Origin: Calothrix sp. CSU_2_0
GTDB lineage: Bacteria; Cyanobacteriota; Cyanobacteriia; Cyanobacteriales; Nostocaceae
NCBI GenBank assembly: GCA_012034595.1
Contig: JAAUPE010000008.1
Coordinates: 1 to 64,000, forward strand
Length of the DNA stretch: 64,000 nt
Direction: 5' to 3'
Below, in pieces: positions 1-64,000 of the stretch (position 1 is its first letter; every line of letters begins with the position of its first letter). Made by a program: the position numbers and the translations under genes. The notes under the pieces are model-generated. The model was given only the letters and a program-made list of their open reading frames with translations, did not search any database and had not been told where the DNA came from.

Positions 1-79
1 ACCGGGAAGATCGAGCTGTCGTACTCGAACCCGGGCCTCCGCCAGCACGTCGATCGCCCAGCCGGTCTTCGAATCGCCG

Positions 80-260
80 TCGATGGCGTTCTCTTGCAGT
101 TTTCGCTCGTCGCCGATCACGCCGACAATCGTTCGATAGGTGCCGCGGCTCAAATGGGCCTGCATTCCCAGTTCCTCGACCCGCTTCAAGACGTGCTGGA
201 TCTGTTCTTCGGTCGCGCCGGATTCGAGGACCTCTCGAACCGCATCCGCGATTACCGGGC
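80..260 (-). pseudogene. Fragment resembling the N-terminal domain of a class I-beta-type DAHP synthase
   Basis: Minus-strand translation ESGATEEQIQHVLKRVEELGMQAHLSRGTYRTIVGVIGDERKL resembles the ferredoxin-like N-terminal domain of AroF/AroG-type DAHP synthase. Confidence 0.45.
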
Positions 261-389
261 GAAGCCGCGTAAAACCTGCTGAGCGGGCCGCCCGACACCG
301 GGCGACAGCATCCAGGCCACGCACTCGCAGACGTACTATCTCGCGACCGCCGCGCTGGCGGAACTGGCGGGGATCGATTGCCGTGGATT

Positions 390-605
390 GCGACCTCGCG
401 CGCATCCAGCGCGACGACGTGCAGAATGAGGGTCGGCCACGAAGCGGCGTCCAGCTGCCTCTCGCTGGTGATCCGCACGACCTGCGGTTGCTTCGCGAGC
501 GTCGCCTTCACCTCGATGGCTCCCTTCTCAAACTGGAAGTCCTGTTGCGCCTGTTCTTTCCAATACTGCTTTTGCTCGTCGGAAAGACTTCCCCAATAGT
601 TAGAA
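390..605 (-). pseudogene. Fragment resembling a PD-(D/E)XK motif protein (DUF4420-like)
   Basis: Minus-strand translation SNYWGSLSDEQKQYWKEQAQQDFQFEKGAIEVKATLAKQPQVVRITSERQLDAASWPTLILHVVALDAR; D...EVK nuclease-like core followed by an ITSERQL segment. Confidence 0.45.
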
Positions 606-707
606 GCTACTTTTGCATTGCGTGCTGAATTGCAACCATTAACGTTTCCGGAAATCCTCTTTTTCATTAATTCACGCAAAATCAGAATTGACTTCTCACA
701 AAGTAGA

Positions 708-820
708 AAGGACGATGCCTGTTTTCTTTCCTTTTGTAACAACTGCTTTAATAATATCCCCAGTTTGAAATCCTTTGACAAACTTAAATTGAGGAACATA
801 TTTGACAGGGAATCCATATT
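708..820 (-). pseudogene. IscB-like / RRXRR HNH protein C-terminal fragment
   Basis: Minus-strand translation KYGFPVKYVPQFKFVKGFQTGDIIKAVVTKGKKTG then frame loss; the GFQTGDIVKAVV.KGK..G motif is typical of IscB C-termini. Confidence 0.6.
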
Positions 821-975
821 TATGGTGGAGTCGATGCCTGGTATTATCCAGGGCACCTCTCCTTTAGAACCGTGCATGACAGATTTCCCAGCACACGGCT
901 CCCGATGTTCTTACCTTTCGGTTTTGCTCATATGGATATAATCGTGGCAGCTTTTCATGAATCGCTAGAAGGTTC

Positions 976-1203
976 TTATAGTTCCAATTTTTTATGGTTC
1001 CCATCAACATGATGGAGGTGTACCTTCTCGTCACTTAGCATTTTTAGTCCACAATGACCACATGTATGGTTTTGCTTTTTAAGAGCTTTAGAGGTTTCCC
1101 CATCGTATAACTTACTATTGCGTTCGCTCCAGTAAGTTAAATCTCCGTCGTTTGAATAGTATTTGCTGGGCATCATGTGCCGAGCGTCCTGGTCTAAACC
1201 CAA
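976..1203 (-). pseudogene. Group II intron maturase C-terminal HNH endonuclease fragment
   Basis: YWSERNSKLYDGETSKALKKQNHTCGHCGLKMLSDEKVHLHHVDGNHKK; CxxC and LHHVDGNH HNH motif. Confidence 0.75.
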
Positions 1204-1657
1204 GGCTTCTGGCGTGGAAAGTTGCTTCGTGCGCTGGTTCTAAAGCATATTTTGCTAGGCATTGCCAGCACCTATCCGCGATAGTTGGAATTTTAAGCAT
1301 TCGGGTTGTCCCATCCTTTTTGGGGATTGGTATTTCCCGCAGCCCCTGGTGTACCCAGTTGTTACTTGATGCCTTGAGCAGTTCTTCAAGTTCAAATCTC
1401 TCTTTGAGTGTGAGGGATTTTTTGCCATCGGTGCCTGCTGTTTTCCTGCCAGCATTTAGCTGAGTTACTTGGCGAATTGCCAAAAATCTAGCCGAAGAAG
1501 ATTTCAGAATAAGTTTTTGCAAAGACCGAGCTTTCTGCTTGTTTCCTGCTTGAACTGCTTTGAACACTCTCTTTTGTAGGCGAAATAAATCTTTGCGGAA
1601 TTTCTTCCACGGTAGATTCTTCCAAGATTCACTAGTGTAGTCACTGTGCCTAATCAT
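1115..1657 (-). pseudogene. ltrA: Group II intron reverse transcriptase/maturase, N-terminal part only (RT core deleted)
   Basis: SWKNLPWKKFRKDLFRLQKRVFKAVQAG...NAGRKTAGTDG...REIPIPKKDGTTRMLKIPTIADRCWQCLAKYALEPAHEATFHARSLGFRPGRSAHDAQQILF; no YADD region. Confidence 0.85.
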
Positions 1658-2419
1658 GCTCTAACTCTAAATAGTGTTTTCTGAATACCTTGCGGGAATT
1701 ACGCCGCATCCTACCCGAATTAAAGGGTTTCCGTATCTCGTCTTACCTACACGGGGTTCGACCTTCCCGTGACCTTTGATTCGTTTTTATTCGTTCCCTC
1801 AGATGATTGATAGTTCCTTTAGGTAGTGCCAATTTGACCATCAGACCCCCAGGTTCTTATCGCTATGGGCTGGATATGCGACGGGGATTTATCTTTCTCT
1901 GATAAAGTCGAGTTTCAAAGGATATGGCTCGCTTGTTTTTAGGTCACTTTTCTAGGCATCGGTTTTACCGTAGGAACTCCCTGTTAGCGCCAGTGTCCAC
2001 CCATAACGGTAGTCTGATTGCGCCCAGTTAAGAGCTTCACCCTCCAAGTATCGAGCTTGGTCAGTGTGGGCAGATAAGGAGTCAAGCATGAACCTTGCTG
2101 GCAGGATTTACACCTACATCAGTCTGAGAGTTCAACCTTTTTAAGGGTTGGCTTAGTTATTTTACGGGCTGATTACCGAGATTCACTAAGCAACGAATCG
2201 CACCTAGCCAAAAACGGTGTTTCCCTATTCTAGAGAGAGGTTTTGCTATTTACCGATCGCAATTCTCAGTAAATTAACTTCACCACTACATATAGATGTA
2301 ATTTACGATCGCAGAGAGATATTCCACAAAATTATTCAATAATTTCACATTAGCTGAGTAAGTAGGTAAAATCATGATGCGGAAACAAGGGAGTTACAAG
2401 TTGCATCCGGGAGTTTTCT

Positions 2420-4072
2420 GTGATGAAGTTTATATCTCAAGCATCCATTTCGCTCAGGATTCAAAAGATGAAGGAAAGGGTGCGATGGCAGCATCCCAGT
2501 ATTATGGAGCGTTCGATTGACCAAACCTGTATGGTTTTGGATGATGGTAAGCAGGATAACCCGGATTTTTCGTTTATGGTAATTGGTGACAGTGGAACTA
2601 AACCACATCATAATTTCCATCCGCAGAGGAAGGTTGCTGAAATGATGCTTCCCCATCAAAATGAATGTAGCTTTGTGCTGCATACTGGTGACGTGATTTA
2701 TGTGGTGGGTTCGCACGAATATTACCCGCAAAATTTTATTGAACCCTATCGCGAGTTTTTGGAGGGTGGGGAAAGTCCGAAGCAGATTGCTTTTGATAGG
2801 ATAACTTTTAAGACACCGATTTTGCCTGTTTTGGGAAATCACGATTATTATGATGTGCCGTTAATATCGCGTTTGGTATCTGGTAGTACGTTGATGCTAA
2901 GACGTTTGTTCAAATATAAAGATATTGAGATTGGTTGGCATGGTTCGGGAGGGGGAAATGCTTATGCACGAGCATTTATAGATTGTTTGGATGTGCAAAA
3001 GTCTCCCCAAATGCTGGGGGAACACCTTGATACTTTCTACTCGGCAAAGACTGATACTGGACGATGCTTACGTTATGAGCCAGGGTTTTTTACTCGTGTT
3101 CCCAACCGATACTATACTTTCCGTTATGGTGGGATTGATTTTTTTGCATTGGACTCGGATACGTTTAATCTACCTTTTGCGATACCAGCAACAAGGGAAG
3201 GAGAAAGTAACCGTCGTGAATTGGAGAAAAATCGTCGTGCAATTGAAGTAGAAGAAATCCAAATTTTAGATGCTCGTGCCAAGCTTAATCCTGAGAATGC
3301 TGGAGATGCGGAACAGCTTGATGCATTGAATGCGAAGTTAAATCAAATTGATGAAATCAAAATCGATATTGAAAAGCAGCTTGCAGCGAGTGCAACTCAT
3401 TTAATTGATTGGGAACAACTTGATTGGCTGAAGCAGCGTTTAATTGAATCTTGGCATACAAAGGAAGTGCGGGGTAGAGTACTTTATTTTCACCATCCAC
3501 CTTATGTAACTGAGGCAAGTAAATGGCATCAAGCGCAAACTTTGGCTGTGCGTCATCGTTTGCGAGAGGTTTTCGATTCAGTTGCACAAACTTTGGGTTC
3601 GAGGAGTGGGGAACGTCCTATTGTAGATTTAATTTTTAATGGTCATGCTCATTGTTTGGAATATCTACGAACAACTGATACTGGACATGCTGATTCGCAT
3701 ATTAATTGTATAGTTTCGGGGGGTAGTGGTCATCGTCCTCGCCGTCAGCGTCAGGAAGGAAATGAGTTGATGGAACGCTTTGTAATTCCTGTTGATGATA
3801 ACAATTTTCCGCAAAATACGTTACGCGATCGGCAGAATTTAACAACAAGTATGTATCGTAGTGTATTATCACAACAGGTTTCTCGTAAAGTTGCTGATTC
3901 ATATTTATTTGTGGGTCGTAATGGATATGATTTTTTAAAAAAGCTGCCTTATTCATTTGTAAGAATAGATGTAAAAGCTGGAAATCCTCCAAAGTTTATG
4001 GTGCGTCCATTTGTAACTGAACGTTATCAGGGAGAGTGGTTTGATATTCCGATGAAACCATTTGAGTTATGA
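2420..4072 (+). CDS. Metallophosphoesterase family protein
   Basis: FMVIGDSG, HTGDVIY, LGNHDYYD, FNGHAHCLEY motifs of calcineurin-like phosphoesterases. Confidence 0.85.
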   Translation: MMKFISQASISLRIQKMKERVRWQHPSIMERSIDQTCMVLDDGKQDNPDFSFMVIGDSGTKPHHNFHPQRKVAEMMLPHQNECSFVLHTGDVIYVVGSHEYYPQNFIEPYREFLEGGESPKQIAFDRITFKTPILPVLGNHDYYDVPLISRLVSGSTLMLRRLFKYKDIEIGWHGSGGGNAYARAFIDCLDVQKSPQMLGEHLDTFYSAKTDTGRCLRYEPGFFTRVPNRYYTFRYGGIDFFALDSDTFNLPFAIPATREGESNRRELEKNRRAIEVEEIQILDARAKLNPENAGDAEQLDALNAKLNQIDEIKIDIEKQLAASATHLIDWEQLDWLKQRLIESWHTKEVRGRVLYFHHPPYVTEASKWHQAQTLAVRHRLREVFDSVAQTLGSRSGERPIVDLIFNGHAHCLEYLRTTDTGHADSHINCIVSGGSGHRPRRQRQEGNELMERFVIPVDDNNFPQNTLRDRQNLTTSMYRSVLSQQVSRKVADSYLFVGRNGYDFLKKLPYSFVRIDVKAGNPPKFMVRPFVTERYQGEWFDIPMKPFEL

Positions 4073-4865
4073 TTTTTATGAAATGATAGATATGAAATAT
4101 ATCAAAAATATTTTTTTATTTTTTATTTTTACGATCGCAATTTTTTGCGGATTTTTTCTGTTTACTAATTCACAAGCTGCACATGCAAATACTATCAATT
4201 TAAACCTAACAATTGCTGAGGTTTACGAACAACGCAGCAATCATAATCCTGATGGAATTGGTAAATTTTATATGGGAAGAGAAATTGCACGGGTAATGGG
4301 ACATACTGGTGCAGGTTGGTTGGAACGAGGCAGTCGTGAAGTTGAAGAACAGCCAAGTAAAATAGTTGATGCGCTCAAATTACAAAGTGATAGTGTTGTG
4401 GCTGATATTGGAGCGGGAACAGGTTATTTAAGTTTCTTAATTGCACCTCATTTGCCACAAGGTAGAGTATTTGCTGTGGATATTCAACCTGAAATGTTAG
4501 AAATTATTGGATATTTTCAGGAGGAGAAGAATGTCACTAATATAAAACCTATTTTAGCTACAGAGACAAATCCAAATTTATCTACTGAAAGTATTGACTT
4601 AGCTTTAATGGTTGATGCATATCATGAGTTTGCATATCCTCGCGAGATGCTGAAAGGAATTGTTAAGGCTTTAAAAAAGGGTGGTAGAGTTGCTTTGGTG
4701 GAGTACAGAGGGGAAAATCCTTTTATTATGATTAAATCTTTGCATAAAATGACGCAAAAGCAGGTTAAAAAAGAGATGCAAGCTGTTGGTTTAGTTTGGC
4801 GCGAGACTAACAATGTCTTGCCACAGCAGCATATTATAATTTTTGAGAAGCCTAATTTTGTGTAA
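4062..4865 (+). CDS. Class I SAM-dependent methyltransferase with N-terminal signal/TM segment
   Basis: VVADIGAGTGYLSFLIAPHLPQGRVFAVDIQPEML motif I; hydrophobic N-terminus. Confidence 0.8.
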   Translation: MSYDFYEMIDMKYIKNIFLFFIFTIAIFCGFFLFTNSQAAHANTINLNLTIAEVYEQRSNHNPDGIGKFYMGREIARVMGHTGAGWLERGSREVEEQPSKIVDALKLQSDSVVADIGAGTGYLSFLIAPHLPQGRVFAVDIQPEMLEIIGYFQEEKNVTNIKPILATETNPNLSTESIDLALMVDAYHEFAYPREMLKGIVKALKKGGRVALVEYRGENPFIMIKSLHKMTQKQVKKEMQAVGLVWRETNNVLPQQHIIIFEKPNFV

Positions 4866-4877
4866 TTTTGATTTAAA

Positions 4878-5162
4878 TTATTTTGCTGGGATTACACTAA
4901 CGTTTTTTGTCATACTATCCCAAATTATCCAGCTAAATTTACTATCTAATTCATTATTTGTATTGGCAACTTTGAAATAGAGCTTTTCTCCACCTCGTTC
5001 AATGGCAAAATCAGCATTTTGAGCGTATATGACTTTAAACCCTTTATCACGTAATACAAACATTGCCCATTGTTTGAGTGATTGTTTTGCGGGTTCATGG
5101 GGGATGAGAGGTCTTTTGATTGCGTCTTCAATGACTTGATATAACTGAGCTTGTTGTGACAT
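4878..5162 (-). CDS. Hypothetical protein
   Basis: Intact 94 aa ORF with start and stop between genes; no family recognised. Confidence 0.55.
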   Translation of the reverse strand: MSQQAQLYQVIEDAIKRPLIPHEPAKQSLKQWAMFVLRDKGFKVIYAQNADFAIERGGEKLYFKVANTNNELDSKFSWIIWDSMTKNVSVIPAK

Positions 5163-5218
5163 TTTATTATTTGTAAATCATTAAAAGAACTATTAATTAG
5201 TCATTGAAGTTGTATCTT

Positions 5219-5680
5219 TTAAACTGGGTCACAGCGTATTTCAACCATAAACCCATCAGGGTCGTAAAAGTAGACACCTCGACCTGTGGGACGGGTTACA
5301 GGACCATGCGCGATCGCAATTTCATTATCTCGCAAAACCTGCACTGCACGGTCAAATAATTCTGGTGTAATATCAAATGCCAAATGGTATGCTCTTGTAA
5401 AGGTACAGTCGGGATTAGGGTCGGGTGGTAATAGGTCGGGTTCCCAAAATAAATCTACTACCGTTCCATCTGGAGTTTCAAAGTTGGCAACTTTCCCTTC
5501 AGCAACTAATTTTGCCAATGTTCGGGGGATTTGTTCACCGACAAGTTCGTGCAACCCCAAAATAGCACCATAAAAGTGTCTAGAAGCTTGCATATCTTTG
5601 ACATTGAGGGCAATGTGGTGGATTCGACGTAAATTACCACGTGCTAATACGCTTTTGAAAGATTGAAGATGCGATCGCAT
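5219..5680 (-). CDS. VOC family (glyoxalase/dioxygenase-like) protein
   Basis: IHHIALNVKDMQASRHFYGAILGLHEL ... GVYFYDPDGFMVEIR. Confidence 0.85.
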   Translation of the reverse strand: MRSHLQSFKSVLARGNLRRIHHIALNVKDMQASRHFYGAILGLHELVGEQIPRTLAKLVAEGKVANFETPDGTVVDLFWEPDLLPPDPNPDCTFTRAYHLAFDITPELFDRAVQVLRDNEIAIAHGPVTRPTGRGVYFYDPDGFMVEIRCDPV

Positions 5681-6219
5681 GGCTTGACTTAATTTAGTTG
5701 ATTCGGTTAGCAGGCTAATTTTCTATCTAAGATTATATTCCTAAAAAATTATATTACTAAAATATCCAAGTATTTATGTGTATCAGAATTTTTACTATCG
5801 CATTTTATGAATTTTTCAACCGTATTTTTACTATTGGAATATTTATCTCTGTAAAATTCAATACTTTGTATTCTGTGTCTTCAATCATTATTACTTAGTC
5901 CTATTCTATTGGCTTGTTAACCAACATTAATTTTCCTCGGTACTACTGGTTATTTATAATTCAGTATAAATTAGATATTTATGAGTCGTTATCATTTAGG
6001 AATTAGCTATTTGAAGCTATGAAGAGATTTAACGGGAACACTAGGTCTAAAAACCGGGAAAAATAGATATGTTAACCCGAAAAAATCTTGAAATATTCTA
6101 GATAAGCCCAGTTAATCATGTGTAAGTATTTAAATAGATTACGTATAAATTTAAATTAGTTAGTAAACAAAAATAGCAAAGTTTTTTTGTAAGACTTATT
6201 ACACAGATGACTTATAACC

Positions 6220-6459
6220 ATGGGTCAAAATAGGTCTCAAAATATGCCTAATAATCCTAGCCAGTATGATAATCAGAGCTATCAGTATCAAAATCAAATG
6301 TCTGCTAATGGACAACCACAAGATAGCGAATTAAATCCAATCGATGGAGAAAGTGAAGGTGTGGCAATTTTTGTCACAACAATAGATACAGACGACTCTA
6401 CGACTGCAATTATTAGCGAAGCTGGAGATATTGCTGGAATTGATGGTGGTTATCAATAA
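6220..6459 (+). CDS. Small hypothetical protein, N/Q-rich N-terminus
   Basis: 79 aa ORF; weak evidence only. Confidence 0.35.
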   Translation: MGQNRSQNMPNNPSQYDNQSYQYQNQMSANGQPQDSELNPIDGESEGVAIFVTTIDTDDSTTAIISEAGDIAGIDGGYQ

Positions 6460-6903
6460 GTAATTAGATTTTAGAATTCTTGCTTCTGAAACTTTATTTT
6501 AGAAGCAAGAATTAATTAATCTTTTGTGTAAGCAGTTGAGGAGTCATATCATTTGTGTTTAGATAACCTAAATAAAATTAGTGAAGAGAAACATTAGAGA
6601 AAAAGTTGTTTTCCAAAGCATAAAAGTTTTATTACGGTTATGCCATTAAACTTGATATGAATTGGACGTGGTTTAAGTGTTTAAATTTAAGCACTTATAA
6701 GTCAGAATTTAGAAAGAGAAGAGTTTAATTTATTTAGGGCTAATGCATGATAAAAAATAGTTATAAATGCATGAAAAAATCAGAAGTATTATTTTAATAC
6801 GACTGGTGTAGGTCATAGCTAATATATTGACTCAATAGTGTCTTAGAAAAAGAAGATTTTTATACATTTGCAGACAATATTTGTTAATCAGAACAGGAGG
6901 ATG

Positions 6904-7506
6904 ATTATGATGAATGGTAATAAACAGCTTTTGGAACAGCCAGAAAATGCAAATAACTTAGTTGAACAGCCCAATACTGATTCAGTAAGTGAATATGAAG
7001 AAAATCCGATCGCGAAAATTGCGATCGCAAGTCTTGTTGGAGCTACAATTGGTGCTATTGCTGGGGTTTTAGCTCTGAAAAATTCTTCGCAAAGAATTAA
7101 TCAAAGCATTAAAAATGTCGGGAATACGGTCAAGAATGTAGTGGAAAATGTTAACCAAACTCTCAAAGATACGAGTGATACAATCAAAAGTGCAGCTAGT
7201 AGCATTGACGAAACGGTGAAAGAGGTAGGAAAAACTGTTAAAAATTCAGCAGTTGATACCAATGACACAGTTAAAGATGCTGTTGATTCAGTTAAGGATA
7301 CTGCTGTCAACGTTAATGATACTGTGAAAAATACAATGCATATTGTTAAGGGGGCAGCTACTGGTGTTCAGGAAACAGTTAAAGATACTGTGGATATAGC
7401 TAAAAAGGTGGTTGCTGATGATGAAAAATCATCAAACAGCGAAAATATTCAAGTCTCTGATAACCAAACGACTTATATTCTAGTACCAGTCGAACATCAA
7501 GAATAA
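6904..7506 (+). CDS. YtxH-like protein with degenerate amphipathic (V-K-D-T-V) repeats
   Basis: TM segment IAIASLVGATIGAIAGVLALKNSS followed by repeated TVKDxVxxVKDTA units. Confidence 0.6.
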   Translation: MMMNGNKQLLEQPENANNLVEQPNTDSVSEYEENPIAKIAIASLVGATIGAIAGVLALKNSSQRINQSIKNVGNTVKNVVENVNQTLKDTSDTIKSAASSIDETVKEVGKTVKNSAVDTNDTVKDAVDSVKDTAVNVNDTVKNTMHIVKGAATGVQETVKDTVDIAKKVVADDEKSSNSENIQVSDNQTTYILVPVEHQE

Positions 7507-7808
7507 TCTTTTTTTTGTTTAGTATCTCTTTGTTAAATTCTTACCCTGGAACCCCTGCAAATTTTGACCTACCCCAGGGTGGTTTCGTACAGAATCTCAA
7601 CAGTAGTGATCGCTTGGCAAGATACAGAGGAATATTGAGAGTTGGAGACAATTCCTGTATATTTATGGCAATTTATTAACCCAAGTTGCTAGTTACTTGA
7701 GAAGGCGATCGCCAAAGTAATAAAATCTCCTACAGGAAAAAATATGGAGGGAAAAAAGCATTTGTATAATTTAGTCAAATTTTAGACTTGTATGAAAATT
7801 GTATCTAT

Positions 7809-7830
7809 CGGTTAAGTAAGTACTTAACCG
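7809..7830. terminator. Hairpin, possible intrinsic terminator
   Basis: cggttaagta-ag-tacttaaccg perfect 10-bp stem followed by a short T run. Confidence 0.5.
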
Positions 7831-7860
7831 AAGCATTTTTCATATGATCGCATGACTCTC

Positions 7861-7877
7861 CGGGTGCTTCGCACCCG
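7861..7877. terminator. Short GC hairpin downstream of the FecCD gene
   Basis: cgggtgc-ttc-gcacccg. Confidence 0.35.
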
Positions 7878-7907
7878 TATGTAACTAGCAACTTGGGCTA
7901 TTATGCT

Positions 7908-9029
7908 TTACTTTTTCACCTGAGTTTTTGCTAGATACACAAAAAATGGCGCACCAATTATGGCTGTCATAATTCCCACGGGAATTTCTTGGGGACGAAT
8001 AACTAACCTGGCAAAAATATCGGAAACCAATAATAAGATTGCTCCAAATAACGCACTGTAGGGAATAATCCAACGGTAATCTACTCCCACCACAAACCTC
8101 ACAATATGGGGAATAATTAATCCAATAAATCCGATCGCACCTGCAATTGCAACCGCACTTCCATCCAACAACAAAACACATATCACCACAGCAATTTTCA
8201 CCCATGTGGTTTGCTGTCCCAATCCCTTCGCAATATCTTCCCCCAAACTCATAATTGTCACCTGTCGGGAGATTCCCAGAGCTAAAATCATGCCAATGCA
8301 AATATAGGGTAAAACCTGGATGATAATATCTGCGTCAACTCCCGCGAGGGAACCCGCTAACCAAAAGCGAATTTCTTCTAAGGTACGCTGACTGACAATT
8401 AATACTCCTGAAGTTAGTGAAGCGAGCAGACTACTAATTGCTGCACCTGCGACAGTCAGATTCAACGGTGTCGCTCCCCCCCGTCCCAAGGATGCGAGGA
8501 AGTAAACCACTAAAGCAGTCAATCCCGCACCGAGAAACGCATACCAGATATAGGTGCTGGGAGTGGACGCACCGAATAAAAAAATCGCCATAACTACGGC
8601 AAAAGCTGCACCAGAACTAACTCCTAAAATTCCGGGGTCGGCTAAGGGATTCTTCGTCACACCCTGCATTAGCGCTCCTGCAACTGCTGTGGAAGCACCT
8701 ACCAAGATTGCCAGAATTGAACGGGGTAAGCGAACGGTTTGGATAATTAAGTGCTCTCTGGATGCATCAAAAATTACAAATGATTCCAGAATTTTAGGTA
8801 GAGGAATTTGAGCAGCACCAAAGGTGACACTTAATACCAAACACGCAAATAGCATCAGTAGCGCAACGATTAAACCGATGAGAAATATTTGTGGTTGTTT
8901 CAACCCTCTTGGTAACTGGGAGGTTGCTTTTAGCATTGTTTTGACTGGTGAGTAAGGAATAAACCGCGAAGTTACGTATTTTGATGGGATATTTTGCGAT
9001 CGCACAGCGACTCTCCTGGAGCATCGCAC
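7908..9029 (-). CDS. FecCD family iron-siderophore ABC transporter permease
   Basis: RLPRSILAILVGASTAVAGALMQGVTKNPLADPGILGVSSGAA and GFIGLIIPHIVRFVVG motifs. Confidence 0.93.
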   Translation of the reverse strand: MRCSRRVAVRSQNIPSKYVTSRFIPYSPVKTMLKATSQLPRGLKQPQIFLIGLIVALLMLFACLVLSVTFGAAQIPLPKILESFVIFDASREHLIIQTVRLPRSILAILVGASTAVAGALMQGVTKNPLADPGILGVSSGAAFAVVMAIFLFGASTPSTYIWYAFLGAGLTALVVYFLASLGRGGATPLNLTVAGAAISSLLASLTSGVLIVSQRTLEEIRFWLAGSLAGVDADIIIQVLPYICIGMILALGISRQVTIMSLGEDIAKGLGQQTTWVKIAVVICVLLLDGSAVAIAGAIGFIGLIIPHIVRFVVGVDYRWIIPYSALFGAILLLVSDIFARLVIRPQEIPVGIMTAIIGAPFFVYLAKTQVKK

Positions 9030-9500
9030 TTGCCCGCAATCATCAAACTCAACTGCAAGTAGTTCTCAATCTACCCTTGTTAATTCGGAAGTATTGCCAC
9101 AAAGCGATCGACGCGAACAATTTAAACTATAGATTCCCATAATTGAGAAAAAATAGCAATCTTTATTTATAAATACCAAGTCTCAGCTTTAGTTACATCC
9201 ATACTAAATTGGCAAGTAATAAAGGTGCGATCGCAGTTATGATTTTTGTTCTATGAAGATAATAATTTGCAATATACTTAGAGAATAAATCTCAATTAAA
9301 ATACTAATATTTTAGTTTGTTATTGGTAAAATTATCATATAAATAATAATAAGTTGCAATAAACTATGGGATTATTAGCAATTGCGTACTCTCACGGAGC
9401 GTGTAGGTAGTTCACCTTCCCCATCCCTGGTTCCAGAATCACCCAAGGGAACCGAAACAACTCCCAGTAATTCGGAGAGTTCAGGTAGTGATAATTGGGT

Positions 9501-11279
9501 TTAATATTTGGTTATCCGACCTTTTTCGAGGGTAATGACACGATGCTCCTGGGTAGTCGCGGCGCGATCGCAACTGTGCCACAATGAACTATGGGATACA
9601 AGCAAAATCGTTGGTTGCCAGTCAGAATTTGGTGAATTTGAGATTTCTAGCAGGCGTTTATGCAGTTTTGTCTCTGTTTCCAAATCCAATGCGCTGGATA
9701 TATCATCAAACACTAACAATTCGGGTTGACGGACTAAAGCACGAGCGATCGCAGCACGTTGTAGTTGACCTCCGGATAGTCGCACTCCCCGATGTCCGAC
9801 TGGGGTTTCTAAGCCAAGGGACATATCTGCAACGTCTTCGGTAAATACTGATGTGTAGAGTGCTTTTTCTAAAGATTCGTGATTTGTCTGCCAGCCTAGA
9901 AGTAGATTTTTTATGATGGTTTGGCTGAATAATTGCGGAATTTGGGATGTATAAGCGCTACGAGGGGGTAGGAAAAAACTAGCAGGGTCATCGACTAAGG
10001 CTCCATTCCAGTAAATTTTACCAGTTTGCTGGGGTAATAAACCTAATAAAACCCGCAGTAAAGTTGTTTTACCTGCACCAACTCCACCTGTAATTACGGT
10101 TAAGCTACCTCTGGGTAAGCAAAGGTGAATATTTTCAATTCCTCGATTGGTTCCGGGGTAGTAATAGGTGAGATTTTCGATAGTTAGTTCTTGCAGTTTT
10201 GTGTAGTCTTGTATTGCTGGTTGGATGGGGGGTAATTGCTGTTTTTTCCCAAAAATATGGTTTAAATAAAGAGGTTGGGGAGTGACTAAAGTCAAAATTG
10301 ATTTATCTTTAGACTTAATTAAGTTAGTCATCCGCTCAAAGGATACTTCTGCTTGTCGAGATGCAGTAATAAATTCGCCTAAGAACATGAAAAAATCCGT
10401 GGCAAAGGCTAAGTAATAAACGAATAGGGCAAAATCACCGACGGTGAATTTATCTGTTGTGTTTTGTAGGAATGTTGCGGCAGTAAGTAAAATTATTCCG
10501 GTTCCTAAATTGACTAAACTTTGAAAATTAGAATTTAAAATTGCTGTAAATAATCGATCTGTTAATATGGCTTGTCGTCGTTGTGTATTTAATTTTTCAA
10601 AATGCTCGATAACCGATGTTTCCGCACCAGCAACTTTAATTGCTTGGACGGAGTTAAAAATTTCTCCTATTAACCCAGTGACTTTCTCTGTTGCGATGCG
10701 ACTAGCACGACGATAACGTTTGATGCGCTTTTCCATTTTTTGTGCGATCGCAATTACTAAACCCAAAGGAAGAAAGGTTAAAACGGTCATTTCCCAGTTA
10801 ATACTCACCAAGATAATTAGAGAAATAACGGCAAAAATCCCCGCATTGAAAACTTCCGATGTTCCTACCACATTATCTTCAATTATTTCCATATCATCGC
10901 GAAAATAGCTAATTAATTCTCCCTGACTCACGGGCAAGGATATAGGATTGGGATGATTGAGAATTGTCTGTAATAAATTATGACGTAACAAAGTATTCAT
11001 CGTAAAGCGATGTTGAGTTTTTGTCAGACGACCAATAAAAATAAATGCAACTCTGCCCAATCCTATGGCTAATAGGAAGATAATTAAGAGGGTAGGGGAA
11101 AGACTAAATTGAGTTTCTCCTGTCAAAGAATTAAAAAACTCACGAATGATTAATCCCGGTAGTATGGGAAGTCCGATAATAAACAGCCAAAAAAAGCTAT
11201 CAATTAGATACAATCTGGGAACGTAGCAAATCATGCGCCATAAAATTTGCCAAATATTATTTCTGGGGTTGGGATTCAT
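9501..11279 (-). CDS. ABC transporter, exporter fold, fused permease/ATPase
   Basis: Walker A GGVGAGKTTLLR, signature LSGGQLQRAAIARAL, Walker B ELLVFDDISSALD. Confidence 0.9.
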   Translation of the reverse strand: MNPNPRNNIWQILWRMICYVPRLYLIDSFFWLFIIGLPILPGLIIREFFNSLTGETQFSLSPTLLIIFLLAIGLGRVAFIFIGRLTKTQHRFTMNTLLRHNLLQTILNHPNPISLPVSQGELISYFRDDMEIIEDNVVGTSEVFNAGIFAVISLIILVSINWEMTVLTFLPLGLVIAIAQKMEKRIKRYRRASRIATEKVTGLIGEIFNSVQAIKVAGAETSVIEHFEKLNTQRRQAILTDRLFTAILNSNFQSLVNLGTGIILLTAATFLQNTTDKFTVGDFALFVYYLAFATDFFMFLGEFITASRQAEVSFERMTNLIKSKDKSILTLVTPQPLYLNHIFGKKQQLPPIQPAIQDYTKLQELTIENLTYYYPGTNRGIENIHLCLPRGSLTVITGGVGAGKTTLLRVLLGLLPQQTGKIYWNGALVDDPASFFLPPRSAYTSQIPQLFSQTIIKNLLLGWQTNHESLEKALYTSVFTEDVADMSLGLETPVGHRGVRLSGGQLQRAAIARALVRQPELLVFDDISSALDLETETKLHKRLLEISNSPNSDWQPTILLVSHSSLWHSCDRAATTQEHRVITLEKGRITKY

Positions 11280-11304
11280 AGATATGGTGGATTTTATCAG
11301 ATTT

Positions 11305-13074
11305 TTATGGGATGAGAAATTGTGAAAAATCAGAACTAGAATTATTAATTAAAGTTTGGCGATCGCCATATTCAATTACTTGTCCCTTCTCTAGAATTAA
11401 TATTTCATCTGCTCGTTGTAAAGTTTGCAAGCGATGGGCAATAATGATTGCCGTACGTCCTAACAATAATTTATCAATAGCTGTTTCTAAAAGTTGTTCG
11501 GTTTTCGAGTCGAGACGGGAAGAAGCTTCATCCAAAATTACTAAACTGGGATTTTTTAAAAATACTCTTGCAAAAGCGAGTAATTGTGCTTGTCCGGCAG
11601 AAAGTCCTGCATTTTCTAAATTTAATTCTGTATTCAATCCATGTGGGAGAGAATGCAGCCATGTAGATAAATTTAGGTCATCTAAAACATCAAGAATTTG
11701 TCCATCACTAATACTTGTATCGAAGAAAGTTAAATTGTTGCGAACTGTAGTTTGAAATAACTGCACATCTTGGGTGACAACACCAATATGTTGGGTTAAT
11801 TCTGGAGTTGATATTTGGTTAATGGGAATATGATTCAAATAAATAGAACCCGATTGGGGGTGATAAAATTTGAGTAACAAACGGGTAATAGTAGTTTTTC
11901 CACTTCCCGTACGTCCGACAATTCCCAAGACACGATTTGCTTTTAAATCAAAGGAAATATCATTTAATATCCATTGTCTATAATTCTGAGTATCAATATT
12001 TTCTAAATCATCACAGCCATAATTAAAGCAAATATTTTTAAACTTTACTGATAATGCTCCATCTCCAAGTTTATTTCCAGTTTGAATATCCAATTCTCTT
12101 GGCAATTGTAATATTTCTTGAATTCGATAGATACTGGCTTCTGCTTGTTGGAAATCTTCTAACTGTTCGCGAATTTTTTCAATCGGCTCTTGAAGTAAAT
12201 TTGTGTAATAGAATAACATATAAGCGACACCAATCGTTATGGCTTTTTGACTCCATAAATAAGCCACAATTCCTAAAGCCAAACCATTACCGAACGTAAA
12301 TAAACCTACCGTAGTTGCCCAGAGAATCGTAGCAGCTAAACGCGCTTGATGGTATATCGATAGCCATTTTTGTTGAAACTTAAAAAAGCGGTGCATGACA
12401 TAATTTATCGCACCATTTCCGCGAATATCTTCCAAACCGGAAATATGTTCACCCAGAAAACCAAAAAACTCAGCACTGACTTGACGATATTTAGTCCAGG
12501 GAGCAATTGCAAACGGACGCAAACCAATCAGAGAAACAAGCGCGATCGCACTAAAAATTCCCAAGCAAGTACCAGCAAGTTTATTTTGCCAAAATAGAAC
12601 GATTAAAATCCCTAAAAGTAAAATAATATTACCAAAAATATCGATTACTATTTGCGAAAAAAAGCGCGATAGAGCATTCACATCACCATCAACCCGTTCG
12701 ATTAATTCCCCTGGGGTACGGGATTTATGGAAAGCAAAATTGAGATAGAGACAATGTTTTACTAAATCGCTACGCAGAGCATTGGTTGCACTCCAAGCAA
12801 CACTTTCACCGAGATATTTTGCAGCGATAGAGAAAACTTGCGTGAGGAGTGCGATCGCAATAAAAATAAATGCAGCAAAATAGAGTTTTTGGTCGGGAAC
12901 ACCAGTCATTGCTCTATCGATAAAATAGCCAATAATCTGCGGATTAATGATTTGTAAGGCAATATTAGTAAGAAGAGCAAAAGTCAACCAAAAAACCTGT
13001 GTCTTTTGAGGCAAAAGATAAGTATAAAGAAAATTACGGTAGGTTTTTGGAAACAAATTAGAGAAAGGATTCAT
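11305..13074 (-). CDS. ABC transporter, exporter fold, fused permease/ATPase
   Basis: Walker A GRTGSGKTTITR, degenerate signature LSAGQAQLLAFARVF, Walker B LVILDEASSRLD. Confidence 0.9.
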   Translation of the reverse strand: MNPFSNLFPKTYRNFLYTYLLPQKTQVFWLTFALLTNIALQIINPQIIGYFIDRAMTGVPDQKLYFAAFIFIAIALLTQVFSIAAKYLGESVAWSATNALRSDLVKHCLYLNFAFHKSRTPGELIERVDGDVNALSRFFSQIVIDIFGNIILLLGILIVLFWQNKLAGTCLGIFSAIALVSLIGLRPFAIAPWTKYRQVSAEFFGFLGEHISGLEDIRGNGAINYVMHRFFKFQQKWLSIYHQARLAATILWATTVGLFTFGNGLALGIVAYLWSQKAITIGVAYMLFYYTNLLQEPIEKIREQLEDFQQAEASIYRIQEILQLPRELDIQTGNKLGDGALSVKFKNICFNYGCDDLENIDTQNYRQWILNDISFDLKANRVLGIVGRTGSGKTTITRLLLKFYHPQSGSIYLNHIPINQISTPELTQHIGVVTQDVQLFQTTVRNNLTFFDTSISDGQILDVLDDLNLSTWLHSLPHGLNTELNLENAGLSAGQAQLLAFARVFLKNPSLVILDEASSRLDSKTEQLLETAIDKLLLGRTAIIIAHRLQTLQRADEILILEKGQVIEYGDRQTLINNSSSDFSQFLIP

Positions 13075-13082
13075 TTACATAA

Positions 13083-13168
13083 TCAGTTAGCAGTTAGCAG
13101 TTATCAGTTATCAGTTATCAGTTATCAGTTAATAATGTTTACTGTTCACTGTTCACTGTTTACTGTCC
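13083..13168. repeat. Short tandem repeats (heptamer type)
   Basis: cagttagcagttagcagttatcagttatcagttatcagtta followed by tactgttcactgttcactgtttactg. Confidence 0.75.
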
Positions 13169-14172
13169 AATAAGTATTTGTATAAATCATCGATAATTGC
13201 ATTTGCCGCTAAAATACTACTACCAATCCAATAATCTGGAACTAAATAAACTTTGTTATTTTTAACCGCTTTTAGATTTTGCCACAAAGGGTTTGTTTTC
13301 AGGAGTTCTATTTTTTTCTGTGTTGTTTCGGTTGCTTGAGGAGTATTCTCTCCCGTCCAAACAAATATGACATCACCATCTGCTTTTTCCATCAATTCAT
13401 AACCAACCGACATGTAAATCGAATTATTAAATAATTTTTGTGCTTGTGATGCGGTGAAATTTTGCGATTCAGGACGAGATAATCCCGCATCTTCTAAAAC
13501 CGTTCCACAGAAGGAATCGCGTAAAGAAAGATTTATATTATTTGTGTATACACGCACTACAGAAACCTTTATTTTTGAGGAGTCGCCAATTTTTTGTTTA
13601 AATTCAGCAAGGCGATTATAATATCTATCCATCGCTTCTTGAGCATTTTTTTGCTTGCTTAAAGCAGTACTGAATTTTGTAAATACTTCTTTCCATTGAC
13701 CACTATGTTCATAATTGAATAATACAGTAGGAGCAATTTTTGAAGTCAGACTATAAATAGGCTGTGGAGAATATAAACTCAAGATTAAATCTGGCTTGAG
13801 AGTAACAATATGTTCTAAATTTGGTTCACCATTCTGACCAATATTTTTTATTCCTGTTAGTCGGTTTTCTAGGAATAATGAAAAATTGTCAATGGGACTA
13901 CCAACAGGTTTAATTCCTAGCGCGATCGCATTTTCCAATGATACACTATCTAGGGTTACGAGCCGCTCAATGTTTGTGGGAATACAACTGATTCCTCCAG
14001 CATGTTCGATATCACGACAAGCAAAGTTGCGATCGCGAATGGAAATTGAGCCACCATAATGGCAAGCAATAGTTAGTAATAAAGTGCAAACCATTACCAC
14101 CCCAAGTAGCCAGTAACGAGTTAAATTTTTGATTTTTGCAAACAACTTGTCACCCCGTAACTGAAGTTTCAT
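13153..14172 (-). CDS. Iron-siderophore ABC transporter substrate-binding protein (FhuD/FecB-like)
   Basis: Lipoprotein-like N-terminus, CIPTNIERLVTLDSVSLENAIALGIKPVGSP, EPNLEHIVTLKPDLIL. Confidence 0.9.
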   Translation of the reverse strand: MKLQLRGDKLFAKIKNLTRYWLLGVVMVCTLLLTIACHYGGSISIRDRNFACRDIEHAGGISCIPTNIERLVTLDSVSLENAIALGIKPVGSPIDNFSLFLENRLTGIKNIGQNGEPNLEHIVTLKPDLILSLYSPQPIYSLTSKIAPTVLFNYEHSGQWKEVFTKFSTALSKQKNAQEAMDRYYNRLAEFKQKIGDSSKIKVSVVRVYTNNINLSLRDSFCGTVLEDAGLSRPESQNFTASQAQKLFNNSIYMSVGYELMEKADGDVIFVWTGENTPQATETTQKKIELLKTNPLWQNLKAVKNNKVYLVPDYWIGSSILAANAIIDDLYKYLLDSKQ

Positions 14173-14190
14173 CCCTCATGTTGATATTGC

Positions 14191-16277
14191 TTAAAATTCA
14201 AAAGAAAGTGTCCCTATCACCGTAAATGGAGCACCGGGAATAACTGTATTCCGACCAAAGTTAAAAGACTCAAAATACCTGACACCAAACAAATTTTCAA
14301 TATTTATAGCTGCTCTCCAATTATCGCGCTTGTAATAAATTGCTGCATCAGTTCTTAGATAGCTAGGTAATTTGAAACTATCGTCAAAATCAGCAGTAGG
14401 AATATCACCTCCAACTCGCTCGGAAAGATAATACAATCCCAAGCCAAAACCTAACCCTTTCAAATCACCTTGAAGAAATTGATAGGTCGTCCAAAGACTC
14501 GCTTTGTGTTCGGGTACTTTCGGTACTCTTGAACCAACCTTCAAATCATTACTTTGAGTGACTCGAAAATGTTTATAGATGGGGTTAAACCTCCAGGTAA
14601 ACGCTTTTGAGAACCATCGGTATTTTGTCGTTCTAGATCGACTCCAAACAAGAGAGTATGTGCGATCGCACCTGTCTTAAATTTTCCGACAATATCTGTT
14701 TGTAGGGAGTACGTATCGTAGTAATCGTCATTTGAACGGAAATTCCGCGATAATTCCCCAGTTTCTTCATCTAATTCTAGGGGTTGGGCACGATAATCAA
14801 AGGTATCCTGTGAAGTGTAACGAAAAGCATTGCGGAGAGTCAAATTATCATTAAAACGATGCTCGAAACGATAACCAACATTTACCTCTTCGACTGTGCG
14901 CTTGTCTCCTGGTTCACCCAAAAATCTACTGGTGGGAATATCAGCAATTGCGCGATCAAAAGCTACTATACCTTGGTCAAATGTGCGCTCGTCATCAACA
15001 TAACTGACATTAACTAGTAGATTGGTGCGATCGTCTAATTTTAGATCGAATGTGGGTGCTAAAAAGAATCGCTCGCTATTACCAAAATCCCGAAAACTAC
15101 CAGAATTTTCGTAAGCAACATTCAGCCGATACAGCAAGGTTTTGTCTGGATTGAGAGGACCAGATAAATCTATTGTCGGACGATAATAGCTAAAGCTACC
15201 TATAGATAAATCTGCCCCATAATAGGGTTCGCTGAGGGGTTTTTTCGTGACTAAATTAATGATTCCTCCTGGCTCCGCATTTCCATATAATACCGAAGCA
15301 GGACTTTTTAGAACTTCTATTTGTTCGATTTCGGAAAGTTCTCGTAATGCTAACCCATTATCTCTAAAACCATCTCGAAAAGTTGAATTAAAATCAAAGC
15401 CTCTAATATTAACACTATCTCTTGTCCCTGCAAACGAATCACCTTCGACAACACCACTCACATTACGAGTCGCATCCGTCAGCCTAATAACTTGCTGATC
15501 TTCTAGAACTTGCTTGGGAATTACCTGAATCGACTGGGGAATATCGCGAATCGGTGTATCTGTCTTAGTTCCGCTCGACGCTTCGGGAACGCGATAACTA
15601 TCCAGCTCCCCGGTTACTGTTAATTCAATCGGTTCTTGATTCCCCGCTTGGGGTTCCTCTGGTTTTGGTTGTTCCGGTTGTGTTTCTGGTTTCTGATTTT
15701 CTGGTGTTGGTGGTGCTTGCGTTGTACTTGTACTAGGTGTAACCGTAAAAATCAACCCAGTATCATCATCGAATAACTCAACCTTGGGAATAGCAACTTC
15801 ACCCGTTATCGTCAATCTAATTCCGTTAGTATCAGTATTAACTACAATTATTTCCGCAATTCCAGTAACTGGCTTTTCCCGACGAAATTCATTACCAGTA
15901 GCTAAAACCAAGCGTGCATTAGGAATTTCAACAATAAAATTATTACCTTCACTCTTAGAAACAGGTTGCAGCAAATCCCCCTGCTTTGTCTCTAAAATTA
16001 CTTCAATTCCCTCTTTACCCGACTCAATTCGTACCCCTCCCACCTCAAAGAGCGAATTTGAAACTGGTGGATTTTGGGTTAGTAAAGATGCTGCATTATT
16101 TTTATTGGCAAAATGCTCGAACTCATCGAGGTTCTTAATCGTCGAATTAGTCTTAAAAGGCTTTTTTGCAGAACTTTCAGCCAAAGCTGCTTGCATTGTC
16201 AACACAAAAACCGAAACTGTAAATATCAATTTCCATAGCGATCGCTTATTGAATCCCATTATAATTACTCCTAACAC
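14191..16277 (-). pseudogene. TonB-dependent siderophore receptor with N-terminal AMIN domain, internally deleted and frameshifted
   Basis: AMIN (FEVGGVRIESGKEGIEVILETKQG), plug (RDIPQSIQVIPKQVLEDQQVIRL), barrel start, then GGLTPSINIF joins out of frame to VTQSNDLKVGSRVPKVPEHKASLWTTYQF...VIGTLSFEF; middle of the barrel missing. Confidence 0.85.
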
Positions 16278-16385
16278 CAGATTTTACCGAGATACTCGAA
16301 AAAATAAGCTTTACCCCGATGCTATTAATAAACTTTCTCAAATAACTTCGATAATCTGTATGATAGGGGATTCTGGAAATTGTCC

Positions 16386-16429
16386 CGACTCCGAGACGGA
16401 TTTTTTGCGACTCCAAGACGGATTTTTTT
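16386..16429. promoter_or_regulatory. 22-bp tandem direct repeat upstream of the TonB receptor; candidate regulator site
   Basis: cgactccgagacggattttttg / cgactccaagacggatttttt, period 22 bp, ~110-150 bp upstream of the receptor start codon. Confidence 0.5.
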
Positions 16430-16433
16430 ATTT

Positions 16434-17420
16434 TTAACTACACTTTTGGGAATGGGAATAAATGCTGGGATTTACGCCAAATTTGCGCTTAAAAGCGGCT
16501 GCAAAATGGCTGCGGTTTGCGTAACCAACTGCCCTTGCTACTCCTGTAATTGTCAAATTTCCCCGTTCTAATAATTCCCTTGCTTGTTCCATCCTGTAGT
16601 GGTGTAAATAGCCAAATACGGTAGTATCGAAACACTGACGGAAACCTATTTTTAATTTAAAGTCATTTAAGCCAACTTCCCGCGATAATTCCAACAACGA
16701 GGGAGGATTTTGGACGCGATCGCATAAAATTTTCTTAGCTTGGTGGATGCGATCGATATCTTCTTGTTTGAGTTGGCGATCGCTCGGTGGGGTAGAATGA
16801 TTTGGCTTTAATTGTTCTACATGTAAAGCGAGCAATTCCATAACCTTACTTTGCAAGTATATCTGTTTTGTTAAACCTTGGTAGGGGCAATTAAAAATTT
16901 GTTGACTGACAATTTGCATTGCTGGAGAAATTTGTAAATTTGGGAAAATATTTTGCCAGTCATTGTCTTTGATTAAAGGTTGCAACTCGATTGGAAATTC
17001 TCCCGCAGCATCAGCAAAAAAGCTTTTCAGTGTCTCCACATCAATATGCACGCAAATCCCGCAATGCTGTTGTTTTCCTTGCCAATTGGATGTACATTTC
17101 TCAGCAATTCCAGCACCATATAAGCTACTTGTCCCACTGCTAATATTCGTAACTTTTGTGTCTGTCTCAACCCAGAAGTTACCTGCTAATTGCATGACAA
17201 ATTCCAAACAATGCTCCCTTACAGGTAATTTGAAACTAACATTATCTAATAATTCATAATCATAAATTTCCAATGATATTCCACCGGGTAAAGTAAAATC
17301 TTGCATATAGCCCCGTCCATAATGGTGAGGAAATAGATAAAAATCCTCCCACGAACAATTTTCCAAATAATTGGAATTTCCATCAGAATTTATAAGCGTA
17401 ATATTATTTCGTGTTTCCAT
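16434..17420 (-). CDS. AraC family transcriptional regulator (PchR-like)
   Basis: C-terminal HTH: LLELSREVGLNDFKLKIGFRQCFDTTVFGYLHHYRMEQARELL...TGVARAVGYANRSHFAAAFKRKFGVNPSIY. Confidence 0.9.
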   Translation of the reverse strand: METRNNITLINSDGNSNYLENCSWEDFYLFPHHYGRGYMQDFTLPGGISLEIYDYELLDNVSFKLPVREHCLEFVMQLAGNFWVETDTKVTNISSGTSSLYGAGIAEKCTSNWQGKQQHCGICVHIDVETLKSFFADAAGEFPIELQPLIKDNDWQNIFPNLQISPAMQIVSQQIFNCPYQGLTKQIYLQSKVMELLALHVEQLKPNHSTPPSDRQLKQEDIDRIHQAKKILCDRVQNPPSLLELSREVGLNDFKLKIGFRQCFDTTVFGYLHHYRMEQARELLERGNLTITGVARAVGYANRSHFAAAFKRKFGVNPSIYSHSQKCS

Positions 17421-17484
17421 TTAGTAAAATTTCCTTGGCTGTGAGAGGTTACAATTAAATACTGAGAATTATTGAGAAGAAGAT

Positions 17485-17516
17485 AAAAGACGTAGCTAAT
17501 TATTGCTACGTCTTTC
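17485..17516. terminator. Hairpin between the exbBD remnant and the AraC gene
   Basis: aaagacgtagc-taattatt-gctacgtcttt. Confidence 0.5.
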
Positions 17517-17605
17517 TACTTACAAACCCATGTCTACAAATTTATAAATCTAGATTGATGTTTTTTTACTTACAATCGACACAAGATAATTCTCTATTCC
17601 CTCTA

Positions 17606-17870
17606 TTAGGGTTTTTGAGTTGCGATCGCGAGTTTCGCACCTTTGACATGACGGACTTTATCCATCACAGTCACAATATTCCCATGTTGCCCGTGCGATA
17701 TTATCTAAACGATACTATTTGAGGACTTCTCGCACTACCGAACTTTGACGGTTATTGATTCTGTACCAGAAACAAACCCGCTCGATAATCAATGCGATCG
17801 CAACAACACTAAAGCCCAGCAGGGAGCATATTACCAAGCCACCTGCACTGAACAGCTTACCTATTCCCAT
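17606..17870 (-). pseudogene. Collapsed exbB/exbD remnant (ExbB N-terminus joined to ExbD C-terminus)
   Basis: Minus strand from 17870: MGIGKLFSAGGLVICSLLGFSVVAIALIIERVCFWYRINNRQSSVVREVLK* (ExbB-like); then, in another frame, HGNIVTVMDKVRHVKGAKLAIATQKP* (ExbD-like C-terminus) ending at 17606. Confidence 0.75.
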
Positions 17871-18577
17871 TTGTTACCCCTAAAGCAGTTAATACATTGC
17901 TATTTATTTGGACACTTACTGTCATATAAATGCTATAACTTTTCAATAAACATTAAAACAAACAAAAATATAAGTCAAGTAATTATCACGGTTTAATGAG
18001 ATATGTTTATCAGTCAGTAGATATACTTTCCTCCCACTTTCCCTTGATTTATGGGCTTTCACAGCACATCCCATCCGTAATCTAGATTAGTGATGATGTT
18101 TTTCTTACTTCATATTTTCGTCTGCTTATTTTACTGTAATATAGCAAGCGAGAATAAGTGGCAATTAGATTATGAGCTTCTCCAGTATTGCAACCGAGCA
18201 GCGAGAAAAAGAGTTTAAGGCACTCAAGTCATATCCAGCGATCGTAGATTGTATGCAGATATTATCATGCTGATTGACTGACAAAACCTCTGAAAGTCTA
18301 CTCACTGCGTTGTTAATAGCTCCCCCAGAAATAAATTTCCAGAAGAATCGCAACGAAGCGAGGATTTTTGTCAGTCAACCACATTATCATCGATGGCATA
18401 ATCCATACCAAATTAATGACAACATAGATGTTGTTGGTCTTTTTGGGATAAAAATTTGCCGTTTTTGGATAGACTGGAAGGTCAAAGGAATAATATACTC
18501 GGATTTATCCGTGCGATTATGAGTTAACTACATAATTAGCTAGGTTAGCGGATCGAGTTAAATATATACCTAGAAAA

Positions 18578-20422
18578 ATGCCTTCAAAATCCCATTCTCT
18601 ATCTCGCAATAAATCTCCCTTCCAACGCTTACTCAGCTATGGAAAAAATTATCGCCCAAAAATATATTCAGCAACAATATTTTCGATCCTAAATACAATT
18701 TTAGATTTAGCCCCTCCTTGGTTGGTGGGTGCTGCGGTTGATATTTTGGTTAAACAGCAAGATTCGATGTTTGCGAGGTTGGGAATCAAAGATGTGATTT
18801 TGCAATTCGCTTTTATTTCTGGATTAACTATAATTATCTGGATTTTTGAATCTTTAACCCAATATTTATACGATAAAATTTGGCGCAATTTAGCCCAAAA
18901 CATTCAACATGATTTGCGTTTGGATGGTTATAATCATTTACAGCAATTAGAACTAGCTTATTTTGAAAATAATAGTACGGGAAATTTACTTTCAATTCTC
19001 AACGATGATGTCAATCAACTCGAAGATTTTCTCAATCGGGGAGCAAACGAGGTAATTCAAGTAATTACCTCGATTGTGATTTTAGTGGGTGGTGCTTTCT
19101 TGATTTTACCTACCCATATTATGATTTCCGCCATGTTACCTATCCCTTTTATTTTGTGGGGTTCGGTTGTCTATCAAAAACGCTTGGAACCGCGTTATGC
19201 TGATGTTCGCGAGAAGGTAAGTATTTTAAACTCGCGGTTGGCAAATAATATCTCTGGAATTACGACAATAAAAAGTTTTACCGCAGAAAAATATGAAAGC
19301 ACAAGATTGGCAAGCGAAAGTGAAGCCTATCGCAAAAGTAATAGTAAAGCAATTAAACTTTCAGCAGCATTTGTTCCCGTAATTAGAATGTTAGTTCTAG
19401 CTGGATTTACGGCTTTGTTATTTTTAGGAGGAATGGCAGCCTACTCAGAAAAAATTTCGATTGGAAATTATAGTGTTTTACTCGTTTTGGTTCAACGTTT
19501 GTTATGGCCATTTGTGTTTTTAGGTGAAACCTTTGATGAATATCAAAGAGCAATGGCTTCGTGCAATCGCATCATGGATTTATTGGATACTCCGATTAAT
19601 ATTCAAACGGGTGAAATTAATTTAGAATCGAATAAAGTTAAAGGGGAAGTTAATTTTAATAACATTAGCTTTGCCTATGGAAAATTTGATGAAAATTTTA
19701 ATTTAAACCCCGAAGAAAATATCACTACTATCAAAAATTTATCCTTACATATCCCAGCCGGAAAAACGATCGCAATTGTGGGAACAACGGGTTCGGGGAA
19801 AAGTACCCTAGTCAAATTATTGTTGCGTTTTTATGATATTCGCCAAGGTGAAATTACCATCGATGGTATTAATATTCAAAAATTAAATTTAGATGACCTA
19901 CGACGCAGCATTGGTTTGGTCAGCCAGGATGTATTTTTATTTCACGGTACTGTTGCCGAAAATATCGCCTATGGTACATTTGATGCTAGCGATCGCGCAA
20001 TTATTAACGCTGCCAAAATTGCTGAAGCCCACGAATTCATCACCCAACTATCCCAAGGATACGACACCATTGTCGGGGAACGGGGACAAAAATTATCGGG
20101 AGGACAAAGACAACGAATTGCGATCGCTCGTGCAGTTCTCAAAAATCCACCCATTTTAATCTTAGACGAAGCCACATCTGCGGTCGATAACGAAACCGAA
20201 GCCGCCATCCAACGCTCTTTAGAGAAGATTACCGTGAATCGAACGACGATTGCGATCGCTCACCGTCTTTCCACTATCCGCAACGCTGACTGCATATATG
20301 TGATGGAACGCGGACAATTGGTGGAAGCTGGGAAACACGAGGAATTGGTGGAGAAAAATGGGATTTATGCGGGTTTATGGAAAGTGCAATCGGGGTTAAC
20401 AATGTTGAGAAAATACCCGTAG
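18578..20422 (+). CDS. ABC transporter ATP-binding protein/permease (exporter fold)
   Basis: Walker A GTTGSGKSTLVKLLLRFYD, LSGGQRQRIAIARAVLKNPPILILDEATSAVD. Confidence 0.93.
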   Translation: MPSKSHSLSRNKSPFQRLLSYGKNYRPKIYSATIFSILNTILDLAPPWLVGAAVDILVKQQDSMFARLGIKDVILQFAFISGLTIIIWIFESLTQYLYDKIWRNLAQNIQHDLRLDGYNHLQQLELAYFENNSTGNLLSILNDDVNQLEDFLNRGANEVIQVITSIVILVGGAFLILPTHIMISAMLPIPFILWGSVVYQKRLEPRYADVREKVSILNSRLANNISGITTIKSFTAEKYESTRLASESEAYRKSNSKAIKLSAAFVPVIRMLVLAGFTALLFLGGMAAYSEKISIGNYSVLLVLVQRLLWPFVFLGETFDEYQRAMASCNRIMDLLDTPINIQTGEINLESNKVKGEVNFNNISFAYGKFDENFNLNPEENITTIKNLSLHIPAGKTIAIVGTTGSGKSTLVKLLLRFYDIRQGEITIDGINIQKLNLDDLRRSIGLVSQDVFLFHGTVAENIAYGTFDASDRAIINAAKIAEAHEFITQLSQGYDTIVGERGQKLSGGQRQRIAIARAVLKNPPILILDEATSAVDNETEAAIQRSLEKITVNRTTIAIAHRLSTIRNADCIYVMERGQLVEAGKHEELVEKNGIYAGLWKVQSGLTMLRKYP

Positions 20423-20429
20423 AATTTAT

Positions 20430-20701
20430 GCGATCGCATCCAACAACTAATCACCAAAATATCCCCCAGTCGAGTCGTCACCATCGGACAATCAATGGGT
20501 GGTTATGCAGCAATTCTATTCGGAAAATTATTAGATGTAGACCAAGTTTTAGCATTTGGTTCCCTCTCATTTTTAAACAGCCAAAAAGCCATCGAAATAG
20601 CTGATACTCTTTGGTTAACAGTAATGCAAAATCTCGAAGCTAATCCCCCAGCAAAATGCTATTTTAATGATGCAAGCAAAACAATACAATTTTACTATTA
20701 G
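20430..20701 (+). pseudogene. Alpha/beta-hydrolase-like fragment
   Basis: Frame reads RIQQLITKISPSRVVTIGQSMGGYAAILFGKLLDVDQVLAFGSLSFLN without a start; GQSMGG nucleophile elbow. Confidence 0.5.
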
Positions 20702-23331
20702 TTCGGCACATTTATTTGTAATAAATCTATTTGTCGCTCAAATATTTCATCTATTGGCAACATTTCCCCAGCTTGAGTCATAAATTTGTGGTCTTTGGTT
20801 GCCCGAATAATTGCACCATTTTCTAAACTATATTCAAAGAGTTCTTGCTGTCCTCGGTTATGCCATTGGACAATTTCTTGGACGTAAACATTACCAAATT
20901 TATTGACAGTATAAACCGAACAATGAATACGTTTTTCGACGATTTCGCCAATCGGAATAAACCCATATTCAACAGTACAAATATCTGTATCGTAGCTCAA
21001 ACAATATTCAGCAAACTTTAACATGTCCTCGAATAACTTCTCTGCTACCTGCTTTTTAACTCCATTTTTGGTTGAACCATCGATAAATTTCTCTTTTTGT
21101 TTCTGCATTTCCGAAACTTTCTTTTTACCCATTGCTCGACGTAGCAAATCAGCTTCACCCAAGGAATATCCAGCCATATCTTGAGCAATTTTCATAATCT
21201 GCTCTTGATAAACCATAATTCCGTAGGTTTCATCAAGAATAGGTTCCAAAATTATACTTTCGTAGTCTATTTCCTCACGTCCATGTTTGCGATCGATAAA
21301 GTGGGGTATCAAACCTGCATCTAATGGTCCAGGTCGATATAGTGCCAAAATAGAGGAAATATCTTCAATATTTGATGGTTTCAAATCGCGAACAATTTGC
21401 TTCATTCCTGAAGATTCTAATTGAAATATACCTTCTAATTCTCCTAGTTCTAATAATTCGTATGTCTTCTTCACATCCTTGGGTAATTTTGCCGTATCTC
21501 CACCTTTTGCAAGGATTTTTTGAGCTTTGCGTTCTTGGGCAGTAATATCATAAGGGTCAATACTATAACCATAATTTTTTTCGATCAAATCAATCGCATT
21601 TTGAATCATGGTCAGATTTTTTAAACCCAAGAAGTCCATTTTCAGAAGACCAATGGAATCTAAATCTTCCATATAATATTGAGTAATTACGGAACCATCA
21701 TTATTCCTTTGTAACGGTACAATTTCATCTAAAGGTTCGGCAGAAATGACCACACCAGCAGCATGAACCCCAAAGGTTTTATTAGTACCTTCGATGCGGA
21801 TTGCCATATCTAACCAATGCTTAACCCTGGAGTCATTATCGTATCTTTCTTTAAATTCTGGTGCTGGGGTTTCATCGGAAATCATTTTTTTCAAAGGAGC
21901 TGGTTTACCCCGTGCCACAGGAATTAGTTTCGCCATTTTGTCAGCATCCCCGTAGGGAACACCTAACACTCTGGCAACATCTTTTAATACTGCTTTTGAG
22001 GTCATCCGGTTGAAAGTGATGATTTGAGCAACCCGTTCTTTACCGTATTTTTCAGTTACATAATCAATGACTTTATCCCGTTGTTCGATACAAAAATCTG
22101 TATCAATATCAGGCATTGATTTGCGTTCGGGGTTGAGAAAACGCTCGAATAATAGTCCATGATGCACCGGGTCAATGTTAGTAATACCCATCGAGAAAGC
22201 CACAAGCGAACCCGCAGCACTACCTCTACCTGGTCCTACAGAAATGTTGTTATCACGAGCGAATTTAATGTAGTCCCATACTATTAAAAAATAGCCAGAG
22301 AACCCCATTTGTTGAATCATCTTTAATTCATATTCCATCCGCTCTTTATAAACTTGTTCGAGTTCGTTACGGCTTTTATAACGTAGTTTTTCTAATAAAC
22401 CTTGCCAAGCAACTTCTTCGACAAAAGTATCAGTGGTATGACCTGCTGGAATCGGATAATTAGGAATGCGAGGTTCCCCAAGAATATCGCTATATGGTTC
22501 AATCTTATCGGCAACTTGCTCAGTATTTTCGATTGCAGCTTCAATAATATCTTCAGGTAAATGGTCGCGGAATAGTTTTCGCATTTCGTCTGCGGATTTT
22601 AAATATTCCGTTCCCGTATAACGCATTCGTTTCTCTTCACTAATTAGCGCTTTGGTTTGGATACATAATAAAGCATCATGTGATTCGACATCGAAGCAGG
22701 AGATAAAATGTGAGTCGTTGGTAGCAACTATTTTTATGCCTAATTCCTTGGCTATTTTGACGATTTCAACATTAACAATTCGTTCTTCTTGAATACCGTG
22801 GTCTTGAATTTCTAAATAATAGTCATCACCAAATACATCCTTGTACCATTGGGCAACTTTACGCGCTGCATCTGGTCTTCCACTCATGATAGCTTGGGGT
22901 ATTTCTCCACCCAAACAAGCACTAGTAACGATTAAATCTTCATGATATTGTTTGAGTAATTCCTTATTGATACAAGGACGAGAAAATATACCTTTACCTT
23001 GCACACCTTGCAGATGGGAAATAGATGTTAATTTAACTAAATTTTTATAACCTTTGGTATTTTTTGCTAATACCACTTGGTGATATTTAGGACGACGTTC
23101 TTGTTTAGTAATATCACCATTAATGATATACATCTCATTGCCAATAATTGGCTTAATATTCTTACCACGACAAGTTTTGATTAATTCAACTGCACCGTAC
23201 ATTACCCCGTGGTCAGTCAGCGCGATCGCTTTCATTCCCAGAGCGATCGCACGATCAATTAATGCAGGTAGCTGGCTAGCACCGTCGAGCAAACTATAAT
23301 CACTGTGAATGTGTAAAGGTACAAATGACAT
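20698..23331 (-). CDS. dnaE: DNA polymerase III alpha subunit, N-terminal half with split-intein N fragment
   Basis: PHP start [41 protein letters not shown]; ends in [31 protein letters not shown]...[24 protein letters not shown]...NVPN, matching the cyanobacterial DnaE split intein N part. Confidence 0.97.
20701..21003 (-). other. Split DnaE intein, N-terminal fragment (101 aa)
   Basis: Begins at Cys (codon 21003-21001) after KFAEY and ends at the natural stop codon. Confidence 0.93.
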
Positions 23332-23507
23332 GGCGATCGCACTATCCCAGTAAGGAACCTCAGGGGAAATAATACTACTTTAATTCCCCCTGAGGTCAAC
23401 TAGTATATACGGATTAATGCAAATCGGGACGGGAGAATAGTGCTTATGGCTTATTCTCTGTAGGCTTTGAGATTGAGAAATTGAGATATCTTATAAATAT
23501 CTTAAAA

Positions 23508-23987
23508 TTATCGTGGACTTTGACGACTTTGTTGATACTGCTTTATCTGCTGTCTTTGTTGTTCTGTTAAAACTTTAGTAAAAATTTGCTGCTGGGAAGC
23601 AACGACAATTTGACGGAGTTTTTGTCCTTGTTGCTGGGTCAATTTTAAGTCAGTGGTGATTTCCTGAGGTGTACGACGTGCTTTGAGGGAGGTTTCTAGT
23701 TGTTTGCGTTGACCAGGAGTTAAAACCTTATTGATGTCGCTACGAACTTGAAGGTTGATTTTTTTAACTTGCTCTTGCTGCTGGGGTGTGAGTGAGATTT
23801 GTGGTGGTGGGGCAACGTTGGGTTGCTGGTTTGCTTGAGCAACTTGTTGTGCTGGTTTGGCATTTGCTGTGTAAGGGGTTGCCGTCAAAGAAAGCGCGAA
23901 CGCTCCTGCTAACAGTGATAAATTCTTAAACTTCATTGATTGCCTCGTGGATTTCTCCGGTTTATTTTCACCATTATAGAAACTCAT
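23508..23987 (-). CDS. Spy/CpxP-like secreted protein with LTxxQ motifs
   Basis: Signal peptide; ISLTPQQQEQVKKINLQVRSDINKVLTPGQRKQ, LTQQQGQKLRQI, LTEQQRQQ. Confidence 0.7.
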   Translation of the reverse strand: MSFYNGENKPEKSTRQSMKFKNLSLLAGAFALSLTATPYTANAKPAQQVAQANQQPNVAPPPQISLTPQQQEQVKKINLQVRSDINKVLTPGQRKQLETSLKARRTPQEITTDLKLTQQQGQKLRQIVVASQQQIFTKVLTEQQRQQIKQYQQSRQSPR

Positions 23988-24148
23988 TGCCCAAAGCCAT
24001 CTCCGAGAGAATGATTAATATATACTTTTTTAATGATTTTTATCGCATTTTATCAATTTTTAACAAAATTTATTCAATTAACGAAAGTGCTTAATTAGAC
24101 TTGCGGAATTAACTTAGCTTCAGTAAATTCCGCAGAATTGATGAATGT

Positions 24149-24727
24149 TTAACGATTTACACCATTAGATTGTTGACGTTGCTGTCTGATATTGCGTTTG
24201 TCTTGACGCAATTGTTCAAATTTTTGTTTCTGTTCGGGAGTTAAAACAGCTTCCATGTCTGATTTTGATGCCTGCATGACTCTTCTGATATTGGCTTTTT
24301 GGTCTTCGGTGAGGTTTAATGCTTTAAATCCACCATTCCGTCTTCCCTGACGGTTTTGAGAAGTAGCTTGACGTTGTTGACGTTGTTGACGTTGTTCTGG
24401 TGTGAGAATTCTATCAATTTCGGTGCGGGTATTGTTGCGAATTCTAGCTAAGTCCGATTTCTGTGCATCAGTCAAGCCTAATTCTTGAGCAAACTTCTCA
24501 AAATAAGCTTTTTTATCTCTTTTTAGAGGTTGTGTTTGAGCAATTATTTGTGAACTTGAATTGGAATTAGAGTTAAATATATCTGCTTTAGCGGCAAAAG
24601 GAATAGCAATTAAAGTCATAGCAAATACACTAGCTACACTAGCGACTATAGATATATTTTTAAAGTTCATTAGCTCATCCTTTTGATGTATTTTGTTTGA
24701 TACCACAATTATAAAAAGTCCATGCAA
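24149..24727 (-). CDS. Spy/CpxP-like secreted protein with LTxxQ motifs
   Basis: LGLTDAQKSDLARIRNNTRTEIDRILTPEQRQQ, LNLTEDQKANIRRVMQASKSDMEAVLTPEQKQ. Confidence 0.7.
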   Translation of the reverse strand: MHGLFIIVVSNKIHQKDELMNFKNISIVASVASVFAMTLIAIPFAAKADIFNSNSNSSSQIIAQTQPLKRDKKAYFEKFAQELGLTDAQKSDLARIRNNTRTEIDRILTPEQRQQRQQRQATSQNRQGRRNGGFKALNLTEDQKANIRRVMQASKSDMEAVLTPEQKQKFEQLRQDKRNIRQQRQQSNGVNR

Positions 24728-25146
24728 ATATGTCAGTTGAGAAAAGTCATGAATGTGACCATGACTTATGTCCTACTTAGGAAGGTGACAAATTTGACTT
24801 GTTATAATTAGTGGCGATAAGTTACTTGTTAGATTTAAATTTAATACGGATTTAATATAGATTAAAAGCAATAGATTTAAATTTCTCATCTTATCATTCA
24901 TATCCGAAATATTTCCCTGAATAAAGATTCCCGAAGGGTAGATGTAAGTCTTCGGGAATGTTCCAGGTAAAAATAGGTGAGCTTAGGAGATTTCCAGAAT
25001 AAAAATTACCACAGAATTATGATTACATCGTAGGGGGAGAACGGCTGTTCGCCCTCTTAGTTGGTAAGATTATTTTGAGAAATCACCTTAATTGCTCAAC
25101 CAAGGGTATACTCAATCACGAGCAAGCAGAACTGAACTGAGAGGAG

Positions 25147-25593
25147 TTAGGAATTAGTTTGCTGACGACGATCGCCTCTATTTTGCTTGAATTGCTGTAA
25201 TTGCTGCCGTTGTTCTGGTGTCAAAACTCCTTGAATTTCTTCTTTTTTGGTATTTTTGATTGCTTTTATCTGAGTTTTTTGTTCTTCACTCAGTTGTAGA
25301 GATTTAAAAGCTTGTTTTTCAGGTGTACCATTTTGAATGGCACTTTGGTATTGTTGACGCTGTTCCTCTGTTAAAACTCCAGAAATTTCGCTACGCATTT
25401 GGCTGTAAATATTGCCAATTTTACTTGTTTGTGAATCGCTCAATCCCAAGCGTTGGAATTTTTCTGGAAGTTGTTGTGCTTGTGCAACTACAAGTGGTGT
25501 ATTTGAGCGACTTTGAGCGTTAACAGCAAAACTTGTTGTAGTTAAAGTCAGGACAACAGCACCAGCGAGAAGTGACAATGCTTTGAATTTCAT
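25147..25593 (-). CDS. Spy/CpxP-like secreted protein with LTxxQ motifs
   Basis: LGLSDSQTSKIGNIYSQMRSEISGVLTEEQRQQ, LQLSEEQKTQIKAIKNTKKEEIQGVLTPEQRQQ. Confidence 0.7.
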   Translation of the reverse strand: MKFKALSLLAGAVVLTLTTTSFAVNAQSRSNTPLVVAQAQQLPEKFQRLGLSDSQTSKIGNIYSQMRSEISGVLTEEQRQQYQSAIQNGTPEKQAFKSLQLSEEQKTQIKAIKNTKKEEIQGVLTPEQRQQLQQFKQNRGDRRQQTNS

Positions 25594-25985
25594 AATTAAC
25601 TCCGATAACTCTGTATGATTTTTGGATGTGATTTTGAGTTTGAGTGTTAAGTCTCATTCTCAAGCGTTTTTCAGCTTGATGTCCTCATCATAAGAATTTT
25701 TACTCAGCATCTACATCTTTAAAAAGTCATGATTCAAATAAATTTTTACCTCTAAAAAGTCATTCATCGAAATATGAAAAAAGTCATGCTTGAATAATGA
25801 CAAAGTGAACTTGTAGGTTGAGATTAGATGTGAAAATTATATTAGATTAACTTCTCTTAATTCAGCTTGAACTCTAAAAATATAGATACTTTTTCTTACC
25901 CTAATTTGAAAAATAATTGCGACAGATGGATTAACATAATCCTTTTTCAATAAGGTTTTTATCCAAAATCTAAAATTGTAATACC

Positions 25986-27260
25986 TTGACTATTAATATG
26001 AGTTCTCCGATTAAATTTAAAAATCATCCTTTTCGCTTCCTACTTTATTTAGAATGGATATTAATGACGATCGCAGTTTTTTCTGCGATCGTTCCTTACC
26101 CAATTCCCCGATATGCTAACTATCCAGGGTATCCTGGTTTGACAATTTTTACTTTGATGATTTTTGCAATTCTGGGTTTAAGATTACCAACTAGTAATCA
26201 ATTTAATAAAATTCTTTATACTGTAATTCAAGTTGTAATAATTGTTATCATTACTTTGTTTTGGGGAAAACCTGCAAGAATATTTCCCGTCATCTTTTTA
26301 ATTATGGTAATTCGCAGTTGTTTAATTTTTGAATTACCAGGCAGATTAATAGTTACTAGTATTTCTTTTGTACTATTTTTATTCACTTTGAGAATCCGAT
26401 TTTATAACTCACCAGTTCCAGGAATACTTAATGATAAGTTTAGAATTTTTGGTTGGAATTTAGCAATTTTATTTTTATTAACCCTTGTATTCATTTTGTT
26501 ATTAATGAATGCGGTTATTTCCGAAAGACAAAGTAAAGAAAAACTAACGGATGCAAACAAAAAACTACGAGAATATGCATTGAGAATTGAAAATCAAGCG
26601 ACTCTTGAAGAACGCAACCGAATTGCACGGGAAATTCATGACTCATTGGGACATTCTTTAACAGCTTTAAATCTACAATTAGAAACTGCCTTAAAGTTAT
26701 GGCAAACAAATCCAGCCAAAGCTCATGATTTTTTAGCACGGGCAAAAGAACTTGGCTCAAAAGCACTGCAAGATGTGAGACAATCGGTTTCAACTATGCG
26801 TTCGCGTAGTGACTCTTTTGGAGTATCCCAAAGTGCTTCCTTGGGAATCTCCCATCCTTGGCAAGATGAGTCTCTAGAACAAGCAATTATTGTGCTTTTA
26901 GAAGATGTGGAACGTGCAATCAACATTAAACCTATTTATAACCTAAATATTTCATCTCCACTTCCTAGCGAAATTAGTATTGCCCTTTATCGGATTACCC
27001 AAGAATCATTAACTAATATTTGTAAATATGCCACTGCCACAGAAATAAAGCTAGAATTATCAACTTCACCCGTCGAATTAAACTTAGAAATTAAAGATAA
27101 CGGAGTTGGATTTGAATTAAACCAAAATACCACAGGGTTTGGATTGCAAAGTATGCGCGATCGCACTGAAGCTTTGGGTGGACAATTTAATATTGAAACT
27201 TCCTCTGGGAAAGGCTGCAAAATACAAGTAAGAATTCCTATTAACATGCTTAATCCTTAG
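25986..27260 (+). CDS. Sensor histidine kinase, NarX/DesK-type (HisKA_3)
   Basis: TM helices; ERNRIAREIHDSLGHSLTALNLQLE, ITQESLTNICKYA, DNGVGF..NQNTTGFGLQSMRDR. Confidence 0.9.
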   Translation: MTINMSSPIKFKNHPFRFLLYLEWILMTIAVFSAIVPYPIPRYANYPGYPGLTIFTLMIFAILGLRLPTSNQFNKILYTVIQVVIIVIITLFWGKPARIFPVIFLIMVIRSCLIFELPGRLIVTSISFVLFLFTLRIRFYNSPVPGILNDKFRIFGWNLAILFLLTLVFILLLMNAVISERQSKEKLTDANKKLREYALRIENQATLEERNRIAREIHDSLGHSLTALNLQLETALKLWQTNPAKAHDFLARAKELGSKALQDVRQSVSTMRSRSDSFGVSQSASLGISHPWQDESLEQAIIVLLEDVERAINIKPIYNLNISSPLPSEISIALYRITQESLTNICKYATATEIKLELSTSPVELNLEIKDNGVGFELNQNTTGFGLQSMRDRTEALGGQFNIETSSGKGCKIQVRIPINMLNP

Positions 27261-27633
27261 TTGATTTATATTTTAATATTATCTTATTCTCTGTGCCTCC
27301 GCGTCTCTGCGTGAGGTAACTTCATACTTTGAATCAGCAGCGTCAAATTACTACGTTAAGGCAGAAGGAATAAGGCTTATTAATAGTTAGCTGATTTACG
27401 CCGACCTGTACTAGTCATAATTGTGCTAAATATGACTCAGGATGGAAGTGCGATCGCTCGTTCGAGATACCAAATAAAATATTTGATACCAAAATTGGAT
27501 TGATTTACATACATTATTACTCAAATTATCTATAATTCCCAAACGGATTTTCAAAAACTAATTTGAATTTACATATTCGGCAATTATTATATAATTGAGG
27601 GTTAAGTTTTTAATTTGAATAAGGAAAAATATC

Positions 27634-28476
27634 ATGAAGGTCGCAATACTGGGAAAAGGTGGAAGCGGAAAAAGCACAATTAGTTGGCTCTTATCCCAAT
27701 ATTTGAGCCAAGTCAAAAATATTAAAACCTTGGCGATCGATGCAGACCATAATATGGACTTGTCTACTTGTTTGGGGGTAAATCCCTACGAAGTTAAACA
27801 TTTCAAAGACTTTAATGATGAGTTCAGACAGTTGGCAAATATGCCCAAGGTGGGAATGTGGAGGGAGTATTTTAAATCTAGCCCTGTTTATTTTACCTAT
27901 CCGCAAATCGAACAAACGGAAATAGTTGGCAAATACTTGACCTCGGTTAATCCCAATTTGGATTTAATTGTGTTGGGACTTGGTGACGAAGAAATCATGA
28001 ACAGTTACAAGTGTTCCCACGCTTTATCGGCTCCTGTCAAGCATATGCTACCAACCCTTAACATGGAGAATGGCTCGTGGTTAGTACTGGATTCTGTTGC
28101 TGGCTCTGACATGGTAAATTACGGTTTATACTTTGCCTTCGACTGTGTTATTGCGGTCGTTGAAGGAAATGTCAACAGTATAAAAGTAGCCAATCAGCTT
28201 CATAATCTGATAAATAAACAGGGAATGAAGCTCAATTTTATTCTGAATAAATATAATAGAGAAAATAATTTTATTCCAGAATTTGAACAAGAATTTCAAG
28301 ATGCTATTTTGGGTAAAATAAACACAGATTTAGCTTTGACTAATTACGACTTTTCTTCGGTAGATAAAGTAAATTTGCGTAATTTAGAAACTATATTCAC
28401 TAATATTAAAACATTTCCTCCAATACAAGATCCATATCAAAAACTTAAGGTATTTGAGGAAGGTAAAGTATTATAA
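27634..28476 (+). CDS. CooC-like P-loop nucleotide-binding protein
   Basis: MKVAILGKGGSGKSTISWLLSQYLS (deviant Walker A), LAIDADHNMDLSTCLG. Confidence 0.75.
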   Translation: MKVAILGKGGSGKSTISWLLSQYLSQVKNIKTLAIDADHNMDLSTCLGVNPYEVKHFKDFNDEFRQLANMPKVGMWREYFKSSPVYFTYPQIEQTEIVGKYLTSVNPNLDLIVLGLGDEEIMNSYKCSHALSAPVKHMLPTLNMENGSWLVLDSVAGSDMVNYGLYFAFDCVIAVVEGNVNSIKVANQLHNLINKQGMKLNFILNKYNRENNFIPEFEQEFQDAILGKINTDLALTNYDFSSVDKVNLRNLETIFTNIKTFPPIQDPYQKLKVFEEGKVL

Positions 28477-28551
28477 TTAGGTTAAAGTTACAACTTGAAA
28501 TTTAAAGATTTTGTCGAGAATACCAAGCACGAATCAAAAGACTAAGTACGC

Positions 28552-28758
28552 GATCGCAATTCGCTGATGTTTACCACGAACTGCATACACAATTAATGAC
28601 GATTGGTGGCTACACCGATTTGTTACTCGAAGGAGTGACGGAAATTCCGTCAGAAAGTAGTCCCCTGTTGCGGACAATGCGTCACGAAATAAATCGCACC
28701 AATCGACTGGTCAGGGATTTAATTATTATTAGCCCGTTGCTAGATGTTAGTTTTTAAA
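28552..28758 (+). pseudogene. Histidine kinase-like fragment
   Basis: Frame reads ADVYHELHTQLMTIGGYTDLLLEGVTE...LLRTMRHEINRTNRLVRDLIII, similar to a HisKA helix pair; no start and no ATPase domain. Confidence 0.4.
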
Positions 28759-29018
28759 AAATAATTTTGCGATCGCACTTAATTCATCCAAATGATTTTA
28801 TCCACATAATTTGTTTGCGGATATTATTTGTTCGCAGATGTTGTCGGGGGTTCGCATCGCTACAGCCCCACCAGATATCAAGATATCAGGTTTTTCGATG
28901 TTTTCACTACACCAAAGATGATATTTGTCTAGATTTGATCGAATATTTTACAGGTGAAGCGCGAAGCTCGCCATAGTTTGGTGACTTTTGTAAATTATCG
29001 ATTATAAAACAATATAAA

Positions 29019-29051
29019 AACTTCCGGTTTCTCTACGAAATCGGAAGTTTT
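29019..29051. terminator. Hairpin/terminator
   Basis: aacttccggtttctctacgaaatcggaagttttt. Confidence 0.55.
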
Positions 29052-29129
29052 TGGCTCTTGCTGAATATTGTGATTGAAGCTAATTATAATATTCCCAACT
29101 TTCCATCAAAATCAGGAATATAAAATTAA

Positions 29130-29582
29130 TTAACCAATCTGCTCATCGAGATTAACTTTGACTACTTTGTTTTTCTCTTCCGAAGTTTTTGGCAATGTCA
29201 AATTCAAAATACCATCTTTGTATTCTGCCTTAACCTCAGTATTTTGAATGCGGGTAGATAGAGGGATTACACGCTGAAAATTACCGTAATGAAATTCGGT
29301 TTTAGTCACCCCATTTTCATTAGTTGTAGTTTCCTGCTTGCGTTCACCACTAATATAAACCGCATTTTCTGTAACTTTAATATCCAAGTCTTTTTTGTCG
29401 ATTCCTGGCAATTCAAGTTTGAGGTTAATTGCTTCCTGGGTTTCGGCAAGTTCGACTGCGGGTACTTTGGTAAAACTACCTTCAAATAAGTTTGATGGAG
29501 TTAGTGCATCATCAAATAAACGGTTGAGTTGATGTTGCATTGCATTCATTTCCTGCCAAGGGTTCCAACGGACTAATTTCAT
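29130..29582 (-). CDS. hspA: Hsp20/alpha-crystallin small heat-shock protein
   Basis: KLELPGIDKKDLDIKVTENAVYISGERK and YKDGILNLTLPK. Confidence 0.93.
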   Translation of the reverse strand: MKLVRWNPWQEMNAMQHQLNRLFDDALTPSNLFEGSFTKVPAVELAETQEAINLKLELPGIDKKDLDIKVTENAVYISGERKQETTTNENGVTKTEFHYGNFQRVIPLSTRIQNTEVKAEYKDGILNLTLPKTSEEKNKVVKVNLDEQIG

Positions 29583-29830
29583 AGTTTGATTTCCTGATAA
29601 CTTATTTAGATATTTATTCTGTTGCGGTATTTCATTTACCGCTCACACTTTTATAGTAATTAAATGCTAAATATCTGAAATACGGTTTTCACAACTTTTT
29701 TTTTTGAAAATAGCCGACCAGTAAAAATTACTAGATAAGTGATATAAACTACATATAAACCGTACCAATATTAATTCGGTTAATACTATCTGCGATAAGT
29801 TTTATTTTTTCTTTACCCAGTAAAAATAAA

Positions 29831-29858
29831 AAAGGATTGAACTCAAGTTCAATCCTTT
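29831..29858. terminator. Perfect inverted repeat, terminator for the PEP-CTERM gene
   Basis: aaaggattgaact-ca-agttcaatccttt. Confidence 0.6.
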
Positions 29859-29947
29859 CACTTATAATGGTTATGTATGACAAATAGATAAGAATGCGGT
29901 TGAGAAAGTTAATTGAGGAGAGTAATCAATCTCCCACTATCTCCCAA

Positions 29948-30713
29948 TTATGCGGTTTTTTGCTTCTTACGATTGCGGAGTAACATTCCACCAACACTAG
30001 CTAAACCTAAGACAACACCAGGTTCGGGAACGCTTGCAGTGTATGCACCTTGACCGATGCGGAATGTGTGGTTATCGGTTTCAAAACCACCACCACCAAC
30101 TTGAGAAAGTACGATTTTATCAAAGTTGTCGTTTTCACTTTCTGAGAATATCTCGAAGAAAGCATTCTTCTGACCACCATGTTGGGTTGCTGAAACAGTT
30201 GCGAGAGAATTCATCATCTCATAGGTTAACTTTTTGATTGAAGTACCACTTTTGAAGAATTCAATAGTATTACCACCACTCAAAGCGCCTGCATCAAATC
30301 CGAAGTAATTAAATACTTTACCACCTAAAGCCTCAACGATGGTATTACTATCTGAGAAAACTGCCAAGTATTTTGATATATTAACCTCAGCATTTACACC
30401 AGCAGGTGCCCATTTGTCAGAGATAATACCAGTTTTCTGATTTACAGTGGTTGAAGGAGCGCCATTTGAAAATGAATATTGTACTTTGCTGTTTCCTGGA
30501 GTTATACCATCATTGAAATCGAAGGTTTGATAGTTTGAATTGTTAATACCTGTAGAGAAAGCACCTTCATTTTTGACGTTTGCATCGCGGTAAGTACCAG
30601 AACTATAGGTCATACCTAAAGCATGTGCAGAACCAGCATAACTTACGGATGCGATCGCAGTAGCGGCAGTAGATAGAAGAGCGATTGAAAGAGCTTTTTT
30701 TTGCTAATAACAT
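29948..30713 (-). CDS. PEP-CTERM sorting domain protein; signal peptide out of frame because of an A8 run
   Basis: C-terminal VPEPGVVLGLASVGGMLLRNRKK; a +1 shift in the A8 run (30695-30702) restores MLLAKKALSIALLSTAATAIASVSYAGSAHALGMTYSS. Confidence 0.8.
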
Positions 30714-31106
30714 TTTAAAAATCCTTTGCTTCTCGTTTGATGTTTTTGTTTTGATAAGCCCATTGTGCTTTGTGCTTCTAAATTTCAACACCAGAACGAT
30801 TGCTGATTTTTACATTTTCTTTTTCTTGGAGATAAATGTGATTTATTTGACTGTATTTATCGAGGAATCTAGAAATGTTACTGATATTCTGCTTTGTTAT
30901 CTCTATTGTTTTGTGTAGAAACTGTAAAGCGATCGGTGCTAAATTGTAAACAAACTTTATCTATGAAGGATACTAATTTGTAATTCATCGATAATTTATA
31001 TTTTTAGGCTTCTAAATAAAGAACAGCCAACCTTAACAATAATTTACGCAGTGTTCAAACAAGAAAAACAAGAAAATTTCCAATACCCAATGACCATTAA
31101 TCACCC

Positions 31107-31727
31107 ATGACCAATAAACAATTCGCTCCAGCAACCCAACGTAACCGCGAAGCAATATTAGAAGTGCTTTTGCAAGTACTGCCAGTGAGGGGGACTATTT
31201 TAGAAATTGCCAGTGGAAGCGGAGAACATGCAACATACTTTGCACCAAACTTAAAACCACGCAAATGGCTACCTTCAGATACAAGCGCGATCGCACGGGA
31301 TAGTATTGTCGCATGGTCGCAGGAATTCCCATCTGCAAATCTTTATCCCCCGATTGAACTGGATGCGAGTTTGCCTGTGTGGAGTGTGGAATCAATGGAT
31401 TTACAAGACTTAGAGATTTGTGCGATCGCGAATATTAATATGATTCATATTTCCCCCTGGAAAGCTTGTTTGGGATTAATGGCAGGTGCGGGGAAAATTT
31501 TGCCTTGTGGGGGTATTCTATATATGTATGGTCCCTATAAGTTGGATGGTAAGCATACTGCACCCAGTAATGCAGCATTTGATGCGTCATTGCAAATGCA
31601 AAATCCTGAGTGGGGAGTACGGGATTTGGATGATGTCATTGCAGCAGCTAAAGCCCAAAAATTAACTTTACTCAAGACTGTGGAAATGCCTGCTAATAAT
31701 TTATCGGTGGTATTTCAACGAGATTAA
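31107..31727 (+). CDS. DUF938 family (SAM methyltransferase-like) protein
   Basis: QFAPATQRNREAILEVL...GTILEIASGSGEHATYFAPNLKPRKWLPSD. Confidence 0.85.
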   Translation: MTNKQFAPATQRNREAILEVLLQVLPVRGTILEIASGSGEHATYFAPNLKPRKWLPSDTSAIARDSIVAWSQEFPSANLYPPIELDASLPVWSVESMDLQDLEICAIANINMIHISPWKACLGLMAGAGKILPCGGILYMYGPYKLDGKHTAPSNAAFDASLQMQNPEWGVRDLDDVIAAAKAQKLTLLKTVEMPANNLSVVFQRD

Positions 31728-32399
31728 TCACCTGTTTTCCCAAAAACTATCAATTGTGACAAATTTATAGCCTTGGGCTAATAATTGCGGTATCAAAGCT
31801 TCTGCTGTGGTAGCTACATCTTGTCCACCAAAATAACCATCGTGTAGTACTATGATTGAGCCATTTTGAACTCGCTCTAATACTCGCTTGACTACGATAT
31901 TTATGCTTGGTCTAACCCAATCTTCTGGGACAACGCTCCACATTACCGGACGATAATTCCATTGTTTCAGTAATTTTAATGTGTTGGGGGTAAAAAAGCC
32001 ATTTGGTGGACGAACATCGCGGATTTTTTCGGATGCGATATTGCAGGTTTGAGAAATGGTGATTTGAGTTTTTTCTAGGCTATTCCGCAATTCTTGTTGA
32101 GTAAGCAAGGGAAAATTATGATGTTCGTAACCATGTAATCCAATCCAGTGGTTGCGGCTATATACCATTTTAGCGGCTTCGGGGGCGCGGTTGACACATA
32201 CACCCAGCCAAAAGAAGCTCGCAGGAATTTGGTAACGGTCTAAAACTGCGAGTAATTGGGGTGTATATTCTCTATGGGGACCATCATCAAAGGTAAGGGC
32301 AATATTTTGAGAATTGGGATTTCCTGTCCACAGACAATTAGGAAAGCTTGGTTTGAGAATTTTATAGATTAATGGGTATAAGGGGGCAAATTGCATCAT
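31728..32399 (-). CDS. Polysaccharide deacetylase family protein
   Basis: IALTFDDGPHREYTPQLLAVLDRYQIPASFFWLG ... SIIVLHDGY. Confidence 0.92.
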   Translation of the reverse strand: MMQFAPLYPLIYKILKPSFPNCLWTGNPNSQNIALTFDDGPHREYTPQLLAVLDRYQIPASFFWLGVCVNRAPEAAKMVYSRNHWIGLHGYEHHNFPLLTQQELRNSLEKTQITISQTCNIASEKIRDVRPPNGFFTPNTLKLLKQWNYRPVMWSVVPEDWVRPSINIVVKRVLERVQNGSIIVLHDGYFGGQDVATTAEALIPQLLAQGYKFVTIDSFWENR

Positions 32400-32597
32400 T
32401 AATTCTTTTTTTTGATAAATAAAATTAGGGCAAACAACCCTCCGGATGCGTCAATTTAGGAATGAGAATTTAATAACTTACATGTATTTGTGGTACTAAT
32501 ATTCTAAGTGCAGGCAGGATGCCTGCTCCACAAGAAAAATTGCACTTTATTTAATCCACATTCCTTACAGTTTGCCCCTACGGTATTTAAAACACGT

Positions 32598-34484
32598 CTA
32601 TTGTAACGGTAATGTCACCACACAAGCCGTTCCTACACCAACTTCACTGGTAATGTTGATAGTTCCTTGATGCAAGTCTACACATTTTTTGACGACAACT
32701 AATCCTAATCCCGTACCGGAAATACTGCGGACATTTTTACCACGATGAAATGGTTCAAAAAGTTGCTTTTGAGTGGTAGGAGGAATACCAATACCCCAAT
32801 CTTGAACTTGGAGTATAACTTTATCGGGTTCAAATTCTAGCGCTAAATGCACATTTCCCCCGTCAGGAGAATATTTAATTGCATTGGAGAGCAAATTAGC
32901 AAGAATTGAGCGTAGTAACCTTTCATCTACCCATCCAGGAACAGCTTTACCTTGACGAGTAAAAGTAAGTTTGTGTATTTCTCCTGCACTCAGTCGTAGT
33001 TCTTCAATAAAAGAACCACAAAAAGATTCTAAATCTAACTGCTTGGGATTAAATTCTAATTTTCCAGCTTCGGCTCGATTAATAGTTAAAATATCGTCCA
33101 ACATTTGTACCATATTTTTTACAGAACCCTGAATTCTCTGCAAATTCCTCAGTCGCTTAGAAGAGTTATCCCACTCATCCCGACAGTCTTCTAATAACTG
33201 CGCTGCTGCTAAAGCTGTACTCAAGGGGGTACGAAACTCGTGGGAAGCCATTGAGAAGAAGCGTGTTTTGAGGGCACTAAGTTCTTTTTCTCGCTCTAGT
33301 GCTAGCCGAATTTCGTCTAGTCGCTTGCGTTCTGTAATATCTGCAATCACAGCCACTAATCCATTGATATTATTCTCAGTATCGGATAATGGAGCGGCGG
33401 AAAAAATAATATTTATAGGAGTACCATCTTTTTTATGGCGCTGCAATTCGACTCTGCTGTAGGTCGTACCCTGTAATATACTTTGTTGGAGGGTATTATA
33501 TTCTTCCATCTGGTCGTCTAAAAAAATTGGGCTGGGAGAGTCTATCACCTCCGCTTCTGTCCAACCGAACATCCGTTCCGCAGCTGGGTTCCAAATTTTG
33601 ACATTACCTGCTAAATCTAGGGTAAAAATAGCGCGAGGTGAAGCTGTTATCAAAGCTTGTAGTGCTGCTTCTGTGCGTTGACGTTCGGCAATTTCTGCCC
33701 TGAGAAAAGTATTTGCTTGTGCTAATTCTTGAGTACGCTGTTGAACGCGAAGTTCCAGTTCCGCATTAAATATTTGTAATTGTTTATAAAGTTCTGACTG
33801 TTGAATTGCGATCGCAACTTGGGTTGCTAGTTGCTTCATTAATTCAACTTCCCAGGATTCCCAGTTACGAGGATGACTGCACTGATGGGCAATCAATAAT
33901 CCCCATAAATAAGGAGTTTGCCGATCGACTTCGCGATTTTCTTGTAAAATTGGTACTACTAATTTTGCCTTAACACCAAACTGTTTTAAAAAATCTGCCA
34001 AGCATGGCTCTACATCTGCCTGTTCAACATTGGTAATGGCACGGGTTTTCCCCAATGAGTATGCTTGATGAAATTCTTCAGGAAATACTTCTTCGGGAAA
34101 CGTGTCTCCCAAAATTTTTGTGTACTCAGGTAAGACTGTTTCTGTAATTGCACTTCCTGTTCCATCCTCCCAAATCTGATAAATCAACACCCGATCTGCT
34201 TGGAGAAAATCCTGTACCCCGGCAACTGTAGTCGCTAGAACCTCCTCTAAATCCAAAGATTTGCGGATATGTTGAGCAATTTTGTTTACTAATCTTTCTC
34301 GTTCGGTTTGCTGTCGTAGTATTCCTTCTGCTTGTTGTCGTTTAGTTACTTCCTGGCAGAGAAGATAGTAAACTACTGCCAAGGCAATAATTATTGAACA
34401 TACAAAGATGGGGGCAAGATTGAGAGTGCTAATTGTATCGATGTTTAGCATGTTGGCGATACCTGCTACATAAAATCTAGACAA
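32598..34484 (-). CDS. ccaS: CcaS-like cyanobacteriochrome histidine kinase (TM-GAF-PAS-HK)
   Basis: GAF with ADRVLIYQIWEDGTGSAITETV, EEVFPEEFHQAY, VEPCLADFLKQFGVKAKLVVPI; kinase LKTRFFSMASHEFRTPLSTALAAAQLLE; close to Synechocystis/Nostoc CcaS as recalled. Confidence 0.8.
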   Translation of the reverse strand: MSRFYVAGIANMLNIDTISTLNLAPIFVCSIIIALAVVYYLLCQEVTKRQQAEGILRQQTERERLVNKIAQHIRKSLDLEEVLATTVAGVQDFLQADRVLIYQIWEDGTGSAITETVLPEYTKILGDTFPEEVFPEEFHQAYSLGKTRAITNVEQADVEPCLADFLKQFGVKAKLVVPILQENREVDRQTPYLWGLLIAHQCSHPRNWESWEVELMKQLATQVAIAIQQSELYKQLQIFNAELELRVQQRTQELAQANTFLRAEIAERQRTEAALQALITASPRAIFTLDLAGNVKIWNPAAERMFGWTEAEVIDSPSPIFLDDQMEEYNTLQQSILQGTTYSRVELQRHKKDGTPINIIFSAAPLSDTENNINGLVAVIADITERKRLDEIRLALEREKELSALKTRFFSMASHEFRTPLSTALAAAQLLEDCRDEWDNSSKRLRNLQRIQGSVKNMVQMLDDILTINRAEAGKLEFNPKQLDLESFCGSFIEELRLSAGEIHKLTFTRQGKAVPGWVDERLLRSILANLLSNAIKYSPDGGNVHLALEFEPDKVILQVQDWGIGIPPTTQKQLFEPFHRGKNVRSISGTGLGLVVVKKCVDLHQGTINITSEVGVGTACVVTLPLQ

Positions 34485-34567
34485 GTCTAGACATTACTCA
34501 ACGTTTCAATAGCATACTAGAAGATACCTCCAAGAGCGAACGAAGAAGGCGCTTTTTTGGTGAATTA

Positions 34568-34942
34568 TTAGCAACGTTTATCAAACCGAGTGTATAAACC
34601 GCCATATTTAAACCAGTATTGCTTCACTTTGTTGCAAGGTGTATGCAAACTTGCTTTGCCACGATAAAGAAAAACTTGACGATGATCGCCCATCCAAATC
34701 TTATCAATTGTTTCTACGGAAATAAGACTTCCCCCCAAAGCGACAATACAAGCGGTAAATCTCTCAACGCAAGAATAATCTATGGTTTCAAATATAAAAA
34801 AGTTACCCTCACAAATTAAATGACGACTTCTGATCCAACATTTGAGTTTTTTCTCCGCTTCTGGTGGCAACATTTTGTGCTGCGAATAATTTGAATTTAA
34901 TATTTTCGATGATTCTGTTTCAGATAATGTGAGCATTGTCAA
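34568..34942 (-). CDS. cpeR: CpeR-like phycoerythrin regulator
   Basis: PPEAEKKLKCWIRSRHLICEGNFFIFETIDYS...VALGGSLISVETIDKIWMGDHRQVFLYRGKASLHTP...KYGG. Confidence 0.8.
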   Translation of the reverse strand: MTMLTLSETESSKILNSNYSQHKMLPPEAEKKLKCWIRSRHLICEGNFFIFETIDYSCVERFTACIVALGGSLISVETIDKIWMGDHRQVFLYRGKASLHTPCNKVKQYWFKYGGLYTRFDKRC

Positions 34943-35122
34943 GAGATTGATTAAAAACCGTCTTATACCAATTATTTGTGAATTTTGCTGCTAGTAGGTG
35001 CGGAGTGACTTCCCAAGAAAGCCTCGCTCCACTTGTCTGGTGGAGTTCTTCAAAGAACTATGATGCAATCCAAGTCTTTGTGTGACGCGATCGCAACAAA
35101 GACTTAGATTTGCTACTTGGTT

Positions 35123-35878
35123 TTAAACAATTTCCGTGATGCTAATTATTTTGCCGGAAGTACGATGAATCCGTTGAATTTGCGGGGTCATATTGTCACC
35201 AGCAACGGTATATGTAGTAGTGGCGAGACGATTTGAACCACCAAATTTGGAACCCTGAACCACAATCTTGAACATTTTTTTGTTTGCTTCACCGGAACCC
35301 CCTAAATTAAAGGATGCGGGTGTAACTTTATTCGCACTATTAGTTGCGACTGCATAAACAAGCTGGGAAGCTTTGACAGCACTACTTACCTGTGCCGCTC
35401 CGCGATCGAGACTAAACATGCGGTTATAACCAACTTGCTTTTGCCCTACCTGGGTGCTGTTTCCGCGATAGTAGGGGACAATGTTTTCTCCAAATGCTTT
35501 TTGATATTCCTCACTGTCAAGATAAGAATCAATTTCAGCTTCGTAACCAAATTCGATACAGCGACGGATATGTTCGGAAATTTCCTCTTGACTTTGGGGA
35601 GCGCGACCTAATAAATGCTTGAAATTTAATTCAATAAAGCGATAGGGAGCGCATTTCTCAAAATAGCGACTGCGATAGAAGCTTGATTTTGCGACTTCCC
35701 GAACAAAATCCCGCACAGTGATTGTGCGATCGCATAATCTTGATTCAGCACTTATTAAGCGTTCACTATCCATGACATGGGGATTACCTAAAACCTGTTT
35801 GTAAACTCCGCGAATTACTGACTGGATATCATCTGTAGGACTTGTTGCCCAGAGTTCATATGTATAAGTTGTTGCCAT
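35123..35878 (-). CDS. cpeD: Phycobilisome rod linker, phycoerythrin-type (CpeD-like), linker plus CpcD domains
   Basis: VIRGVYKQVLGNPHVMDSERLISAESRLCDRTITVRDFVREVAKSSFYRSRYFEKCAPYRFIELNFKHLLGRAP; C-terminal CpcD domain MFKIVVQGSK...TPQIQRIHRTSGKIISITEI. Confidence 0.75.
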   Translation of the reverse strand: MATTYTYELWATSPTDDIQSVIRGVYKQVLGNPHVMDSERLISAESRLCDRTITVRDFVREVAKSSFYRSRYFEKCAPYRFIELNFKHLLGRAPQSQEEISEHIRRCIEFGYEAEIDSYLDSEEYQKAFGENIVPYYRGNSTQVGQKQVGYNRMFSLDRGAAQVSSAVKASQLVYAVATNSANKVTPASFNLGGSGEANKKMFKIVVQGSKFGGSNRLATTTYTVAGDNMTPQIQRIHRTSGKIISITEIV

Positions 35879-36104
35879 TTGATTCCCCTAAGTTGTAGAT
35901 TTTATATTTTTGAACCACTGTCGTAGAGAAAGGAATTACATCTCCAATTAATTACTCACAATTAATCACACAGCAAAGACTTTCCTCAGTTATCGTCGAG
36001 TGATATGGTTTTGGGCTGAATCTAAATCAATCCCAAAAATTGCTTCAGTTTTTCTTACTTAAGAAAGTCAGAGTTCCAAAGGCAGGAGGAGGAAAATAGA
36101 TTTT

Positions 36105-36233
36105 TTGCAATTTGCTACAGGGTTAAAAAAATCCCGTCTATTGCTTTCTAAATTTATTTATGTTTTCCTTGTCCTCTCTGCCATCGGTGTTATCCATGCA
36201 CGCGCAGCTTTGGCTATTTTTCCCAACAAGTAA
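36105..36233 (+). CDS. Putative small membrane protein (42 aa, TTG start)
   Basis: AGGAGGAGG at 36084-36092, then TTG: (M)QFATGLKKSRLLLSKFIYVFLVLSAIGVIHARAALAIFPNK; single hydrophobic helix; speculative. Confidence 0.3.
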   Translation: MQFATGLKKSRLLLSKFIYVFLVLSAIGVIHARAALAIFPNK

Positions 36234-36278
36234 GTAAAATTGTTGTTAACTAAGTTGTTAACTAAAGATTACGAAACA

Positions 36279-37142
36279 CTAACTCACGGGGGTGATACTA
36301 GCAATTACGCCACCTTGTTGGTGAATCCTTTGATACTCTTGGGATAGTTTATCAAAGGGTACGAGATAGACTTGGTTACCACGTCGAAACCGAGAAATTC
36401 GGTTAACTTGATTTGCTCGGTAGGATGTCACCTCAATGCGATAGACCTTGCCATTTTCGCTTGCACCCACACCATGAATAGTTCTCGAACCCAAAGCTGG
36501 ATTACGGAATGTTGCACCGGCACTTGCTGGTGAAATTACAGGGGTTGGTGTACTTTGAATAACTAGACTATTTAATTTTGGTTGTTTGCCTGCCAAGTCT
36601 CCTTTAAGACTACTGCTGGAAGCTCCCCGCACCATTTGGAAAAGGTGAGTAAATTGCACCATATTCTGACAAGCTTCGGTTTTGTAACCTCGAATATAGG
36701 GTACAAAGTTTTCTCCAAAGGTACTTTGGTATTCGTCGCTGTCGATATAGGAGTCAATGTCAGCTGCAAAACCTTTGTTATCAAGGATATTGCTGTGCAT
36801 TCTCATCTCTTCCAAGTCGATGGGAGTACGACCAAGAAAATGTCTAAAGTTCAACTCAATTGCCCGGTAACGAGCGCAACTGGTAAAAAATCGAGAACAG
36901 TACAAATCTGATTTCCCAACCTGACGCACAAATTCGCGAATGCTAATTTCACCGAGTTTTAACTGTGACTCTGGCACAGCTAGTCGTTCGCTGTCCATTA
37001 CATAGGCATTGCCTAAAACTTGCCTGTAAACGGCTTTGATGATGGTTTCCTTCTCTTCTGTTGAAGAACCAGATACCCACTCAACTGGTGGGGTTTCATC
37101 AAACAGGCTGATACCTAAACGTGAACTTGGTCCAAAAGCCAT
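36279..37142 (-). CDS. cpeC: Phycobilisome rod linker, phycoerythrin-type (CpeC-like)
   Basis: SRLGISLFDETPPVEWVSGSSTEEKETIIKAVYRQVLGNAYVMDSERLAVPESQLKLGEISIREFVRQVGKSDLY...CARYRAIELNFRHFLGRTP; C-terminal CpcD domain. Confidence 0.85.
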   Translation of the reverse strand: MAFGPSSRLGISLFDETPPVEWVSGSSTEEKETIIKAVYRQVLGNAYVMDSERLAVPESQLKLGEISIREFVRQVGKSDLYCSRFFTSCARYRAIELNFRHFLGRTPIDLEEMRMHSNILDNKGFAADIDSYIDSDEYQSTFGENFVPYIRGYKTEACQNMVQFTHLFQMVRGASSSSLKGDLAGKQPKLNSLVIQSTPTPVISPASAGATFRNPALGSRTIHGVGASENGKVYRIEVTSYRANQVNRISRFRRGNQVYLVPFDKLSQEYQRIHQQGGVIASITPVS

Positions 37143-37234
37143 TGAATGAAAATCTCCTAATTCAGATATGGGGTTATTTAGAAACCCATATAAGATAGAG
37201 AATTACATGTCAAAAGTAAGGAATATGGTCAGGA

Positions 37235-37256
37235 AGTTGTAAAGAAATCGGAAAGA
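37235..37256 (-). promoter_or_regulatory. Candidate CcaR-binding G-box upstream of cpeC
   Basis: Minus strand CTTTCCGATTTCTTTACAACTT: direct repeat of the CTTTNCNATTT half-site (second half 10/11) ~93 bp upstream of the cpeC start. Confidence 0.65.
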
Positions 37257-37381
37257 TTCTGTATTATTGAGATATTGTTACTTTTCGTAATTTTTAGCAA
37301 TTAACCTTTAGAACTGATTTTACAAAGCTCTAGATGTGGAGAATATAAATATATATGGATATATGTTGATAAAACAATGTT

Positions 37382-38059
37382 ATGCGAATTCTTTTGGTTG
37401 AAGACGATGTACGTCTGGCTGATACTTTAGCTGAAGCTCTGACCGACCAACGTTATATAGTTGATGTGGTGACGGATGGGGAAGCTGGGTGGCATCAAGC
37501 GAAAATGCTGGATTACGATTTGCTGCTGCTGGATGTGATGTTACCGGAGCTTGATGGAATTAGTTTATGCCATCGATTGCGATCGCACAACTACAGTATG
37601 CCTGTTTTGATGTTAACTGCCCGTGATACGGTTAGCGATAAGATTACTGGATTAGATGCAGGGGCAGATGATTATGTGGTCAAACCTGTGGATTTGCAAG
37701 AGTTGTTTGCCCGGATTCGAGCTTTGCTACGTCGGGGTCATGCTTCATCTCCACCTATTCTCGAATGGGGAAATTTACGTCTCAATCCCAGCACTTATGA
37801 GGTGAGTTACAGGGATATTCTATTGCATTTGACCCCAAAGGAATATGGACTTTTGGAATTGCTGTTGCGAAATGGTCGTCGTGTGTTGAGTCGGAGTGTG
37901 ATTATTGAGCATGTTTGGTCGTTAGAATCTCCCCCGGAAGAACATGCTGTGAAGGTTCATATTAGAAGTTTGCGTCAAAAGCTCAAAGCTGTGGGTTCTG
38001 CTGAAGATTTGATTGAGACTGTTCACGGGATGGGTTATCGTCTCAAACAATTGGTGTGA
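37382..38059 (+). CDS. ccaR: OmpR-family response regulator, CcaR-like
   Basis: MRILLVEDDVRLADTLAEALTDQ...LDVMLPELDGI...GLDAGADDYVVKPVDLQELFARIRALLRRG...SRSVIIEHVWSLESPPEEHAVKVHIRSLRQKLK. Confidence 0.75.
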   Translation: MRILLVEDDVRLADTLAEALTDQRYIVDVVTDGEAGWHQAKMLDYDLLLLDVMLPELDGISLCHRLRSHNYSMPVLMLTARDTVSDKITGLDAGADDYVVKPVDLQELFARIRALLRRGHASSPPILEWGNLRLNPSTYEVSYRDILLHLTPKEYGLLELLLRNGRRVLSRSVIIEHVWSLESPPEEHAVKVHIRSLRQKLKAVGSAEDLIETVHGMGYRLKQLV

Positions 38060-38084
38060 AATATTAGTGTGAAACTATTTAATA

Positions 38085-38157
38085 GACATCTCCGAGAAAG
38101 ATGTAGAGACGTAGCAATGCTACGTCTCTACAAGGGTTCTAGGTAACGCATAATTAA
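38085..38157. repeat. Dispersed repeat (copy 1) containing a perfect 14-bp-stem hairpin
   Basis: gacatctccgagaaagatgtagagacgtagca-a-tgctacgtctctacaagggttctaggtaacgcataattaa. Confidence 0.75.
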
Positions 38158-38181
38158 TTTTCACTCCTATTACTATTCTGT

Positions 38182-38892
38182 CTAATGTACCAATCCTGCG
38201 CGTAAAGCCCGAACCGCAGCTTGAGTGCGATCGGCAACACAAAGTTTACTCAAAATACCCCGAACGTGGGTTTTCACAGTGCCGACAGTCAGGTAAAGTC
38301 TTTTAGCGATTTCCGCGTTATCACAACCCGCAACAATTAACTCTAAAACTTCCTTCTCCCGTTGAGTTAAAGGGAAACTTTCGATAGTTTTTTCCAATTC
38401 TGGCTCTAAACCTTCAATCATCACCCTTTTCGAGCTTGTGCTGTTGATATCGTCTTGCCGTACTTGTTGGAGTACAATATCTGCGATCGCAGGATCGATC
38501 CACGAGCTACCTGTAGAGGTTATTTTAACTGCGTTAATTAAGCGATCGCTTTCGATGTCCTTCATGCAGTAAGAATCTGCTCCAGCACCAAAGGCAGCTA
38601 GTACAGTTTCCTCGCTGTTTTGCATGGTTAAAATCAGCAGATTAGTTGTAAAGTCTTGGGTTTCTTGCTGATATTGCCTATATTTGCGTGTTAGTTCAAT
38701 CCCATCCATGTCAGGCAAACCAATATCAATAGTAGCCACATCTGGCTTCATCTTCTTGAGTAGCTCAAATCCATCTGTACCATTGGAGGCTTCTCCGATA
38801 ATCTTGATTTCCGGCTCGGTTTGTAAAGCAGCCCGCAAGCCCATTCTGGTAAGGTTATGGTCTTCAATTACAATCACCTTAATCTCGCTCAT
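38182..38892 (-). CDS. NarL/LuxR-family response regulator
   Basis: VIEDHNLTRMGLRAALQ...TIDIGLPDMDGIEL...LTQREKEVLELIVAGCDNAEIAKRLYLTVGTVKTHVRGILSKL. Confidence 0.95.
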   Translation of the reverse strand: MSEIKVIVIEDHNLTRMGLRAALQTEPEIKIIGEASNGTDGFELLKKMKPDVATIDIGLPDMDGIELTRKYRQYQQETQDFTTNLLILTMQNSEETVLAAFGAGADSYCMKDIESDRLINAVKITSTGSSWIDPAIADIVLQQVRQDDINSTSSKRVMIEGLEPELEKTIESFPLTQREKEVLELIVAGCDNAEIAKRLYLTVGTVKTHVRGILSKLCVADRTQAAVRALRAGLVH

Positions 38893-39256
38893 GGCTGTTT
38901 ATCTCTCTCCAGATTTTATATCTAATAAAGTAAAGTACAGGCTAAAATAAGATTCCTATTTTATTGGTAAAGTTATACAGAAAACACTATTGTTAAGATT
39001 TTTAAGTTAATTACATCTACTATAAGTAGGAAAAAAGCTTCTTGTCAAATTGCTAGAAATAAAAGTTCACTAAGTACATCTTGTGAGAATAAGTTTTGCA
39101 CATCTTTCGTTAGATAGATTTTAGATTTAAGAAAACTAGACTTATGAATCTAGCCTTGAGACAGAGAAAAGGATATTTTAATGAAATACGTTGTATGCAA
39201 ATAGGATTAGCATTATCAATGTATATGATGAATGTTTATTTATCTTCAATAACGTC

Positions 39257-40363
39257 ATGTATCTTCAAAAATCTGTCAAAAAAGATAAAATTCTTGTTGT
39301 TGATGATATTTTTGAAAATTTACTTCTACTAGAAGCTGTTTTAGAAGCGGAAGGTTACGAAGTTAGTTTGATAGAAGATAGTAAAACTGGTTTGAGAATG
39401 GTTGAGGATTTGTTACCGGATTTAATTCTGTTAGATGTAATGATGCCAGAATTGGATGGTTATGAATTTACTCGTCGTGTTCGTCAAAATAACAATCTAC
39501 CATACATTCCCATTTTGCTAATTACTGCTCATGGGCAATCAAGTCTTGTTGAGGGACTTGATGCGGGTGCTGATGACTTTATTCGCAAACCATTCGATCC
39601 GGAGGAGTTACATGCAAGGGTTCGCTCTTTATTGCGTCTCAAACATAGTATAGATGAACGTGACCAGATGGCGAACTTACGGGAGGATTTTGTTTCTCGT
39701 TTTACTCACGATTTAAGAACACCTTTGGTTGCCGCAAATCGAGTGTTAAAGCTGATGCAAGAAGGAATCTTTTTTTCGGTGACACCGGAATCTTTGGATA
39801 TTTTTAAAACGATGATTAGTAGTAATGAAGATTTACTAACGATGGTTAATAATTTACTCGAAGTATATCGTCATGAGGCTGGTAGTAAAAGTTTAAAAAT
39901 TGCTCCTTTTGATATTGAAAATTTAGTTAGTGAAGTCACACAAGAATTAAAACCTTTGGCAGTAGAGAAAGGGTTAGTTATCAATTTGGAGATATTCGGA
40001 AATCATACTGGCAGCAAAAGTTTAATTTCGGGCGATCGCATTGAATTACGACGGGTAATTACAAACCTTTTAGGTAATGCAATTAAGTTTACGGATGAAG
40101 GTTCGGTAAATATCCGTTTAAACTTAAATCCAGATATCATAAGTATTGAGATTCAGGATACAGGGGCTGGAATTTCTAGTCGAGACCAAGCAATGTTATT
40201 TGAGCGTTTTCGTTCTGGTAAACATCAAGGTTCTGGTAGCGGTTTAGGTTTATATTTATCACGCTACATTATTGAAGCTCATCAAGGTTCGATTGATGTG
40301 CATTCTGAGCCTGGAAAGGGTAGTAAATTTACTGTCAATTTACCTCATGTTGTTCATAGTTAA
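39257..40363 (+). CDS. Hybrid protein: receiver domain plus histidine kinase
   Basis: ILVVDDIFENLLLLEAVL...LDVMMPELDGYEF; FVSRFTHDLRTPLVAANRVL; GSGSGLGLYLSRYI. Confidence 0.92.
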   Translation: MYLQKSVKKDKILVVDDIFENLLLLEAVLEAEGYEVSLIEDSKTGLRMVEDLLPDLILLDVMMPELDGYEFTRRVRQNNNLPYIPILLITAHGQSSLVEGLDAGADDFIRKPFDPEELHARVRSLLRLKHSIDERDQMANLREDFVSRFTHDLRTPLVAANRVLKLMQEGIFFSVTPESLDIFKTMISSNEDLLTMVNNLLEVYRHEAGSKSLKIAPFDIENLVSEVTQELKPLAVEKGLVINLEIFGNHTGSKSLISGDRIELRRVITNLLGNAIKFTDEGSVNIRLNLNPDIISIEIQDTGAGISSRDQAMLFERFRSGKHQGSGSGLGLYLSRYIIEAHQGSIDVHSEPGKGSKFTVNLPHVVHS

Positions 40364-40756
40364 ATTTTTAAAATTCTGATATAAATCTATAATTAGTGAC
40401 AATAAATAAGTATCTCTAGGAAATTGGCAATTATTTATATAGTAGTCTAATTGGGATTTTTATATATGTAGAATAGGACAATTTAGATTAGAATTTGTCC
40501 CCTCGACAATAAGATAATATTAATAATTAGTTATAGCGAAATAATTGTGCATGTAATAAATTATTTTAATTTTAGTAAGTTGTGATAATGCAATATTATT
40601 TAACTGGCACTTTACTATTAGTTATCTCTAAAAAGAACGGAAAAATATATATTAATGTATTGATGTAAGAAGGAATGTCTCTGAAAAATAATACTTTTTA
40701 TTTTATATTTAAAATGCTATGGTTATGGCAAATTAAGAGAGGTTAAATTATCTAAA

Positions 40757-42088
40757 ATGTTAGATAAAGCTAAACAATTAAAACAAAAATTACTTGAATT
40801 TGTCCTAGATTCAGAAGGAGATTTAGCGATTGCTCTCGAAACTTTTTATGCAAATAAATTATCTAAACTATCTAAATCTCAATATCAAATTGCCACAAAT
40901 AAAGACATGATATTGGATATGTTTTTGACTGAAGGTAAAGTTGGAAAAAAAACACCAATTGATTTATTTTTAGAAAATAATCTAGAAATTTCTACTTGCG
41001 ATCGCAATCTTGTTAATAGTTGGCATCAAAGTTTTGTTGGTTTGTTTGCTGTGACTGAAATTTTTGTTGATGGTTGTGTATTAATGAACTGGACGACTGC
41101 CAAAAATTATCGAGTCAAAGTACAAACTTTAGATGAGTTACAGTCATTAAGTCGGGTAAAAAAAGGGGAAATTTTACTGACTCGTATTGCACCTGTAACT
41201 GATATAGAATGGATGTTCTCTACTCCTATTACCATCATGGGTAAATTGGGAAAACCCAAACTAGCTGTAGCAATTGGTAATTTCAAACAGAACTATAAAA
41301 ATTACCTTTACGCAGATTCTCCCGAATTGTTGGAGGAAGCATGGCTATCAGTAGAGCAGTATCATCAAGCTTTTATTGATTTTTTTAAGAGTGATGAAAT
41401 TACTTTATCAGGATATCAACTCCAAAAAAAACTAAAAGAATTTCAAGGATCTATAACTCAGTGTCGTTTGGAAGCAGCAGGAATAGATAGCTCAAAATCT
41501 TTAAAAGAATTGGTAGAAGATGCTGGTATTTCGAGTGAAGAAATGGTGAATAGTGCCGCAGAAATTGGTGTTGATACCAAAGAAATTAATCAAATTTTAG
41601 AGGGGAATAGAAATTCTCAAATGGTTATGCCTGATATTGAATTACCCAATCATCTTAAAAAAGCAGAACAGGTTACTGTGATTACCCATCCTCGTTGGGG
41701 ACAAATGTTTTTGACAAATTATCACTCATTTAAAAACTTGCTGGAAGCACCTGATTGGCATAGTATCGAGGATGGTGAAAAATTAATTCGTCAGTATTTA
41801 AATGAACCGGAAATTAATATCAGTATTTGGTATCGTTTAGCTAATCAATATCCTGTTGAATTAGAAAAAATATTAAGGGAATTTTTAAATAGAGAAGACT
41901 TTGATTTACAACAAGATTTAGAAGCTACTCTTCAAGGATTTAATAAAGCTCTAGAACCAGAATTGCCAGAAATTGCTAGTGTTCCCACACATTTACATAA
42001 TTTGTTTCAAGAAGCTCTGATGGAAGTTAATAATACTAGTAGTAGTAAATCTAAAAGTAAGGGCAAAGCTAAAACAGGATTTGGTTAA
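40757..42088 (+). CDS. Hypothetical protein (443 aa)
   Basis: Long intact ORF with AT-rich upstream region; family not recognised. Confidence 0.7.
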   Translation: MLDKAKQLKQKLLEFVLDSEGDLAIALETFYANKLSKLSKSQYQIATNKDMILDMFLTEGKVGKKTPIDLFLENNLEISTCDRNLVNSWHQSFVGLFAVTEIFVDGCVLMNWTTAKNYRVKVQTLDELQSLSRVKKGEILLTRIAPVTDIEWMFSTPITIMGKLGKPKLAVAIGNFKQNYKNYLYADSPELLEEAWLSVEQYHQAFIDFFKSDEITLSGYQLQKKLKEFQGSITQCRLEAAGIDSSKSLKELVEDAGISSEEMVNSAAEIGVDTKEINQILEGNRNSQMVMPDIELPNHLKKAEQVTVITHPRWGQMFLTNYHSFKNLLEAPDWHSIEDGEKLIRQYLNEPEINISIWYRLANQYPVELEKILREFLNREDFDLQQDLEATLQGFNKALEPELPEIASVPTHLHNLFQEALMEVNNTSSSKSKSKGKAKTGFG

Positions 42089-42139
42089 ATTTTTTGTATA
42101 GAAAAATCATATCGGCTGTTTAAGCAGGATTAAGTATTG

Positions 42140-42255
42140 GACATCTCCGAAAATGATTGTAGAGACGTAGCACTGCTACGCGAATGTGCCGGGACAGAAT
42201 ATTCTGTCCGGCAACTTCGCTGTCTCTACCAGGGTTTCAGGCAACGCATAATTAA
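42140..42255. repeat. Dispersed repeat (copy 2), carrying an insert relative to copy 1
   Basis: gacatctccgaaaatgattgtagagacgtagcactgctacg...ctgtctctaccagggtttcaggcaacgcataattaa. Confidence 0.7.
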
Positions 42256-42348
42256 ATTCGGTCGATGTCTATTGCATCCAAACCAGAAACGCTACAGTGT
42301 TGGGTTTCAGAATAGTGAAACCCAACCTAAAAAATTCATATACCCCAT

Positions 42349-42531
42349 TTAATCTAAGGCTTTTTTGATTTCATCTTTGATATTTTGAGCAGTATGACGA
42401 GCTTGAGATTCGACTTGTTTTGCCTTACCTTCAGCTTTATCACTGGGATTCCCTGTAACTTCACCAACTACTTCTTGAATTTTTCCTTCGATATTTTTAG
42501 CAATCGCTTTTGCTCTATTTTCAGTACTCAT
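42349..42531 (-). CDS. CsbD family stress protein
   Basis: AKNIEGKIQEVVGEVTGNPSDKAEGKAKQ. Confidence 0.9.
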   Translation of the reverse strand: MSTENRAKAIAKNIEGKIQEVVGEVTGNPSDKAEGKAKQVESQARHTAQNIKDEIKKALD

Positions 42532-42958
42532 ATTTCTCCATTAAATTAGTGAATATTGTGATAGCTTATTGATTACTTAACTCATTAAAGAAAGCAATAT
42601 ACATAGCATAAATTAATCTATATTTTATGAATTCCATCTTTAGAATATACTTGTCAAGATATTATTACTACCTAAGAATGAAGACTATAAAAAATGAATT
42701 ATTCCTTTAGATACATGGTCTATCGATTAAATTTATGCTTCTATCTCTAAAGACATATCTATGAAATAGGTTTGTCTTCCTAATATATTCGCAAAACATC
42801 GATATTAGCCCTGATGATACATAATTTGCCTTCAGATAATATCTGAAGATTTTCGAGATTAGTTCACTAGATAGAGTAAAAATCTCATAAAAAAATCTAA
42901 CATTAAACCATAAACCAATTCCAAAACATTACAACTCATTCAAAAAGGAGAAATCGAA

Positions 42959-43237
42959 ATGACAAGTATAATTGCTTGGTTAGCTTTAGGTTTAATCGCA
43001 GGTGCATTGGCTAAATTAATCTATCCAGGAAGTCAAGGTGGCGGTATTTTCTCTACTATTGGATTAGGTATCTTAGGAGCATTAGTAGGTGGTTATTTAG
43101 GTCAAGTACTTCTGGGGAGTGGTGCCGCAGCGTCAGCAACAGCAGGAGCATTCTCTATCGGAAGTATCATTTTTGCAGTCCTTGGTGCTATTTTGCTAAT
43201 TTTTATTTGGGGTTTAGTCGCACGTCGAGCAGCGTAA
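42959..43237 (+). CDS. GlsB/YeaQ/YmgE family membrane protein
   Basis: IIAWLALGLIAGALAKLIYPGSQGGGIFSTIGLGILGALVGGYLG. Confidence 0.92.
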   Translation: MTSIIAWLALGLIAGALAKLIYPGSQGGGIFSTIGLGILGALVGGYLGQVLLGSGAAASATAGAFSIGSIIFAVLGAILLIFIWGLVARRAA

Positions 43238-43239
43238 TT

Positions 43240-43296
43240 ACATGTTAATTAACTGGATTAATTAATTTGATTAATTAACTCAATTAATTAACATGT
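43240..43296. terminator. 13-bp inverted repeat flanking TTAATT-rich sequence
   Basis: acatgttaattaa ... ttaattaacatgt, perfect arms directly after the GlsB stop. Confidence 0.5.
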
Positions 43297-43374
43297 ACAA
43301 ACCTCAATTAATGGATTTTAGAAATTAATGAGGTAACTAGGGGATAACAGAATAATAGCAGAGGAAAATAAATC

Positions 43375-43871
43375 ATGAAAAAAGCGATACCAACGGTAAG
43401 CTTCGCTAAAGCATTATTTGCTAGTAGTATTTTGTTACTCTCACTTGTGGCTTGCAATGATGCTAAAAAACTAGTAATGTAGCTCCAGATTCTACTAGCG
43501 ATAATGTACAAGTTCCTAACGCACAAGAAGCTCAATCAGCCAAAGAAGACGCGACTAGCGAAACCCGCAGAAGACAATTGAATGCGGATATTAAAGCAAG
43601 AGAAGAGCGTAATAATGCTTTGAATCAAGGTTCGGCAGAAAATAGAACTAACAACGATATTGCCAGTGAAGTTCGTAGCAAATTAGAAGCAAATCTCCCT
43701 GCTAGTGCCTTGGTCGTAGAAGCTGAAGATGGGATTGTTACAGTTACTGGAACTGTTCCTACTCAAGAACAATTCAATAGGATTTCTAAGTTAGCACAAG
43801 AAATAAAAGGTGTTAAATCTGTAGATTTGAAAGCAACTGTAGCACCTGCTAAAAGCACACTAAATAATTGA
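43375..43871 (+). CDS. BON-domain lipoprotein, split by a -1 frameshift at an A6 run (43465-43470)
   Basis: MKKAIPTVSFAKALFASSILLLSLVACNDAKK (lipobox LVAC) then, after the shift, TSNVAPDSTSDNVQVP...NDIASEVRSKLEANLPASALVVEAEDGIVTVTGTVPTQEQF. Confidence 0.8.
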
Positions 43872-44398
43872 TGGAACACAATTACAAGTAAGCATAACTA
43901 CTGTTTATGTAGTAGTTTGCTCTGAAAATTCATAAATAAAAATTAAATTCCATCTCAACTCTTCGTAAAATTGCAAAATCTAATCGGGGAATGACAGCAG
44001 TATTACAAAAAACAAAATCAAATTAATACTGTTGTCAGATGTTTTTTAGATAGAGGTGTATCTCGCGATCGCATTTCGATAATGGCGAATAATTTTCAGT
44101 CTTAGGCTCGAATTACTGGCTTTATTACCAAGTAAAGATGTGATTTTTGGAGGATTTAGAAGTAGGGCTGTTTTGGTTCCCTGTTTGCTTATTTTTTAGC
44201 TTTGCTCAGTGGTGTTGGTGTGCTGTATTCTTAGCCTTGTCAGTTCTGTGTAGATAGGGTTCGATTGATGCGGTATTTTTAGAAGCTGCAAATCGATGCT
44301 ATTTATCGATAATTTGTCGAAGATAGGAATTAAATTTTGTCAAATAGCAAAGGTGTATATCTAACTACCCAAGTTTGTTTAAAAAATTAGCTTGTTTA

Positions 44399-44423
44399 AA
44401 AGCTGGACAGTCCAGCTTTTTTG
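44399..44423 (+). terminator. Strong intrinsic terminator without an adjacent annotated gene
   Basis: aaaagctggac-a-gtccagctttttt. Confidence 0.6.
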
Positions 44424-44923
44424 TCAAAAATTAATCATAAATCTGATTACCAATTTTTAAAGTCGGTAATATACAGGTATTCTAACTCAGAAATACCAAA
44501 TTTTAGTTTTCGCAAATGATAGCTAGCAGTGGCAAATTTTCGATCATTTATTTTGGGGATACTCTTAAGTCTTATAATTTAAGTATAAGAACAGGCTACG
44601 TTTTATTTTGATTGTGAAATTGCGACTTCACAAATAAATCTACAGAGAATCAAGTTGTTAATCTTAAGGATGAGTGCTAAAATCGATGGACAGATTATTA
44701 CTTTTATCGAAATGATAAGTTATATGGGAATTCGGTTTGGATTTTAAATGTAATTAGGTATTGTTTGGTGCGCGAGAACGGAATTCGTAAAGTGGGGTAG
44801 CTCAAGAACAAATTTAAGTTAAAATTAAGTGTAAAATTAAACTTAAAAGTAAAATAATTCACCAATATAGCAATTAACCAGATACTAACTAATCAAAATT
44901 ACGTAGTAAAGACAATAAACTCT

Positions 44924-47900
44924 AATGCTGAACCGTTTGAAAATAGGAACTAAGATAGGAGCTAGTTTTGCCTTGGGTTTAGCAATGCTGACAGCAATTG
45001 GTCTAGTTTCCTACCGTTCTATTAATGAATTGATTACGAGTTCCAGCAAGGAAAACATACCTCTCAAGTACTTCGTCAGATTCAATCGCTGAATTTAGAA
45101 ATTAGAAATGCCGAAAATGGAGTGCGTGGTTACATAATTACAGAACAAAATGATTATATCAAACCATACACAACTGCCATTGAAGAATCGCAGCGACTGT
45201 TGCAAGAACTACGGAGGAAAACTTTAGATAACTCAAATCAACAGCGTCGTCTCGACATTTTAGCACCATTAATAAAGCTAAGATTGGAACGACTGGAAAA
45301 CGGAATTAACTTACGCAGAAACAAGGGTTTTGAAGCAGCGCAGCAGTTTATTCTCACAAATCAAGGAGCGAAAATTGCAGATGAGATTGCACAAATAACT
45401 CGGCAAATGGAAGCTGAGGAAAATAAATTGTTGTTGCAACGCTCTAATCAAGTGCAAGTCGCTGTTAGATTCACACTTAATACTATTGTTTACGGTATTC
45501 TGCTATCTTTTATTATTTTAGCTGCAATTGGCTACATACTTACCCGGAATATTTCCAAACCCCTAAGTGGATTTTCTCAGATAGCCTTAGCATTGGGAAA
45601 AGGTGATTTATCTGCTAGTTTACCAACGAGCGATCGCCAGGATGAAATTGGACTGCTGACACGCACTTTTAACCAGATGATTGCCAATTTGCGAGATACA
45701 ATCCAGAAAAATGAGCAGCAAAATTGGCTTCAATCTAATCTTGCAGAATTTACCCAAAAGTTACAAGGACGTAGAAATTTAGAAACATTGACACGGTTGA
45801 TATTATCCTATTTAACACCTTTGGTAGGAGCATCTCAAGGTGCTTTTTTTGTAATGAATTTTCAGGATAATAAGCCTGTACTAAAATTATTTAGTGGCTA
45901 TGCTTATAAAGAACGTAAAAATCTGGCAAATGAATTTAAATTAGGTGAAGGATTGGTAGGACAATGCGCTCTGGAAAAACAGCGAATTTTGCTGACACAG
46001 GTTCCGAATGATTATATTCAGATTAATTCTGGTTTAGGAGCAGCAGCACCATTAAATATAGTTGTTTTACCTATAATATTTGAGGAGCAGGTCACAGGTG
46101 TAATTGAGCTTGCTTCGTTTCAAACTTTTGATGAGCTACATTTAGCATTTTTAGAGCGAGTTACTGAGACAATTGGTATTGTCTTAAATACCATTTTTTC
46201 TGATAGTCGAACTCAAGAATTGTTGGAAGAATCTCAACAATTAACTGAAGAGTTACAGCAGAGTAACCAAATTTTGGAAGACCAAGCGAAAGCTCTACAG
46301 GAGTCAGAATTACTGTTAAAGCATCAACAGGAAGAGTTAAAACAGTCTAATGAAGAGTTGCAGCAACTTAATGAAGAATTGGAAGAGAAAGCGGAATTAT
46401 TAGAGAAACAAAAACAAGAAATTGAGTTAGCAAGACAGGGGTTGGAGGAAAAAGCCGAACAGTTGGCTGTATCTTCAAAATATAAATCTGAGTTTCTAGC
46501 AAATATGTCCCACGAGTTGAGGACACCACTAAATAGTTTGCTAATTTTAGCGAGATTATTAATGGATAATCCTGGAGGTAATTTAACAGATAAGCAGGTC
46601 GAATATAGTCGCACTATTTATTCTGCTGGGACAGATTTATTGGAGTTAATTAATGATATTTTAGATTTAGCAAAAATTGAATCTGGAACTTTATCATTAG
46701 ATATTGAACAAGTTGTTTTGACTGATTTACAACTGAATATAGAAAGAAATTTTCAACAAATTGCCGAAGGAAAAGGACTTAATTTTAAAATAGAACTAAG
46801 TGAAGAATTACCTAAAGTAATTACTACAGATATTAAACGTCTACAACAAATCTTAAAAAATTTACTTTCTAATGCCTTTAAATTTACCGAGCAGGGGAAT
46901 GTTATTCTAAAAATTAGCGTAGCACCTGAAAATATGATTACTTTTGCTGTCAGTGATACAGGTATAGGAATCCCCACTGATAAACAGAAAATAATTTTTG
47001 AAGCATTTCAACAAGCTGACGGTTCCACTAGTCGCAAGTATGGTGGAACAGGTTTAGGTTTATCTATTAGTCGCGAATTAGCTCAATTATTAGGTGGAAG
47101 AATTGAGTTAACGAGTAAATTGAAACAAGGAAGCACTTTCACTTTATTTTTACCACAGCTTTTATCACAAAATAAAGCAGTAGAAATTATTAGACAAGGA
47201 GAAATAGAAATTCCTCCGATTTCCGAGTTACCGATTATTTTAACCCAGAGTGAAATCCCCGATGACCGAGAGACAATTCAACCAGAAGACCGTATTTTAT
47301 TAATTATTGAAGATGACGATAAATTTGCCCGGATTCTATTAGAAATGGCAAGAGAGCAAGGTTTTAAAGTTCTTGTTGCTTTGCGGGGTAAATATGGTGT
47401 AGCACTCGCAAAACAATTTCAGCCCAATGCTATAACTTTAGATATTAATATGCCAGAAATGGACGGTTGGACAGTCTTAGATATTCTCAAACGCGATCCA
47501 GAAACCCGTCACATTCCTATACATATTATGTCTATCGACGAGCGAGAACAACGGGGTTTAAATTTAGGTGCGATCGCATATTTACAAAAACCTGTTTCTA
47601 AAGAAGTTTTAACTCAGAAACTAACTGAAATTAAAGGTTTTGTTGAACGTAAAGTCAAGAATCTTTTAGTAATTGAAGATGACCAAGTACAAGCTAATAG
47701 TATTATCGAATTAATCGGGAATGGTGATGTGCAAAGTACGTCTGTCGGAACGGGGGCAGAGGCATTATCTTTTTTGCAAACGAATCAAGTTGATTGTATT
47801 GTATTAGATTTGGGACTACCTGATATGAGCGGGTTTGAATTAATCGAGCAAATCAAACAACAACCCAGCCTCATCAAAATTCCGATTATCGTCTACACTG

Positions 47901-48456
47901 GGAAAGATTTGTCCCCGAAAGAAGAAACTAAACTGCGACGACTCACAGAAACAATCATTATCAAAAATGTGCGATCGCAGAAAGATTACTTGACGAAACT
48001 GCTTTATTTTTACATCGAGTTCAAGCAAATTTACCTAAAGTTAAACAGCAAATACTAGAAAATCTCCGTACTTTAGATCCAATACTTGCAGATAAAAAGG
48101 TTCTCATTGTTGATGATGATGTCCGAAATATTTTCGCACTCACCAGTTTATTAGAAGGTTATCAAATGAAGGTGTTTTTTGCAGAAAATGGTCGAGATGG
48201 GATTGAAGTACTGCAAGCAAATCCTGACATTAATATTGTTTTAATGGATATTATGATGCCAGAAATGGATGGTTATGAAACAACCCGTAACCTCCGTCAA
48301 CAAGCACAATTTAAAAACCTACCAATTATCACCCTAACCGCAAAAGCAATGCAGGGTGATAAAGAAAAATGTATTGAAGCTGGAGCTTCTGATTATATTA
48401 CAAAACCAGTGGATACTGAACAATTGCTTTCACTGTTAAGGGTTTGGTTGTACTAG
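44924..48456 (+). pseudogene. Large hybrid histidine kinase (CHASE3-like, HAMP, GAF, HK, three receiver domains) interrupted by two frameshifts
   Basis: N-terminus MLNRLKIGTKIGASFALGLAMLTAIGLVSYRSINELITSSSKE breaks near 45053-45056; main body at 45122-48058; second break near 47976-47981; third receiver [33 protein letters not shown]... ends at 48456. Confidence 0.85.
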
Positions 48457-48586
48457 TATATATACATAGAAAAATACATTAAAAGTATAATAATTATCTT
48501 ATTTTATCTCTTCTTTACCTTTTGAAGTATTGTTTATTTCGTCTCTGAAAAGTGTATGCTGAGAGATTATAATCCCCAGCTTTTCC

Positions 48587-49780
48587 ATGAGAGATTTCAG
48601 TCAACTACTTGCTGATAAAGTTGATATTATTGCCCAAGAATGGGTAGATCGGGTCATTCGCGATGGGCAAGTAAAAAGTACCGAACACTTAACTCGTAAA
48701 GCTGTTATAGACCATATTCGTGATGTTCTGGCTGCTTTAGCAACGGTATTAGCTCAAAACGAAGAAAGTGATTTTGAGACAATTGCTCAAGCTAGTTTTA
48801 AACATGGAGCGTTGAGGGCAAAACAAGACTTTGACCCCAGGGAAGTGGTACGGGAGTACCATCTATTACGGACGACAATTCTTGCTCATGTAAGTGCAGA
48901 ACTATTGCAGGGAACAGCAGAAGAAGTTCTTCGGGCAGTGTCATTGATTGATGCGGTTGTAGATTCTGCGATCGCACAGTGTTTTAAAAGTTATGTTGAT
49001 GAAAGATTACAGGAACTGCAACAGGTACAGCATGAATTAACTTTAACTGTTGAAGAACTTCAGCGTTTAGTTAGTGCTAATCAAGATAATATTTCGATTC
49101 TGGCACATGAGCTAAAAACGCCATTAAGCTCGATTATTAGTTACTCAGATTTATTTTTACGTCAGTCTAAAAAATCAGAAATACGAGATACTGCTGTCAG
49201 TTTGGCACATATCGAACGGGTTTTATCGAATGGTCGTAAGCTTTTGACTTTAATTAATGATGTTCTAGAACTATCTCGTTGTGAAGCAGGAAAAATGCAA
49301 CTAAAAGCTGAAGCAACGAATGTACAAATGCTGATTAATTCAGTCATGGAAACTATGCAACCCCTTGCTGATTCCCGTGGATTGCAATTGCTGATAAATT
49401 GCCAAAATGCACCTCATGAAGTGATTATAGATAGTTATCGACTGCAACAAATTTTGATAAATCTTATTAGTAATGGTATTCGTTATACTGAAGTCGGTAG
49501 TATTACGATTGAATGTCGTTCGATTTCTCATCAGGAGTGGTTAATCTTAGTTCGAGATACAGGAATTGGTATTGCTGCAAAAGACCATTTGCGTATTTTT
49601 CAACCTTTTGAACGGGCAAAAATTCCTGGTAAAAATCATCCTACCGATAGTACGGGATTAGGTTTAACAATTGTTGATAAATTGGTGAAATTATTACAAG
49701 GTCGAATTTATGTTAGTTCTGAGGTTGGAGAAGGGGCTACATTTACGCTAATTTTACCCGCAAAAATCACAATTTCTTAA
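48587..49780 (+). CDS. Sensor histidine kinase with RsbRD-like N-terminal domain
   Basis: FSQLLADKVDIIAQEWVDRVIRD...FDPREVVREYHLLR; NISILAHELKTPLSSIISYSDLF; STGLGLTIVDKLVKLLQGRI. Confidence 0.88.
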   Translation: MRDFSQLLADKVDIIAQEWVDRVIRDGQVKSTEHLTRKAVIDHIRDVLAALATVLAQNEESDFETIAQASFKHGALRAKQDFDPREVVREYHLLRTTILAHVSAELLQGTAEEVLRAVSLIDAVVDSAIAQCFKSYVDERLQELQQVQHELTLTVEELQRLVSANQDNISILAHELKTPLSSIISYSDLFLRQSKKSEIRDTAVSLAHIERVLSNGRKLLTLINDVLELSRCEAGKMQLKAEATNVQMLINSVMETMQPLADSRGLQLLINCQNAPHEVIIDSYRLQQILINLISNGIRYTEVGSITIECRSISHQEWLILVRDTGIGIAAKDHLRIFQPFERAKIPGKNHPTDSTGLGLTIVDKLVKLLQGRIYVSSEVGEGATFTLILPAKITIS

Positions 49781-49872
49781 GCAGAACCTCAAGCAGAACC
49801 TAATTAATCAAATTAATTATTTGAGTGCGACGTGACCAAAAAAAAACAAGTTGCAATTAATTATTTTAACTA

Positions 49873-52095
49873 TTATTTTAACTGCGTACTGCGAACCGCG
49901 AATTGCGAATCGTACTGACATCCTGCTAATTCCGCAACAACATTGACTAAGTTTTCAGGTTCGACTGGTTTGGTCAGATAAGTTTGAAACCCAACGGCAA
50001 ATGATTGTCTTTTGTCAATTTCCCCAGCATAAGCTGTGAGTGCAACTGCGGGAATTTCACCCCCCGCTTCTGGTTGCCAAGACCTAATTTGACGTAGTAA
50101 CGCATAACCATCCATTCCTGGCATTCCAATGTCGCTAACTAAAATGTCGGGTTGGAAATTTGCTAGTATTTTTAATGCGTCGAATGCAGATGGAACTGCG
50201 GTAACGATCGCACCATCCTCTTCTAGTACAAATTTAATAAAATTTAGTGAGTCTTCGTCATCATCTACAAGTAATATTTGAATGCCTTGAAGGTTTAAAT
50301 GATTATTTGGCAATTCTGCTTTATTTCCTGATTTATTCTTATCAAAATTTTCTGGAATTCGCGTTAGCATAACTGTAAATGTTGCACCTTGTTCTTCACC
50401 TGAACTTTCTACTTGAATAGTTCCACCATGTAGTTCGACTAATTGCCAGACAATTGCTAATCCCAAACCGAGTCCACCAAATTTTCTGGTTGTGGCACTA
50501 TCAGCTTGACGAAAGTATTCAAATACATGAGGCAAAAATTCCGGGGAAATACCTTTTCCTGTATCATGGACTGCTATTTTCAAAAAGTTTCCCACAGGTT
50601 CTAATTTTACTTCGACTGCACCACCGTTAGGTGTAAATTTGACAGCATTAGAAAGCAGATTCCAAACAATTTGTTGCAAGCGTGATACATCTCCCAAAAC
50701 ATAATATTTTGGCTCTTCAATTTCATTTTCGATATTCCATAATCCGGTTATAGAGTTAACAATTTCTATCACTTTGTAGGTTAAATTTAAGTTGGGACTG
50801 GAATAAAAACTTGATTTTTGTTCCATGTTTTGGTGTACATTTGGATATATATCTGAATTTATATCTGAATTTATATCTGAATTTATATCTGAATTTACTG
50901 AATGTAGACTTAAATCCAAATCTGGTTCTAAAATCAAAAATTTTAAACTAATTGCTTTTACTTCTGCTGCTAATTTAACTGTTTCTAAAGCCGAGCTAAT
51001 CACATCAATTAAATTAACTGGTTTAGCTTCCAAGTTGAGTTTACCACGTAATATTCGCGAAACATCTAAAAGGTCTTCGATTAATTGTGATTGCAATCTC
51101 GCATTGCGTTCAATAATTTTTAATGCTTCCGTAGTTCTTGCTGCATCTAAATTATGTTTTTTTAAAAGCATTGTTGCCCAGCCAAGAATTGGGTTTAGAG
51201 GTGAGCGTAATTCATGAGAAAGTATAGCCAAAAAATCATCTTTGATGCGGTTTGCTTTCTCAGCTTCTGCACGCGCTGCTTCTTCCAATTTTAAAAGACG
51301 CTGTTGTTCTTGTTGTGCTTGTTTGGACTTAGAAATATCCATAAAAGTGCCAATCAAACGCAGTGGTTGCCCTTTAATATCGTAGTAAACTTTACCTCTC
51401 GCTTCTACCCAATTAAATGTACCATCTAACCGCAAAGTTCGGAATTCTACTTGATATTTGCTTTTCATTTGAATAGCTGTGACTATGGCTTTATTCACAG
51501 CTTCCTTATCTTCTATATGAATAAGTGCTAGGAGATTTTTATAATTAGATAAACAGACACCATCGGGCAAATCCAAAATTGGTGCTACTAACTCAGAACA
51601 AATCAAATGATTGGTTTGGATATTCCATTCCCAAGTACCCATTATAGCCGCTTCCAAAGCAAGCTTTAAACGTTCCTCACTTTCTTGGAGTTCGACATGT
51701 AATTTTGCTTTGTCAATCGCAGAATTAATTGCTAAACGCAACTCTTCAGCAGTCATCCGTCTTTTAATTAAATAATCAGATGCTCCTGCTTTCATTACCT
51801 GTACGGCAACAGACTCATCTCCCTGACCAGTGACAATGACTACAGGCAAATATTTCGATTGTTTTTGTGCTTGTAATTGCATTAAAAATTCTAGACCATC
51901 AATGTCAGGTAACAAGTAATCTAATAACATCCCATCTGGTTGATATTGCTGCCATAAACTTAAGCCTTCTGCACCTAATTCAGCTTCTAAAATGGTATAT
52001 TCATAATTCACATCTCGCAGTAGATAGCGTCGATAAGTTTCCCTATCTTCCAGACAGTCATCAACAATTAAAACAGTTCTGTATTTGCGATTCAT
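49873..52095 (-). CDS. Hybrid histidine kinase (REC-PAS-HK-REC)
   Basis: [80 protein letters not shown]. Confidence 0.92.
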   Translation of the reverse strand: MNRKYRTVLIVDDCLEDRETYRRYLLRDVNYEYTILEAELGAEGLSLWQQYQPDGMLLDYLLPDIDGLEFLMQLQAQKQSKYLPVVIVTGQGDESVAVQVMKAGASDYLIKRRMTAEELRLAINSAIDKAKLHVELQESEERLKLALEAAIMGTWEWNIQTNHLICSELVAPILDLPDGVCLSNYKNLLALIHIEDKEAVNKAIVTAIQMKSKYQVEFRTLRLDGTFNWVEARGKVYYDIKGQPLRLIGTFMDISKSKQAQQEQQRLLKLEEAARAEAEKANRIKDDFLAILSHELRSPLNPILGWATMLLKKHNLDAARTTEALKIIERNARLQSQLIEDLLDVSRILRGKLNLEAKPVNLIDVISSALETVKLAAEVKAISLKFLILEPDLDLSLHSVNSDINSDINSDINSDIYPNVHQNMEQKSSFYSSPNLNLTYKVIEIVNSITGLWNIENEIEEPKYYVLGDVSRLQQIVWNLLSNAVKFTPNGGAVEVKLEPVGNFLKIAVHDTGKGISPEFLPHVFEYFRQADSATTRKFGGLGLGLAIVWQLVELHGGTIQVESSGEEQGATFTVMLTRIPENFDKNKSGNKAELPNNHLNLQGIQILLVDDDEDSLNFIKFVLEEDGAIVTAVPSAFDALKILANFQPDILVSDIGMPGMDGYALLRQIRSWQPEAGGEIPAVALTAYAGEIDKRQSFAVGFQTYLTKPVEPENLVNVVAELAGCQYDSQFAVRSTQLK
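50849..50896. repeat. 12-bp in-frame tandem repeat (4 perfect copies) inside the hybrid kinase
   Basis: atatctgaattt x4, encoding (NSDI)n between HisKA and HATPase. Confidence 0.9.
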
Positions 52096-52574
52096 GATTC
52101 TCTTTTATGCAAAGGATAAGGAAGAGAATTAACTTGTAACCAATATTCAACTAGAATATTGATAATATTCATCAGTCTATTAACATTTATTGGTTTAATT
52201 ATGTAACTATTAGCTCCTTGCTGATAACAAATTTCTAAATCTTTAGGATTAGAAGAAGTCGTAAAAACTACTACTGGAATGCTTCTAAGATTCTCATCCT
52301 GTTTAATTTGCGTTAATAGTTCCCGTCCATCGGTTCCTGGCAAATTTAAGTCTAGTACAATCAACCCTGGACGCAGTAAGGGGTGAGAACTTGTATACTT
52401 TCCGGTATGGTAAAGAAAATCCAAAGCTTCATCTCCATTAGTACAGCGATGAATCGGGTTTGTCGTTGTTAATTTGCGCCAACCCCGATAAAATGCTTCA
52501 AAGTCTTCGTCGCTATCTTCGACTACTAACAGTGGCAGGTTTGGTTTTGCGAGTTCGACTTGGATTCTTGTCAT
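52092..52574 (-). CDS. Single-domain response regulator (Rcp-like)
   Basis: LPLLVVEDSDEDFEAFYRGWRKL...PGLIVLDLNLPGTDGRELL...VVVFTTSSNPKDLEICYQQGANSYIIKP. Confidence 0.92.
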   Translation of the reverse strand: MTRIQVELAKPNLPLLVVEDSDEDFEAFYRGWRKLTTTNPIHRCTNGDEALDFLYHTGKYTSSHPLLRPGLIVLDLNLPGTDGRELLTQIKQDENLRSIPVVVFTTSSNPKDLEICYQQGANSYIIKPINVNRLMNIINILVEYWLQVNSLPYPLHKRES

Positions 52575-52598
52575 TATCCTAATCTTTAATAATTTTTT

Positions 52599-54888
52599 TT
52601 AAATTGGTAGACTAAACAAAAAAGTAGTACCTTGTCCCACTATTGATTCTACCGAAATTTTACCTCCGTGACGCTCAACAATTTTCTTGGCAATGGTTAA
52701 ACCAGCTCCCGTACCACCACCATAGTCTTTTTGCCCGTGTAAGCGTTTGAAAATGCGAAAAATTGTGTCGTAGTGTTTTTCGGGTATGCCAATGCCATTA
52801 TCTTTGACATAAAACATTTTGAGTTTTTGCTGACTATTTTCATCAAAACTAGCTGTTTCTGCTGTCTCATCTGCGTCTATACAACCAATTTCGACCCATT
52901 TATTCGCTTTACTATTATATTTAATCGCATTGGTAACTAGATTGGTGAATAGTTCGTGAATTTGGATGCGATCGCCAATTACATCTGGCAAAATTTGTGG
53001 AATAATAATATCCACAAGTGATTCTTGGTAGTTAATATTAATTACATCGATAACGCTTTGAAGTAATTCATTTAAATTTATGCGTTGCCGGGATAATTCG
53101 GCTCGTCCTAAACGTGAGAAATGTAGTAAAGAATCAATCAAATCCTCCATTTTCTGGGTTAGACGCAACAGCGTTTGAAGTTTAGAGAATCCATTTTCAT
53201 CTAATACCTCAGCATAATCCTCCATCAGGAAAGAAGAGTAGTTGTGAATTCCCCGCAAAGGTTCCTTTAAATCATGAGATGCAATATAAGCAAAAGCATC
53301 TAATTCATTATTACTACGTTCTAATTCAATATTAATTTTGGCTAATTCATCTGCTTTTCGGAGTACAATACTGATGACAGCACTGCGAATTTCGGAAGCT
53401 GCTTCGATTTCGCAATCTTTCCAAGGTAAAGAACTATTTTTAACTGTCTCTTGCCACATTGCAAATGATTTTCGTGGAAAAAGATGCAGTTCCCCGTTTT
53501 CTACAATTTCTACTGGTTTATTCGGATTTCCTCCCCAATTGATTGTTCTAATAACTTCGGAACGAAACCATAAAATATAATTTCGATGGGTTTTAGATAT
53601 TGTTAACGCTAACAAACCGCTAGCGACATCTTTAAATTTTTCAGCTTGCGGATAAATTTTCGGTAAAGTATTGGTAAAAAAAAATATTTTCTTGAGTTTG
53701 ATTTTCGATCCAAGCAAGTAATCGATCTAAATCTGCAAGTTCTGGAGTCTCTCCAATAGTTATGTGTTGTCGCTCCAAACAAATAAATGCCCCTGTCGCA
53801 TTGACAATTTCTAGCAAATTAGATTCAGATTCCGCTAATGCTGTAATAAAGTTTTCGGCTTGGGAAATCGATTCAATAAATTTTCCTTGAATCAATTTTA
53901 ATTTAATTTTGTAATCAAGGTCTTCATTTGCTTCTTTATCTGCAAGTTCCGATGAGATAATTTTGCCTAAAAACTCGCAAGCAGTTCTGACTTCATAAGA
54001 TATATACTTGGGTGAGGAATGATGGCAGGCAATTAAACCCCATAATTTTTGATTTCTGATGATTGAAATCGACATGGAAGCAGTTACCCCCATATTTTTC
54101 AGGTACTCAATATGAATTGGAGAAACGCTTCTCAGTACTGAAAAACTTAAATCGATGCTTGCATTAGTTAGCGGATTGATAAGTGGAACTATTTCTATTG
54201 GCTCATAATTAACATTAGGAATAATCCGCAGCCAATTATAACTATATAACTGTCTTGCTTGTTTAGGTATATCAGAATGGGGGTAACGTAAATGCAAATA
54301 AGAACTCAAATCATCTTGCTTTTCTTCAGCAATAATACAACCCGTATCATCCTCGTCAAATTTGTATACCATCACTCGCTCAAACCCCGTTAAATTCCTT
54401 ACTTCTTTCACAACAAGCTGACACATTTGTTGCAAATTTGGGGCGTTTTGGAGTTTGGTAACTGTAGAATTAATCAGGTGATAAAATTTAAAAAAGTTAA
54501 TATATTCTTTATTGTCAGTTGGCTCTAACTCTAAAATTATGATTTCGCGATCGCGATGTACAATCCCATCAAAATATAGTAAATCATCCTTAACATTAAT
54601 TGATATCTTTAAAGGATTAACGCATTCAAAATCCCCATCTAAACATTGTGCGATCGCATTAATTTGTTCTGGACTAAGTAACTTAGCTAGTGGTTGGTTT
54701 AGTAAATCCTCACTTTCATAACCAATCAAGTCATAAGTATTTTTACTAACTTGTAAAATTTTAAATTCAACCCCTTGCAAGACAAAAAGCAAACCGTGAG
54801 ACTGAATCGAGCCAGGAATGTGAATTGGTTCGCGATCGCAGTTAGTTAAATCGATATTTTTAGCTGTGGCTAATTCTTGTTTCTTCAT
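52599..54888 (-). CDS. bphP: Bacteriophytochrome-type phytochrome kinase (PAS-GAF-PHY-HK), split by a frameshift in an A9/T9 run
   Basis: N-terminal LTNCDREPIHIPGSIQSHG, GAF YPHSDIPKQARQLY and LRSVSPIHIEYLKNMGVTASMSIS, PHY WGGNPNKPVE and PRKSF; halves 53641-54888 and 52599-53717 join as QTQENIFF-TNTLPKIYPQAEKFKDVASGLLAL. Confidence 0.88.
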
Positions 54889-55293
54889 ATTTACTTTTCA
54901 TTATAAATAGTTTGTTATCATAAATCTTTTCTCATGATTTTAGTAGTATATATATCTTATTGTTTACAATAAGTGTTTATTTGCTTCAGCCATAGTCGCA
55001 GAGAGAATAATAAAAAATAAAATACTATTAATACTACACAAATATCTAGATATCTTGTAATCTATCCCAAGAGGGATTTTATTGTAGTTTGCTTTTGAAC
55101 AAGAGAAATCAAGTTATTTTAATGAATCCATATTTCTTCAAGTAGATGGTTTTAATCCCTGGGATGAATGGATTAAATCTTCAGGAATAATCAATCAATT
55201 AGATATTTTATTCGGGGGAATGATGTGCTTTCTCGGCTTTACATCAGAAAATGCCACCATAAGCTTGCGTTCATCTTAACGGAAAGGAATTTT

Positions 55294-56952
55294 ATGTCTA
55301 GCCCTATAGAATTTACTTTATTTGCTCCTTACAACAATGCAGTAGCTTTAATTGGCTCTTTTAATAATTGGGAAGAAATGCCCATGCAAAAAAGCAAGGA
55401 TGGCTATTTTCGTATTAGCGTTGATTTAGAGGATGGCACTTACGAATATAAATTTAAAGTTCAGTCAAAAAGTTGGTTTTTTGAACCAGACCAATGGGTA
55501 GATGTAACCGATCCTTATGCGACTAATGTTGATGGTAAAAGTGAAAGTGAAAATAGTATTGTTCAGATTAAAGATGGTCAGAAAATAGTCGATACTTATG
55601 TTTGGATGCATGATGATAAACCCTTGCCTGCTGACCATGAATTAGTTATTTATGAGTTACATGTTGCAGACTTCTCTGGTGGTGAAGATGACCCATTACA
55701 GCGAGGGAAATATAAACATGTCATCGAGAAGTTAGATTATTTATGCGATTTAGGAATTAACGCGATTGAATTGTTACCAGTAAAAGAGTATCCTGGTGAT
55801 TACAGTTGGGGTTATAATCCGCGACATTTCTTTGCTACAGAAACTAGTTATGGTCCTACCGCAGATTTGAAAAAATTAATCGATGAGTGCCATGCCAGAG
55901 GTATTCGGGTGATTATGGATGGGATTTACAACCATTCTGAAGCTTCCGCACCTTTGACCCAAATTGACCACGATTACTGGTATCACCATCAACCCCGCGA
56001 CCCTGATAATAATTGGGGTCCTGAATTTAATTATGAACATTACGATGAATCTTTAAAAACATATCCAGCACGTAAATTTACTGGTGATGTTGTCCGCTTT
56101 TGGATTGAAGAGTATCACATTGATGGTATTCGTTATGACGCTGCACGACAAATTGCCAATTATGATTTTATGCATTGGATTGTTCAGGAAGCAAAGCAAG
56201 CTGCTGGTGCAAAACCTTTCTATAATGTTGCCGAACATATTCCCGAAACAACCAGCATCACCAATATCGATGGTCCAATGGATGGTTGCTGGCATGATAG
56301 CTTTTATCATTGCGTTTTAGAACATATTGCTGGGGATACATTTGATTTAGAACGTCTCAAGGATGTGTTGGATTGCAAACGTCAAGGCTTTATGGGTATA
56401 ACCAACGTGGTCAATTATCTCACCAACCACGACCACAATCATGTCATGGCAGACTTAGGCGATCGCAATATTTTAGATGAGGAAGCTTTTCGTCGTGTCA
56501 GATTGGGTGTGGTTTTGTTAATGACTGCGATCGGAGTGCCTCTAATTTGGATGGGTGAGGAATTTGGAGAATATAAATATAAAACTCCTAGTCAAGCTAA
56601 GATTGATTGGACTTTACTCGGTGGTGATTTAAATTCTGGTTTGTTTGAATATTACAAGGGTTTAATTAATCTCCGCAAACAAAATCATGCTTTATATACA
56701 GAGAATATTAATTTTTTCCACGAAAATCCTGAATCTAAAGTGTTAGCATATACTCGTTGGAATGATGAGGGTTCTCGTGTGGTGGTTGTGGCAAATTTCT
56801 CTGGTGAATTTTTGGCAGGTTATACAGTTCCTGACTTCCCTGAGAATGGTACTTGGCACGAATGGACGGGTAATTATGATGTGGAAGCTGGTGATAATAC
56901 GCTAATGACTGATTTAGGTGCTTATGAAGCTAAGGTATTTGTTTGGCATTAG
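55294..56952 (+). CDS. GH13 alpha-amylase/branching-enzyme family protein with CBM48-like N-terminus
   Basis: SFNNWEEMPMQKSKDGYFRISVDLEDGTYEYKFKV; VIMDGIYNHSE; IDGIRYDAARQI; VVNYLTNHDHN. Confidence 0.92.
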   Translation: MSSPIEFTLFAPYNNAVALIGSFNNWEEMPMQKSKDGYFRISVDLEDGTYEYKFKVQSKSWFFEPDQWVDVTDPYATNVDGKSESENSIVQIKDGQKIVDTYVWMHDDKPLPADHELVIYELHVADFSGGEDDPLQRGKYKHVIEKLDYLCDLGINAIELLPVKEYPGDYSWGYNPRHFFATETSYGPTADLKKLIDECHARGIRVIMDGIYNHSEASAPLTQIDHDYWYHHQPRDPDNNWGPEFNYEHYDESLKTYPARKFTGDVVRFWIEEYHIDGIRYDAARQIANYDFMHWIVQEAKQAAGAKPFYNVAEHIPETTSITNIDGPMDGCWHDSFYHCVLEHIAGDTFDLERLKDVLDCKRQGFMGITNVVNYLTNHDHNHVMADLGDRNILDEEAFRRVRLGVVLLMTAIGVPLIWMGEEFGEYKYKTPSQAKIDWTLLGGDLNSGLFEYYKGLINLRKQNHALYTENINFFHENPESKVLAYTRWNDEGSRVVVVANFSGEFLAGYTVPDFPENGTWHEWTGNYDVEAGDNTLMTDLGAYEAKVFVWH

Positions 56953-57300
56953 TTGAAATATAGTAGATTTAAAGTCAGCTAAGTTTACAAATTAAACCTA
57001 AAATTCTGTCGAAACTAGATATGCGATGTGTCTTTGCGTTTAAGGAAAAGGTATGCTGTAAGTTATCTGTTTTGCCTTTTGTTGTTGTGGTTTACAATTA
57101 AGAGACTTTCGGAAAATACAATACTCTAATTTAGAGATTTATTTGGTCAATTGTATCACTCTTAAGGGCGGGATTACCCCGCCCCATACATTGCTATCTT
57201 GCTTTTATCTCAGTTATCTAGTGATTTTAATTGACTCACAGTTTTAAATAAAAATAGTTTTTTAACATCCAGATTACACATATATTTTCTTATCCCGATT

Positions 57301-58131
57301 ATGAATTCGCCAAAACCGATTTTAGAAGATATTGAGGTGCAATTACTTCTAGAAGGCATTTATAGTTATTGGGGTTATGACTTCCGTAATTATGCTTTCT
57401 CTTCCCTCAAGCGTCGCATTCAAAATTTTATTTCCTCGGAAGGTCTATTGAATATATATCAATTACAAGAAATAATTCTATCCGATAAAGCTTGCTTAGA
57501 GAGATTTTTACTACATCTTACAGTTAATGTAACATCAATGTTTCGTGACCCCAGCTTTTATATTTCCTTTAGAGATGAAGTCATTCCTTTATTACGCACT
57601 TACCCATTTATTCGCATTTGGCACGCTGGATGTTCCACAGGAGAAGAAGTCTATTCAATGGCAATTTTGTTAGCAGAAGAAGGACTATATCAACGTTGCC
57701 GTATTTATGCAACTGATTTGAATGAAAAAGTCTTGCTCAAAGCTAAAAGTGGTATTTTCCCTCTCAAATTAATGCAGGATTATACCCGACTTTACATTCA
57801 AACTGGTGGTAAAAAATCTTTTTCTGAATATTATACTGCGGCTTATGAAAATGCAATTTTTAGCAATTATTTACGAGAAAACATCATCTTTGCTCAACAT
57901 AATTTAGTAATTGATAGTTCATTTAACGAATTTAATGTAATTCTGTGCCGTAATGTTTTAATTTATTTTAATCAGACTTTACAAAACCACGTTCACAAAC
58001 TTTTTTATCATAGCCTTTGTTCCTTTGGTATTCTTGGTTTAGGAAAACAAGAATCAATTCGATTTACTCCTTACGAACAGGAATATCAAGAGCTTGTCAA
58101 GAGGGAAAATCTTTATCGCAGGACGAATTAA
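57301..58131 (+). CDS. cheR: CheR-type protein-glutamate O-methyltransferase
   Basis: NVTSMFRDPSFYISFRDEVIPLLRTYPFIRIWHAGCSTGEEVYSMAILL; NVILCRNVLIYF. Confidence 0.95.
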   Translation: MNSPKPILEDIEVQLLLEGIYSYWGYDFRNYAFSSLKRRIQNFISSEGLLNIYQLQEIILSDKACLERFLLHLTVNVTSMFRDPSFYISFRDEVIPLLRTYPFIRIWHAGCSTGEEVYSMAILLAEEGLYQRCRIYATDLNEKVLLKAKSGIFPLKLMQDYTRLYIQTGGKKSFSEYYTAAYENAIFSNYLRENIIFAQHNLVIDSSFNEFNVILCRNVLIYFNQTLQNHVHKLFYHSLCSFGILGLGKQESIRFTPYEQEYQELVKRENLYRRTN

Positions 58132-58507
58132 AATTGTAAAAGCAAAAAATATTCTCACTACAAATAAATAGAGGTGAGGAGACAACTATTTTATCTTCCT
58201 CAACCTTGACTTGTGAGCATCTTTTAAGTTAAGTCGGTGTTAACAACTCAATCTATAGGAATCCGGTTTGATTCTGAATGAGTTTTTAGGCTTTTAAGCT
58301 TATATCCGTAAGCTTTTGAGACTCAGCATACGTTCAAAATTCAAATAGGAATCCTATATGTAACTAAGTGTAAAATTAGTAAATAACTTATAAATGAGTT
58401 ATTTTCAGGTTTTTATAAAATTCAACATACTTTAGCGTTATTGTGTTGACTTACTTACTTCTTACGAGCATGGTCAAAGGTCAAAAGCTCTATCGGAGGG
58501 TGAATTA

Positions 58508-59086
58508 ATGACATTTAAACTTATCGTTTTAGGTACGTCTTTAGGAGGATTTTCGGCACTCAAAAAAGTGCTAAAAAGTATACCAGAAGATATTGGAGTT
58601 CCAATTGCGATCGCACAACACCGTCACCCAGATTCTAGCGACACGACATTGAGGGATTTTTTGCAACAGGAGACAGCTTTGTCGGTCAGAGAAGTGGAAG
58701 ACAAAGACAAAATTCAACCAGGGTATGCTTATTTAACTCCTGCTGATTATCATTTGCTGGTGGAAGCAGGTCATTTTGCACTTTCAGTTGACGAACCTGT
58801 ATGTTATGCTCGTCCGTCGATTGATGTTCTATTTGAATCTGCTGCCGATGTTTATAGGGAGCAAGTGATTGGTGTAATTTTAACAGGAGCAAATGCAGAT
58901 GGTAGTCAGGGTTTGAAAACTATACAAGCGCGAGGAGGAGTCACTATCGTTCAAGAACCTAGCACGGCAGAATGTGGTGTAATGCCTCAAGCTGCAATTA
59001 ATGCAGTCGCTAGGGTAGACTGGATTTTGCCGCTAGAAAGGATAGCTGCGGTACTAGCTATTCTTTGCGATTCAATAGGAAAATAA
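58508..59086 (+). CDS. cheB: CheB-type methylesterase, catalytic domain only
   Basis: [70 protein letters not shown]. Confidence 0.93.
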
Positions 59087-59091
59087 AACTC

Positions 59092-60666
59092 ATGCAGGCA
59101 GAAAGCAAAGTAAACATTCTGGTAGTGGATGATAAAGCCGAAAATTTGTTAGCGCTAGAAGCAATTTTGGGAGAATTAGGGGAAAATCTCGTACAAGCGA
59201 CTTCCGGGGAAGAAGCTTTGTGGTGTTTGCTAAATCATGACTTTGCTGTAATTTTATTGGACGTACAAATGCCAGGAATGGATGGTTTTGAAGCAGCTTC
59301 GTTGATTCGCAGTCGTCCGCGATCGCGTCAAACTCCGATTATTTTTCTAACTGCTTTTGGTGCTGATGATTATATGCAATTTAAGGGTTATGCTGCTGGT
59401 GCAGTAGATTATTTGCTCAAACCAATAGACCCCCATATTCTCACTTCTAAAGTAAAAATATTTGTTGAATTATACAAAAAATCGGAAGCTTTAAAGCAAC
59501 AAGCGAAACAACTAGCAATTTTAAATGCGGAACTAAAGCAAAGTGAGGAAAAATTTCGTTCTTTAAGTACTTGTTCTCCAGTTGGTATTTTTGAAATCGA
59601 CCACCAAGGTAATTGCACATATGTAAATCCCCGCTATGAAGTGATTTGTGGTGTGACAGCAGCCGAAAGTTTAGAAAAAATCTGGTTAGAATCAATACAT
59701 CCAGACGACAAGGAATTAGCTAGTGCGAGTTGGTTGAATTATATTAATGAAGGTAAGGAATATTCTCAAGAATATCGGTTTTTACTGAAGGATGGTATTG
59801 TTCGTTGGGTTCATATAAGTTGTGCATCTATGCTTGCTGCTGATGGCACTATTCAGGGTTATGTAGGTACTGTAGAAGACATCACCGAGCGAAAAAATGC
59901 TGAAGATACCCGCGCGCAAATGTTTCGCGAGCAGACGGCAAGACAGGAAGCAGAAGCCGCAAATAAGATGAAAGACGAGTTTCTGGCAGTTCTTTCCCAC
60001 GAACTTCGCACACCTTTAACAGCAATGTTGGGTTGGTCAAAAATATTACGTACCAAAAAGTTAGACGAACAAGGTACTATCCGGGCTTTAGATGCAATCG
60101 AACGGAATGCGATCGCTCAAACACAATTAATCGAAGATATTTTAGATATATCGCGAATTATCCGGGGTCAATTACGGTTAAATTTAGGTGTTGTTAATTT
60201 ACAATCTGTAATTCAAACAGCTTTGGAAGCAGTGCGTCCACAAGCAGAGATGAAAAGTCTGCAATTAGATATTTGCTTAGATAGTGATGTTGGCAAGGTG
60301 AGTGGTGATGCAGTGCGGTTACAGCAAGTAATATTGAATTTACTCACTAATGCCGTTAAATTTACACCCAAGGATGGCAGGGTAGAGGTGCATTTAAAGT
60401 TGCTAGAACCATCTTGCGCTCATATTACAGTTAAAGATACAGGTATTGGTATTGAACCTGAGTTTTTACCCAAAGTATTTGAACGTTTTCGTCAAGCAGA
60501 TAGTTCTACTACTCGTTCTCAAAATGGACTGGGATTAGGACTTGCGATCGTGCGTCATTTAGTCGAATTGCATGGGGGAACTATCAATGCAGAGAGTCCA
60601 GGAAAAGGACAGGGTGCAACTTTTGGTGTCACCTTACCACTAATGCAAAATAGAAAAGAATTATAG
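59092..60666 (+). CDS. Hybrid histidine kinase (REC-PAS-HK)
   Basis: [62 protein letters not shown]. Confidence 0.93.
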
Positions 60667-60949
60667 CCAAAATTAGCGTTGGGCAAAACTATAAATATAA
60701 GTTTTTGAAAAATTTTAGTCCCAGCAGCACAACAATAACAAAACCCCACCCTAACCCCAAGGCTATTTCATTTTCTAGAGAAAATCAGTTTAGCACACAA
60801 TTTTGTAAGGGCAGAGAGACCCTGCCCCTACGATTAACCTAAATTCAAACGAAAAAATAAGACTCTCAGATTTTTCTTTTATAAAGAATGAAACAGCCCT
60901 GCTTGTAAAAGGGGGCAATTTCCGAGATATGAGAATTTTCTTTGTGACT

Positions 60950-61663
60950 TTATTTAACCAATCCAGCTCGTAAAGCTCGAACGGCAACTTGAGTGCGATC
61001 GTTAACGCATAATTTATTCAAAATATTGCGAACATGGGTTTTGACAGTACCAACTGTAATATATAATTTTTCAGCTATTTCGCCATTGCTGCATCCATCT
61101 ACAATTAAATTTAAAACATCAAATTCACGGCTAGTTAGAGGATAAGACTCCAACATTTGATTTTCTTCCACAGATAAACTATGAATTGCTACAGTATCCG
61201 AGACTTTAGTTGCCGAAGCTATATTTTTCTTACTTTTTTCTAATACAATTCTCGCAATTAATGGGTCAATCCAAGAATTTCCAGACTGGGTAATTCTGAC
61301 TGCATCAGCCATTTTTTCAATGCTAGCATCTTTCATATAATAAGAATCTGCGCCAGCCGCAAAAGCTGCTAAAACAGTGTCTTCGCTTTGATTCATCGTC
61401 ATAATCAAAATTTTAGTTTGCACGGTCGATTCTGCATCCAGGGAATTCTTAAACTTTTGCGTTAATTCAATCCCGCTCATATCTGGCAAACCCACATCAA
61501 CAATAGCAATATCTGGTTGGGTAGACTGAAGCAACTTAAGACCAGATACTGCATTTCTAGCTTCACCAACAACCTCAATATCCTCTTCTTTGGCTAAAGC
61601 AGCACGCATACCCATGCGAGTTAAATCGTGGTCTTCAATTAGAGCTATACGAATTTTATCCAT
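60950..61663 (-). CDS. NarL/LuxR-family response regulator
   Basis: LIEDHDLTRMGMRAALAKEEDIEVVGEARNAVSGLKLL...TSREFDVLNLIVDGCSNGEIAEKLYITVGTVKTHVRNILNKL. Confidence 0.95.
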   Translation of the reverse strand: MDKIRIALIEDHDLTRMGMRAALAKEEDIEVVGEARNAVSGLKLLQSTQPDIAIVDVGLPDMSGIELTQKFKNSLDAESTVQTKILIMTMNQSEDTVLAAFAAGADSYYMKDASIEKMADAVRITQSGNSWIDPLIARIVLEKSKKNIASATKVSDTVAIHSLSVEENQMLESYPLTSREFDVLNLIVDGCSNGEIAEKLYITVGTVKTHVRNILNKLCVNDRTQVAVRALRAGLVK

Positions 61664-61942
61664 GATTCAGCCTCAATTTATGCAAAGAGATAGATAGTTC
61701 AATAACCTTTTTGATAGTTATCTGTATTCATAAAGCCAATTCTAAGTGAATATAACAATCTAAGTCTATCCATCCTCAGAACAGTCTATCGAATTTAAAT
61801 TCTGTTCTATCGAAAGATATATAACTATTCTTACGGAAGTTTATAGATAAATTTAATAGATACTAAAGATTATCAAATATCCATCTTCTGAAGGATGTTT
61901 AATTTTCTTAAAAGTTAGTGTGCGAAATCATGGTAAAATTAA

Positions 61943-62180
61943 TGTCTCCGACAAGTTGATAGGGGTACAAAATGCTGGGAGACTGGAGTGAGATTGAGCC
62001 AACTTTACGGAACCTTTCTGTCCAGCAACTTCGCAGTCTCTATAATGGTTATGCATAATACCAATTCAATATGAAGCTCCATAGAAACAATCCTTATCTA
62101 TCAAGGATTTAGTTTAATGAATTATGTATAGCTTTAGACTAAAATGGTATAAAACATGATTAATTTTCGGAGATGTCTAA
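61943..62180. repeat. Degenerate/compound copy of the dispersed repeat
   Basis: tctgtccagcaacttcgcagtctctataatggttatgcataat plus an inverted ttttcggagatgtcta end, resembling copies at 38085 and 42140. Confidence 0.5.
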
Positions 62181-62230
62181 TGTAGAAATTCATAAAATTT
62201 GAAGAATAAATTAGATAATGGAGAGGATTT

Positions 62231-64000
62231 ATGGTAAAGGAATTTTGGATTAATTTTTTTAGTTCAGAATCTTTTATTCCCCACGGACATTGTTATCTTT
62301 GGCAAAACAACTTAGTGTGGCTACACATCCTATCCGACTCTTTGATTGCCCTGTCTTATTATTCAATTCCCATTACCTTATTTTACTTTGTCAGTAAAAG
62401 ACGTGATTTACCTTTTAACTGGATTTTTCTTTTGTTTGCTGGTTTTATCATTGCTTGCGGCACTACACATATCATGGAAGTCTGGACACTTTGGCATCCA
62501 GTGTATTGGGTTTCGGGAAGCCTCAAAGCCGTTACAGCAATGATTTCGGTCATTACTGCCATAGAACTATTTCCCTTAGTACCTCAAGCCTTAGCATTAC
62601 CGAGTCCAGCCCAACTCGAACAGGTAAACCTAGCGCTGCAAGGGCAAATTGCTGAAAAGCTCAAAGCTGAGGAAAAATTGAGAACATATCAAAATCATTT
62701 GGAGGAATTAGTTGCAGCACGTACCAATGAACTGACACAAGCAAATGAGAAATTGCAGAAAGAAATTGCAGAACGGAAATGTACAGAAATTGCTTTACGA
62801 CAAAGTGAAGAACAATTTCGCCAATTAACAGAAAACATTGATGAAATTTATTGGTTAACCTCTCCCAATGCCACCCAAGTATTGTATGTCAGCCCAGCTT
62901 ACGATCGCATTGCTGGACACTCTCGTGAGATTTTATATCAACACCCAGATGCTTGGTTTGAGCTAATTCATCCAGACGATCGCCCACAAGTATCAACAGT
63001 TGTTAGGGAACGAGTTCGTAACGAAACCGGACTAAATGCACAATATCGCATTGTTCGTCCCGATGGGGAAATTCGTTGGGTGAAAACGAAGGAATATCCT
63101 ATTCGTGACGAATTCGGGAAAATTTTTCGCATTGCTGGTGTTGCAGAAGACATTACCAAGCATAAGGAAATTGAAGCGGAACGGGAAAGACTACTAGTGC
63201 AAGAAAAAGCAGCCCGTGCCCAAGCAGAGGAAGCAAACCAGATCAAAGACCAGTTTTTAGCAGTATTATCCCACGAATTGCGTTCGCCCCTCAATCCCAT
63301 TTTAGGCTGGTCAAAAATTCTTTTAACCCGTAAACTTGAACCCGAAAAAACTATCGAAGCTTTAACAATTATTGAACGCAATGCTAGATTACAAGCCCAA
63401 TTAATTGAAGATTTATTAGATATTTCTCGAATATTACAAGGAAAATTGAGCTTAAATATTCAATCACTTTATTTAGAATCAATTATTTATAATGCCTTAG
63501 AAACAATTCGTTTAGCAGCAGAAGTAAAATCAATCGATTTAATATTCACAATCGACAATTCCCAATTGAAGAGATTGGACAGGCAATCTGAAAATCCCAT
63601 TCCCAATCCCGAATTTAACGTAACGGGTGACTCCACAAGATTACAACAAATTATTTGGAACATTCTCAGTAATGCCATTAAATTTACCCCAGTGGGTGGT
63701 AGAGTCGAAGTGCGGTTAGAAAAAATCAACAACTATGCTCAAATCACAGTAGAGGATACAGGAAAAGGGATTAGTAGTGAATTTTTACCCCATGTATTTG
63801 AATATTTTCGCCAAGCAGACAGTACTACCACCAGAAAATTTGGTGGTTTGGGTTTAGGACTAGCAATTGTCAAGCAATTGTTAGAATTGCATGGTGGTAC
63901 AATAACTGTCGAGAGTCCAGGGGAAGGACAAGGAAGTACATTTACATTACAACTACCTTTGCTAGAAGTGCATGGGGGTAAAAAAATGCAAGAGAACTGG
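62231..64000 (+). CDS. Ethylene-receptor-like histidine kinase (ETR1-type TM domain-PAS-HK), runs off window
   Basis: MVKEFWINFFSSESFIPHGHCYLWQNNLVWLHILSDSLIALSYYSIPITLFYFVSKRRDLPFNWIFLLFAGFIIACGTTHIMEVWTLWHPVYW; then PAS and [26 protein letters not shown]...[20 protein letters not shown]; 590 open codons to the window end. Confidence 0.9.
   Translation, partial: MVKEFWINFFSSESFIPHGHCYLWQNNLVWLHILSDSLIALSYYSIPITLFYFVSKRRDLPFNWIFLLFAGFIIACGTTHIMEVWTLWHPVYWVSGSLKAVTAMISVITAIELFPLVPQALALPSPAQLEQVNLALQGQIAEKLKAEEKLRTYQNHLEELVAARTNELTQANEKLQKEIAERKCTEIALRQSEEQFRQLTENIDEIYWLTSPNATQVLYVSPAYDRIAGHSREILYQHPDAWFELIHPDDRPQVSTVVRERVRNETGLNAQYRIVRPDGEIRWVKTKEYPIRDEFGKIFRIAGVAEDITKHKEIEAERERLLVQEKAARAQAEEANQIKDQFLAVLSHELRSPLNPILGWSKILLTRKLEPEKTIEALTIIERNARLQAQLIEDLLDISRILQGKLSLNIQSLYLESIIYNALETIRLAAEVKSIDLIFTIDNSQLKRLDRQSENPIPNPEFNVTGDSTRLQQIIWNILSNAIKFTPVGGRVEVRLEKINNYAQITVEDTGKGISSEFLPHVFEYFRQADSTTTRKFGGLGLGLAIVKQLLELHGGTITVESPGEGQGSTFTLQLPLLEVHGGKKMQENW

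Follow-up and report, generated by a model that had tools for sequence, protein, structure and literature searches.

The G-box upstream of cpeC in Calothrix sp. CSU_2_0 lies within a longer conserved promoter element

The CcaS/CcaR pair is in wide use as an optogenetic switch in bacteria. Its DNA site, the G-box, is where a regulator controlled by green light turns on genes for antenna pigments in cyanobacteria. Regulators of the OmpR/PhoB type occupy tandem half-sites head-to-tail at intervals of one turn, and at Pho boxes of PhoB class II promoters tandem 11-bp half-sites in this arrangement end approximately 10 bp before the −10 hexamer and replace the −35 element. In Nostoc punctiforme, Hirose et al. 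reportedly placed the cpeC–cpcG2–cpeR1 operon under CcaS/CcaR control in 2010, in the study that defined the G-box, with a G-box upstream of cpeC. The CcaR operator has been described as a 22-mer or as one marked G-box (PMC8256508; PMC6629627), the Synechocystis G-box being printed as CTTTCCGATTTCTTTACGATTT (PMC8256508). One paper uses the plural 'CcaR operators'.

We analyzed a stretch of 64,000 nucleotides of the Calothrix sp. CSU_2_0 genome (contig JAAUPE010000008.1, positions 1 to 64,000), hereafter the window. The promoter studied here resembles that of Synechocystis sp. PCC 6803 cpcG2 (cpcL) by its 22-bp direct repeat (20/22 positions identical to the Synechocystis G-box), its divergent ccaR and its predicted green/red CcaS, whereas its target operon starts with cpeC. 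The operon order, the regulator pair and the position of the G-box before cpeC are also those reported for the Nostoc punctiforme operon.

The G-box repeat and its gene neighborhood

The 22-bp direct repeat CTTTCCGATTTCTTTACAACTT occupies positions 37234–37255 of the minus strand and faces cpeC, with 91 bp between the repeat and the cpeC ATG (37142). The initial annotation located it upstream of cpeC and spelled it correctly as CTTTCCGATTT-CTTTACAACTT but placed it one base too high (37235–37256) and at a distance of 93 bp. Half-site 1 (CTTTCCGATTT, 37245–37255, minus strand) matches CTTTNCNATTT exactly and is nearly invariant in 25 non-redundant promoters, and half-site 2 (CTTTACAACTT, 37234–37244, minus strand; orthologue consensus CTTTACNRTTT) matches at 10/11 positions with C for T at position 9, in agreement with the quality originally claimed for the pair. 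Together they constitute the published 22-bp G-box and, relative to two copies of CTTTNCNATTT without spacer, contain one mismatch in 18 specified positions.

Across the entire genome of 7,437,768 bases, the window site is the only sequence to match this double pattern with no more than one mismatch, and a reversed-pattern control yielded zero matches at the same threshold in the same 7.44-Mb genome. Since real and control sites are about equally frequent at two mismatches (3 versus 5), background begins at that level and the window site alone stands out. Scanning for single half-sites was rejected as useless, as it returns 216 exact matches genome-wide. The G-box observation is thus confirmed as real; the sequence points to a site of a known kind to which CcaR would bind.

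The locus is a CcaS/CcaR cluster in which ccaR is divergent from cpeC–cpcL–cpeR–ccaS, a phycobilisome linker operon lying downstream of the G-box. On the minus strand, cpeC (36279–37142) encodes a phycoerythrin rod linker with PBS_linker_poly and CpcD domains and is followed by a gene for a cpcL (cpcG2)-type rod linker (35123–35878; PBS_linker_poly), whose best NCBIfam match is CpcG2, below the cut-off. The cpeR-like activator gene (34568–34942, minus strand) is named by synteny with the known cpeC–cpcG2–cpeR1 operon; it has no match in Pfam or NCBIfam and shares stretches of 54–84% identity with equivalent clusters of other genomes. The ccaS gene (32598–34484, minus strand) encodes a cyanobacteriochrome histidine kinase with a GAF-PAS-HisKA-HATPase architecture. 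Its GAF domain best matches PDB 8k9o (labelled histidine kinase; 6e-51) and RcaE 7ckv (3e-45) and conserves the bilin-binding Cys of the AHQC motif. We predict the kinase to be a green/red-type cyanobacteriochrome, its GAF domain being closest to solved RcaE-type GAF domains.

On the plus strand, ccaR (37382–38059) encodes an OmpR/PhoB-type response regulator (Response_reg, Trans_reg_C) with up to 91% identity to other site-bearing CcaR proteins, and our tree puts this product in the site-bearing CcaR clade, as its original designation implied. Directly after ccaR, the region 38182–40363 encodes a LuxR/NarL-type response regulator and a receiver–histidine kinase protein. Elsewhere in the genome, a pair of genes at G000:C205 reads as CpeB and CpeA, which we take to be the phycoerythrin genes, and G000:C226:17508–17959 holds what may be a broken gene, a phycobiliprotein-like frame split in two that contains an internal TGA. 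The repeat, the CcaR-clade neighbor, the kinase, the linker operon and the conservation described below place this promoter among the CcaS/CcaR G-box promoters of chromatic acclimation types CA1/CA2/CA7.

Conservation of a longer element in orthologous promoters

We searched 391 genomes of the class for CcaR and extracted the loci of the best matches for promoter comparison. Absence of the repeat from orthologous promoters, the outcome named at the outset as contradicting the G-box reading, was not what we found: the repeat occurs with at most two mismatches upstream of ccaR in 37 of the 41 CcaR-clade loci and in degenerate form in two further loci, and is absent at the same threshold from the 16 more distantly related CcaR homologues (0/16). 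Its strand in the clade loci is always divergent, facing the antenna operon, and the orientation toward cpeC noted by the initial annotation in the shared cpeC/ccaR intergenic region is therefore the one kept in orthologous promoters. With profiles that each exclude the locus being scored, leave-one-out scores exceed 26 bits in 38/41 clade loci and reach at most −18.5 in the 16 relatives outside the clade. In a tree of 56 regulators, one group (support 98/94) comprises every one of the 38 site-bearing rows plus two more. In one of these two exceptions (G125), ccaR is on another contig and the antenna operon retains the complete element; G089 has a CcaR of the clade but no site at its locus. 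Since orthologous promoters share descent, this conservation proves constraint and not the identity of the binding protein.

Alignment of the 25 non-redundant promoters revealed a conserved block of approximately 57 bp, of which the published 22-mer is only the distal half. The initial reading of the repeat as a CcaR G-box held in its computable parts but missed this longer element. Half-site-like unit 3 (CCTGACCATAT, 37223–37233, minus strand; orthologue consensus YCTKACCNRTT) has its AC exactly 11 bp past that of unit 2, was also recovered in genomes outside profile building, and departs from the half-site consensus at three positions in the window. Half-site-like unit 4 (CCTTACTTTTG, head CYTTAC, 37211–37221, minus strand) lies 12 bp past unit 3, offsets 38 and 39 being A and C, respectively, in 24/25 promoters. 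A predicted extended −10 (TGt-AATTCT, 37199–37207, minus strand; consensus TGnnAttnT, or TATGnnAttnT) follows at a fixed place; its offsets 52 and 56, the key positions, hold A and T, respectively, in 24/25 promoters. The half-site heads thus fall at offsets 0, 11, 22 and 34, which sets them on about one helix face, and the −10 hexamer at 51–56. Units 3–4 are well kept in the window and poor in Synechocystis-like genomes (G226 and G267: TCTCCCCCTTT, TCTTCTG).

This layout is akin to that of a Pho box, as tandem half-sites reach into the −35 position at about one-turn steps, the arrangement of PhoB-type class II promoters, and end near the −10; the last specific base (offset 39) lies 11 bp before the −10 hexamer, close to pho-box geometry. 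It differs from a Pho box (CTGTCAT) by its CTTTNCNATTT half-sites, four units, last step of 12 bp and extended −10. We rejected a TTGACA at 37208–37213 of the window as a −35 box, its GACA being unconserved and no good −10 lying at 17 bp.

Upstream of the G-box, a further conserved element (about AAATATTRCRRAAnnTnAAnATTTATT; 37269–37298, minus strand) is found about 14–43 bp before the repeat, at a constant distance from the G-box but not from ccaR, and conservation is low beyond about +60 and before −45. The upstream element bears a likeness to TTRCGAAATGTAACA in distant taxa; inspected by eye as an RpaB HLR1-like site, the match is weak, with 3–4 mismatches of 16 in the window. Two promoters (L153 and L189, from G306 and G074) each contain two G-box-like repeats approximately 70–80 bp apart, of which the operon-proximal one carries the full four-unit element, and a third (L186, from G191) has a weaker second repeat.

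Specificity of the profile

The window site has an E-value of 1.6e-14 in its own genome with a sequence-only profile of the 61 bp that includes the window, the next best match being at 0.25, and its leave-one-out score is 72 bits. When 224 same-family genomes were scanned with it, no genome had more than one strong site. In 29/29 other loci inspected, 26 of which belong to genomes not used for profile building, the site has ccaR as its neighbor, reading away from it. The published 22-mer searched with at most one mismatch across the 391 genomes gave about 52 matches versus about 16 for the reversed control, indicating that a good part of the unlinked matches are due to chance. The extension downstream of the 22-mer, scored alone, ranges from 16.5 to 41.6 in the ccaR-linked loci inspected and is below −18 at 21 unlinked 22-mer matches; it separates CcaR-linked sites from chance matches.

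A candidate second target at about 1501–1522 of L105/L106 has a one-mismatch G-box but an extension score of −26 and was rejected. It precedes a gene for a putative substrate-binding lipoprotein in two genomes of the same genus, and the sequence that follows it resembles the element loosely. Low-scoring profile hits within a single genus of the Synechocystis family were likewise discarded, as they proved to be short repeats that read GKEIGKEIG-like in a coding frame. These 11–12-bp coding repeats (ATTTCCTTACCA...) weakly mimic the profile in several genomes of that genus (L247, L248, L250–L254 and L256–L258).

Alternative readings and proposed mechanism

A fortuitous likeness within AT-rich intergenic DNA could draw on the abundance of single half-sites, but genome uniqueness, conservation, orientation and linkage all speak against it, and we consider this explanation already refuted by the orthologue comparison. 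That the site mainly serves ccaR itself, through autoregulation of the divergent gene, would fit its location between the two divergent genes, in the intergenic region that they share, with the ccaR ATG 126 bp away. We deem this highly improbable: the spacing to ccaR ranges between 77 and 514 bp whereas that to the divergent −10 is constant, and where ccaR has relocated, the antenna operon has kept the element.

A more serious contender, which we nevertheless regard as unlikely, is that the 22-bp G-box alone binds CcaR, as one dimer, and that the downstream stretch is core promoter or the site of another factor. The description of the 22-mer as the operator in published work (PMC8256508; PMC6629627) and the degeneracy of units 3–4 in Synechocystis-like genomes agree with such an arrangement. 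It is opposed by the TTAC head, which recurs in units 3 and 4 at steps of 11 and 12 bp across promoters of many families, and by the absence of TTGACA from the expected −35 position (offsets 28–33) in the 25 promoters.

Building on the observed sites, their phasing, conservation and uniqueness, and the gene neighbors, we think it likely that the repeat forms the distal half of a CcaR-dependent cpeC–cpcL–cpeR(–ccaS) promoter at which two CcaR~P dimers occupy four half-sites in a PhoB-like manner. Under green light, CcaS would phosphorylate CcaR, as taken from work on relatives, and CcaR~P dimers would bind the half-sites head-to-tail, approximately one helical turn apart, the first loading on the near-perfect pair formed by units 1–2 (the G-box) and the second on the weaker pair formed by units 3–4, adjoining RNA polymerase. 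Two dimers would be the simplest reading of the array. Units 3–4 would replace the −35 element in front of the extended −10, so that transcription would require a contact between CcaR and RNA polymerase like the one that PhoB makes at pho promoters; occupancy of all four half-sites, this contact and the transcription start are predicted from the layout. CpeR from the operon would then switch on cpeBA elsewhere. Under red light, CcaR would be dephosphorylated and the operon silent.

Units 3–4 are poor in Synechocystis-like genomes, yet CcaR activates the Synechocystis promoter, and four good half-sites are thus not absolutely required. We lean toward the view that the true CcaR operator may be the four-unit array (11-, 11- and 12-bp steps) together with the extended −10 and the fixed upstream element, units 3–4 acting as the activating pair and the G-box as the loading pair. 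If so, a search restricted to the 22-mer would miss the array and collect chance matches. Compared with the papers that describe the 22-mer or mark one G-box (PMC8256508; PMC6629627), the four-unit layout may be undescribed.

The profile of the element finds likely CcaR targets and rejects chance matches, and the element offers a guide to the bases worth retaining in promoter re-engineering. For the Calothrix genome, it predicts direct control of a single operon by CcaR. Across many genera, the fixed 57-bp element offers a testable explanation of how CcaR would activate transcription without a −35 box.
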